From positions 6,062,522 through 6,126,521 of the forward strand of contig CM041202.1 in assembly GCA_023078555.1 (NCBI GenBank): DNA of 64,000 nucleotides, written 5' to 3'. Positions 1 to 64,000 of this stretch are shown piece by piece. How positions within the stretch are numbered: the first letter of the stretch is position 1; every line of letters starts with the position of its first letter. This DNA is from Ulva prolifera. Lineage: Eukaryota > Chlorophyta > Ulvophyceae > Ulvales > Ulvaceae. Made by a program: the position numbers and the translations under genes. The notes under the pieces were generated by a model. That model was not told the origin of the DNA. It saw only the letters and a program-made list of their open reading frames with translations, and did not search any database.

Positions 1-130
1 ATATCGCAACCCTTGCTCCCGAGAGATGACAAGCCCAGACTTCCGATACATATCCGCATTGCCGCGCTGCAATGACACCGACAACACCCGCAGCGCCCAC
101 TGGACAAACGCGCCTTTGGAGATGCGCCCT
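1..130 (-). pseudogene. 3' fragment of unknown coding element X (runs off left edge)
   Basis: The minus strand is open from an acceptor-like TTACAG (ending at 131) to base 1. Codons 108 to 1 give 36 residues, 22 of which match by hand count a stretch at 43485-43378. Shared blocks include LSV.LQ, GN, YR and EQGLRY. Several of the nucleotide differences are silent third-position changes, so this was coding sequence under constraint. The family is not recognised. The rest lies outside the window, so I cannot say whether this copy is intact. The other copy is broken by two frameshifts and lies in an intron, which suggests a dispersed mobile or duplicated element rather than a normal host exon. 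Confidence 0.45.
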
Positions 131-169
131 CTGTAAAGTAATGTAAATCTGAATTTACTGAGCAGTGTC

Positions 170-215
170 TGTGGCAATCCAGTGATATGGCCGCTATACC
201 ACTGGATCCTTGCAC
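170..215. repeat. Palindromic MITE, copy 1
   Basis: A near-perfect palindrome begins TGTGGCAATCC and folds on itself around GGCCGC. It is the same element as those at 46371-46432 and 47233-47277. No clear target duplication is visible for this copy, and its right arm has a small insertion. Confidence 0.6.
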
Positions 216-1336
216 GTCGCGACACACTCATCCGCATCAACATCAACATACACTCTGTCTACGCTTGTTCATGCTGTCTACGGTTGTTCATGCTGTTCAT
301 GCTGTTCATGCTGTCTACGGTTGTTCATGACTTGATCATGCCATGACATGGATGCAGGCGTACCCGTTCACTATGCTGTACCACAGTACTCCAATCTTCC
401 GTGGCGCTTCCGTAACACGGTCTGTATCGCCGTGTGCGTGAGGCGACCGTCGCGGCGCCCTCGTGCAGCGTCCCAGAAATCCGCAGCGCTCGCATACAGT
501 GTACATGCATGCATGGCCATACCGCATCAGCATGACGCGATCGGCGCGCGAGGCGCCCGCAGACGCGTCGAATATTCACGCTTTCACAAAACTCGGTTCC
601 GCCGACGGCACGCATGGCCTGCACCGGTCCAATTGCACCCACCTCCGTTCACAATTTCGGGCTCATTCATGTCCCCCGTGACCCCGCCACGCCCGCGAAT
701 CTTCTCACGCTTTCCTGAGGCCGCGGGCAGGTCGACGTTGCCCTGCCCGCGTGGCTAACGTCCGATGCAGGTGCGGCACGCTTGCTTGCATCTGCGCCAC
801 GGCGCCATGGACCCCTCGCAGTGTTGACCCTTGTATATGACAGCCTCGCGAGACGTGCAACTTTTACATGCACTGACGCCACACACCCGCGCACACTTCA
901 GCTCACGCCGCGGCTTTGCAGCATCGCCCGATTTCAAACCTCTCCGTCCGTGGAATAGATCAGTCGCATCAGCCCACAGAGCCGCATCGTTTCGTGACAG
1001 ATTTCATAGTTGTCTGTTCTAGAGCGCTTTGTGGCTCGATAGACGCAGGCTTGGCGCGCGTGGAGACCTCTGCAGCTTCGAGCAGGCCTTGGCTCGCAAA
1101 GGGCCTGCGGACTCTCACTCCGCGTCCATCCCTCTGCCAGGTGAGATCCCAGCCCAACACCTGCACATCAATCACGAAACACATCAGGGGCATCATGGGG
1201 GATGTGTGCTGGGGTCCGAGCAGCCAGGATCTTAACACTGGGAGCCCAACAGTCGGACGCTGTATGGCACGTGCGTCTCTGCACAGTATTACAAAAGAGT
1301 AACCGGGACAAGACAAGTACCACAGTAAATACTACA

Positions 1337-1379
1337 GTCGGTTTCAGTGTTTGTTTTCTCCCGTTCACTCTTTTGTAAG
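1337..1379 (+). repeat. Retroposon-tail family, copy without clear TSD
   Basis: This copy has the family's CGGTTTCAG...CCCGTTCACTCTTTTGTAA. A partial inverted copy (TTACAAAAGAGTAACCGGG) lies at 1289-1307, so the pair can form a stem. No convincing flanking duplication was found. Confidence 0.6.
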
Positions 1380-1636
1380 CACCACAAACGAATCTCATTC
1401 GAATCATGATCAACAGCAACATGCCGGGGCGTGCTGTATCGATCTCGCCCTCACGCTGTCGCCCTACGCCAGCGATCGGCGTTCCTTCCGCGACTCGGTG
1501 CAGCCCTCAACCCCTCCACATAAGTCAAGGTATACTATAGCATCTGGAGGAGTGCGCGCTGACGTGTTAGATAGGGCTGTTGCGGTGACTTCCGAGCGCA
1601 GTGCTGCGTTACAGAAGGGTGCACAGCTGTGTGCCT

Positions 1637-1663
1637 GTTTTCTTCCGTTCACTCTTTGGTAAC
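1637..1663 (+). mobile_element. Severely truncated retroposon tail with 13-bp TSD
   Basis: Only about 27 bp of the family tail remains (TTTTCTTCCGTTCACTCTTT). It is flanked by CAGCTGTGTGCCT (1624-1636) and CAGCTGTGGGCCT (1664-1676), a 13-bp direct repeat with one mismatch. A long target duplication with 5' truncation is the hallmark of target-primed reverse transcription (LINE/SINE type). Confidence 0.6.
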
Positions 1664-2228
1664 CAGCTGTGGGCCTCGGTTCAATTACAGTGAGGCGCAG
1701 CACGGCAGCCTCTGTCGAGCTAGCTTCCAAGTGCACTGCAAAAAAAATCCGTTTGAACCATCGCGGTATATCTCAGAGATACCCCTGGGCTCGGCGGTGC
1801 TGGGCCTCATGCCCTGTCTCATAATGATCCTCGAGTGGGGCAAGCTACTGTCGCACCGTGCCGCGGCAAGCCGGTGCCCGTGTTCGGAGGACCAGTTTCC
1901 CGAGTGTACCCGCATCACGGTGACGGCCGCGTCGTGTGCGATCTCGTGTTTGACGAACCCGCATGCCGTCAGAGCGCTGCAGCGGTTCGCCCCCCCGGGG
2001 AATGCACGGAGCACGCAGTGCACAGTCCGCCGTACTAATTAATTACATCTGAGTCAGCTGAGGTCTCGCGAGGACACACAACGTCAGGCGGGCTGTGTTC
2101 CAAGGAAAACGGCGGCGACGCGGGCAACACCGTCAGGCTCGCTGTATCTAGCTCGCAGCATATGCGCTCAAAATTGTGCATGATGTGACTTATCACAGAA
2201 GTGTCATGTTGGTCGCCGTGCTGTAGTG

Positions 2229-2290
2229 TTTACAGAAGAGTAAACGGGGATGATACACACACAACCAATGAGCCTCTTCCGAATCAACAG
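2229..2290 (-). repeat. Inverted copy of the retroposon-tail family
   Basis: Reading the minus strand gives GATTCGGAAGAGG... followed by CCCCGTTTACTCTTCTGTAA. This is the same order of motifs as the plus-strand copies but with a longer 5' part, including the GATTCGGAAGAG block also seen at 3303 and 22539. Confidence 0.5.
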
Positions 2291-2624
2291 CTACACATTC
2301 TTCGGTCATAGCGTGAGTTCATTGCTGCGTTCACACTGTCCTGTGGAGGCCGGGGTCGAACGCTGCAGCGCGCACTACGTGATCACGCGTGAGCGCACGA
2401 TCGCTTCATGAAGCTTCCTGGAACTCTACACACTTGACTGAGCTGCTGCCAACACGGGGACAGGCTGCCCAGAGGAGTACACGACAGGATCAGCGCGTTA
2501 TCGCATTCTAGATCTGCACCCACGGCAGAGCTTCACGGGTATGAGGCACGCCTGGAGGATGCGATCCTGCCGGACTGAGGTGTGCGTGCGGTTGTAGTGT
2601 GATCGTGTGTCTATGTGTGTGTTG

Positions 2625-2671
2625 ATTCGGTTTCAGTTTTTGTTTTCTCCCGTTCACTCTTTTGTAACATA
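2625..2671 (+). mobile_element. Truncated retroposon tail with 12-bp TSD
   Basis: The element ATTCGGTTTCAG...CCCGTTCACTCTTTTGTAACATA is flanked by ATGTGTGTGTTG at 2613-2624 and 2672-2683. A second, more diverged copy follows directly at 2692-2742. Confidence 0.65.
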
Positions 2672-2691
2672 ATGTGTGTGTTGCTGTTGAT

Positions 2692-2742
2692 TCGGATGAG
2701 ATTCGGTTTTGGGGTTTGTCTTCTCTCGTTCACTCTATTGTA
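2692..2742 (+). repeat. Retroposon-tail family, diverged copy
   Basis: This copy has GATTCGGATGAGATTCGG followed by TCTCGTTCACTCTATTGTAA. It is adjacent to the copy at 2625-2671. Confidence 0.55.
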
Positions 2743-2939
2743 ATTTAACCTGCCGTACGTGCCCTTGATGCAGCTTCGAACTCGCTTTAACCTCTTTTCA
2801 GCTCAGGTGTGCAGCATGCGCACGAAGCGCTGTGTACGCAGAAGTGACAGTTGAGCACGTGCACTGGTCACCGCGTTGTAAGGACCAAAACTGCAGCCGG
2901 CTCTGGCCCTCAACCCGGAGACGTCGACACCATGAAGCA

Positions 2940-2988
2940 GTGGGATTCGGTTTCAGTGGTTGTTTTCTCCCGTTCACTCTTTTGTAAA
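2940..2988 (+). mobile_element. Truncated retroposon tail with 13-bp TSD
   Basis: The 49-bp element GTGGGATTCGGTTTCAG...CACTCTTTTGTAAA is flanked by a perfect direct repeat, ACACCATGAAGCA, at 2927-2939 and 2989-3001. This is the clearest evidence that the family moves by target-primed insertion and is 5'-truncated on arrival. Confidence 0.7.
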
Positions 2989-4130
2989 ACACCATGAAGC
3001 ACATGCGCAGGTACGTTAACGCCTCTCAGTTCCATCTCGGCTGCTGAACAGTACTATGCCGCGGCATGCCGGTCATCGCAGCACAGCTATGCAAATCTAT
3101 CTCTGCACCTGCCGTCGCGACGGTTCAGGTGTCATGCCATATGTCGCTTCGCCCGGCAGATGTTCGAGCAGCCACATGCCTGCCCCACAGATCCCACGGT
3201 GATCTTGCGATCCGGATCAACCGCGGGCCGGTGAGTCGTTGAGTCACTAGCACGCTGTTGTGTTTGTGTGCACTGCTGCAATGTGGCCGTGTGCGTGGCT
3301 GCTGATTCGGAAGAGATCAATATCATGTTTATTGGTGTTTGTCGATTTCTGTGCATGCACTTTTCTGTGAAGGCCAGCACGTGCACGCTGTGCACAGCAA
3401 TCAGACTCAACTGCGTGCCACTGTACACAGCGTTCCCACTTTGTTACCCAAGAATGAACGCGCCAGTGCGAGCATGATCCAAGGAACCTTCACAATGCAG
3501 TTTCCATAATCGCAGCCAAGCAGTAAGCCCAGCACTGTGCAAAGCCATGCACAGCTTAGTCCGGCAGACCAGAGTGTTCACACTTCTCGCCCGCTTCCTC
3601 TGTGTTCTCATCATGCATGATCAGTTTAAGGCCAACCCTACTATAGTATATTTCGAAGTCACACTTGCCATGTGCTCTGTGTGCTGTTCCCACTAGTGGT
3701 GTGTCGAATCAATCGCAGGACCAATTACAGGAGCCGCTGGCAATTACATGAGTCACCGCTAAATCTGCATATGTGACAGCCCAGACTCTAAAGCAGACCA
3801 AAAGTCTGCAGGCTCTCAAGTCTGTGCACCTCATGCTTTGCCATGCACATGTGACATCAGCACAGATGGCTCTGAGATGATCCAAAAATGGAGCAGGCAG
3901 AATACAGCATCCACCAGTGAACTTTGTACCTCACGTAACACAGGCAGAAGCCAGCTGCCCGAGTCAGGTCTGATTGCACCTGGCCTCCAAGGAAATCCTG
4001 CAGTGGCCTCGACCAATCCAATTCACATCCCCTGAAGCAGGCCCCCCTGCTGACTGCAGCCTCTGGATTGCAAGTCCAGTGCCGTGCGTCACATATGCAC
4101 ACTATGAGCAGAGATATGGTGGCATGCGCC

Positions 4131-4189
4131 ACGCCCCCGCCCCCGCACGCCCCCGCACGCCCCCGCACGCCCCCGCACGCCCCTGCACG
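4131..4189. repeat. 10-bp tandem repeat (CCCCCGCACG)
   Basis: About five tandem units of a C-rich 10-mer lie upstream of the ferric reductase gene. The last unit carries a C-to-T change. Confidence 0.8.
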
Positions 4190-4615
4190 GTGGTGGCATG
4201 GCTGTGCTTGTGCGTGTTTCAATTCCCTTTCCCTGTATTGCTACTGGCCTCTCCGACTATGTCTTGCATACTGTAGCCCACATGCATGCTCGCTCCGGAC
4301 CGTTCCGTCTCGGGTAACGAAGCGGGAGCACCGTGAATGCACGGCACACCCCTGAACGCAAACAAATTGAAATTCTGAAGCAGTATACCGCTGTACATGC
4401 TGTGGCCTGGCTCTTCGGCGAGCTGCCTCGTCACCCCGCCGACGGCCTTGTGACGGCACCATGCATTGACCGCATGGGTTGCACAGAGCGTATGCACGGC
4501 AAGGATGGTGCCGCTCGGCGCCCGCAGGTCATGCGTCCCAGGCACCAGCGAGGAGCACACCGTCGCATGCAGGCGCACCAGGACGAGCACCCTGTAGCCA
4601 CTCGGGCCTCTGCCG

Positions 4616-7600
4616 ATGTCGCCCGGCCCGCAGACGTCGCTGCCACGGTCCCAGGAGCCCTCCATTGCAATCACCGGTGGCCTCTCAAGCCCGATTGCAA
4701 GCCAGGGCGAGAGCATCAACCAGTCCACCAACATCAGCCTCAACACAAGCATGCTCAGCATGCATCAGCCGAGCACCCCCGCCTCTCAACTCGCTGTGCC
4801 CACGTCAGAGCGCAGCGCAGGTGATATGACCATCTCCATGGATTCCGAAGCCGGTGTGAGCCAGCCCGCCGCGCCGCCGCACTCCGGTGCCGCAGACTCC
4901 ACAGGCTATCTCTCGGCCGCGATCCCGAGGGCCGCAGGGCAGCACATGCATGACACCGGCCGCATCCCCATGCCGATGTTTGACAGCTTTGCGAGCATGA
5001 CGAGCATGGAGGAGGATCCTGCGGCCTCGGCCGCGCGCGCCAACGGGGCCTGCGAGGCAGACCCTATCGCTGGCATGGGGGTTGCTGCGGGCATGCATGC
5101 GCCGGCGGCGGCGCGCCAGCCAAACTCCGTGTCCGCCGAGTACCTGCGCTCCTCGCTGCCGGACGCGACACTGCACCTCGCACCTGAGAAGAAGGCTGTG
5201 GACTTGGCTCCGGAGTCCGAGCGGCTTCAAGCGAGCCTGCCTCTGCATGTCAAGGTCGACCTCGCGAGGGCCCAGCGAGTGCGCACCGCTGCGCACTACG
5301 ACGTGCTGCGTGCTGTGCTGTGCTTGTGCTGTGCTGTGAAACATCGCCTCAGCCAATGCATGGCAGCACATGCGGCCCCTGAGGCCGCAGGCCATGCATG
5401 TGAGCCCACAGCGGGTGGCTGTGGCGACCTGCGTGCTGCGGCGGCGCTGACGCGGCGGTGTACGGTGCAGCGGCCGACGGCGATAGCAAAACTCGGGGAG
5501 TGGCGCCCGTATGAGGCCGCCCCGGCAGAGAGCTACCTCCTGAAGCCCCCCCTCAAGTTCTTCCAGCTGCGGTGGGCGGCAATGAAGTTCAACCCGCTGA
5601 CGTGGCACTGCAGTGGCCAGGCGTACACGATAGGGGAAGCCCTCATGACTTTTGCCATCATCGGTCAGATGGTCGTCACCGGTTTCTGGTGGGCGATCGA
5701 CCCCGACTTCCGCGTCAACGTCTCCGTCACCGGTGCGGCCGCCACATGCATGACGTGCATGCGACTGCCCTACCTGACCCGCAGGCTTCCTCCATCTTGA
5801 CGCGCATGCATATGATGCGATGCAACCCGCCATCCCACCGGTACTGTGAAGCACCCCCGTCCACAAGACCTCCGACCTGGGATATGGTGGATTTGTTCTA
5901 CATACACCGCCCCCGAAACCCGCCATAATACATATTCGATATCGATGACAATGCCCCGACTGCGCAGGCGTGATGGCGGTCTTCATCCTTATGCTCACCT
6001 TCTTCATGGCCATCCACAGCAACATCATCGCGCTGCTCCTCCTCGGCCTGCCCTTTGACCGGCAGCTGCCGTGGCACAAGCTGCTCGCCGTGTCGACGTG
6101 CTTCCACACCGTCATCCACCTCATCGCCTTCTACGCCGGCGGCCGCTCCGACACAATGCCGGACGCAGAGTCTGATTACCACTTCAAGGCGCTCTGGGAC
6201 CGGCATGCATACGGCATGGAGGTCTCCGGTGCGCTGCTGACCCCTGCACAGCATGCATAGCATGCTCAGCGTGCTGCTGCCACTAGCTCGGATATCAAAC
6301 TGCACAATCCACCACGGCACACACATGGAAAGTGGGTGTGGCGGGTGCGTCGACGCGGGTGATTTGGGCCGGGTTGCTGGTTGTGTTTCTGACATGCTTG
6401 CTGCCTCGCCACTTGTATCCTTGTAACACACATGAAGGGCACGCTTCGTCAATGACCGGAACGGTTTTGCAGGGTGGCTACTGTCGGTACCCATCTTCGC
6501 GATGACCTTCATGGGCTGGTCCTACATCTCGCGCCGCTGCTTCGCGTACTTCTACAAGGTCCACATCCTCTCCGCCGCGGGCACCATCGTCGGCGTGATG
6601 CTGCACGGCTTTGGCGCAGCCGTCATGAAGGGCATCATGCCGCTCGCGCTGCCCGGGGGCGCCTTCTGGATACTCGACCTCGGCCTCCGCGCCACCTTCG
6701 GTTCAGGTGCGTGTCCTGGCCGTGGCACTAGTAGTGCACTCCGCAACTACCCTGTATAGGCGTCGGCAGCCGCGAGCCTCGCCTGCCGTGCTGCATTTTT
6801 GCCGAGATCTTCGCTGGAGCCTCTCTGGTTGTTCTGGTCGCCTCTGACCGATCGCTTGAATCCCGCCAAACATATACATGAATGAGCGGTCTGATGCATT
6901 GCTTCCATGCATGTGATTCGTTCTCATGAAACAGTATCTGAGGGACGCGGGTCCACTGCATGAGTCGATGCCGGCTGCTGCCCGACGTTGTCACGGACAC
7001 ACACACACACACACGCACACGCGCCGTCATCACGAGGCCGTGCCGTGGTGCAGCTCTCACGCGCGCCAACGCGACCAAGCTCCGGCTCATACCGGCCCCG
7101 ACCAGTGCGGGCGCCCCGGTGGTGTCGATCGAGGTGCCGCACGCCCGCGGCCGCAGCTTCACGGCGGGGCAGTGGGTGTTTGTGTGCCTGCCAAAGCTCG
7201 GCGTGCTGCACTGGCACCCCTTCACCATCGCATCCAGCAGCAACGACGGCGACATGCGTGTCGCGATCGCGTGCAAGGGGAAGTGGACGGGGAGGCTTGC
7301 GGAGCTGGCAGCGAAAGAGGAGACGGCCAAGGTATTCCTCCGCCTCCTGGCAGGCCCTGCTCAGCGGTTTGTGTTCTTGTGGAGAGCAAGGTCGCTCGTA
7401 TTCCTGAGGAACTGCAACGCTGGTGCTGCTCTCGGTCTCGTGCGCTAGTTCTCAATTCTGTGGGCAATGCTCAAGCTACTCTCCCTCCCATGCAGCTTTA
7501 AACCACATGCCACTGTTTGTTGCTTTCGTGTCGGCCGCAGACAAGCCGTGCGAATGCCGTTGACCCACATGGAGAGCCCGATGCAGGCGCGCGTGTGCTG

Positions 7601-8935
7601 TGCTGTGCTGTGCTGTGCACAGATATACCATGGTCCACAGATATACCATGGTCCACACTCGCACATCTGGTCAGATCAAGTGCCAGTTTTTGTATATGCA
7701 TTCTACGTAAGTGGGTGTTTGATCCCGGGCGTGAACGGAGGAGCATCGATGTTCGACACCTGCCCCGACGTTCTGCCGCACCGTGGCATCAATGCCAAAC
7801 ACGATCTGTGCTTTATTTTGGCGCACTGACATCACGCCCGGCCTGCAGGTGTACGTGGAGGGCCCGTACGGCTCCCCGATGATCGACGTGCACGGCATCC
7901 GCTACAAGGCGTTCGTGCTCGTCGCGGGCGGCATCGGCTGGACGTTCCTGCGCTCCTGGCGCCGGCAGCTGCTGCAGGACGCGTGCCGCGGCCGCCCGGT
8001 GAAGGCCGTCACGACGGTGACCGTGCTGCGGGGGGCGGACCAGCACCAGGCCGAGGAGATCCTCGACTCCCCCGCGATCGACGGGCCCCTCGTGCTTCCG
8101 AACGACCTCGAGCTGCAGGTGCAAACCCTGAGCCCCATGCTGTTGACACGTGCTAAGTATATATATAATGGGGAACATATAGTAAGGAACTGGCCGCCGC
8201 CCTGTTGGTCGGGAATTCAGTGATGTTCAGCTCTCGCGCCCCCAACCCCCGTCCAGGTGGTGGAGGTTGCTGCGTTGATTGATGTCTTGAGGGTATGGCC
8301 TCAGGCCGGCGTCGTGTGTGTTGGCGGTGAGTGCCAGCATCTGTGCATCGCGTAGGCGGCTCTCGTGTGAGTGCAGCCACTTCAGCTGCAGCCCATCCAT
8401 GCCTTGCACTGAGCATCACCTAGTTGTGCGCCCACTTCTCACTTCCATCCATCCCAGGCCAGGGATGAGTAGCACTGTGGCAAAGTAGTGGTACAGCTCT
8501 GTTCATGTAGCTGGACCGCCAAGAGCACAGACTGCATCTCAATGGTCCGTTATGCTTGTGTCAGACCCGTCCATGGAAACGCCGAGACACAAAAATACCA
8601 AACTTTCTCTGTACCCACCTTGGCGCTGAAGGGGGAACCGCATGCAGGATAACGTGTTCCTCACCGGCGTGCCGAAGCGGCCCGTCGTCGGTGCTGACGG
8701 CGTCGCCCGCGACTTTGAGCCCGTCGCCCTGCCCGGCGTCAACGTCACCTGCGGCCGCCCAGACTTCTTCACGCTGCTGTGCGACGCGGCCGACGTCGCA
8801 AAGGCCCTCGGCGAGCCCCGCGTCGCCGTCCTCATCTGCGGCTCCCTCGGCATCGTGCGATCCATCCAGGACCTCCTCGAAAAGCTCCCCACCGACGTCG
8901 CCGTCGACCTGCACTACGAAGTCCTCGCGTTCTAG
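4616..8935 (+). CDS. Ferric reductase / NADPH oxidase-family flavocytochrome
   Basis: A multi-exon gene encoding about 759 residues: 4616-5302, 5471-5732, 5968-6228, 6473-6706, 7054-7331, 7849-8118 and 8648-8935; phases agree. It is a membrane protein that moves electrons from NAD(P)H through FAD and two hemes to an acceptor across the membrane. A Ser/Thr-rich N-terminus of about 230 residues precedes hydrophobic helices. Two H-x13-H pairs are present, one running from WHKLL to VIHLI and one from KVHIL to MLHGF; this is the bis-heme pattern of the superfamily. Exon 7054 carries the FAD motif HPFTIASS. Exon 7849 carries VEGPYG and LVAGGIGWTF, and the last exon has VLICGS, together an NAD(P)H-binding lobe. 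The 168-nt intron 5303-5470 is in frame and free of stops, so retention is possible. The start codon is the first ATG of the open frame and is uncertain. Iron reductase and superoxide-forming oxidase cannot be separated here. Confidence 0.82.
7594..7656. repeat. TGTGC pentamer run and 18-bp tandem duplication in an intron
   Basis: A (TGTGC)n run at 7594-7618 is followed by two exact 18-bp units, AGATATACCATGGTCCAC, at 7621-7638 and 7639-7656. Both lie in the intron 7332-7848 of the ferric reductase gene. Confidence 0.8.
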
Positions 8936-10663
8936 CGTGCTGGACATGCTGCGCGTGCTGGGCGTGCTGTGCGTGCTGCGTGCTATGGAAGTTGGTGGGG
9001 CGCTGTGGTGTGGACGGCACGCAGCATGCGTAGAGTTCTGTGGTGACAGCGCGGTGGTGAGGGGGTTCGCTTGCGGCCGAGGTGTCTACACGGGTGGCAG
9101 TGTTGCCTTTTGGCAGAAGCCTCCCTGCGGCGGGAGTCGGGGCGTGGGGGCGGTGGCGGTTGTGCGGGCGGCGGTGCTGGGTCGCTGGGCCGGATCACCA
9201 GGAACGAGTCCCATGATCGGTCGGCCCGCGCTGCGGAGTGGCAGTCTCAGAGATGCGATGGCTCAGACACGTCATATGTACAGTATGCCAAGTATATAGC
9301 ATCCACTCCTCCCAGGACTGAAGCTCGCACAAAGGACGTGGCCCATACTCTGCTCCGCCAGTTGGGTGGCTGATACAGTCTCTTTATGCAAGAGGGTGGC
9401 TGACTGTAGGAATAATGAATTGTCTTTTCCATTGATGTGTAGGGGTAAGTGTTGCTGTTGAGAGGTTTGAGGCGCTGGCCCGTTGTTCGGGTGTGAGAGC
9501 GATGCCATGCATGTGGGCCTGACCGAGGCAATGCATGTGAGCACCAAGCCACCCGGGTGCATTGGCGAGCAGGCAAATGCTGACTGCGCCGAGCGGTGGC
9601 TCCGGCGCCGGTGATCCCGCAGACACATGATGCAGGCTCGCACTGCCGCTCTCGTCATGGACGTGGTGGCAGGGTGCCACTGGTAGCCACAGCGCACGGC
9701 TACAGTGTGGCCGTGCTGCCTTGTAGCTTTGTGGTATTGCAACAGCGCACCACTGCAGCGTGGTGGTGGCAGTTTACCACTGCATCGTGGTGGAGCAGCA
9801 CTGGGGGATCTGCTGTGGCATGGCACAGGCAGAGGCAGGCTTGTCCACACCGTTCTTTTCCAGTTGCAGCATCAGGCAGCAGCCCCACCATACGTAAGTG
9901 TCGTTGTTTGGTTTGTTGTGTAATCATCCTGTCTGGCATTGTCTATAATGGACTGATTGATGGAGTCGTACGGCAGACCATGGAGGAGGCTCCATACACA
10001 CACACACACACACAGCCGGTGAACGAAACGTAAGCTGCGGCGTTGAAGCACATTGCTTTACTGTTCGCTCCAGCGTTGCGCCGCACCCGGTGCAACCCTG
10101 ACGAAGTGCTCGTGTGGACATCAGCCTCGGCTGACGTGACGCGGAACAGAGTTCCCCCCGCGTCCCAAAACGCACCACGGGAACGTGTAAAACAGAGACG
10201 TTTTCTTGTTGTTACCAAGTGAAAGCGCATCTGGCATGGTGTACATGCGTATGTTGGTCTCCATCTGCGGCCGGTCAAACACGTCTTTGATCCCGTCACG
10301 CAACAGCTGCATCAGTGCCTTTGGACAAAAGAGCAGGTTCTCTTTACAAGATAGCACACAGCGAAACTGTGTAGGGGCTGGTTGACTACACAAGATGCAG
10401 TGACAACGTTTACATGGAGGGAAACCAACAGTCGTGTTAATTGGAACGTTCACAGTCTGTGGCCCTCTGCCTGGGTCACTCCCTCAATCACGACACATGC
10501 CAGCGAAACACTACAGAAGTTGCTGAGTCCTGAAGGCTACATCGATCCCTCCTGGCGACGGCAGCCAGGCCAACAGTGGCACGGCACACTCGTGAATCCG
10601 CAGCGCACAGCACGATCCGAGCAGGCAGGCTCCATGCCGCCGCATGCATGCAGCGCCTCACCC
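8936..10663. other. Intergenic region
   Basis: The region lies between the ends of two convergent genes. No recognisable coding domain is seen. A short (CA)n run lies near 9998-10014. Confidence 0.5.
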
Positions 10664-13495
10664 CTACATCCGTGCGCTGTACCCCACCCCAGACGACAGC
10701 AGCCACATCACGAAATCGTCCGAGGCGGTGGCTGAGGCGACGAGCTCGAGCCGCCGCAGCGGCCGCGGCCCCCCCTGCAGCCGCCGCAGGCCCCCCCAGC
10801 ACTGCTCCCGCAGCTCCCCCACCGCAGCCTCCACCGCCGCCTCGGCCTCCGCGTACGCACTCCCCTGGTCCCGCGACCGCGGCTTGAACCCCACCAGCGC
10901 ATGCTCCCACAGCGCCGGCGGCAAGTCGATCTCGACGAACAGCTCCCGCAGCGCAGGCAGCGCGGCGGCCGCAGCCGCGAGCCCGCACGCGTCCGCGGCC
11001 GTCGCGACCGCGTCCGGCAGGCAGAGCGCGCTGAGCGCGCGCAGCGCGCGCAGCGGGCGCAGCGCAGCGCACACCCCCTCGACGCCGCCGAGCACGAGGC
11101 GCCGCAGCGCGGGCAGCGCGGCCACAGCACGCAGCGCGTCTGGAGTGTACCGACCGCCGTTGTGGCCCCCGTACCTCCGCACCTCCAGCTCTTTCAGGCC
11201 CCTGAACCTCGCCGCCGGCTCAACTGCAGCGAGCGGAGACCCTCTCAACCCAGCGCCCCCGTAGACACTTACACAGCAATCCGCTACCGGTTCGCCCTCG
11301 CACAGCGCCCCTGAGCAAACTATGCGGGAGAATGCAGCCAGCGGCACCTGAAGCCACTCCAGCCCGGCCGCATCGCCGCAGTCTCCATCCCAGGCCCCCC
11401 CCACGCCGTCCGCACATGTGTGCTGTGGCCCATGCTGTGTGCTGGGATCCGCACCCCTCCGCCCGTCAACAGCGGCAAACGCCTTGTCAGCGCACGCGCG
11501 GTCAGCCGCGCCCGTCAGCCGCAGGACCCGCAGCGCGTGGACGAGGTCATGCATGAGGTCGCATGGGAGCTGCGGCGGCGCGGCGGTGACCTCGGTGCGC
11601 CAGTCGGAGGTCCGCAGCCGCGCACAGGTGCTGACGTGGAAGGTCGACAGCCCTCCGCGCTTCAACGCGGCGCGCGCGATCGCGGCACACGCCAGCCGTG
11701 CATCCAGTGCTGCCTCAGACCCCCGGCACTCCGGCGGCACGAACAGCTTGAGTGAGGCCAGGTGTGGGAGCGCCGGGAGGAGCCCAATGCATTCATGGCA
11801 TGCGTGTACGCCGAGGTGCCGGAGCGCCGTCAGCCGTGACAGCCCCACGACGGCATCTGCTGGACATCCGGGGGCGAGCAGCTCCAGCCGCTGCAGCGTC
11901 TGCGGAGCCACGTGTGCGGCAGCGCGAAACGCGTGCTGTGCCTGCTCGGCTGCTGCGCGCTGCGTCAGGGTGCCGCTGCTCGGCAGCGTCAGGCGCAGGT
12001 CGCGCAGGTGGCTGCAGAGAGGGAGTAGCTGGAGGATGGATGGCGAGGGGTGCACTGGAGGGGTGGTGTGCGGATGTTGCGCGCCTTGTGTGGCTGAGGG
12101 GTCCTGATGCGGCGGTTGTACGCTGTAGCTACCGGCGGAGTCTCCGGTCGGCACGATGCACGCGGTGAGCTTTGAGAGGTGTGTGAGGTTTGGGGTGGCG
12201 AGTGGGAGCTGCTCAGCGAGGGACGGCACGGTGATGTCGAGCTCTACGAGGTTCTGGACGGGTCTAGACTCCTGGGCGCTTCTGCCGCCAGGGGCGGCAA
12301 GATGATGGCCTGTGGGCGTCATGGCGCAAGATGCTCTGATGGGGCTGTCCTGCGATGCTGCGAAGGCTGGTGTGGGATCTGGTGAGAGTGCTGCTGTGGA
12401 GGTCGAGTCTGAGGAGGTTGGGGAGCGCGGGGATGCGGGGAGGGGTGCGTCTGGGACTCTGCAAGGCTGACAGGTGATGCTCACCATAGAGGGGAAGGAG
12501 TGAAGGTAACCCTGCGAGAGAAGCGTGGTTGTGTCCGCTGGCGAGGACACTGTCAGGCGCGTGATGGGCGTGAGGAAGGGGAGGATGGGGTCCAGGATCA
12601 TCGGGGAGTCGAATGTGCCTGGTGGGACGCGGAGATGGGTGATTGGCGGGCAGAAGGGAAGGCACGCGGCGAGGCTGGGCAGGATGTGGGGGAGCGTGGC
12701 TGAGGGGGCGCCATTGCAAAGGCCGGCAACGAGGTCCAGCGTGCCTTCTGAGCGGATGATGCTTGCGGATAAGACGTGAATGCGTAGGTTTTCTGGAAGA
12801 GGGAGACCTTCGTGGATGTCCAGGCGCTCGGCAACTGCCCTGAGCTCGTTGTGACTGGTCAGGATGGGTGAAATGGCGTCCATGGTTTGGTCTAAAGCCG
12901 GTCCCGGCTTCAGAAGGATACAGAATGGGTACTTGGTGACGCATGCCTCCTGACTGGTGTGCATGCTGCAAGGTAAAGCAGCTGCGTCCGAGTCCACGAC
13001 GAAGGCGTGCCTGACCAGCTGAGCGATGTGTGAGGCCACCGCGTCCACAAGCTCGGAGTCCAGCATGAACATAGATATCTGCATGTTCTCAGGACTGCAG
13101 TAAAGCAACGAAGTCTCCTTGCGCTCACCAGATGAGCTGGCGCACAACGCTGCACCAAGAGAGGCAACGGACCAGTCCTCGTGACGACAGCATACAGCGA
13201 CACAAGTGTATGCAGAAACGATGTGTAGATATGTGATAATTCACCACAGTGTTGGTGTTGATCGTACCGAGAGAAGCGAGCTGAGGTCTTCGAAGGAAAG
13301 CAGCGTCACATCGCAAGCCGAAACCCACAAGTCAAACGCATGCAGCGACACCGGGAGCTCAAACGAGCCTTGTGTGCTTCTTAGATCAGATAGCAGAGCG
13401 CTGCGAAGAATGTCGTTCTCCAGCAGCCTGGTGCCACGTACGCTGATCGCAGCTGGACTGACACCAGGGTCAACTTCAACTTGAATGGTTGTCAT
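10664..13495 (-). CDS. LRR-like protein with possible BTB/SKP1-like N-terminus
   Basis: A very long minus-strand frame from about 13149 down to 10664 (about 827 residues) is rich in leucine-spaced repeats such as LRHLGVHAC, LASLKLFV, LKELEVRRY and LRRLVLGG. This resembles leucine-rich repeats of the F-box/BTB type. An upstream exon starts at ATG 13495. Its product (FELPVSLHAFDLW, then LLSFEDLSSLL) has the spacing of a BTB/SKP1-fold N-terminus, continued by LVDAVASHIAQLV in the large exon. The join is not settled: a donor near 13249 (GTGAAT) with the acceptor at 13138 keeps frame, while the better-looking TGCAG acceptor at 13150 does not. If correct, the product would be a substrate adaptor of a ubiquitin ligase; that role is an inference from fold resemblance only. 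Confidence 0.5.

Positions 13496-15850
<2,355 letters not shown>

Positions 15851-15921
<71 letters not shown>
15851..15921. repeat. (GT)n microsatellite, about 70 bp
   Basis: A pure GT dinucleotide tract that closes the T-depleted block on its right side. Confidence 0.97.
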
Positions 15922-16901
15922 GTTCATGTGATGGCCTGAGCTTGCACCACACCTGTGCACTCTTCTATGACCACCTTTCAAGAAGACTGCAGCCTCAGCT
16001 GAGTGGCCTCGCGTCATCACACAGGGTTTGCTTGCCTACCCCACCATCACAGCAGCTCAACCTGTTATCTCAATAATCATTGATCACTTTCACGAGAAGC
16101 TGACTTTTAAGAGGATCAGGCACAGCTGAGCCTGAATTCGGATCTCGGCATTGTTTCAGCAATCTTGCCCAGCTGTATTTGGCATCGGCCGTAGCCGCGT
16201 CTAGACTCACTCCAACACAGTGAAAAGTAAACGCCCCCGACGGGACTCACACCCCCATCAGGACTCACATGGAAAACACAGCCACAAGCTACCCTTGAAG
16301 TTTCAGATGCAGAACTCATACATGGGTCACGACTGCAAGGGTGACGACAAAATCATCTCCGGCACATCTGCCCCCAGCATTGGGGCAGCCCTTAAACCCC
16401 CTTCTGTGTTGTTTCCAGGAGGATGGTCCATTGCATCCGGTCTGCAGGCGTACAAATCTGCCAACGAGGCACTTGGAGGACGCAGAGACATGGCTGCCGC
16501 GCCCCAGCAACAATTCTTCACCAGCCCGAGCGACGGCGCGACCCCCGGCGCCGCCCCTGTAGCGCCAGGGGAGGCTAGCGCGGTAGCCGCGCGGCGGAGC
16601 GACCCCATTACGCGCTTTCGCCACAGCGGGCACCCCGGCCGCCATGCGTATGCATGTGCATGCATGTGTACTCATGTGGGCTCCCCGTGACGCAGTCCCT
16701 CCTGACGCATGGAGCCTGGCATGCATTCTTTTCCGAAGACCCCAGTGCATGATGGACACTGCAGATGGGCAGTCCTCCTGGCCACCAAGCGAACCTCAAC
16801 AGAATCCCTGTCCCCCAATTTCGCCACCACAACATAACACGTAGTGTGGTAATTATGAAGAGATGCCGTGTCAGTTGGTGTGCAAGCTGCAGTGGGTGGC
16901 G
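15922..16901. other. Spacer without supported gene
   Basis: Short open frames only. There is a near-repeat of the phrase GGGACTCACA at about 16240 and 16260. No domain is recognised. Confidence 0.4.
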
Positions 16902-17794
16902 CTAGCCGACGAGCATGGCCGCCGCGCCCGCCGCCGCCGCAACTGCAAGCCCCACATGCCCGCACACGCCCCCCTCACCCAGCCCCGCAGCGCTGAACTG
17001 CGAGCTGCTCTCAAACAGGTCGTCATCTTCAACACAGCGGAAGCGCCGCTGCCCCGGCGGCGCAGCCGCTGCGGAGTCACCGTAGTAATCGTCGGCGTAA
17101 ACGACGTAATCGCAGTCATCGTTGTCACCCTCGAAGCCCTCGTTGCGGAAGCGGCGCCCGCGGCCGGGGATGCGGCCGCCCGGCAGCGCAAAGAATGCCG
17201 GGCCGAGCCCGGGTGCGCGGCCGCGGGTCCCCCCTGCACGCTCAGCACTCCACCTGTGTCGGGCCTATTCGCTTGTGCATCACGGGTGCTGCCGAAGTTC
17301 GCACATTGCGCCACGACATGCATCTGCTGGTTCACCAGGGCAAGCTCCACAGGGAAACACTGCCGAATCGACGTGTAGAATAATACACAGCACAGCGAGT
17401 ACTGCTGTGCTTGAGGGAAGAGCAGTGAGCAGTGGGTGTGCGGACCTGAGGTTCCCCCGAACGAAGGTGACCCTGTGGTGGTGGGTGGGGAGAAGGTGGA
17501 GGGTGGGGAGGTGGACGGCCGCGAGCGGCCGGAGAAGCCGCTGCGGCCGCCACCGCCGCCGCCGCGCTTGCGCGCGGTCAGCGCGTGCGCGCTGTGCTTG
17601 ACGGCGCTGCCGCCGTCCCCGTCCACGCCTGGCGGCGGCGTGGTCGGCGGCGGCAACGGCGGCAGCTCTGCGGCGGCGCCGACCGCCGAGGCGAGGGCCG
17701 TGAGCAGGGCCACGGCGACCAGCGACGCGAGGCCGCGGGCGCTGAGGTGCTGCAGGCGCCTCCGGGAGCGCTGTGTGTGCTGTGTGCTGCGCAT
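16902..17794 (-). CDS. Small predicted secreted, possibly GPI-anchored protein
   Basis: A two-exon model encodes 226 residues: 17794-17446 joined to 17233-16902, with matching phase (donor CTCAG|GTCCGC, acceptor GTGCAG|GGGGG). Exon 1 starts at a real ATG and encodes a basic N-terminus, then the hydrophobic run GLASLVAVALLTALASAVGA, which looks like a signal peptide. A Gly/Ser/Pro-rich stretch follows. Exon 2 encodes a basic patch (GRGRRFRNEG), an acidic tyrosine-rich patch (DNDDCDYVVYADDYY) and a hydrophobic C-terminus (AVAAAAGAAAMLVG) that could be a GPI-attachment signal. The family is not recognised. The unspliced 307-residue frame through the intron is less convincing because it loses the acidic and hydrophobic segments. 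Confidence 0.5.
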
Positions 17795-20700
17795 GCTGCG
17801 GGGGCTCGTGCGGAGGCCCAGCTTGGAAGTTGGCGGTCACGACGTGGGCGCACGAGGGGTCAGGTGTGTTGTGCAGCGCAGCGCTGAGCGTTGAGATTGC
17901 TCGGGTCGCTCGCGGGCTGGGGTCGGCTCACGGACTGGTGGAGCGTGCTTGCTAGCAGGGGATCGCGGCAGAAGGCTTGCATACACGCTGTTGCTGCAGT
18001 CTCGTTGCGCTTGCCACGCCCGGTCTGCACGGCTAGGTTCAGTACCTGCGAGAGAAGCATGAACGTGTGAGAGCTTGCTATGATTATATCAGGTGCGGCT
18101 GCTGAGGCAGCTGTGCGGTGGGGCTGCGGATGGGCAGCCCGAGGGAACACTGACAGCCTGGAATCTGGCAGTCCAAGCTCTGCTGAAACTGCGGATCGCG
18201 ACGACGCCGGCGAGAGCACGATCTGTCTATCGCGCGCTGATGTAGTTGCTTGTGTGATCACAGAATGACGGATCGTGTTGCGGATCGTTGTTCTATAGGC
18301 ACCACGGGGCAACGAGCGTCAGCCAGTGATTCTGCAACGCCACGAGTATGGTCACCAGCGCACGCAGCTCCAGCGCACGCAATGGCACGCGTGAAATACA
18401 AGAGACAAAGTCCTCTTCAAGTAAGAATGAAGCAACGACACGCGGAAGGGTGGCCACCTCAGCAGAGGCGGAGAGACCGAGAGCGAGCTCAGACTACCAC
18501 AGCCGGCCAGAATCCACAGAGAATTAAAGCAGAATGAATGTCCCCTTTCCATCGGTGATAGTTTGTCATGGTCAATTGAGTGACTTTCATAAAGTCTGAC
18601 ATTCCCATCGTTGCGTCGATTTGACTTGTTGCGTCGATAGTCGAACCAAAAAAAAAACTTTGACCGACACACAACCTGCGTCACACTGCGTCAAACAGTA
18701 TCTTATGCACTGCGCTCCCGCAGATTCAAATCTGTGCACAGCGGTGCTTCTCAGTCCTCAGCGACCAGTCGATGGCCGTTTGACCGAACCTGAAGCTCTA
18801 CCTACCAGGCTTTCACCTACCGTAAGAAACCGGCATCACTATCGAGTCTCAAGACCTAGGAGCCTTTCTATAAACGGTACCGGCTAAGCAGTGGAAGGCG
18901 GCAGGCCCATAACCTGTTGTGATTCAGCAGATGACCTGTGCAGTACATATTACAGCACTCATATGCTTAGATCTATCTATAGATCTATCTGAACCGATAG
19001 TGTATCTTCGATACACCACATACTTATTGTCAATTGCATGTCACAGTGCTCTGCATGGCTGCCGCATCAACTGCGCAGCCATCATCGCTAAACACTCATC
19101 AGACGTGTCATGCATGCAGTACACGCTATGCCTGACACCCCTCACGCCATGATTATTTATGCGTGCACATGTACCACGGCTGGTACATCACAACACACTC
19201 ACGTCAAGTGGTGCTGGTTGAACAGCGATAATTCATTGCGTAGTCGGCAGTGCTGAATTTTTTTTTTGCGTGAACGAAAATGCTGTCGCGGCCGTCACAG
19301 CCAGATTCGCAGCACCTCCGTGCCCGTCAAAACGAAGAAGATATGAGATATTCATCATGCCACAACATGTCGACTGTAATTTGTAGACCGCGCAGGGATC
19401 ATTCTTGCCGTGGCTTCGATGAGCCGGTGTACGGCAGCGTACTTTCAGTCTCTGTGACGGAATAACACCACTGCCCGAACGACGTGTATTAATGATTTTG
19501 AGCGATGTGAGGCTGGTGTTTCTGGTATGTCTATGTATCTGCTGTGGCCCATTAGAATGCTGTGTTGCGTTGTTTGCAAGCTCACGAGGTGAAGAAACTG
19601 CACGCAAGTTCCGGCAGAAACAAACAGCAATGCCACCTGTTACTTTACTTCACTCAATGATTAAATCTGTGGTAGCTAAGCCGGTCTAGGCCGGCGTGGT
19701 GTCCGCTCTCCATGGCTGCATCACATACAGGCCGGACATACCCGCAAGACATTGGTTGACAGGTCGCTGAACATCTACGAGACATATTACAGTGTTTTTC
19801 GGGTGTTCTCGACCCACTGTGCTCACTGGGCGTGCGCTGGGCGCCAAATCCGCGTCCATGGGCGAAAACGGCATTTTGGCCGAAAACAGGCCTTTCCCTG
19901 GGCACTTTTCTATGTTAGGCCCAGGGACCGCCTGTGTGCATTCAGTATCTTAGTGTGAGTCTATAGACACCGCCCAGGGCCCTGGGCGATGTCTGAGTTG
20001 CTCGCGTTCCCGGTGGACGTGTGCATGGCCCGAGTGCAGACCCCCCTGTCTCGGTGTGGCAAGGTGAACCGTGCTTTGTTTGTGACGAATGCTCTGCGCC
20101 GGTTGAGTGTGGCGTTGTGCAAGGGGAATGCTCTTGTGCTCCGTGCGGGGCTTCAATCTTTGGCTGGCATCACCGGCCGAGCTGTGGTACGTGCTCGTGC
20201 CCGGCCTAGTGCCATGACTGCGTGAGTGGATTTGCGTGTGTATTCCTGGCAACGGCTCGCTTCCCGGCCTCTGTCCTTTGTAACTACATGTACACGCGAT
20301 TCTTGCCACACCCGGAATGCCTGATTGTATCTCGAGATTCTGCCAATCACGCACATGCGAGACCGCGCATTGTGGCCAGGCCAACACGCATGCATGTGTT
20401 GGTTGTCTGTTGAATTTGTGGTGTGCATTTCGAGCTCACGACCGCGCGTGCAAAGCCGATTCTTTCTAAGGGCATCCGATGGAGCTGCCCACATAGTCTG
20501 CTGCAGCATCCACCAGTCTCGGATGTGGGAGGGTGTCGAAAGTTGCAGAACGGTCTTCGACTCACGCTCCCAGTCCCGGACAAGCCCGCCACACAGTATG
20601 CAGCTTCCCGTGTGTGGCCATCGCTTTCTGGAAACAGCAACTGATAGTTAGATTCCGACGAGGGCTTGCCATCGCCGCCATGGCACGTCCTGTGATAGCT

Positions 20701-21735
20701 GTTCCGGGCGAGCTCGCAATGAACACAGCTGCTGTGCACCATCCCACATGGGCTGTGGCGGCTGCTGTCACACCTCGTTCTTCACGAAACGAGCTTGACC
20801 GTAAAGTCGATCCCGAACCGGAAGTTCGTCAGCGCGCAGTTTTGCCGGCCCGGCGGGGCGATCTTTGCATATGTATGCATGCACGCCACTGCCCCGGGAC
20901 CCTCATGAGGCCTCAGCAGGCCCACATCCAAATCGCTGCCCACGGTCGACGGACAGATTGTTAGAACCCACAAGTGAAGATCACGGAACGTCAACACGAT
21001 ACGGTGCAGCCTGTAGCCACCGATGTGCTGCTCTAACGACTGGCGCGAAGCTTTAAGCCAAGCAAATGGCCTCAAAATAGGCCACGACCCCACTACGTTA
21101 GACTGGCTTGATTACGAATTCATTGGTGAATGCGCACTCTCGGTGCATGTGCTGCAGTGAAATATTCTGTCCTCTGGTCGCTAGCAGCTGCTGAAAGTGC
21201 ACACCCTGCGGATGCATATAGTCATATGAAACGGAGGCTGATAAACAAAGTACAAAGCTTTACAGAGCATATGTCATGAGTCCACAGGCCTTGGATGTAG
21301 AGAGCTCTGCAGCCCAGACAGGCAGGCGTCCCGCGCAAGACGGAAGCCTGCGATTGGCCGACATATGCATCCTTCGTTCACCGAGGGGACAAGCGATCCT
21401 TGTCGCGTCTGAGTTCATCTGAGCAGACCACGGACGCGGGCACTCCGATCGCGCTCCCGGTCTCGGCCACCGACGTGGCATCAATCCTGCCTGGCGTGCA
21501 CTCAGAATGTGGCGGGAAGCTGCATCGAGGCCTTCGCTGGGGCGTTTCGGAGGCGGCCTTGCCAGAACCACGCGTCGCAACGCGCTGGCGACCACCTCCC
21601 GCGATCATCGCACGTCTCAATGCCGCACGGGCACTCGCCTCGAAGGCAGAAATGGGTGCCCGGCGATGGCGATGTTGCTGTATGTTTTACAACCCCTTCG
21701 GCTGTATGTGCACGTGTTACAACCCCTTCGGCCGG

Positions 21736-21787
21736 CATATGTGGTCCCTTTAACTTGGAGCTGTCAATGTCCAATAGGATACGGCTC
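21736..21787 (-). repeat. 51-bp dispersed repeat, copy 1
   Basis: This sequence recurs at 26552-26603 with about six differences. On the minus strand both copies are open and read RILLDID-S-GPHM with a few changed residues, so it may be the end of a mobile-element ORF. Two direct copies of TACAACCCCTTCGGC lie just upstream. Confidence 0.55.
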
Positions 21788-22126
21788 AACTTCGAAGATC
21801 CTCGAGGCTTGTAGCGCAGCCGGGGAAATGCCGCCTGCCAGGTTACTAATGTAACTTACATTCACCCACCCGATGCCACCCGATGTCCGCACCCGCGCGC
21901 CCGCTCCGAGGAGTCAACACGTGCACCCGGACGAGGGGCCGTCCAGGCCGCCCGCCACCGTGCGCGCACCCAGCCGCCACCGTACGTGCACCCGGCCGAG
22001 GGGCCATCCAGTGTGCAGCCGTGCGCTCCATATGCATATTATATCATGCTCAGCCTGGAGTCGAAGATTGCCGCCGCACAGAACACAACATTAATGCCCC
22101 GGCCGCGGCCAGCACGGCTTGCCGTC

Positions 22127-22210
22127 GTGTGCGTGTGCGTGTGCGTGTGCGTGTGCGTGTGCGTGTGCGTGTGCGTGTGCGTGTGCGTGTGCGTGTGCGT
22201 GTGCGTGTGC
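22127..22210. repeat. (GTGTGC)14 hexamer microsatellite
   Basis: About fourteen perfect tandem copies of the hexamer GTGTGC. Confidence 0.95.
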
Positions 22211-22538
22211 ACATCAGTACCGCATCCGCACGTGTGTGCAGCTGGCCCTGCGTGCTGCCTGCAGGAGCACGCAGAGGGGCAACGCACTCGGTGCAACAGA
22301 ATGCTGCAGCAGGGCGTTCAGAACTGAAGTTATCAGGTGTGCATGAGGTGCATGAGTGCTTCACAAGCTGCACGGGTTCCTGGTCAGAGCTCGGCCGCAG
22401 GTGGACAAGATCCGTGCTCAAGGTCATGGCACAACCGAATGCCACCGCCAGGTCCAGCACAGCCTGTAGGCGACTGCTTTTCATTCGTGGACTGCAGGCC
22501 AGGCAGCCCCGGCCGTGCTGCGCAGTATATAGTGATTT

Positions 22539-22593
22539 GATTCGGAAGAGGACCTTTGTTTCTGTTTGTCTGTTACCGTCCACTCTTCTGTCA
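22539..22593 (+). repeat. Retroposon-tail family, distant copy
   Basis: Reads GATTCGGAAGAGGACC...TTACCGTCCACTCTTCTGT. It is the same family as at 1.3-3.0 kb, about 20 kb away, so the family is dispersed rather than a local array. Confidence 0.5.
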
Positions 22594-23593
22594 CGCTAGA
22601 ATATATGTACCGATGCCTATAATATTCTAGTGTTACAGAATCCTGTAGTCTACACTATTAATATAAGAGTTTAGACGACAGGAAGAGCGACTCTGGCGTG
22701 GCTCTGACATGGTGCTTCGAAAAGACCATGGTGTTCTGCTCTTTGTGTATGCACCAGCCCTTCTGTAGGCCGCCTAGATGTGTGGCGTGGGGGCGGACCT
22801 GGATAGCAGTCGGTCTCTGAAGGGAGGCGCGCCGGCCACTGAGGAGGTGTAGGGGGCCTTGGCCGAGGCAGCGGGAGGCCACGCTGACATCTGTGGGCCG
22901 CTGCAACAGCTGTTGAGCTCGGTGCTGGGGGCGCAGAGGCGGCGGCCGCACAGCGGGAGCTGCTGGTTCGAGTTGTGGCTTCGGATTCCTGCTGCAGATT
23001 CTACGCGCACTGGTCAACGCAAGCAGGCGGCGTCACAGCAGCACCGCCGTACAACATGCTGCGGGCAAGCTCGTCTGGCTTGCAAGCTGTGCTGGCGGGT
23101 CAGTGCCGGATGCTTCGCCATCTGGCTGCGTGTTTGTGCGAATCATATGCTCGAGGCGTTGAGTGGATCCGACATGTGCCTGCCGCAGGTGTGGTATGAG
23201 GACGAAGGCGAAGGCGTGGGCAGCATCGCTGAAACATGAAGCAGCTCAAGATCATGTGCATGTGTGTGGCCAGAGCGTGTGGCCATGTGGACACGCATGC
23301 ATGGCGCGCACCAGGCTTCACTTACCTGCGCCCGAACTGAGAGCATGCAGACCCACAGCGCACGGCGCCGCGCGCCCTTGCAAAGCTTAAGGGATTGTGC
23401 CGGGGATCGATCGTAGCGGTAGGCAGGTGAACACACCCGTATGCATGGGCGTCATGTCTGCTGCCGCTCGGCCATGCCTGCCTGCCTCTTTGCACGTCTC
23501 CATGCACAGGGCTGTGGCCCATGGGCTGCTTGGCCTGCGCAGGCGCGCGCGCCCCGCTATGCCCACCCCCCTTATAAGAACGCATCTGCATGT

Positions 23594-23695
23594 CAGTGTT
23601 GGGTCATCGGGCCCGATCACATGGAACAATTCCGAATACCCAGGTCTGTTTTTTGGTTGGCAGCCCTGGAAATGCTGTAAGGCGACCCAACACTG
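23594..23695. mobile_element. hAT-type MITE, copy 1 (102 bp)
   Basis: The ends are inverted: CAGTGTTGGGTC and GACCCAACACTG. The element is flanked by the 8-bp direct repeat CTGCATGT at 23586-23593 and 23696-23703. An 8-bp target duplication is characteristic of hAT transposases. There is no coding capacity. A second copy of equal length lies at 36500-36601. Confidence 0.85.
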
Positions 23696-24838
23696 CTGCA
23701 TGTCACCTTCTTGCCATATGCACCTGCATTGCAAGCACATGCTTGTCAGGTACATCCTTCTTGTGCTGGTCCTTTACACCTCACATCCGGTGCTGACACG
23801 TACGCCGACAACTGCGCGCCCGGACGTCCTGTGTGAATGTTGCCATTGTGCCACTGTGCATGCAGTCCCGCACTCGTGCGCACATGCATTGCAATGTCGT
23901 AACCGGCGACACGCACTCTTACGCGTCGCGATGTCTCGGGTGTGCGTCATGTGTCCGCGGTACATCCAGCTTCCGCGTACCACTGCCTGCGCACGGACAG
24001 GCAAAAAATCGACCCAGGATCACGCGATGCAGCCTCGTGCCTGATGAAACAAGTGTTCCTCCTGTCCTGCTATCGGGCGGTCTGATTTGCCATATGTGGC
24101 AGCGCAGATACACAGCAGGTGCTGCCGTAAGTCCGTGCTCAACGCTTCCGGGCTTTGCTGCTGCCCGCCCGTCCCTGGCTGCGATATCTTATGACCAATT
24201 TCTACATCAATTCAGAACTTCAGGTTTTTGTCGTCTTTGCTGCGTAGCTGGGCCTAGTGTACATTTTGTAAAGAAGATCCGCCAAACGGCCCGAGATGAA
24301 CGTGAACGTGGCGGACATGGTTCCATCGAACCCCGTCGCCCTGGCGGTTACCTGTGCCAAGGCAGCTGTTATGCTTTATGATTTGTATTCCTCGCGTGGA
24401 GATAAGCTGCGAGCATTCGCAAGGTGCTTCTAACCGTACCCCAGGCATACGAACTTGCAGCGAACCAGGGACCGATAAGGAACCTGCATACTGCATGCCA
24501 TATGAACGCTAGTAACGTATCCAAAGACATTGACGAGATCGCTCATGCGTCTGCTTTGCTGCGTGTGGAGATCAGCGTGGGAACATGTCGATCGTGTTCT
24601 AGTATTCTCTGCATCATCTCGGAAAGCGCTTGCGCGACGATTTCGCAGCAGAACCGCATTATCCTACATATTTTGTCACTTCTTGCCGCTCTGTCTGGGC
24701 GTATTCTACACCGTTGTGCAAAGATCACAGCTACGCTCCAACCGCGTGGCTCGCGGTGTGAGCAGCTCCAGGTGAGGCATGCCATCCCCCGCATCACACC
24801 GCCGATCCGCCAGCAGAACCTGAGGTCAGTATCTGGGA

Positions 24839-27800
24839 ATGTCTTGCAGCTACATGCAAAATGTCGGGATTGCGCTGGAGGGCATGGGCGAGCGGCTGAC
24901 GGGCAACGCGGTGCCCATCCTGCAGCAGCTGCAGCTCGTCCTGGAGCGGGCCACAAGCAAGCTGGAGAAGTACAGCAACCGCAACAAGGCGCAGGTCGCG
25001 TGCTATGCGTACTCCGAGGCGGTGCGACTGCCTTCACCTCTCGGCGCCACGCCAGCTTGGGCCTGCACGACAGACCTGCAGCAGCGCTGTCACTTGTCAC
25101 GACAGACTTGAGGTTGCCACAGCCACGGTGGCCTGACACACGCCCCCTCACGAACACGTCCAGCTCCTACTGATGTATTCCGTATGAATTTGTGCTTTCA
25201 TTGCTGCGCACGGGTGCTACCTGCCTCCCCATCTCAGGTTGTCACGCACGCGCTGAGCGTTGCTCATGGTAGCTGCGCATGTGCATGGTAGCTGTGCATG
25301 TGTCCATTCGTTGTACGATCTCTCCAGGCGGAGGGCCTCAGATCTGCCGCACCCATTAGTCCGTGCAGGGGCCAGCCTCTGCATGCATGCCTGCTTCTGC
25401 GTGCATCGCGCCGTTCAGAAAACAGTGCTGCGCACCGCGCTGCTCTTCAACGTAACGCTGGTGTCGGGTGCACGGGTAGGGAGGTGGGCCGCACGGGCGG
25501 CGGCTAGACGCCACCAACACCTGCACGCTCCTCTAAGCAGCGGTGGACGTGTGGCGGCTGTGTGGATGAATTAACATGCATGGCTGCCACGCAGAGCCAC
25601 ATCAAGAAGCTGACGGACCAGACCGCGAGCCTCGTGTCCCTCCTGCAGCTCACGCTCACCGGCCAGAACAACATGCATGCCATGCAAGCGGAGCTGCAGG
25701 CGCAGCGCGCCGACCTGCGCGCCCACGGCGCCGCGCCGGAGGTGCTCGCGCACGTGGCGACCGTCGAGGCGGCGGCGGGGGTGATCGCGGCCGCCGAGAG
25801 CCCCGCCGACGTGCACGCTGCGCTGCAGCACGTCGAGGACAGCCAGATGGCGCTCGCGGAGCGCAGCGTGGAGCAACTGGCAGGCGTGCACCGTAGCATG
25901 CAGCACGCCCTCGCCGACGTGCGCCCCGGGCCGCCGCGGTGCTCGTTTGATGCCGGTGCTCTGCCATGCACCGGGTTGACCTGTTGGATCGTGTCGCCTG
26001 CCGCTGTGGCGGTGCTGTGTGTCGTGAGGTAGCCATCAGCAAGCCTCTTCCCGCGCGCCGTAGCCCCACCCTGCCACGTGGCACCTGGCTGCTTTGATGT
26101 TCACCGTGCTGCTGCTGTGAGGGCTGCGCTTCACGACTGCTCCCAGGGTGGCAGCTGCAGTATTACAGGGGCCCCGCCACAATGGGATGTTGAAGAAGTG
26201 TGAACGAGCACGAGCCACGACTAACACAGGACATGAACATCTCTCGAAGCAGCCACCACACACCCGGTGTAACAGCTGCCCAGGGCGTCGGTTGCGCGTG
26301 CAGGGCTTCGGCGACCTGTCGGGCAAGATGATGAACGTGCAGAGCAGCCAGCAGGAGCTCACGGCGACGCTCGCGGAGCTGCAGGGCGAGCTCAAGGCAG
26401 AGATGGCCGGCCTGCGGCAGGAGATCAGCCGCCAGACGGGCATCGTTGGCGACAAGCTGCAGGGCATCGAGGACGGCCTCGCCTTCGTGTGCCCCCCCGC
26501 GCACAGCATCCATAGCACGCACAGTATGCACAGCATCCATAGCAACAACAGCATATGTGGTCCCCTGAACTCGGAGTTGTCAATGTCCAATAGGATACGG
26601 CGCAGTAGATTCAGATTTACTTTTACTTTACACGCCGCCGCTGCTGCTCTGATGCGGTGTGATGTGGTGTGCGTGTGGGGGCCGACCTGTGCTGCGCTGG
26701 CTGCCTGGTGATGCTGTGGTTTGTGGAGACAGACTGTCTGCCATGAACGGTGGCACGAAGCAGCGTTGCAACCCGGCGGCCGCGCACAGACGACATCATT
26801 GCGGCCGCTATCGAGCCGCTGCGCATGCCCCATGCGCGCATGTGTCAGGTCGAGGCGGGCGCTTTCTGAGGCTTGCAAACACTCGGCAATGCAGCGCCCC
26901 TGCTGCGCACGCTGAGCGGCACCGTACATGGCAGTATCTAGAATCTGGGTCCACAAGGTAGTACTCACGTACTCGCTCTCCCTTCTGTGTGTGCTTTCCG
27001 CCGCCATACATGGCAGCTCTCAGAACCTGGGGCTACTAGGTAGCACGTACTGACTCCCCCGCCGGTGCCGGTGCAGGTGCTGGATGAGCTGCAGCGCAGC
27101 GACCCCGGGCGCGACTGCAGCACGGCGGGCCTTGGCGTTAAGACGGCCGCGGAGACGCTGATGGAGGCGCTGCGCAGCGGCAAGATCCAGTGCACAGGGT
27201 GCCCGGTGGAGGGTCTGCCGTACACCGCGGCGGGCGCGCTGCGGCCGGTGAAGCTCGAGCACTGCGGCTGCACGATGTCGGCGCACGCGGCCGACAAGTG
27301 CGCCGCGGCCAAGCGCTGCCTGCTGTGCCGCAGGGTGCGCCGCCGTGTGCTGTGTGTGCTGGGCGTGCCGGGCGCTGCCGTGCTTGCTGCCTGCCGTGTA
27401 AAGTAGAGTTCGTCTGGACCTGTGTAGCTGTATCCATCAGATGACAACTCCGAATGAACGGCACCACATGCCGAAGGGGCAACCCATCTGCAAACGCCCC
27501 TCAGACATCCACACGCAACTCACAGGGCCTCCTCCTGTTTGACCTGGTGGGTTGTGCTGTGCACGCTATGCATGCTGTGTGACACGGCTGCAGGGCTGCC
27601 GCCCCTGCTGTAACGGCGTGCATGTGTGGCTTGCGTGCTGGGCGTGCTAGGTGTGCTGCGCGCTGAGTGACAAAGCACGCGGCGGTGCAGGTGATCCCCA
27701 AGGACAAGGGGGGCTACCAGGCGGACAAGCAGATCATCCGGGTGGCTGAGGCGGAGTCCTGCGGGATCAGGGTGCCGCGGATCGACCCGGCACGCATCAC

Positions 27801-30800
27801 GCGCGGCGAGCGCATCGGCCGCGGCGGCGAGGGGGTCGTGTACAAGGCCACCCTGCAGGGCGTCGGCGAAGTCGCACTCAAGTGCCTGCCGCTCGCGGGC
27901 ACCTCGGAGCAGGATCACGCCCAGGCGCGCTGCCCGCGCTGTGCCCCATGCATGCCGCAGCACGCAGCAACGCACACCGGCTGGAGCACAAGCAAGCACA
28001 GGTCGCCAGGAGGGCACATCAAAGAACCATGCTCGTTGTAACCCTTTGCAAGCCACAGCACACCCCACACAGCACGTGTGGGGCCCTGCGTTCTGCTGCC
28101 AGGCAGTGAGGTTTTGCTTGAAGAGGGCTGTGCCACGGCGGCGTCACAAGAGCGGCAGCACACCCCCCCGGCCGTGTGTGTGCAGGTGACGACGATGCTG
28201 ACGTCGACATACCTCGCGAGCACGGCGACGCCGCTTGTGTGCCGCCTGCACGGCGTCGTGTGGCAGCCGGACGAGGTGTGGATCGTGATGGAGCTGTGCG
28301 TGGGCACCGCGCTCGACGTCGTCATGCGTGCGCGCGCCGCCGACGCCGCCCTGCAGGGCCTTCCCGCCGCCGACGTCCTCGTGCTCGCGATGGAGGTGTC
28401 CGAAGCTCTCAGCGCGCTGCACGAGCGCGCGCGCACGCTGCACCTCGACCTCAAGCCCGAGAACGTCCTTGTGACCTCCGAACATAAGATCCGCCTGAGC
28501 GACTTTGGAATCAGCCGGCGTCTGCCGACGCGCATAACGGCCAAGACGATGACGGGGATATCCGCCGGGACGCCAGGGTACGCTTCGCCGGAGCAGATGC
28601 TGAGGCGGCGCGGCACGGCGCGCTCCGACGTGTACTCCCTCGGGGCGTCGATGATCTTCTTCGCGACCGGGCTTCATCCCTTCGAGGGCAGCGGCGACAT
28701 GTCGTTCATCGCCGCGCAGCTCGCGACCGGGCAGCCGATGCCGGTGCCGGACGATCTGCAGCCCGAGCGCCTGCGCAGCCTCGTGCAGCGCATGGTTCGG
28801 ATCGACGAGGCGAAGCGGCCGACGCTGCACCAGGTGCGGCAGGAGCTGCACCGTATCCACCGCAAGCTCGACCGGCAGGGCGAGCGGCCGCGCTTCGTAC
28901 AGCCATACTGGGGCACCATGGCCACGACAGAGCCGCCGGCGCCAGTCCACGCTGACGAGGAGGCGCCCGAGACGCAGCGCGCGCCGCAGGTCGCTGAGCC
29001 GTCGAAGGAGGTGGCCGTGTCGACGCCCGCTCCGTACACGGCGCCGCAGGCGGCCGCGCCCGCGGACCCCCCGGAGGGGGAGATGGCGCCGTTCAACACC
29101 GCGCCCGAGATGACACCGTTCAGCGCAGAGGCGGCGTATATCCCCCCCGGCGCGGCAGATCCGGCCCGCCGCTCCGCTGATCCGCCGGCCGCCACGCCGC
29201 CGCCGGCCGCTCCCGCAGTTCCCGCCGCTCCAGGCGCACCCCCGTCAGTGCCGCTTTCAGCCACTCCGCAGGCCTCGGTCGGGGCCGTGCCTCCTCCCGT
29301 CGTTGACCCTGCACGCTACATGCATGGCAGCGCCTTTGCCAGCGCGCCGTCGGGGCAGGCCCCGGCCTTTCCCGCTGCACACAGCGGCAGCGTCAGCGGG
29401 AGCGGCCCGGTGCCGACCCCCGCCACCGGGTTCACCTCGGGACACTCTGGGAACGCGCCAGTGGCACCGCAGCACAGCGTGCAGGCCATGCCGCAGCAGC
29501 AGTACCAGCAGCAGTATGCCCAAAGCATGCCGCACGCGCATGCCGCGCCACAGCACAGCGTGCAGCCGCATTTCCAGACAGCCCCGCAACACGGGGTGCT
29601 GCAGTACCAACTCGCTCCCCAGAGCAGCCTGCCGCACTACCAGACTGCCCCTCAAAACGGCGCGGCGCCATTCCAGACGGCCCCCGGCGGCGCGCCGATG
29701 GCTGCCGCACACCCTGGATCTTATGCAGCCCCACAGGTGGTGCGCTCCCTGGTTGCCTCCGCCCAGGCATGCGTACCGCTACGTCCGAGCCTGGGAGCTT
29801 TTGTATGCAAGGAGAGCATGCGTCCTGGGCGGCCCCTCCCAGCACGCACCCACGCACCCCAGCCATCACCCCCTCACCACCCTGCACTTGTCCACTTGGA
29901 GTGGCACAACGCAGCACAGCACACACAGCACACCACAGCACACAAGTCACGGCACAGCACGCACAGCACAGCATAGCGCGCTGACGGGGGTCCGCGCGGT
30001 GCAGGCGCTGCCCGGGCTGACGCTGCCGCAGCTGTTTGACACCGTGAACCAGCAGCTGCTGGGGCAGCAGGTGGACCTCGCCAACGCGTCGTACGCCATG
30101 CCGATGCTCTCCAAGGTCCGCAGCCTCCTCAACAAGACGAACAACCCGATCGCGCGCCTCCCGGACATGAACCCCCACCTCCGAGTGCGCCCCCTTTCCC
30201 TACTGTGTCCCTTTTAGCCACTTCTAGCCACTTCTAGCTTCGCATGATGGTACACCGGCTGTCTTCATGATATCGTGCCGTGCTATGCTGTGCTGTGCTG
30301 TGCATTATGGTTCGGTGGATGTGCAGGCGCAGCCGGTGAACATGGGCGCGCGGGGGGCAACCACGGTGTGGACGCTGGACGTCGCGCCGGTGGGCATGCG
30401 CGCGCTGACGCTGTGGGGTGGCAACACGACCTTCGTGCGGGGCGCACTCGCCGCGCCGGCGCAGGCCTTCCTCGTCTTTGGCCCCGAGTGCTCCAACGTC
30501 GTCTTCCGCGACGTCTCGATCAAAGGCGCGCCACCCCTGCGCTACCCCACCCCTGCGCTACCCCACCCCCCCTCTTCAACAGCCCTGTAAAACCGGAGTC
30601 ACGCAATAGCCAGTTTGCATCTCATCAGCCATTTTCTCATTGGACCGTGTCAATTCTGCGAGGGGGGGGCACATGCTGCGCTAGCACAGGATGCCCTGCA
30701 GGGCCGCGTGTGCGTGTGTGCGTGAGTGGCGGTGACGCACAGGGGGGGGTGCCGGTGCAGGCGGCCGCGTGCTGTGCCACGGCCCGACGTGCTCCGTGCG

Positions 30801-32454
30801 CTTTGAGAACTGCCGCTTCAGCCGCTGCGGCCTCGTGGCCATCGGCGGCGCCACCGTGACCATCACCAACTGCCTCTTGAAGCACGCCGACGTCGGCCTC
30901 GTTGCCAACGGCCCCGGCACGAACCTCACGGTGCGCAAGCTTGAAGCCGTCGACTGCAAGCAGGCGCGCTCCCCCCCCCCCCCTCCCACCTGAAAAGCAT
31001 CAGCTGTACTGCGCGCGACATTGGTACAGCTGTGTATGTTTTGGTGTTGCGTCCGCACCCTTCTCATGCGACTGCTCTTTCTGCTCCGCGCCCATGGCGG
31101 GAGTATGCACCGCTGCCACCGGGACCGGCATCGTGCTGACGATGCAAATTCGAGGAGGTAAGGCTATCTGGCGTGCAGGTGCTGCTGGTCGACGGCTCCG
31201 CGGCCGGGGACGTGGAAGGCCTGCAGGCGAAGGGCCACAGCATCACCGGCGCCGAGGTGCGGGGGCCCGGCTCCAGCCTCACTCTCGCGCGCTCGACCAT
31301 CGCCGAAGCCGTCGCCACCGACCCCACCGCCGCGGACCTCCCGCCCGGCTGGTCCGTGCGAGCCGTCCACGCGCACCAGGGTGCCACCGCCACCATCTCC
31401 GACTGCACGCTCGCGGCGTGCTCCACAGGGTTTGCGGCGGCCGACGCCGGCACGACGGCGACGCTGGAGCGGTCGTTCCTGTGCGACAACGCGCGCAGCG
31501 GCGCGGCGGCCGCGGGCGGCGCGGCGGTCACCCTGAAGCAGTGCTCGTGCAACGCGGCGGCGGCGCAGCAGTGCATGGGGGCCGAGGCGGGGGACGCCGG
31601 GACGGCGCTGCACCTGCAGGCCTGCAGCATTCAGAACAACGTGTCATGTGGCGTGATGGCGTACAGTGGCGCTGCGGTCACGATGTCCGGCTGCGTGTCG
31701 CAGAGCAACGGCACCGCAGGCTGTTTCGCACAGGCGCGCTCTCTACGCCCAGTCTCGCCTGGAGGTCATGGGTCCATGCATATGTGTGTGTGTGTGTGTG
31801 TGTGGGTACAGCATGCACGGTAGTGATGCAGGCACAGCATGCACGGTAGTGACGCATGCCTGCGTGTGCACGTCACGCAGCGTGCGGTGGCGAGGAGGCC
31901 GGGGGCCGCACCAGCGCTGACGATGCACGCCGCAGCACTGAGCCCACTGCACACATTCCGCCGTTGCTGTTGCGGCACCGTTGCTGCCGCAGATGCCCCT
32001 GTGCTATGGAGGGATGTGAATGGTCGCATCTGGCCTAATGCAAGCGCGCGCGTGCTGCTCTGCTCTCGCCGCTGCTGCGGCTTGGTAGCACACGGCAGCA
32101 TGTGCATCACAGTGTGCATGATTGTTGGTTGTTGCGTTCGCATGGCCGCAGGTGTGCATGGCCGCGGCTGACCGCATGGCGCGTGTGCAGGACGCGGGGA
32201 CGATCGCGATGAGCGGCGGCTGCCGCAGCGAGATGCAGCCAGGGCACAGCGTGCAGAGCGGCGGCAGCGTGACGGCGACGGAGGACTGCGTGTTTGTGCA
32301 GCCGCCGCCGCAGCCGCAGCCGCAGCCGTGGCCGCAGCAGCAGCCGGAGTACGGCCAAGCACAGGCGCAGCCGCCGCAGTGGGCGGGGCAGGACCCGGCG
32401 GCCGCGGGGCAGCCCCAGGTGCAGTACGGACAGGCACAGTACATGCCGCAGTAG
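24839..32454 (+). CDS. Large protein kinase with helical N-terminus, RING-like Cys cluster and parallel beta-helix
   Basis: Eleven exons, all phases consistent, encode about 1,368 residues: 24839-24994, 25595-25918, 26304-26486, 27077-27334, 27691-27924, 28186-29736, 30005-30184, 30327-30525, 30761-30963, 31179-31733, 32191-32454. Residues 1-221 are amphipathic helix/coiled coil, resembling the bundle that precedes the kinase in MLKL-like proteins (inference). Residues 260-305 hold C-x2-C, HCGC and CLLC, a degenerate RING pattern. The kinase domain (350 to about 610) shows GRGGEGVVYK, VALK (K371), HLDLKPEN (471), DFG (491) and SPE. No alpha-C glutamate is evident, possibly because of an unplaced exon. 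A Pro/Ala/Gln-rich linker follows to about 900. From about 963 to 1330, Gly-spaced rungs (GAAVTMSGC, GTIAMSGG, GSVTATEDC) indicate a right-handed beta-helix. Four introns have GC donors. The start ATG is the first in frame; extra 5' exons are possible. It is probably a signalling or scaffold kinase; substrates are unknown. Confidence 0.78.
26552..26603 (-). repeat. 51-bp dispersed repeat, copy 2 (inside a kinase-gene intron)
   Basis: The same core as 21736-21787 is located in the intron 26487-27076. Just upstream is a short array of GCACAGCATCCATA-like units. Confidence 0.55.
31809..31860. repeat. Tandem duplication in the last kinase-gene intron
   Basis: Two copies of CAGCATGCACGGTAGTGA lie in tandem after a short (GT)n run, within the intron 31734-32190. 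Confidence 0.7.
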
Positions 32455-33933
32455 CTGCCAGGGGGGCATGCATATGCCGCCTGTTGCATCTGGGCATGCC
32501 GGCTGATGAGCCCTCTGTGTCTGTGGCCATGCCCCCTCTGAAGAGCATGGCGCAGGTTGAAGTCTGGATTGGCTGCGCGTTGTTCTGGGATGTGATCGGG
32601 CGTGCACACGCATGTCATGCGCGGCTGATGCCGTGTGCGGGTGGCGCGGGCGCGCCCCCGCCGGGGTTGCCGAGGGTGCGCAGAGCGCCTGTGTGTTGCA
32701 CGGGGCAGGTCAGTGACAGGACATATCGCTGTTCCTGGGACTGTGCGGGTATATCGACACAGACCGTGCCCATCTTGTGTCGTGGCTGCCGCACGCTGTG
32801 TGGTCACTGTGATGCTGGACTTGTGCCGGTTGTCGAGTGGCTGGTGAGGTCTGGTGGGACGGCAGGTGGAGATGTGCCAGGACGCACGTGCGCGCAGTGC
32901 AGATACCGTCTGCTTTGCTAGAGTTTTTCCTCTCAAGTATGCATGAATGATCGTGTGCTGCTAGATCTATGTCCGTGGCTGCATATTGCCACTTTTGCTA
33001 TAGGGATATACGGTGGGCTAGTAGCGTTACTGCTGGCGCCAGCGTTGATACTGCTTCAGTATACTGCTTCAGTGTGCTACCGGCGCACGTGGCCCTCCTA
33101 GCTGTTGGCAGTGCAGCTCGTTTTGAAGACGGGCGCTTGGAGGGGGTGGGGAGCAGATGGCAATGTCCTTGACCACGCAATCGAGGTTGGGAATGCTCCC
33201 TATCGATCGAATCCTTCGTCGATGACACCGCAGTATATATACTGTATACAGCTGCGAAGCATTTACTGCTGGAACTGTCACCACCTCTGTTGGCAAGACC
33301 GTACGAAATCTTGAGCGCTCCCCTACACAGTGTACGGTATACACGGATTTTGTTTACACAATCTGCTGTACGAGTGTGTACGGAACGCGTTGGATCGGTC
33401 GACGCTCGCACTGTGATCACCGACGCCACATGCATGCATTGGCCTGGCGGGCATGCTCGGGCCTGAGATTCGGCCGTTACAGGAAGGATGCTGGCACGTT
33501 GCGAACGGCTGGAACAAGGTAATGCACTGGCCGTTTGGCTTGCGAGGCTTGCCGGCGTGTGTGCCCGAAGCCTGCTGTACCCGCTCCCCCCTCAGATAGA
33601 GTCACCACCAGAAGTCAACCTGACGCTGCCGAACGTTTTTTACTCAGCCCTTCACTGGCTATATCATATATCGATTCCGAAATGTCAACATAGTCCTGGT
33701 CGACTGACTTTTTGTGCTGCAAGGGCGGTTGTGTGCCGGTTGCCCTGCGCTTAGAGTGAATCGCGTGGCCGGAGCCTACATCTGGACATCGGTCGGCCTC
33801 AATGTGGAGAGGCAGCATGCATCCATGCTATGGATGATGACTGCGGCTGGAACGGCCAAGCCTGGTGCCAAGCGGCCCAAGCTCTCGTTGAACTAGTGTG
33901 CAAAGGGCTGTGCTGGTTTACTGCTGCGTGAAG
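32455..33933. other. Spacer between kinase and glycosyltransferase genes
   Basis: No supported gene. It presumably contains the 3' end of the kinase transcript and the promoter of the next gene, which has the same orientation. Confidence 0.4.
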
Positions 33934-36900
33934 ATGCCACCCAGGAGCCGTCACCAGGATGCCTCCCCTGCATCGAAGTTCCTCGGCATGCGTATCCACT
34001 ACTGCGTCGGCGCAGCGATCGCTTTGGTTTGCGTAGTCCTGGTCGCACTAAAGCTTCCCAACAGACATGTGCGGCCTGATCATACTGTATGACCGGTACA
34101 GAACCTATCTGTACATCTAATCTGAATGAGGCAGTGGTATGTGCGCGATTAGGCAGTGCGTTGAGCTGTGTCGCATGAAATGTTGCTCAGGTCCCTGTAG
34201 TTGTCGCTGCCTGTTATTCGACGATCTTCGCTTGACGTCCCCACTGAACACCACGATAAAATTTCAGGAGATGTCACATGGAGACTACCCCCGGGTGCCG
34301 ACGCAGTCTTCAAAGGTACGAAGATGATTCCTCCCGGGCTTCAACAATAGAAGCGGCACTTGCACTGCCTTCTACAGACAGTGTATATGTTGTCATAGAC
34401 TTGAAGCGCTTACAATGCGGCTCTCGAATCCACTGAACACAAGCTGCGGGGTACTGTTGCCGCAGTACATGTTCCTTTGTCAGCAGCGCCATGGACACCT
34501 CTCTGCTGCAGGAACAAGCCGCTTTGCTGCCTGAAGATGTGGATATCAACCTTAGCGCTGACAGATCTTCACTCCAAGAAGAATTGCCATTGATGAACGC
34601 GTCCGTTCCGAACAGTCAAGATGGCTTTGCACAAGGCAGCGAAGCAGCGGAGGAGGAGCATGTTCCAGAAAGATGGCTTCAGGACGTGACTTTAGACTGC
34701 TGGACGCAGAACCGAAGCACGATGGCTGGTGCACCCCCGTGTGGCACCGAAGGGGAAGTGGAGGGCAACGCCAAGGTGCAGCTTCAGCAACCCAGTGGCT
34801 CAAGTGTTCCTGTACACACGAATGCCCTCCTCACGCCGACGTCCGTGTATCAGTCTAAAAAAAGACCCTGCATGTTCGTACCGCCCGGCTGCGGCTGCGT
34901 CCCTTGTCCTGCCCTGGACCTCCTCTGCCTGCAGGCCTGTAGATCGCCGTCCTGATCCTGCACCACATGGGGAGCTTGCATCGACCTGCTCTGAACATAA
35001 ATAGGCTCTCAGTCCTGCCACCGTGGCCGCGCTGTAGCATCCAAAACATGTCCGACGCCTGTGTTTGTGCCGGATAACGCCACGTGTTCTGCCGCAGCGG
35101 CATGTGCAGTTGTTGACACATCACGCCATGAATCTACGATCCGCACCAGAGGCCCGCTAGGCATGACTCAGCGATCCGAGGCACTAAATCGCTACGCTGT
35201 TATCCCCCGGCGGCTGCATAAACAAAACCGCCCCTCGCGTCGCTGCGGCTGCTGCCCGCGCGTGGCGCCCAGCACGTGGACGGGGGTTTTCGCATCTGCC
35301 CAGGCAGTGTTACGGCGGTGACTGCAACACGCCCCCCAGCAGTTCTCAGCAGGCGTCGCCGCAGCCGCATGCATACGTTCCGCCGCCGCCGTGCAGGTGG
35401 CCATCATGTTCCTCGTGAAGAGCGTGATCCCCACCGAGCCGATCTGGACGGCGTTCATCGCGTCGGCGGCGGAGCTGAAGCTGCGGCAGCCCGTGCCGCA
35501 CACGCGGCCGCGGCCGCCGGCGCTCCTGCCGGAGATCTCCCACCCCGAGGCGCACGAGACGTGCTGGAAGCACGGCGGCCCGATGACCAACTTCGGCGTG
35601 CCCCCCCGCAAAGAGTTCCAAGGTGCGGCCTGCGCCGTGCTTGCCAGCCGCGCCGGGCATGGCACATCCGCCTGTGCGACTTGCGGACCAGCTCCTCTTC
35701 GCATCCTCCTGCGGTCCGTCGTGACCGCCACCGTCCTCTCACTCCCGCGTGTGTGGGGTCTGAGCCTGTCGCAGCTGTGCACCTGCCAACCACGGCAGTG
35801 TCGGTGATGCATCACGAGCTGCACGCTGTGCGGGGCGCCACCCCGAGCGCCACTCGCAACCTCACCTTCTGCTGCGCCGCTGCGTCCGCAGCACGGCCAC
35901 AGGCCTGCGGCCGCAACATGCATGCTCGGCAGCGGCGGGCGTCTCGTGTCGTGCACATGGCACGCCCACGTTCACCGCCTCCTGGTGCACTCGACCTTTT
36001 GGCCCGCTGTCCAGTGATGCCGTGCGGCGGTGACACAGGGCGGGGGTGCAGGGAAGGTGCCGCCGGCGGTGCACAACGTGACGGGCTGGCTGCAGCGCAG
36101 CTGCCGCACGGCGCGCACCGCCGCGGAGATGTACCGCGAGCAGGACCTCTTCTCCTTCTACGTCCACCGCAGCGTCGGCGTGCCGCCGGCGCCCGAGGAC
36201 AGCGTCTTCGCCGGCCGCGACATCGCCACGCGGTGCGCCCGCCCCTGCGCCTGCTGCGCTGCCCTTCGGTGATGCGCGTGCACGGGGGGGGGGGGGGTCC
36301 ACGCCTCTGTGTGGGCCCCCACCAGGCGAACCCCTGCGCGGACGCAAGCTGCTGCCGTGGCAGCTGCGTAGAGCGAAGCGAGACCTGTCTGAGTGCAATC
36401 AGTGCCTGACCGCAGCCGTGTTGGGCCGGGTTGTTGCCTGACGGTGTGGAGGGTGACGGGGGCGGCGGCAGAGCGAGCGAGGGCGTGGGGCGTGTGCAGC
36501 AGCGTTGGGTCATCGGGCCCGATTCTATAGAACAATTCCGAATATGCAGGTCTAGTTTCTGGATGGCAGCCCCGGAAACGCTGCAAAGCGACCCAACACT
36601 GGTGTGCAGGATCAAGGCGGAGTTTGCGCAGCCGAGCCTGATCTCGGCGTACAAGCTGCTGCTCGCCGAGGCGCTGCAGGACCGCCGCAACACGATGTTC
36701 CTGCTCGTGTCGGAGACGTGCATCCCGCTGCACCACCCGGCGCTGCTGTGGTCGCAGCTGCTCGCCGAGGCGCACGTGTCGCGCGTCGCGGCGGGTGAGT
36801 ACAGCGGCGTGCGCTGGTCGGAGCTCATGGCGACGGAGCACGTGCAGCGGCGCCACTTCCTCAAGGGCGCGCAGTGGCACACGCTGACGCGCATGCATGC

Positions 36901-38979
36901 GGAGCTCGTGCTCGGCGACCGCCACGTGTGGGCGCAGTTTGAGAAGTACTGCATCACGCAGGTGCGCGCCCGCCGCCGCCGCTGATGTTGAGGAGCGGGT
37001 GTTGTGGGGAGCTCGCATCTGGAGTGCTCAGGCGGCGTCCAGAACTGCATGACTACAGGCGGTCAGGGGGGTGGCTCTTCTGTGCAGCGGGCTGCTAGTG
37101 CTCGTTGGACTGCTGGACTGGCTGGATTGATCGCCGAGTGATTGAGCAGGGCGCCACCTGCGACTGTTCTGAGACAGGGCTGCAGGAAGTCCACCTCACA
37201 ACGCATGGGATGCGTGCATGCGCTGCTTTGGAACACATCGAGGCGGCACACTGCTCACGCCGCCCGATCCATCTCCACCATGTGACGCCGCCAACGCTTA
37301 AAAACAGCTTTTTGTGACGGCGGCGGTGGCGTGCAGACGGCGTGCTCGCAGCCGCGGCAGCAGTTTGGGCACGTGTGCGTCGCGGACGAGCACTTTGTGC
37401 CGACGCTGTTTGCGGCGTACGGCCTCGAGGAGGGCCGCGACGGCATCGGCGAGCTCACGTACACCGACTGGCTCTCCGCGCAGGGTAGCTGGCACCCGAC
37501 GACCTTCCACCCGGGCGCCGCCCAGGCGGGCCTCTTCACGATGCGCCAGCGCACGCAGTACTCCAAGTGCGCCCGCCCCTCCCCCCCTCTATCGCTTTAT
37601 TGCATGAGACAGTCTGCTGCCCCCCATGCATCACTGTTTCAGGGGAGCAGACTGCCCCCCATGCATCACTGTGACATGTGCCTCTCACGGGTCATCAGTG
37701 TGCTATGGCGCTCTTGGGACTGTAGCCTGCGCCTCTGTTGCTGTGGGGTGCGAGTGGCGGAGCTCCGAGGGTGCGTGTGGTTTCGCCTGCCAGACTCTGG
37801 AGTTGCTGCCTGCGCAGTATGTGTGACGGAAAGCGCATGGCGGTGCGGTGGCTGCTGCTGTGCTGGGCTGTGCTGCGCCTCTTGCATCGCTGCTTCCGCC
37901 GGCTGGACTGCAGCGCGGTTGCCACTTGTGGCGCACCCACGGTCGAGCGTCGTGGGTTCTGTGCTGAACCCACCGCTTGGTGAGACCTCCACATCCTGAT
38001 CTAGTATGACTGCTGCGTCCCGGCTGCGGTAGCCGGAGGTGAGCCCGGGCGTGGGAAGGCCGGCGTCAGCCACGACACACTGCAGCGTCGCACACATGCA
38101 TGCAGGTGCCCGACGCTGCCGGCGGAGTCGCTGCGGAGTGCCGGCAAGCTGTTCTCGCGGTCGCCGGCGTGCCACGCCTCGGGCGACTACGTCACACCCC
38201 TCTCCGGCCCAGAGTTTGACCCCGAGCCGAGCATCCAGACGTTCTCGCGGCGCCTGCTCGCGGAGCAGGACGGCGGCTCCGTGTTGGCCACGGCCACGAT
38301 CGACGACGCCGACCCCGCCACCACGGCAGAGTACGAGGAAGAAGAGGGCGAGATACAGATGCCTCACGAGGCGGAGGAGGAGGCATCCGGTGGAGTCGGG
38401 GAGGACGGCATTTGGGAGGAGGATGGGAGCGACGTCGTGGGTTCGGCAGGGGTGGCGGACGGTGACGCGGCATCCGAGGGCAATGCATGGGGTCGCGGGG
38501 TGCAGCAGGAGGAGGGTGATGAGGCGGAAGGCGGCGCGCGCAGCCTGCAGCTGAACCGGTACAAGGTCAAGCGCAAGGCGTTTGTGACGCAGGAGGAGCA
38601 GCGCAAGGCGCGGCAGGAGGCACAGCGGCGAGCGCAGCGCGGCGCGATGCGGGCGCAACCGAACGACGCGGCGGCGCTTCACCAGGCGACGGTCCGGCGG
38701 GAGGCGGCGCAGCGCATCCCGGAGTTTGGGCCGGCGCGGGACAAGCTGTACGTCGAGCGCGCGACGGAGATCCGCGAGGCGATGGCCGAGAACCTGCGCC
38801 GCAGCGGCTGGCTAGGGGAGTATGTGCCGATGCAGATGCACTGCCCGCTGCTCGGGCGGCGCGTGTCGTGGCAGGCGGTGAGCGAGTTTGCGGCGCTCGC
38901 GTGGCGCTGCGACGGGCTCGGGTTTGCGTGGGACTGCCTCTACCAGCCGCAGCCGCAGCCGGCCGCCGCTGATGCCTGA
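33934..38979 (+). CDS. Core-2/I-branching-type glycosyltransferase, type II membrane protein with C-terminal extension
   Basis: Eight exons with matching phases encode about 769 residues: 33934-34068, 34268-34315, 34512-34775, 35397-35622, 36052-36232, 36610-36961, 37337-37566, 38106-38979. Residues 1-20 are a short basic tail, followed by one membrane anchor (about 21-39, GAAIALVCVVLVAL), the layout of Golgi glycosyltransferases. The lumenal part shows the plant Branch-domain series: VAIMFLVKSVIP, FLLVSETCIPL, RRHFLKGAQW, VADEHFVPTLFAAYG, LTYTDW and WHPTTF. It probably transfers a sugar to a glycan or cell-wall glycoprotein; donor and acceptor are unknown. Unusual: residues 479-769 (last exon) add a long acidic stretch (EYEEEEGE), a basic helical stretch (EEQRKARQEAQRRAQR) and a Trp/Cys-containing tail that is not part of the catalytic family. 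A MITE sits in the intron before exon 36610. Exons 2 and 3 in the stem are the least certain. Confidence 0.78.
36500..36601. mobile_element. hAT-type MITE, copy 2, abutting a splice acceptor
   Basis: 102 bp with ends CAGCGTTGGGTC and GACCCAACACTG, similar throughout to 23594-23695. The 8-bp target duplication GTGTGCAG is at 36492-36499 and 36602-36609. The right copy is exactly the acceptor of the glycosyltransferase exon that starts at 36610. Confidence 0.88.
37615..37675. repeat. Tandem duplication in an intron
   Basis: Two near-identical units containing CTGCCCCCCATGCATCACTG occur in tandem in the intron 37567-38105. Confidence 0.7.
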
Positions 38980-40558
38980 TGTGGTGCTGCGCTGCGGCCG
39001 CACCTGTTCGAGGCGGATGTGTGTGGCAGGCATGCAGGTGCCGTCTGCGTGCTGGGGTGTATGAGGATGATACTACTCTCGTCTTCCGCTGCGTTGAGAT
39101 GAGCCACGCTTGCCAGGTGCCGGGGCGCTGGAGCGCTGCGCTCAAGGGGGCGGAGTGTGAGGTACTGCACTCTGGTACAGTGGAAGAGGTGCCCAAAACT
39201 CGCCGCTGTGTTGATGCGGCAGCGTCTGAGCGCTGCAGGGTCAAAACTTGACACAAGCCTCGTGTCAGCCCGCCACAGCAGAGGTGGCAGGGTGCCGGCG
39301 CAGGCGTATGATGACAAGGCTGGCCGAAGCTTAGCTGCATGGTTGCACGGGAGCTGGCAGGGTGATGTCCCAGGCTATTGGCGGTGAGCACGCGAGCACC
39401 GAGGAGAGGCGCAGTTACCTCTGCGGGTGTGCGTGAGCATAGTATGCGGTGCATGCTGCCCCCTGCACACCTCGAACAAGTCTCAATGTTGCTGCGAAGC
39501 TGGTGGGTGTGTGAAACAATGCACGGCATAACAAGTCCAGGTGAAGTTGTCGCTACCCTGGTAGCCAGCGGGCTCGGTCTGCTGCCACATGGGACACATA
39601 TGAGGCCTGGAGGCTGAGCTCGAGATTGTGCTCGCTTCGGCCTAGCCATTGGCGCTTTCACTGCTGCAATCACATGATGACTTGCTGAGATCGTGTGGAC
39701 AGTCTCGGATGATGACGCGGCAGCGTAAGCTGCGCACGTTGAGGATCCCTGTCTGGCATTGTAGCGAAAGCGATCATTTAGTGCACTGAGCTTGCGTGCA
39801 AAATACATTACGCACATCTACACACTGCACTGGCCACGAATTTTCATGCACGTGGCAACACTGTGTATACTCGTAGGTGTTGTCCTGAGGTGCCCAGCAT
39901 GTACGTCTCAGGACCACAGTGTGGGCGTGTGACTGTCTTGGATAGCAACACTACATCATTGTTCAACCCGATGATGTTGTTCAACCTTGACACCGACAAT
40001 GACTGGTGCTCCCAAACGGATGTGTGACATCAGATATCATGCATCTACCTTCCCCGATACTCTGACGTGAACGCTGTTGATGCCAGCATTGCCACTCTGG
40101 ATGCATGCTCTCAGTCGGGCCAAGGCGCCAATGCCGAGTTCTCAGCTCAGGAACACAAACCAGCTCCGGTGTTGTGAGAACTCCGTGACCAAGGTCCAAC
40201 AGGCGCAGCGCCTCCACATCATTGCAACGAAAACACAATTCAAACAGCCCTCAACGTATTCTTTCTGCTCATTGGAACCCATGCAGTGAAAGAAGCACAT
40301 CCATTTTGGGTTGTGATGCTCTGTACCATTGCATCTCAGAGCATCACGACCGCCATTTGTTCTGAGATCGCGATCCAAAATCCACACTCCCTGAAGCGTT
40401 CCGCCCCTCAACATGACAGTGTGTGCTTTGAGGCTGGCCCACCGCACAACGAGCACGAAAGCAGACTGGGATGCAAACGCTGCAGCCACGCCTCGGCTGC
40501 ACAGGCACCACTCACGCGCGGACCACACGGCTTGCGGCCGCACGGGCCCTGAGCGCGA
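38980..40558. other. Intergenic region between convergent genes
   Basis: No coding domain recognised. It separates the glycosyltransferase 3' end from the 3' end of the minus-strand DEK_C/PC4 gene. Confidence 0.4.
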
Positions 40559-43500
40559 TCAGCTCGGCGTCGTGCCCGCCGCGTCGGCCGGCTGCTCCTC
40601 CGCACCCCTCCGCCAGGTGGAGGCATCCACCCACGGCCGCACCGGGTCCTTCAGGCTGTTGATGCTCTCTCTGACCCTCGGCAGGAGGGCGTCCAGCATG
40701 AGCCACTCGCCACCGGAGAGGGTGACTCCCTTTGCACCACGCCACGACATCGCCACGGCCGCCGCGCCGTCCACCGCCGGCTGCAAGCTCACACTCGTGG
40801 TGCCGAACCCTGGGTGGTGCATCACCAGCAGGCTCCAGTCCGGGGAGAAGCGCGTGTCCACATTTTTACCCGTCCGTACGGCCTTGGCAACCTTCTGCAA
40901 GATAACGCCAAACGTTGTTCCTAGAATACGCGCAGGATGTGCATGCGCCGACAAGCGCAAAGGCACGTTTGTCTGGGCAGGGGCGGCCGCACACCCCTGC
41001 TCCTGGACTGACATGCTCACTGCAGATGGCGATGGCGCATGTGACGCCGCACACGCCGTGCATGACATAATGCTGGCGGATGAGGAGCACGTCGCTGCAC
41101 AGCACAGTGGCCTGGGTGCGATGCGCTGAGTGTGTTGACGTTTTCTTGAGCTGCGCGCCGTTTGCGCATGGTTGCCCTCTTCGTCGCCTGTCTCCATGTA
41201 ACACAGCACAGTACAGGGCTGCGACGGCACATACCCAGAATGACCGTGGACCCCCTTGCAGTGCGCTCGAGGCGCAACACACTGCAGCACCGTTTCGACC
41301 CATCAAGTTGCTAGTGGCGCCACCGCACAAACGGCTTGAGTTCAGGTGGGGGCGGCGGGTGGCGTACCTTGTGGCTCACGACGACGCCATTGAACTGCTG
41401 CAGGGTGAGCGTCACGCCCCGCCGCGACGGCGCCCAGCGCTCATTGCCCAGTAACCGGAACACCCCCAGCGACACGACCACGTGGCCGCTTTCGCGGTGC
41501 ACATGCACGCACATACCCTCCGGCACGTCCCTCGGCCCCAGCAGCCACAGCGCTCCCCCTGAAGCGGCCTTGTACTGCTGTCCCACGTGCAGCATGTCCA
41601 GAGGCGCCAGGGCTGTGGCGGCGGCCGCCGGGAAGATGAACGAGGGATCCAGTGCACCTCCCTGGAACACTGCCTGCGCCCCCGGAAATCCAGGGAACTG
41701 GCCAGGGGCAAATGCTGGTCTGGCGTGGGCCGGGGTGTCCGTGTCGTGGTTGCGTGCTGACAGTGGATCGCCGCGCGCCGTGTCCCTCCCCGCGCCCCCA
41801 GCCGGACACCCCGCAGTTGAGTGGGCAGCTGACAGCTCCCGATTCACGAACGCTGATGCTGAGGTCGCGTTATCGGAAATTGCCGAGCTTCTATGTTTGG
41901 GGCCCCGCGGCCGGCCTGCTTCCGTGTGCCCGGTTGCACGCATGAGTGATGGCGTGTCGCCCGGCCGCCCACCCCAGCCGTGGGCTGATGCTGCGTTGTC
42001 CGCAGCGCCAGGCCAATTCATTGGCGCACTCGTTTGCAACGGCGCACGTGCGCCGCCCGCGCGGCCGGCGGTCGATGCGGCCGGGCGGGGCGCCACTGCT
42101 GTGACGTCTGGCGGTGGGGCCGGCAGTCGCGCACCTGCCCCAGACATGGCTGCTGTTTGCGGAGGCCGAACTGCCGGGTGGGCTGATGCTGCCGCAGCAG
42201 GGCGGCCGGATGCAGTGAACGCAAACGGGTGTGCCGGTGCGGCGTGCCACATTGCCCCCGACCCGCCGAAAGCCGGCAGGTGCGCCGCGGTTGTGAAGGA
42301 TGACCCGAATGCAGCAGGCTGCATGACCGCTTCGCCGCCAAAAGGTGGCGTGGCGGATTGCGAGGGTGGCCCTCCGTCAGCTGCTGGGACGTGTCCCGCC
42401 GCGCCGAGCCCTGTCCCGGACGCAGCCGCTCCCGCCTTGAGCCGTTTACTTCTTACGCGCTTCCGCCTCGGCGGCCGCGTGGCCTCCCCGGTGGCAATGG
42501 CTGGTGCCCCTGGTGGCTGAAGACCACCTTTGGCAGGTAGCGCTGGTGCAGCTGCGGTGGGGGCCTGTGTCGTAGGTGGTGGAGCTGCCTCTCTGGGCAA
42601 ATCCTTAAGTGCCATGACGGGAGCCGCCCGGGTCCTGGCCGGCGCCCCCGGTGCGCTAGCGGAGTCCCGCGGTTCCTTGGATGGAGCCCCTGAGGCGCTT
42701 GCTTGAGCCGCTGGCTCCCGCGCTGGACCCCCTGACGCCGAGGCGACAGTCCCGACAAGGTGTTCCTTCGGTGGAGCAGGGGACTCTGAGATCCCACCAC
42801 GCTCCTGCGACGAGGGGCGGCTGCTGTGCCAGTCCAGCGCCCGACGCACGGCGGCCATGTCCTGGGACAGCGCCTGCAAACGTGACACTGTCAGTCAGAT
42901 GCAAGCAGCATATTACATCACAGCAGGATGTGGACCAGCTCTGCCTTGCTGGTGCACCGACCATTGACGATGTGTGGACGTGTGTATTTCTTGATCGCAT
43001 GCACCAACAAGCAGTTTTACCTACCATCTTCGCTGTTCACAGGCCATACTCGCATTGGTGGCAGACGCTCCGGCACGCAGCCCATGTTCCAGCAGCGGCC
43101 CACACAGCACGGACCCCACGCAACGCCCCTGACCTTTGTGTCATTCCAGAATACAATCAATTGTTTGGCCAGCCTAGTAAACATCGCAGCCGGGTTGAAT
43201 GCCATGCGTGGACGGCCTGTTCGTGTTCCATGCAATGCGATACAGACGAGTAAAGAGGTGCAGACAAATTCAGCAAAAAAATCTCTTCCGGATCGCCGTT
43301 CACGAACACAGCCACATCGTGATAGCCAGCACACACACGCCCAGATCCGGCAGGGTCGGCTCCTCATGCCCCAAATCGTAGCGCAACCCCTGCTCAGCAC
43401 TAGATGACAATCCAACCTGCCGATACGTCTCATCATTACCTTTCTGCAACGCCACAGACAGCAAGCGCATCGCCAACTCCACGAACAGCATCCATAGGCA

Positions 43501-44811
43501 ACGCATTGGCACAAAGAGCCCAGGGCATGATGACAAGACACCGGTACAGGCAATACAGCATGCGAGCACGCACCTGGAAGGCTGTGCCAGGGAGGCTGAT
43601 GCCCTTGAGAGGGGCCTCGGGGTTGCCGGGGATGCCGCCACCGGGAGGGATACACACTGTGACAGCACCACAGCCGTCTGAAGCCAATGTCACCATGCGG
43701 GAGGTCCCGAGCGAGACTCTACAGGACACGTCTGCCAGCTGTAGCGCTTGGCTGAGGTGTCCCGAGGCCAAAGAAAGTGTTGTCCATTCGTCGTTTGTCA
43801 GATGAACTCCCTCCCTGGTAGGGATCATCTGGCCAGATTCCTGCAGCTGGCACCAGGCATGAGCAATCCATGCCTGGAAATTGATGCAAGAAGCAATCGT
43901 GCAGTATCTCTCAGTGCAACGTTGTGCTTTGAAGTGTCATACAGAACAGAAGACTAACACACGAAGGCAAGAAGATGCTGTAAACAGAAGGCAGGTGGCT
44001 GACTGGACTCCACCATGGTCACAGATACAAAATTGACCACCTCATATGTGGTGCTGAACGCTGTATCTGAACTCCAAGTTACACACGATGAGATGAGACG
44101 AAGGATGTTAGAGCTCACCGGAGAATATGCTCTGATTTCGACGATGGGTGTGCCTTGCATGTCCCGGATGGTGCAGCGAAACCTGCCGTCTTCTGTGAGG
44201 AGGAAAAGCTTCTTTGGGCCAGAATCCTGTATCTCTAGCTTGAGTTTGACTTGCTTGTTGCTTGCATATGGCACGTCCTGTTGTGCATCATAATCGCCAA
44301 ACCGCTTGCCCGGCGCTATTCTGACCTGCGACTGCAAGATGATATGCTTCTGTATCGCTTCCTGCATTGACGAGCTTTCCATTGCGCATTAACCACAAAC
44401 AATGGTGGCATTTTGCGCTCAGGTGCGGAGGATGCGACGAGAGCACTGCACGCTGACAAGCCCTCAGACGAGCGCACTCTGCTCGTCCCATGTATTCGCA
44501 CGGCTACATCCTAGCGCTACACAGAAGGACATATACATTGCAGCTGCATTGGAATCATGCCACTTTTAATGCAGAATATATACTGATAAGGTAGCGATGA
44601 GGCTAATGTACCTGAAATATCATTTTGAGCCACCTGACGTGGAAACAAACGAGCATCACAGGCACACCTGTACATCTGCATCAAACTGGCTCGTATCTTG
44701 AATGAAATACGATCTAAGCTTGCTTTTGAGACTGTCCTCTGAAGTGGATTCAAGATCTGCGCCTTGAAGCAGCAGCTGCAAGTACTGAACAACCAGATCC
44801 TTGGAAACCAT
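40559..44811 (-). CDS. DEK_C plus four PC4-like domains, long paralogue
   Basis: Five exons, all joined in phase 0, encode about 831 residues: 44811-44668, 44361-44119, 43840-43574, 42873-41368 and 40894-40559. Exon 1 with the start of exon 2 is a DEK_C helical domain (VVQYLQLLLQGADLEST). PC4 repeat 1 is FRCTIRDMQG, VEIRAYSP and MIPTREGVHLTNDEW. Repeat 2 spans the exon 3/4 junction: VSLGTSRMVTL, KGISLPGTAFQ, then ALSQDMAAVRRAL. A disordered Pro/Ala/Gly linker of about 370 residues carries a basic patch (RRKRVRSKRLKAG). Repeat 3 has RRGVTLTLQQF. Repeat 4 ends KGVTLSGGEWLMLDALLP. PC4 domains bind single-stranded DNA and act as transcription coactivators; plant KELP combines DEK_C with one PC4. 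The product is probably a nuclear ssDNA-binding cofactor. The exon-3/4 intron (43573-42874) contains the X relic. The paralogue is at 56206-59159. Confidence 0.75.
43134..43485 (-). pseudogene. Decayed copy of coding element X inside a PC4-gene intron
   Basis: Three minus-strand segments in different frames read as one protein-like sequence. Segment 1 runs 43485 to about 43342 (LLSVALQKGN, EQGLRYDLG). Segment 2 runs about 43328-43282 (YHDVAVFVNGDPEEIF). Segment 3 runs about 43274-43134 (AEFVCTSLLVCIALHG, LAKQLIVFWNDTK). The breaks coincide with a short CA/GT run (43330-43338) and a seven-base A/T homopolymer (43275-43281), typical slippage sites. Segment 1 is homologous to the left-edge fragment (1-108). 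Because both PC4 half-domains join in phase across this intron, X is an insertion, not a host exon. The family is unknown. Sequencing indels are an alternative cause of the breaks. Confidence 0.5.
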
Positions 44812-45299
44812 GTGCAATATCGTGTTGACTCTGAATCACTTAGACATGCCGCTAGACTTCTTCTCTCAGGCGGAGATGGCCTGTGTACAAGTGTTAGAGC
44901 GCAAGCACGCGTTGCCTCTCTGAGCACGAAATACCTAGCCCGTCGTGCGTTGTGACCTCAGAATCGAAGGTGTATGCTCATAAGCTCGAATCCGTCTAGC
45001 GACGCACTGCTATATGCCATTTACACTCACTGCTTTGCACAGCATCGGACCCGATCGGGGCTGATGTGAACAGCGCGTCTTGACGTGCCTCGCCTGTGGT
45101 GACAGGGGCGCGGCACTTGCGTACAGGCCGAGGCCGAAGCTTTGCGAAGCAAGCAGGTGTGGAACAGGCACCTTTGACCGAGCTCACTCGGTATGGTCTC
45201 AGATGTATAAGTACATAGGGACTGTGTTTCGAGGAACGTGTCATACCGACGCTACTGCACGACCCAGTGGATGCTTTCGCGTAAATCAACGATTAACCT

Positions 45300-45905
45300 G
45301 AAACCTGCTCGGAATGTCCTTACCAGCGCTCTACAACTCGGCGGTTTTCCCGCTGAAATAGACGTATTTTTTTTCTGAAAATGCCGCAAGGAATGAAAAA
45401 ACTCAACGGTTTACGCCGCAGAAAACAGGCTGAAAGAGCAAATGTCAGCGGGCGCAGCCCGCTGGGTCTTGGGCTTTTGAGCGGTATTGCCCGCTGGAAT
45501 ATGCAGCGCGGGAGCGAAGCGAGCGGTATGTGTTGACACATTTCTTGTGTTGACCCAGCTAGCGCAGCGAGCGAGCTTGAATAGCAGATGCACATTGTCA
45601 TCAAGTATACATTTGTCGAGACGCCACTGGATGTCTTGCCCCGCAGCAGCAACAATCTAACTGTGAAACGCTATATCACGTTGCAAAGCGCAACCCACAG
45701 TGTCAATAGACGCGGTGTGTCTCCTCTGCTTTGAGCAATACTTATATTTAGTCCGTTCGGCCTCAAGGGGTCAGCCCACAAAAGCGCGCTCGTGACGATG
45801 TTGCGAGCACCTCCGGCACGAACATACTTGCGGGAGAAATGAGCCAGGCGGTCTTGTTGCTAATGCTGATGATATTCACGTTCTGGCGGGGCTGCCCCCG
45901 CCGAA
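45300..45905. other. Possible organelle-derived insert (NUPT/NUMT-like)
   Basis: The segment has GC-rich hairpins and motifs typical of green-algal organelle intergenic DNA: CAGCGGG-CGCAG-CCCGCTG at 45446-45464, GGCGGGG-CTG-CCCCCGCC at 45885-45902, and GAGCGAAGCGAGCG and AGCGCAGCGAGCGAGC between about 45500 and 45580. The surrounding sequence is more AT-rich than typical exons here. No organelle gene was recognised, so origin is an inference from repeat style. Confidence 0.35.
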
Positions 45906-46370
45906 GGCAAAGGACCATCGACAGGACCTCGCGTGTTCACTGCAAAGCTGATCGCGGACCTCCAGATGAAGTTTGCCTTTGCACAGCATATTGAATACCA
46001 AAGATGGCACTGCAAGGCGTTGCAGGGCTTGCGACAGCTTCTGTAATTGCAAACGCCAAGTGGAGGTGTATCACTAGTACTGGAAAGACGCCAATGCTGT
46101 CAAAAGGCATTAGGACTTGGGAGTCATGGCAAAGCCGTAGAGGCATCAGAGCGCAGAGAAAATTTGTTGGTTGCATTGCATGAAGGGCACACGGACCATG
46201 AGTGAGGCAGGCAGACACAGGCAGACACTTGTTATTGCAAGTGGAGCGAGCCCGGATTTATTTTTTGCATGCCTCCAAAAAACAACAAGTATGGCGGGAT
46301 ATCCCTCCAGAATTTTGTCAAGCCAGCGGTGCCTGCCCTCTGAAAATTGGAAAATGCCAACGGTAATCCC

Positions 46371-46432
46371 TGTGGCTATCCCATTGGTGATATGACCGCT
46401 ATCTCACTGAGATATATCACTGGATTGCCACA
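46371..46432. mobile_element. Palindromic MITE, copy 2 (62 bp, TSD ATCCC)
   Basis: The ends are TGTGGC... and ...TGCCACA. The interior contains GTGATATGACCGCTAT. The 5-bp duplication ATCCC lies at 46366-46370 and 46433-46437. Confidence 0.75.
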
Positions 46433-47232
46433 ATCCCTCCCAACAAAAAAAAAACGCTGTAGAGCTCTGGTCCTTACCCTTCAGAATACGTTCTTGTTCA
46501 GCCATGGCTGTGAAGAAGGTCTCGCTGCTTTCAATTTTGCCTTGAGTCTCGGGTATGCAATACTATGTAGATCATGGTACTTCGTATATGTAGGCCACGG
46601 CGTCGACATCCCAGCATATTCCAAACATTTGAGCATATTCCAAACATTCATAGATGCTGTGATTCTGTAATCCGGTCGAACGTGCACATCCTAATTCCCA
46701 GCTACCAGTAGATGGACAGTGACACATGTATACGGTAGTGGATCATTGAGGCACGCCGCGCCTGTGACATCAGCTCTTGTGTGCACAGCAATAACTCGTT
46801 ACCTCCAGCTCAGTGCAACGCACACATGCTAGCACTTGAGGAGGCGAAGATGGTCACCAATAGTAAGCTCCACTGACACTGTATCGTGGTGGAGCTATTC
46901 ACTGACTGGCGAAAGCGTCAGAATTCATTGTGTTCATGTGGGAGCGTGCCAAGTGCCCAGCAGTGTTGGCCCCTTGCTGGTGTAACACGTGGACGCTCTC
47001 CCGCAGCTACGTATGCTGCAGCACGTCAGCACCCAGACGCCACGATGCCTGCAAACATAACACCCACCTGGCTCCAAAGTACCTGCCAGGCGCCTCGCCA
47101 TCTACACGAGATCTGAAGCCACACCGTAGTCGCAGCATCATGACCAGTCTGCAGCAAGCATGACAATACATGTTCCCAAAGCCTCCGCCCAGGTGCCTAA
47201 AGCGTTCGCTAACCAAGCACATTCTTTCGTCA

Positions 47233-47277
47233 TGTGGCACTCCGGTGGTATAGCGGCCATATCACTGGATTGCCACA
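47233..47277. mobile_element. Palindromic MITE, copy 3 (45 bp, TSD CGTCA)
   Basis: A near-perfect palindrome from TGTGGCA to TGCCACA around AGCGGCC. The 5-bp duplication CGTCA lies at 47228-47232 and 47278-47282. It is so short that the element is essentially only its two inverted ends. Confidence 0.8.
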
Positions 47278-48560
47278 CGTCATCATCATCATCATCACCA
47301 CCAAGTCATCATGGACACGCCTAACCAAGTTCGATTTCAGCAATCACCCCCAATCAATCTGCTCCTTTTCACAGCTGCATGTGCACCTGCACTTGAGTGC
47401 ATGAACAACACGCTCCATTTGCATAACGATGCAAGTCACTGAGCACGCCCTCATAATTGGCTATGATAGAAATAAACTGCTAACTGAGCAATCCGTCCAT
47501 GGAAGAAGGACATCAACGACCCTTCAAAAAGGCAGTGGGAGCACAACATAGCAGGGCTCTGCGACAGCCGTGTGCAAACGGCTCTGCTTCTTGCTCCTGG
47601 TGACGCGGGCAATCACAGTGCCGCCGCTGAGGTTGTTACACGGTCCCTGCTAGGCGGAGGTGCACCGTTCGACGGCGCGGCGCTTGCCGGAGCGGCGAGC
47701 TCCACCCTGCCCTGCATGCAGCACCATCATCATCACCGCCGCAACGTTCATGGCACCCTCAATGCCACTGGACGGCACCTGGGCCGGGGGCTGCACAGCT
47801 TCAAACCGGGCAGCACGCATCATGCCACATATGAGACGTCGGTGGGTGGTGGGGGCTCCATTGGCTAGTGCGCCACGATAGCTGCGAGTATGAGCCGAGC
47901 ACCGGCGAGAGAATATTCAAATGATCATAATTAGCACCATGCCCGACCACGCCCGACATTGCCCGCCTGCCCTGCTCTCAAATGCTGGCCAGAGTGGCTC
48001 CAAGAGGTGAATCCACCAGAGCCCACTAGCGAGAGCCCATGCACCTGTGAGTGATGTCAGGGCGATGTTCAGGCTGCAGTGGCGGGTGCTCACAGGCCCC
48101 CCAGCACACATTCCAGCCTGAGTGACTGCCTGCCAGCCTGCACAGTGCAGTGCACGCCACAGCAGCCAGGCAGGGTAGTGCAGCCGCAGCCGCCGGGCGC
48201 TGCTGGGAGAGCACCGCACAGGCATGCATGCAGCACCGCACAGACATGCATGCAGCACCGCCGGTCTGCCGAGAACAACGGCACAGCGACAGGCCAGCGT
48301 ACACTGTGCAGCAGCATCAGGCCGGCACGGGTCATGATGCATGTGCAGCTCGAGTGTCTAGATCATCAGAGGAGCAATTGCCTGAGCAGCCTGTGTGGTG
48401 CACACCGTCGCACGAAGCAGCCTCGTCGAAGAGGGTTCACGTGGAGGCGTCTGCAGATGCTGCCCGCTTCTATGTGCACCGACAGGAGACCCTGGAAGGT
48501 TGCGTATGCCACACAATGACATGGCGCCACGTGCACTTCCGCGTACATCATGCATGTCAA

Positions 48561-50709
48561 TCATGCACACATATTGCAAGCGGCGAAGCACACCTCAAGG
48601 CCTTCTCCAGTGGCTGCGCCCGCCGCGCGTTGCGTCCTCAGCGCCCGCACATCAGCCTGAGATACTGGCAAGTTGTCCGGGCCGTCGCTGTCGTCAGCCG
48701 AGTCACAACACGGACCAAAAGGGACTCTATAGGCGGCGCAGATGAACACAAGGCCGGCGACGACGATCAGCACGATCAGCTTGGGGTGGGTTCGGCTGCT
48801 TAAGCTTGAGCCTGCACCAGCATACATCCGCTGGGCTGAATGTGTGACCGGCATCCTGCCCGGACCACTGGCAGATCCTGCAAGCCTGCCAAAGCCACGC
48901 CCTCACGGCAGAGCCCGATCGATGGACATGCCCGATCAATGGCATGAATGAATTCGCAATGCACACCGCTGCAGCCGCTGCCAGTGCAGTGTGAGACCTG
49001 CATCAGGAACGCAGCCCCTCCCCCAGGAGGCACATTGCCAAGGTGAGCAAGCAGGTCAAGCTTCAAACGCGGGGGCGAGGCTGTTCGATGGACGTCCGAA
49101 GTACGTCGTTCTCCAGGCCGCACCAGCGCCGAAAACAAGCCTCTGGTGCGGCAGCATGCGCAGTCAAACGAGGTTTTTATCCGAGAGGCCACGGCAACCT
49201 GCTTGCGCAAAAAGTCAAGAGATTCTCTTGCAAACAGGGCAAGGCAGACCCATGCTCGCGAGGGGCGAGTCACCTCTTACTTCTCCATTCGGAGAAGCTA
49301 CCCTGTGCGTGTTCTCGCCAGGCCTCTCCCCCGGTCTCCAATCAGGGGCATTCTTCAGGGCCCGGAGGGCAGGGGCGGGGGGCCGCAGGAGGTTGTCTAC
49401 AAGGTATACCGGGCCGGCACATGACATCATGCGGCGAGCCGCCAGCAGGGGCACAGAGCCCACAGAGCCGGCAACGGCGACTGTGAGGTGGCCGTGGCGG
49501 CTGCTGAAGAGGGCGCGGCCCCCGGCCAGCGTAGCACCGGCCCCGCCGGCCTCGTCCGGGCCGCCTGGCGCCGCCATGATGACCTGCTCCTCCAGCACCT
49601 GCGCACACGCTGCCACTGCGCTGCTACACATGCATGCCATGATCAGCGATCACGGTCGCTGCAAGGGGGTCCAGACCCATGTAGACACAGACTCAGCTTT
49701 GTGGCTGAGCTTGACAGCGTGTAGGCAGCAACGGCAGCGTAGAGGCCTGGGCTGGGTGTTGACAGCATTCATGAGCGAGGTCAAACAATCGCCTGGACTA
49801 GACATGATCAACGGCTACACACACCAGCTTGCGTCCGTGCGTGCGTGCGTGGCAGCAGAGGTGTCGTGATGGCTGTGCTGATGACTCTGAGGAAATGTCA
49901 GTGATGATCTACAGTCGTCATGTTTAGATTTTCCCCCTAAACATAAGAAAGGAAGAAACAAGGAAGAAATAAACAAAACCAAACAGGGAAACACAGCTCC
50001 CCCCCCCCCCAAAACACATGTACATAGTCAAAAGGTAGGCGCCGAACAGAAGATGAGGCGCATGCATGCAGTCAGGCAGGCGCGGCCTCCACGGCAAGGA
50101 TGTGATGTGCAGGTGGAGTGCCTCCGCACCGCTTGCATGTCATGTAGAGCGCCGGCGCATTCGGCCGCGCCGCGTCGGAGGGCCGCATTGGTGGGGATGA
50201 GGATGTGGGGGACGGCATCATTATCAGCCGCATCCTCATCGTAGTGACTGTTGGCTTGAGTTATGTAGGCCACCGCCGGGCTGCTTTCAAGCGCGCCGGT
50301 TGCCTGCAGTGAACGACTCGATGTCAAGGGAAGCAGCGAAAGCGCAATCAGAGACATGTGGTATCACATATGAGATCTTCTGGAACGCCAGGAGATTGGC
50401 AACTGCGATAGAGCTCTGGGTATGAATATTGGTGGGCGCCATGGGTGGTGGCCGCCGCAGGGCAGGTTGCCGTGCATGTGGCCGGCTGCAACCACGGCGC
50501 GGTGTGGCCCCAGGTCCGGCGCAGACGTTTGGTGACGGGCCACGTACCAGGAGGCTGTCAACAGCTTCCGCGAAGAGGGTCGCGCCGCTGGCGGCGGCAA
50601 CCGCCGCTGCCGACTTGCACGGCTCTGTCTGCGGGGCTTCCGCGAGGGCTCTCTGCACGGCAACGCCCAGTCGCCCCAAAGAAAATCCTGCGACTGTCTG
50701 GGCGGTCAT
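48561..50709 (-). CDS. Fasciclin (FAS1) domain protein with C-terminal membrane helix
   Basis: Four exons with consistent phases encode about 303 residues: 50709-50548, 50303-50130, 49598-49274 and 48811-48561. The order of FAS1 motifs is preserved across exon joins. The first helix is TLFAEAVDSLLATGALESSP, followed by the H1-like strand HILIPTNAAL, then LHDMQAVLEEQVIMA across the second intron, the TLAGGRALFSSRHGHLTVAV strands, and the H2-like YLVDNLLRPP. The last exon carries one hydrophobic helix (LIVLIVVAGLVFICAAY). FAS1 proteins act in cell adhesion at the cell surface or extracellular matrix. The N-terminus shown (MTAQTVAGFSLGRLGVA) is not a convincing signal peptide; an acceptor just upstream (TTTCCAG at about 50711) suggests a missing 5' exon. 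The last exon join is the weakest. Function in this organism is unknown. Confidence 0.62.
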
Positions 50710-51408
50710 CCTGGAAACGTGCTCACAGATGTGGAATCTGAGGTAACTAAAGGGCCCATAGTGCTGCACCGGCTCATGACCACCAACTCGACTGGCATGC
50801 ACAAGCAGGCCCAAAGGCGCTGGAATTCACTGCCGGGGCGGTGCTGCCGCAGGTTTTTGTGCCTGAGCAGGCAGGCGCCGAAGCCAGTGGTGTGGTTACA
50901 GATGGTGTGATGCAAATGTGAGTAGGATGGCATGCTGTAAGGCAATGGGCTCGAGAGAGACGATGCATCACGCCTGTGTTTGGCCGAAGGACCACTGGAG
51001 TACACATGATCGGTGATGGTGGCCTTCGCCGAGCCACGCAACCACATTTGGCGGGTATAAGGCAGCTGGAAACAGGTCGTCTTAGTTGCAAGGTGGAAGA
51101 GTCTGCTACAGCTCCCCGGATATGTGTATCCTAGACGTAGGCAGCAGATGACGATGCCCAGTGTCGAGGTTGCAATATATGAAAATGCAAGTCCATGGTC
51201 TGGACTTCTGGGAGTCGCGTTTAAATCAAATTTCGTCTGAGGACAGTGCCCGCGAAGTGCACATGCACGAGGTGCCCGACAGCTTGAAGTCCATGCCAGC
51301 TGGAAAACATCAAAACGCTTTTGAAAACAATACACTGCAGCGATGTGCAGGATCAGCAGTATCAGCGACGCTGAGTGAAAGCAAAGCAGACGGACAGCTG
51401 CTTGCGAG
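50710..51408. other. 5' flank of the FAS1 gene
   Basis: Probably holds a missing first exon and the promoter. No feature could be fixed. The hAT element starts immediately beyond. Confidence 0.3.
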
Positions 51409-52531
51409 TAGGGCTGTAAAGTTAACTTTACCCCCATTTTAACGTACTTTAAAATGCTATTTTACTTTACAATTTTAACGTTAAAACGATTTCGAGGCTT
51501 TAAAGGGGTCATTTTACTTTTATTTTACTTTAACGCATTTTAACTTTAAGAGGGTGCTTTAAAACCAAAGTTGAAGCCAAAAAGGGCTGTATTCTGATGG
51601 CTTTGACCGACCTCATAGGACAAGACATCACTAACAAAGCACGGTCGTCATGATATAAGTCGCAGCACACCTGTTGCTGGCTCCTAGTACTTAAATCCGT
51701 GTCGCTATGCGCTTGCTCATGCTGTGGGAGTCAGTTTCCGTAGCCCGTGTGCACCTGTCATTGATTTGGCAGTGAGAAAATTCCACACATGGCACAAGAC
51801 AAACGTCCTGCTGAACCTCTACAAGAGACTGAAAGTTCCGATCAGGCAAACCTGGCTGATTCGGCAGATGTAGATGGCTCCAATCTGCGCAGAAAGCCAG
51901 CTGCGACTGATCGTGGTGTTGCTGAAAAGTTTGCCGAGCTCGAGAGAGGCTGCCATTGAAATGATGTCTGCGAAGCGCTGCTGTGCAACTGTGGAGAGGC
52001 TGTGGAATATATTTCTAGACAACTCGACCTCCAAGAGAAGGTCAACGAAAAACAGTACGCTGGCAACGACATAGTGCACCAAAATCAACCTCCATCACCT
52101 AGGCGATAATGATGCAGCTGTTGACGAAATTCGATGTTTTGAACATCTGCTTGGTTTTGTTGATGAAGTGTATGAGGAAGACTCTTCTGGATCTGGTGTG
52201 CCAGAACGAGGGTGCAGTAGCATGTGGCCTGCACTCTGACAGCCTAGGAGCATCTCCATCGTCGTCAAGTTGCTCAGGAGACGCAGATAATTGATAGGCG
52301 GTGCAATAGGTGTATCTAGGTGGCTGTGGACGTGTTTGTGCCGTGTTTGTGCCGTGCCATTGGCCGAAACTGCCTCCTCCACATGTTTAACAGTTTTACA
52401 GGTAAAGCAGGAAAACACTAGTTTAAAACACGTTTAAAGTAAAGATTTTTTAGCCTATTTTACTATTATTTTACTTTAGCTTTGTTAATTAACGTTAAAT
52501 TGTGCCCCCAGATGTTAAATTTACAGCCCTA
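51409..52531. mobile_element. Non-autonomous hAT-type DNA transposon (1,123 bp)
   Basis: Terminal inverted repeats of 18 bp match at 17 positions: TAGGGCTGTAAAGTTAAC (51409-51426) against the complement of 52514-52531. The 8-bp target duplication CTTGCGAG lies at 51401-51408 and 52532-52539. The outer parts are strikingly rich in TTTAA/TTTAC strings. The interior holds a short plus-strand frame from ATG 51789 with one in-frame TGA at 51957 and then a frame change near 52105, encoding an acidic, unrecognised product (EKFAELERGC, LLGFVDEVYEED). It may be a relic of transposase or a captured host exon. There is no complete transposase, so mobility would depend on a copy elsewhere. Confidence 0.85.
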
Positions 52532-52539
52532 CTTGCGAG

Positions 52540-55500
52540 GCCGTCCGGTTGTGGCAGCTGTAGGTGCCTCTTGCGCGTACCGCGCGGACAGGAACAGCGT
52601 TTGAACACATCCTCTCAGATCTATGTATTGCAAATATGCTTATATTCGGAGCTCGCTGTACGTTTCGACTGCACTGCGCCCTACATTGAACTACTCACTC
52701 TGCCCACACGACGCTATTCGGGTCCAACAGGTGCCAGCGCGTACTGATTTGAGATGAGACGTTGTTAAATTGCAAGCACCCTTGATCACAGTGAGCTGCA
52801 CGCGCAAACGGAGACGCACGGCCCACTTGTGCCCAGATCACCACGCGGCCGGGACCGGTTTTTTCAACATATCTTGGCAGCTCTGCTGCGAACACTAAGT
52901 CCACCTGAGTACGTGGATGTAAGGTACATTTCGCGCTGTCCGGTGTTATTTGGCATCAGATTCTGGCTTCTGACTGTGATATGATCGTACGAATTCTCAA
53001 GCTGAAGTAGTCTACGCATCGTGCTGATATCGCTCGAGCGGCTGTACGTATGGCGCGCACCGCAGCAACAGTCGCCCTTGAGACGAGCAAGCCAAAAACA
53101 ATGTAAGCAAGGATGCTCAAGTCGGGCCATTGGGAGCTCATGTTTATCGCCATTCAACTGCCGATTCTGACCAGGTGGGCAGAGCTCGAGTGGTAGCTAC
53201 AGGGGTCGTGAATTACCGCGCGGCGGATTTCAACATGCACGATGCAGCGCCACTTTAAGCGGTTGTCGAACAAGGCGGCTTCGGAAAATTTACCGGCGGG
53301 CATAGCGGTCGCGGCGTTTGGCTGCTTGCAGCCAGCCACGCTAATATATCATATACGTATACGATCGAGTCGCGAGGGGCAAGCGGGCAAGCATGCGGAT
53401 GCGTGCATACACATGCACGTGTATCTTATCTCCATGGAGGCACTGTAAATAGTTGCGTATGCATTCACACGTTCGCACAAGGAGCTCCGGCCGTCGACGT
53501 CGACACGTGGCCGTTACCCGGATAACATGCATCACGAGACATACCAACACGTGTACTGACAGGCTGACAAGGCCTATACGGAAGCCGCATGAAGTACCGC
53601 TGGGGTCGATGGCCACTGCCCTTACCATCATGGCAATGGTGCGCAGCCTGGCTGAGGCCGGGAACGTCAAGTGGGCGGCGGTCGATGCAAGCGGCACGCG
53701 CCTACAGCGAGCTATCTCGAGATACAGCTATAAATCACTTGCGGCCATCTGGCGTGCCAAGTGCACTTCAGCAGCAATGTATCCCCGATCGGTAAGATTG
53801 GCCATTCTGCATGTTTACAGCTGCATCTGCACTTGATGTCACGGTGCACTTGCGAGATCATGTGAAAATATGCATTAAACTATGCATTTCACTGAGCACG
53901 GCCTCAGAAACAGGAACACCAGATCTAGAGTATGAATCTGACATCTGCCAGAAGGGCGTCATGGCACTTACGGAAGGCAAGGGAACCCCCATATTATTAC
54001 ACCCGCTTCTTGGTGCCCTCGCCACTCCCGCTAGCGAGGGACATCGACAGAACTGAGCACCTCGTACATCAGTGTAGCAGCAGAAACACACAAAACCTTT
54101 CACAGATCAATGGAAAGAGAGCGTTGCCTTTGCGGCCGAAATGCGCGCAGTTACCATGGCGCTTCCGATTTGTGCTGCATTGCCGGACCTGTCCATCGCG
54201 ATAGACGTACGGGACTTGCGACTGGAACCTCAAGAATGTCAAGGGTCCACGTTTGATTCTAGCATTCGCTGGACTGTTGATCCACGCAAAGATACCGTTG
54301 CTGCGTGTCTTCGTTGTGAGGACGTCAACAACGTCTTGCAGAATGTCAAGCTCGCTGAGGACAAGCGGGGCAACTGTGGGATACAAAGCACAAATAGGCA
54401 GCTGGTGAGTAAACCGCGTTGTACCACACCTATGTGTGGGGCCAGCCGATGGACAGCAAGCAAAGAACATCAGAATTCTGGGCATGTTGGGCCATGTGAT
54501 GCTAAATTAGCTGCAAAGGCAGATCAAACAGCTACTGTCAATGGTCCTCCTCGAGTATGCAAGAACCTCAAGGGTGGTGGAGTGACCTGCTATGGCTGTA
54601 AGTACAGGATGCCCTGTCGGGTATTCTCAATCATCCCAACGTCTCATACATTGTGTTGCACAATCATGGGAAGCACAGCAGCGAGTGACAATGTGGTGTT
54701 TTTATCAACGCATGGCATGAAGATGCATTGTTCTTACACTATAGTAGAAGTGTGATGATCGTCATTGCTGCAGCGGTCTGCTTGTTTGAATGTTGAGGAC
54801 AAGCCATTTGCATGTATGAGCGCATACTTAGCCCACCGTAAACGTATGTTTGCCATAACAAGTGTGAGCATATGCCATAGCCAGTAGTTCGGCACTGATT
54901 TCATTCTCTACTTGCGTCAACTCATCAGCTTGACATCAAAGTGCGTTTGTGTAGTGGTCACGTCACGCAAGCCGACCAGCTCGAAGGCAAGCCCAAGCCC
55001 GTCCACATGTGGATAATGTCGATACTAATACTGGCGGGCTGGCGACGTACGCGGTAGCGGACATAGCTGCAAGGGTCCTGTCATAGGTGTGAGTCCTTGC
55101 CCTGTGTAAATCTCGATCTCGGTCTGCAGCCCCAGAACGTCAACTGGCCGGTGGCCGGTCACACGCGGCATATGCGACGCGCCTGCAGCTAAATCATTTG
55201 CTGATGGTGCGTCGCGATCTCGCAGCGCGAATACGCGTTTGCAAATTCGTATTTCGCGGCAGGTAGTGTGTTTTCAGAGTGGAAACGAGCAATTCACGTT
55301 CTTGTTCGGAGCATGGAGTTGCCAGTGCAGATACATTGATGCCACCTGGCGTGCTAGCTGGAGCAGTACACGCGATGTAAGTTCCCACATGGTACGTACG
55401 TGATAAACGTTTATCGCAATGAATCCCTGCAACAAGGCGTTATCACCAGCACCCACTTTGCACAGCTGGCACCTGGCCCGCAGCCAGGGCACAGCAGATT

Positions 55501-55555
55501 CACTACAAACTCTGCAGACAGGGCGGTGGCAGCGCATGCATGAACGCCTGCACCA
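52540..55555. other. Intergenic region
   Basis: Several 60-200 residue frames exist on both strands (the longest at 54141-54755, plus strand), but none shows a recognisable domain or a convincing exon series. Upstream exons of the coiled-coil gene may lie here. Confidence 0.35.
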
Positions 55556-56157
55556 GTGCTCGAGGAAGCTTTGACCAGGGTCAGCCACCAGGAACATCGA
55601 CTGGTTGGAGGCTGTGCTGCACTGTCGCAAGTCCTGGCTGCCATCGCAAAGCAGTGCTGCAGCACAACCTGGCTTGCACACAAGCAGCACTGGCGAACTC
55701 AAAAGCATGCACCGCCATTGAGTCGCTGTCTGAGAAGCTTCAGGGTGTGCGGTCACAGTGCGACCGTGGAGGTATGAATGGAGGTGTGGAGGTATCGGGC
55801 ACGAGTGCCCCCACGCCGCCACCACGAGGCTGACCTATGCCACAGCCCTGCAGAGCTGCAAGTCTATCGATTCGATCGAAGACCGCTCAGTCTGTGTCAG
55901 CCATGGCAATGGTACGCATTCAAAGTGATGACCTGGCCCACAGTTGAGCGAGTTGAGCCTGTGCTGCGGCAGGACATATCTGCGAAGTCAACACTGTTAC
56001 ATCGCACAAAGTTCCTGGAACTGGAGGAATTGGAGGTAAGAGGCAACCTCACCTGCTCAGCGAGGCCTCGGCCAGCAACGAGGTGAAGGAAACTGCATTC
56101 AGTGTGATTCAAGAACGGCAGCATCATTATTTGCAGAGAATGACCAGTCCAGCGTGA
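55556..56157 (+). CDS. Tentative 3' part of a coiled-coil protein gene
   Basis: Three exons join in phase: one ending at 55744 (AALANSKACTAIESLSEKLQ, donor CAGG|GTGTGC), 55854-56035 (ELQVYRFDRRPL...LLHRTKFLELEELE, donor GAG|GTAAGA) and 56137-56157 (RMTSPA, stop). Upstream, the frame from 55556 (LEEALTRVSHQEH, ALSQVLAAIAKQ) looks like the same heptad-rich protein but is in another frame, so an intron or a frameshift near 55650 is unexplained. The family is not recognised. It converges on the PC4 paralogue, with only 48 bp between stop codons. Confidence 0.3.
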
Positions 56158-56205
56158 CAGGCCGCCAGCCGGGCCGTGACCGCCGTGGTGGGCAGCCACT
56201 GTGCG

Positions 56206-59159
56206 CTACAAGCTGGCATGGATCATGGGCAGCAAGGCAGCCAGGCCACGCCACTCAGGCACAGTCAGCCCTATGCCCCTGCCCCGACACGCATCTGTCA
56301 AAGGGTAGTCCTCATTATGATCCCGAAAGTTCACGTACAAGACATCCTTGTGGAAGCCGAGGAGCACAGCGCGCGTTGCGGACAGTGCGAAGCGCAACGC
56401 CGTGTCCTGTGCCGCCACGGCACCCGAGATCGCCTGCATGCCGCACGCATGCCTGTCTTCCCTTGCTGGCCTGGAGAAACACAAGCTGCAGCCCACAGAT
56501 GGGCTGGCCGCAAAGGTCCTGCCAGCTCCGTTGCCGTTCGTGAGCGGTGGCAGCGATGCAGCTCGTGGATCAGCAGGGCCATGGGCACACGGTGCAGCAC
56601 GGCTGCACAGCACAGCACAGCACATGCACAGCACAGCACATGCACAGCACAGCACAGCACACCCTCACCGATGTCGGAGAGTGATGCGTCACATACACAG
56701 GTCCACAAGATGTAAAGGGTGCAGTCACTGGTCAGCTTCATACTGAAGCTGCGAAGCGGAAGCGCCACCATGACATGATAACCGAGGGGGCAGTGCGCTG
56801 ACAATGCATGAGCATGAAATTCCCAGAACGAGACATGCTTGCGGACCTACATCGGACCCTTGAACTGCATGAATTCAGTATGACCCAGAGACAGCACAGC
56901 ACTGACACGATTCTGGTTAAGCACGCGATGCCCGCACATCACACTGCAACCTCAGCTCAACTCCCGAAACTGAGGAGAAGGCGCATGTATGGCCATGTCA
57001 TCATCAGGAGGCCAGGCAGCGGGGCATACCTCCTGGTGCATGCACAGCGTGTGGAACTGCTCGAGCGTGAGGTTCACGCCCCTCTTGCACGGGCACCACA
57101 GCCCGCCCTTCTCGTAGTGCTCCCGCACCGTCACGAACGTCTGGCCCTTGAAGACACAGGTGCCGGCGAGCGGCGTGTTGCGCGCCCGGCTACCGCTGAG
57201 CCGCCACAGTCGCCCGCCAAACTTGCAGGGGACAGTCGGCACTTCACAGCCGCTGCTGCTGCCGGGGCGGTGGTCGGGGGGTGCTGGCGGCGCTGCGGCG
57301 CCGTCCTGTGCGGGGGCGGGCGGTGGCGGCGGCGGCGGCGAAGGAGCCAGCGGCGGCGGGGCTGTCGCAGGTGGCCTGGGGACGTGCCATGTCTGTGGCG
57401 GAGGCGGTGGCCTGGGCCGCGGTATCCAGGCACGCGGGTGCGAGTGTTGTTGGGGTCCCCCTGCCGGATCAGCCGAAGCTGCCGGGGGCGTCGGTGCAGG
57501 CGGCGCAGCCGGCGGCTGCGTCCGGACCCCATCTTGAGCAGCGGCTGTCGCCGGCGAGTCATCAGGGCGGCGCAGCAAGGCCGCGGTGACGGCGTCGGCA
57601 CTCTCACACAGCACCTGCACGGCACACCGGCGGTCGGTTCGGCCGCCGCGCAGACAGGAGTCGCAGCGGCCGTGCAGGCGCAAGCGCGGCTGGCGGGTCA
57701 ACCAGCGCTTGTGGGGACGTCAGCAGCCGCAGGTGGACACTTGGGGTACATCGCGGTCAGCCCGGGCACAGGAAAGCTTGCCATGACCGGCTCTCTACTT
57801 CCACGTGTGAGGGCGCGGCGCCGCGGCAGTTGGCCTGCAGTGTGACCCACGCAGGGTGGCGCTGCACCGTGGGTGGAGGCAGCTTGTGTATAGCAATTGG
57901 CTCATGCATATACGGCTCAAAACAAGAGGATTGCCGGTCAGAGCGGCCTGGAACTCTGGAGTCGGTCCTGCGAAATGGACTTCACATCTGTGCAATAGCG
58001 CTAGGGCACCTTCCTGCCTCCACCAGGCGGAGACAGTCTTTAGCGCGCGTGCCAGAAGAGCACCTGTGTCTTCAAGACAGCACCTGGCAGCTCAACGATG
58101 GGAGCATGCGATGACGCCGTGCATGTGCAGCCTGGCTGTGTGTGCGTGCGGCGCGTTGGACCGGCTATAAACATTGCACGCAGACCAGAGCATGGCATCG
58201 TTCTGGACGAATCTGACAGGCTTGCACTGATGGCCGTTGTAGGCACCAATCTGGGCACCTCACCTTCACGGAGGCCGCCTTGAGCACGATTCCATTGTTG
58301 GTGGCTTGAGGCCGTGCCTTCGGGCCGCTGTATTCCCGGATGTTTGCTGCTACTGCTTGGTCGGGGTGCTGCACGATGGTCACACGCCGGTTCCACCCCA
58401 ACGCCACCGTGTGTGACAGATCCTGCTCTTCAATGGCCTCACAAAGACTCGGGAGTGCTGTCTCTAGCATCCGCCACTCAGGAATCGTCAGGCTTAGCCC
58501 TGTCCTAGTTGGGACCATCCTACTGCCTTGCTGCATACACACTCCTTTCTCTAGCAAGATGTCGATGTTTGAGGTGTCTGAGTCCATGGTACACTGCAAT
58601 GTCATACATTTCCATGTGGTGCTCCTAGATGGACGAACCTTGACACACGCCCGGATGTCGACATACACTGTACCACTGAACTCTGTGATGACACAACGCG
58701 TCACGCCGTCTTCACAGAGGCCAAATTCTATTCTTTCGACCACGTCTACGTCTGCCCTAGGACGCTTCGCAGTGTCTGCACCAGGGTCTTGATTCTCTCT
58801 TCCCCGCTTGCAGCTTGGTTTGCAGCCATCAGTGGCGGACATGACAACAAACTTCTCCACTTCTGCCTGCAGTCCAGAGTTGATTGCACCACCAAGATGA
58901 CCCAGTTGCACATGCCTGCTGGGCAGTGACCTCGTGAGGTGGGGACGGTGGCACAGGATGTGCTGATCAGGCCAGTCACACACGCTCGCCACAGGTGTCA
59001 ACGCACCTGGATATCATGCTCATAAGCTTTAACATCCTGTTGAAAATGTGCGGAGAGTTTTTTGTGCAGTTGTTCTTCCGTTGTGGACTCCAGATGTGCC
59101 CCTTTCAGTAGCAGCTGCAGGTACCCGATCACAACGTGCTTGGAGACAGTTGCACACAT
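56206..59159 (-). CDS. DEK_C plus four PC4-like domains, short paralogue
   Basis: Five exons, all phase 0, encode about 486 residues: 59159-59007, 58866-58639, 58530-58264, 57614-57030 and 56433-56206. Exon 1 is DEK_C (VVIGYLQLLLKGAHLEST). Exon 2 has a basic nuclear-targeting-like patch (CKRGRENQD, AKRPRADVD) and the first half of PC4 repeat 1 (CVITEFSGTVYVDIRA). Exon 3 completes it (MVPTRTGLSLTIPEW) and starts repeat 2 (VALGWNRRVTIV, ANIREYSG). Exon 4 supplies its last helix (VLCESADAVTAAL), a proline-rich linker and repeat 3 (FVTVREHYEKGG, KRGVNLTLEQF). Exon 5 has repeat 4 (VLYVNFRDH, RGIGLTVPEW). Introns interrupt the domains at the same places as in the gene at 40559-44811, and exon 3 is 267 nt in both, so the two arose by duplication. 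The predicted role is nuclear ssDNA-binding transcription cofactor. Confidence 0.75.
56605..56660. repeat. GCACA pentamer repeat in a PC4-gene intron
   Basis: Runs of GCACAGCACA interrupted by TGCACA lie in the last intron of the short DEK_C/PC4 gene. This is the complement of the TGTGC runs seen in introns of plus-strand genes. Confidence 0.85.
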
Positions 59160-59812
59160 TGTAGATGCGAATACACAAGTCTCCAATCAGCTGAATTGCT
59201 ACACTCCCTTGCCTTGGTGCTGTATCAGCGCTGCCTTACTCGCGATTTGGTTGCTAGATGCCGTAAATCCTCAGAAAATGCGCGATGTGACGACCACGAT
59301 CAACAAGGCACCGCCTGGAAGTCGTCGCATCTGGCGCATGCCGTTGTGGCGCAAAGTGGGCGTCCTAGAACTCACACAGGCCAATTGCCTGCCGCTGTAA
59401 CAGTCCATGCATGCGTTGTATAGCTGGCGGTGCATGCGGCATCTGTGTCGTCTGTGGTGCTGGCATTTGCTGGCCGACCACGGCACTGTAGATGTACATC
59501 AGGCCCTCAGACAGCCTGTGCTACACAGAGGTCGAGTCCCATGGCCATCGATGCAGTACAATCAACTCAATCGGTCCAATACATGTGCGGTTGTATTCAG
59601 CATACACAATTCGAGTTGAAGTGATGTACTACAAAATCTGCAGAAATACAACTGCTGGGATATCTGTTGCAGCCAACGTGCAAGCCAGCATCCAGCTATA
59701 AGTGTCATTGTATGGCAGGACCACAGTGCGGGACGTTGACACCATACACTAGGCCAGGAGTCATGTCAAGACGTCAAGAATCCACATGCATCATCAACTG
59801 CATGTTTGCACT

Positions 59813-61720
59813 TCAGCGTTTCTTTTTGGTAGCCTTCTGGGCCGTTCGAGATTGACCAGCCTTGCTAGCTCCTTTTCGCTTGGTGGCCTTCGCAACGCGC
59901 CCTGAAGATATCAATGGCCCTTTCTTCGGCTTCTTGGCTCCAGGTTTGGCGCCATCACCGGTGATCGCATCTTCTGCAAAAACAGGCCTTGCGCGTCTGC
60001 CCGCAACCATACACATGCACTGGACATCATGAGAACAAATAAGGTCAGGTGTGACCGCATAACACACCAACGTGACCATACCCAATCAGCTGCCGCAACT
60101 GCCTGCAGTGGTATGAATAAGAGGCACAAGCTCACCATACCAGAGAACCGAGCAAGGCGCTATGACACCCAGCAGGAGGGCGCAACATGCAACGACACGG
60201 TCACTCCAGCAATGAGGAGGCCACAAACCCACTGTGCATGTGCTTGTGAGGTGACTGCAGGCAGTGCTGGCCTGCAGTTGTGCTGGGCACATCGCTTCAT
60301 CGCTGCCCACTGGGACGCACCTGGATCAGCCAGTGTCCACCCCTGAACTGTCCCGTCTGTGATCTCTTCATAATCTTCAAACACACTTGTCTCGTCGAGA
60401 TGGACAAACTCATTGAACACAGCTTCCACCTGCAAGGCCACACTGATGGTATCTACAAGGTGGTGAGGGACGGCGCTAGTGCCGCCACTGCCGGGCGCTG
60501 CAGGCCCGAACCTTTGCGCCGCTGGGGCCGATGTTGACTATGCATGCTGTGCCTGCAAGGGCAGCGATCTGGGCATCAAACATGACGCCCTTGAGGTCAA
60601 GCACCAGCGCCTCCTCCACCTCATCTGGCTCAGCACTGCCCTCTTTCCCACTGGCAGCGAGTTGTGCAGAGGACGGGCCAGCTTCGCCGCCACTTGGTGC
60701 TGGTGCTTCAGTGTGATCAGGCTGCGCCCCAGACGGCGGGTCTTCTGGCGGGCGTGCCTTGACGCGATTGCAGAACGTGAAACGCCCCACCGCTCCTGTA
60801 TCCCCGCTCAGATCCACGCAATCGGACTCCTTGTAAGGCAGCTCCACAAGTAGCTGTATGGCATGTGTGATTATTGGCCATGTCGGCAAAGGTGCAACAG
60901 TTTGCCTGCAGCATTGCAGGTCAGCTGAAAACGGGCATCATCAGGACTTACCCGGTTGAATGTGACCTTGTCAGGATTCTTGATGGTTACTCTGCCAGGG
61001 GCCCGACCGTTCGCCAGTGACGCAGCTGATTTCGGCTTCTTTACTACAGGCTCAGGCGTAGATGCTTCTTGGGCTGGTGGTTTAGAAGACTCGCCAGGTG
61101 TTGGTGGCTGACTGCCTTTGACTGTACCGGAACCCCAGATCATTTTCGAATGGGTCCCAAGACAACAGCGTTTCGATTCAATGATCAGCCTTGACAGTTT
61201 CTGGAAGTGGAGGTCGGCAGGTTATGATTCTCACGAACACAGATTTTCACCGACGCAGGTTTTCAGCACAGCGAGGCCAGGAACAACTAAGCCCATCGCG
61301 CCAATTGTTGAACATGAACAGCTGCATGATGCTACGTCAAGATCAACGATCTTTTGCCCGTTCTGTTCTGGTTCTTGGTCCAGGAAGCGGAATCACGCAC
61401 ATGGAGATTTGCCAGGAGTTGTTAAAAATGCGAAGGGGTCTTCGCTACTCTGTGAACCTTGTCCATCTGACGCCTATAAGCACGGCAGATATAAATATTG
61501 GATCGACAGAAGATGTTGCTTTTTCGTGTTTTCAACAGCGGATGTACCAGGTGCGGGCCTGGAGCAGCTACATATCTAGAGCTTGATACAGAAGAATTAG
61601 CAAGCGGACCTCCTTGCCATCATCACCCTCCTCCAATTCTTTGAGCCAATCTGGCTCGTCATCCGAATTCCCACCTGGGAGATTTGCCAGAATCTCGGAG
61701 ACGTTGACTGGTGATCCCAT
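59813..61720 (-). CDS. BIN4: BIN4-like subunit of plant topoisomerase VI
   Basis: Five exons with matching phases encode about 291 residues: 61720-61627, 61121-60952, 60853-60512, 60429-60321 and 59973-59813. BIN4 (MIDGET) is an accessory subunit of the plant DNA topoisomerase VI complex, needed for endoreduplication. The matched features, in order, are an N-terminal acidic DEPDWLKELEE; a Pro/Lys-rich stretch; PYKESDCVDLSGDTGAVGRF; then after an inserted acidic linker VLDLKGVMFDAQI, TACIVNIGPSGAK and VEAVFNEFVHLDETSVFEDY; and a Lys-rich AT-hook-like tail (GAKKPKKG, KATKKKR). The block DLSGD-GAVGR followed by LDLKG and AVFNEF is diagnostic in my memory of the plant protein. The acidic linker of about 50 residues between these blocks is longer than I expect for plants. 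The 5' intron uses a GAGG|GTGATG donor and should be checked. Confidence 0.8.
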
Positions 61721-64000
61721 TGTGGCAATGGAGCGTCACAACAGTGGCCACTACGCAACACATCGACATGTTTCTGCCGTCATGTACGGCATCATTGCAT
61801 TTCACCTGCTTCATCAATATGCATCAGGTTCAAACGATGTAGTGCAGCGTCGTGCAGGCCTGTCGTTGACGATGCAACTTCCAGACGTGGCCACGCATCC
61901 ATGAAGTATGCACAAAACATATCTGTTACGGAGAATCCCCGGACACTTGCGTGCGTCCAAGAGCCTGTAAGTGGGACTGTGCTGCCGACGTGCGCTCCTC
62001 CTGCACCACTGTGGCCAGGAGTGATAACTAGGCGTGTGCACCACTTGGGTTGCCTGAAATGCCTGAAGGGCGCGAGAATTGACATCGCAGGCTCTTCACA
62101 ATGTGCGCAGAGCACACTGAATGATGACGAAATCAACAGTAGCAAGTACTGGTATGTGTCAACTGCTTCACGGGCTGGGTGTGTGATGTGACCAGGAACT
62201 GTGGTTGTGGAGTCACGAGGTTGACAGTGAATCAGCAGTCGGCAAGAGTAGACAGTGCAGTTGCCGCAAACAGTCAGAGTTGCTAAATCTGTCACATTAG
62301 AACTTGAACGGAAGGATCCGTCAGCAAGGCCAGAATTTTACGCATCAACACCGCTACAATTGTACAGTTCCCGAAAGGATGGCACATTTGTTGAGAGTCG
62401 TTTGCGCTAGGAGTGTCCCAGGCAAGATGATACAGCGGCCCTTCTGCTGCATTCTCGCTCCAGTCCAAATTCTGCATCTTCGTCACTTCAGGCACAAGTA
62501 TGGGAACCCAGCATGCGTGAGCTTGTCATTGGTTGAGGCCTACACAAGCTCATGCATCGGCTTCCACGCCCTCAACCATGCTGCAACTCACTAAATTATC
62601 GAATGTGAACATCACAGAACCCTTGCACAAGGCCGCCGGTCTGTGACACCAGAGGATTGGCAGTGAGATCACCTATCTTGTGAATTGCACATATCGAACG
62701 CTTTCTGTGCCAAATTACACCCCAGATGTGTGCAGTCGCACCATGCCGCCATGGTAGTCTGGTGCATGCAGCTGGCCAGTCCTCTGGTTTCTAGACAATG
62801 GTGAGTCACAACTGTTGCGGTGCCCCACACTCTTTGCAGCACTCACTTAATGTAGCAAACAGATCCCAAAACAATGTCGTCAGTGTGTGCGTGTGAAGTC
62901 ATGCGCAAGGAGGGCATCCCAGACCACAACTGACCAGGCCAGGCACAGCATCTCAGCGAGGTACCCGGGCCCGGCCAAGCCCAACATCGACCCGGCAAGC
63001 TCCCAACAGCTCAGCCATCAGCGAGAGAATCTGTCCGTGATCTGTCGTGGGGCAAGCATGCTTCTGCAATGCAGCCATGGCGCCCCGTGCATGACATTGA
63101 ATTCACAGACCGACCATGCTCTGGCAACAAACCTGCTCAGAACATCCACGTACTTCGAGATACACCAGCAGTTTGAACAACTGTGCATGTGTAGTACTCG
63201 ATTGACAAGCCACGGCAGAGCATCAGAACATCAGCACGGCCCAGACTGATCCTGCAATAAGCAGACCATCTGATGCTCGCAGATGGATCTACAGCATCTG
63301 CACCACGTAGACGCTTGTGCAGCCACTAAAATTCCCGCATACAGTGGCCTGTTCACACAACAGCAATCATGGCACAGTCCATGCGTACCAACTCTAACAA
63401 AACACTGGTGGCGTTTCAGACAACTCAAGGACGTGAGCATAAGCGCAAAAGACCACGCTATCAGTAGATACTATGACTCGACGAGCGTGGAGCTCGCTGC
63501 TGTTGCTCGCCTGGGGTCCACAGCATGCGAAACTGGTGTGCTTGTGCACGATGTGCCGGACGACTAAGTACGCGATGCGCACCAGTGTAGCCATGTAGCC
63601 ACAAGCAAACGAGGCGCGACGAGGAACTCCGATCAAACGAACAGCTGGACACATTTCGCAACACCTTCGCATTTCGCAACATTAAGGGTGTCGGTGTGGT
63701 TCCTGTACTATCAATTGGTCGATTTGAAGCATCTGATCACTGCTGACGTGGGACGCGTGCTCTGTGTGAACTGCATTCGTGTGTGCGTCTGTTTGAATAT
63801 CATACCATAACATACGTGTTGATAGCCCAACAGTGAAGCCTGCAGATTCACCGCACTTTTGCGCATTTGCTTGCGCTTGGCAGTGGTCGTTCTAGGGATC
63901 CACCACCAGTGGTCGTGAACAAGCCATGCCAATCTTCCACCGAGCAGATGAAGGGGTCGACAGAGCTTCACTTCGGCACATCCTTAAAGTATGCGCCACA
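61721..64000. other. Right-end region without supported gene
   Basis: Open frames up to about 167 residues on both strands lack recognisable domains or strong exon series. The first few hundred bases are the presumed promoter of the BIN4-like gene. Confidence 0.4.

Follow-up and report, generated by a model that had tools for sequence, protein, structure and literature searches.

The gene analyzed here, located in a window of 64,000 nucleotides of Ulva prolifera DNA (GC content 0.594), joins a helical/coiled-coil N-terminal part, a RING-like Cys cluster, a protein kinase, a Pro/Gln-rich linker and a C-terminal parallel beta-helix in a single reading frame of eleven exons. It is one of many family copies, several of them arranged in arrays, and within the family a conserved kinase stands beside a faster-changing beta-helix. 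The family appears to represent a new style of recognition kinase with a putative function, a sensing kinase being the best guess. The order of parts given by an earlier reading made from the sequence alone (hereafter, the sequence-only reading) was right, with a cap to be added before the beta-helix.

Gene structure and domain content

The following exons were identified, a slash marking exon boundaries:

24850..25021, + strand: helical segment YMQNVGIALEG...LEKYSNRNKAQVACYAYSEA, first exon found (acceptor tcttgcag/C, donor GCG/gtgcga)
25595..25918, + strand: helical/coiled-coil exon (splice phase, codon-usage scan; aligned with three paralogues in alignment A1)
26304..26486, + strand: coiled-coil continuation (splice phase, codon-usage scan)
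27077..27334, + strand: helix, then RING-like Cys cluster CTGCPVEGLPY...LEHCGCTM...KCAAAKRCLLCRR (Rtf2 RING model, E 0.051)
27691..27924, + strand: end of the RING-like part and kinase N-lobe (GRGGEGVVY glycine loop, VALK); GC donor
28186..29736, + strand: remaining kinase (HLDLKPEN, SDFG, SPEQ) and Pro/Gln-rich linker (Pfam Pkinase 5.8e-38, codon-usage scan)
30005..30184, + strand: cap part 1 (LPGLTLPQLFDTVNQQL), at the position of the paralogues' 'SGIHTVEDL' cap and matched by position and pattern only
30327..30525, + strand: cap part 2 and first beta-helix strands; GC donor
30761..30963, + strand: beta-helix rungs; GC donor
31179..31733, + strand: main beta-helix rungs, 185 aa; GC donor (Pfam Beta_helix 4.8e-14; genome-wide match C7:6093886-6094260)
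32191..32454, + strand: last rung, Pro/Gln tail and stop codon

The gene spans 24850-32454, and its phases join through to the stop codon at 32452-32454; the proposal of eleven phase-consistent exons coding for one protein held at the sequence level. All ten introns end in AG, with GT donors in six and GC donors in four, and the acceptors read TGCAG in 10 of 11 cases and CGCAG in the other. GC content was 0.85-0.97 at the third codon position of exons and 0.62 in introns. A codon-usage scan of positions 17000-36500 (threshold 16 bits) recovered all 11 exons as + segments, with weaker mirror segments on the - strand, and no other + coding segment between 21478 and 35378; being trained on the same 11 exons, the scan is not independent evidence.

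The exon at 24850-25021 is internal rather than first, because in all four paralogues compared (L051-L054) an AG plus one base precedes the same residue; in these copies the exon ends in SEx/gtgcg. Judging from this conservation, the true start is upstream of 24850, in a further exon. The ATG at 24839, from which the earlier reading began, lies before the conserved acceptor and so is not the start. L051 points to a helical first exon (MQTAAAAAV...); a tblastn search of the window (E<=5) gave only matches at E 1.7 or worse, and the codon-usage scan detected no coding segment for an upstream exon in 21478-24862. An initial gene model (start at ATG 24839, a 19-aa exon at 25419-25475, first exon ending in KAQ) was overturned by the SEx/gtgcg boundary of L051 and L052. 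The whole-protein Pfam scan and the genome paralogue search used that model, false 19-aa exon included, and the parts of the final model were searched again through alignments A1-A4 (in A1 and A3, the L053 row lacks one residue where two exons join).

The kinase, described earlier as complete-looking, was borne out as such: it matched Pfam Pkinase (PF00069) with 131.2 bits against a cut-off of 31.7, and the motifs of active kinases (GRGGEGVVY, VALK, HLDLKPEN and SDFG) are all intact, so that score and motifs together place it among protein kinases. One family member, on C3, has lost its kinase motifs. Ten stretches of viral contigs matched the kinase-exon pattern, none of which was confirmed as a relative.

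The Gly-spaced rungs likewise matched the right-handed beta-helix model (PF13229; 52.7 bits vs. a cut-off of 25.9), with an E-value of 6.1e-16 for the joined helix. In alignment A4 Beta_helix was matched in all five members (best 3e-18), two of which, from L040 and L044, had been picked by beta-helix similarity with no kinase shown. Among five further array helices one scored above the cut-off of beta-helix models, one below, and three gave no match; the assignment of member helices lacking a Pfam match rests on alignment and inspection, and is to be taken as putative. A single-sequence model consisted mainly of strands at low confidence (pLDDT 48.1, pTM 0.45), and the profile of A4 matched a tail fibre chain in the PDB (1.9e-6).

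The Cys cluster is plausibly a degenerate RING, as had been suggested. Its CP..GLPY ... CGC ... C-x2-C pattern resembles Rtf2-type RINGs, and the Rtf2 model matched 4 of 7 members weakly (best E 0.0027), whereas the window member remained under the Pfam cut-off (13.4 vs. 27.4 bits) and has no other Rtf2 part. RNF8 RING chains in the PDB were matched at E 0.052 and 0.065. Rtf2, below threshold, was the only RING/U-box model matched by the window member, which is not assigned to the RING/U-box ubiquitin ligases; the single-sequence model of this exon was too low in confidence for use (pLDDT 43.5). Thus, among the four parts put forward for HMM searches, the kinase and the beta-helix scored above their cut-offs, while the RING-like and MLKL-like parts scored below them.

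A multi-copy family with uneven rates of change

The RING-like/N-lobe part was found at 27 places in the genome at E<=7.1e-6, with arrays at C1:12.26-12.45 Mb and at C9:0.05-0.32 and 1.1 Mb, and further places elsewhere. A cap and/or beta-helix followed downstream in 16 of the 18 members whose downstream DNA was read (10 other members fall outside this count). Open frames bridge the junctions from coiled coil through RING to N-lobe (L053), from RING to C-lobe (L049), from C-lobe to cap (L052 and L053) and from cap to helix (second module of L054+L071). Since paralogues keep the order and bridge each junction from the coiled coil to the beta-helix, they lend strong support to a single gene, with kinase and beta-helix presumably on one transcript, as the sequence-only reading had proposed. 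That the two are instead adjacent genes would agree with the absence of the beta-helix from the DNA read in 2 of the 18 members, and with a kinase frame that continues beyond its donor as far as a stop codon with its last base at 29976, from which a shorter kinase product could arise; set against the order shared by 16 of 18 members, the bridging frames and the splice-consistent phases, it is extremely improbable.

At 7 of 28 kinase places, Pfam alone detected Beta_helix on the same strand and no more than 8 kb downstream, a count that compares 28 hand-listed kinase places with 42 of the 118 Beta_helix matches found genome-wide, most of those on C2 being excluded; a kinase at C8:5598787 with a helix at C8:5594684-5596460 is outside the 28-place list. 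A second group forms a large array on C2, where a RING-like peptide accompanies long beta-helix frames and no kinase was seen. NB-ARC genes are also present in the genome, and one family member, at C4:7375115, has NB-ARC matches around it (C4:7.32-7.53 Mb). Light-harvesting matches of the chlorophyll a/b type point to a plastid of the green lineage.

Among six members of the C1 array dN/dS was 0.00-0.20 for the kinase exon, 0.13-0.37 for the RING/N-lobe exon and 0.49-1.71 for the beta-helix (the latter taken among first-choice copies). Minimal nonsynonymous to synonymous changes in five members amounted to 128:61 in the beta-helix and 14:42 in the kinase (Fisher p 1.4e-8). In the C9 array the beta-helix also changed faster (0.43 vs. 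0.11), yet its pN/pS of 0.41-0.43 did not exceed 1. Synonymous change in the beta-helix was itself about 2-5 times as high as in the kinase/RING exons, and some of the contrast can therefore be put down to gene conversion or to copies of unequal age. The idea of particular variable strands was dropped. In two C1 sets the five residues before each turn showed pN/pS of 1.37 and 2.75, compared with 0.62 and 0.70 outside these residues, and the observed share was attained by 4 of 221 and 24 of 225 circular shifts; however, the anchors had been placed after the alignments were seen, tests on independent changes gave p 0.13 and 0.012, and the prediction made beforehand for C9 failed (0.75 vs. 0.42 and 0.0 vs. 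0.42, 5 columns each).

Proposed function and competing explanations

The kinases of this family are probably intracellular and probably active. No 19-residue stretch reached a mean hydropathy of 1.6 in the protein without its first exon (maximum 1.55); the missing first exon could encode a signal peptide. The C-terminal beta-helix may act as a variable recognition surface, while the helical N-terminal part would oligomerize the protein or hold it off until a ligand on the beta-helix releases the kinase; the output would be phosphorylation, perhaps with ubiquitin transfer by the RING-like part. The best-fitting setting would be recognition of non-self or altered self, and we consider the chances about even that this is an intracellular recognition kinase with a variable beta-helix sensor and kinase output, working in immunity or allorecognition. 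A broader proposal is possible but doubtful: a green alga would possess a previously undescribed class of intracellular recognition receptors that carry a parallel beta-helix where NLRs have LRRs and that come in two arms, helical-RING-kinase-beta-helix (at least 27 places) and RING-beta-helix (the C2 array), the beta-helix of the first diversifying under selection.

The beta-helix might instead be a fixed docking scaffold through which substrates reach the RING-like part and the kinase, as in F-box beta-helix proteins, in which case copies would differ in substrates and not in non-self recognition. The kinase-less C2 group would fit substrate adaptors; recent C1 copies have dN/dS values close to 1 or higher, which is unusual for fixed ones, and no F-box was present among the protein's six Pfam matches at E<=10, which places it outside the F-box beta-helix proteins and leaves the scaffold reading unlikely. 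Polysaccharide handling is common among beta-helix proteins, and pectate lyase, alginate lyase and mannuronan epimerase are among the 52 PDB fold matches of the helix model, all of them weak and none at E<=0.001. A role in sensing cell-wall glycans or osmotic stress is nevertheless very unlikely, given that rapid change in C1 is unexpected for a constant self ligand and that the hydropathy scan, run on the protein without its first exon, found no membrane segment.

The N-terminal part, which reads from the sequence as helical/coiled-coil, had been thought possibly MLKL-like, which would allow an executioner whose bundle disrupts membranes upon kinase switching. A weak MLKL_N match does exist in the window protein (E 0.0071; 16.3 bits vs. 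a cut-off of 27, query without the first exon), one A1 member matched SesA weakly (0.0047), a domain that we take to be kin to HeLo-type domains, and a further match of the N-terminal exon lies at C5:4529526-4529678 (49% identity), where MLKL_N gives 0.406. However, only one of the four A1 members matched MLKL_N, generic coiled-coil models equalled or surpassed it (DUF1664 0.00074, in three of four; Sec3_CC 0.0012), two PDB profile searches without the first exon returned no MLKL chain at E<=10, and the two places found by MLKL_N in the genome exclude the window. In MLKL the bundle joins the kinase by brace helices only; here the Cys-rich RING-like part intervenes and the kinase motifs are active. 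The likeness is thus sub-threshold, the protein is not assigned to MLKL by either bundle or domain order, and the executioner is quite improbable.

Comparison with known systems

In the portions of the reports consulted, the immune receptors of green algae comprise a few NLR-like genes (PMC7145615) and some receptor-like kinase classes (PMC10834447). A multi-copy kinase family with a conserved signalling half and a changing beta-helix would be a concrete candidate receptor repertoire for this group. Titles and abstract openings of the literature matches listed describe no kinase-beta-helix fusion of this order.

Plant and animal MLKL consist of a HeLo bundle, a brace and a (pseudo)kinase. The window protein shares a helical part ahead of a kinase and the weak MLKL_N match, but differs in its RING-like insert, active kinase motifs, C-terminal beta-helix and lack of a significant HeLo match. 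FBXO11 and other F-box beta-helix proteins also join a ubiquitin-linked type of module to a parallel beta-helix, whereas this family has a RING-like part in place of the F-box, an added kinase, many copies and fast change in one array. In plants, the U-box kinases (PUB) combine a kinase and a U-box/RING-type part in one protein; here the order is reversed, with the RING-like part before the kinase, the beta-helix is extra, and no USP was among the Pfam matches. The NLR and LRR receptor-kinase immune receptors pair a conserved signalling part with faster-changing repeats and occur in tandem arrays, as this family does. Unlike them, the protein had no NB-ARC, NACHT or LRR among its six Pfam matches at E<=10, which sets it apart from NLRs, and no membrane segment was seen in the protein without its first exon; the beta-helix takes the place of the LRR and, if the proposal is true, would be used the way LRRs are elsewhere.

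Gene model and domains of the window gene

As the sequence-only reading had proposed, eleven phase-consistent exons form one reading frame, with in-phase joins from 24850 to the stop at 32454. Third-position GC was 0.85-0.97 across these exons vs. an overall GC of 0.62 in the introns, and a codon scan, which is not independent because it was trained on the same exons, recovered all eleven on the + strand, with nothing else called on that strand from 21478 to 35378. The ATG at 24839, previously taken as the start, was not retained, as it sits 11 bases 5' of the first exon's acceptor. In the paralogues L051-L054 the position of this acceptor is likewise occupied by AG and one further base, after differing upstream sequence, which indicates that the protein starts further upstream, in another exon; no such exon was found by the codon scan from 21478. 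GC donors (gcgcgc) with TGCAG acceptors were present in four of the ten introns (after 27924, 30525, 30963 and 31733), and introns of this GC-AG type may be widespread across the genome (88.9 Mb in 44 contigs), in which the window occupies C7:6062522-6126521. The chlorophyll a/b-binding family gave 38 exon-level matches in the genome; the best PDB hits of one of them were two LHCI chains of 9vfj, followed by Lhcb and other chlorophyll a-b binding proteins. These matches make a green-lineage alga the most likely source, a secondary green plastid being a less likely alternative.

The complete-looking kinase and the beta-helix were both confirmed by Pfam on the first gene model, which contained one false small exon (Pkinase 5.8e-38 and Beta_helix 4.8e-14, above cut-off), and the glycine loop, VALK, HLDLKPEN and DFG are kept. 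MLKL_N was under its own cut-off in that model (0.055). After sequence correction it reached 0.0071, in the window member only out of four, and generic coiled-coil models from that scan fitted other members equally well or better (DUF1664 in 3 of 4, best 0.00074); MLKL chains were absent at E<=10 from two PDB profile searches of the N-terminal part. The Cys cluster matched the Rtf2 RING model in four of seven members (best 0.0027; the window member, at 0.051, was below cut-off) and RNF8 RING chains in the PDB (0.05-0.07). Based on these scores, the cluster is RING-like and degenerate, as first supposed, while the proposed MLKL-like bundle stands as helical by pattern and as MLKL-like weakly at most. 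One further place resembles the N-terminal helical exon:

C5:4529505-4529678, - strand: 49% identity to the exon (query 2-52, E 2e-7)

This place also ranks second in the genome for MLKL_N (0.406). Neither a RING-like nor a kinase match is listed next to it, and it may encode a related N-domain within a different protein.

Single-sequence structure models were poor, both for the beta-helix exon (pLDDT 48.1, mainly strands) and for the RING exon (pLDDT 43.5). The beta-helix model gave 52 weak PDB matches, none at E<=0.001, including ice-binding proteins, phage depolymerases, pectate lyase and other beta-helical proteins. A profile of five beta-helix stretches matched a tail fibre chain in the PDB at 1.9e-6.

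Family members and gene continuity

A genome search with the RING-like/N-lobe part recovered 27 places including the window (E<=7.1e-6), the next being C8:5570762 (0.0049). Contig C36, of 16 kb, may duplicate C9.

Distribution of RING-like/N-lobe places by contig
C9: 10
C1: 10
C36: 2
C4: 2
C2: 1
C3: 1
C7: 1

Downstream DNA was read in 18 of 28 members (window, L049-L054, L059-L063, L065-L070), and a cap and/or beta-helix was found in 16; neither appeared in the DNA read for L065 and L066, two stretches that share 98.6% identity. Helix assignment in L053 and in the C9 members was by alignment and eye, Pfam giving no beta-helix recognition in the helices of this type that were scanned. The L051 stretch stops inside the helix, and L067 has an apparent frame change within it.

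Open frames in paralogues bridged most of the successive parts: coiled coil through RING to N-lobe (L053, 534 aa), RING to a degenerate C-lobe (L049, 782 aa), C-lobe to cap (L052, 376 aa; L053, 388 aa) and cap to helix (359 aa, second module of L054 with L071). No open frame bridged the first helical exon and the coiled coil in the paralogues examined. Given the frequency of stops in this gene's introns, a frame would stay open over 380 codons with a probability of ~1e-4. An acceptor-like AG precedes the cap in these bridging paralogues, so an in-frame intron may be present there. Paralogue order and bridging frames thus argue for kinase and beta-helix belonging to one gene. In L060, L061 and L062, from the C1 array, two successive cap-beta-helix modules lie 3' of one kinase; their union in a single gene is a candidate arrangement. 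The first helical exon of L051 (C4:6440000-6447999) apparently shifts frame internally relative to its paralogues, possibly reflecting a pseudogene or an assembly error. The C3 copy, L049 (C3:8851500-8859999), has lost the catalytic motifs (Pkinase 23.5 bits, under cut-off) and retained the beta-helix, so kinase activity is not universal within the family.

Rates of change and genomic setting

Six members of the C1 array were compared, two of which have the same beta-helix sequence. Their dN/dS was 0.00-0.20 in the kinase exon, 0.13-0.37 in the RING/N-lobe exon, 0.16-0.80 in the cap and 0.49-1.71 in first-choice beta-helix copies; second copies gave 0.90-0.93 among themselves and 0.45-0.52 against first copies. 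Minimal nonsynonymous:synonymous changes in five members were 128:61 (beta-helix), 14:42 (kinase) and 38:48 (RING exon), the beta-helix differing from the kinase (Fisher p = 1.4e-8) and the RING exon (1.9e-4). In five C9 members, including the frame-disturbed L067, pN/pS was 0.11 for kinase, 0.14 for RING and 0.43 for beta-helix (0.41 in three second copies). Synonymous differences in C9 were 0.33-0.43 in the helix vs. 0.08-0.14 in kinase and RING, so that the RING and kinase exons of a gene differ ~2-5 times less than its beta-helix. This may reflect gene conversion of the 5' half; such conversion, or unequal ages of the two halves, may therefore add to the contrast. Variation concentrated on one strand per rung was hinted at in C1 and not confirmed in C9.

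Of the genome's 118 Beta_helix matches, C2:0.13-0.98 Mb accounts for 55, which lie largely within frames of ~770-1080 aa. No Pkinase match fell in this region among the 118 of 763 candidates that were scored, which makes the absence weak, and no kinase was visible by eye in two beta-helix stretches from C2 (L057, L058). A RING-like peptide upstream of the helix in L057 occurs at seven places on C2, itself included, and in five cases a listed helix match follows downstream on that strand within ~3.5 kb. C2 thus appears to carry a second RING-beta-helix group without kinase, its array possibly being a second, kinase-less beta-helix repertoire. NB-ARC matches numbered 33, with clusters at C4:7.32-7.53 Mb, C6:2.31-2.61 Mb and C1:4.68-4.88 Mb; the beta-helix kinase member at C4:7375115 lies inside the first.

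Proposed role and relation to known receptors

The protein is most likely a recognition kinase, in which the conserved half (helical part, RING-like part and kinase) would signal and a faster changing beta-helix would bind the ligand. The whole protein is probably cytosolic, since no membrane segment was seen in the window protein (highest mean hydropathy 1.55, first exon outside the query), and activation might proceed by release or clustering. A setting in immunity or allorecognition is suggested by the tandem arrays, the rapid divergence of the C1 copies and the one member located among NB-ARC matches. Among the literature matches listed, covering titles and abstract openings, few subscription papers and no algal proteome annotations, this order of parts was undescribed. 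The family would belong to the modular kinase receptors, and could realistically represent a new receptor class.
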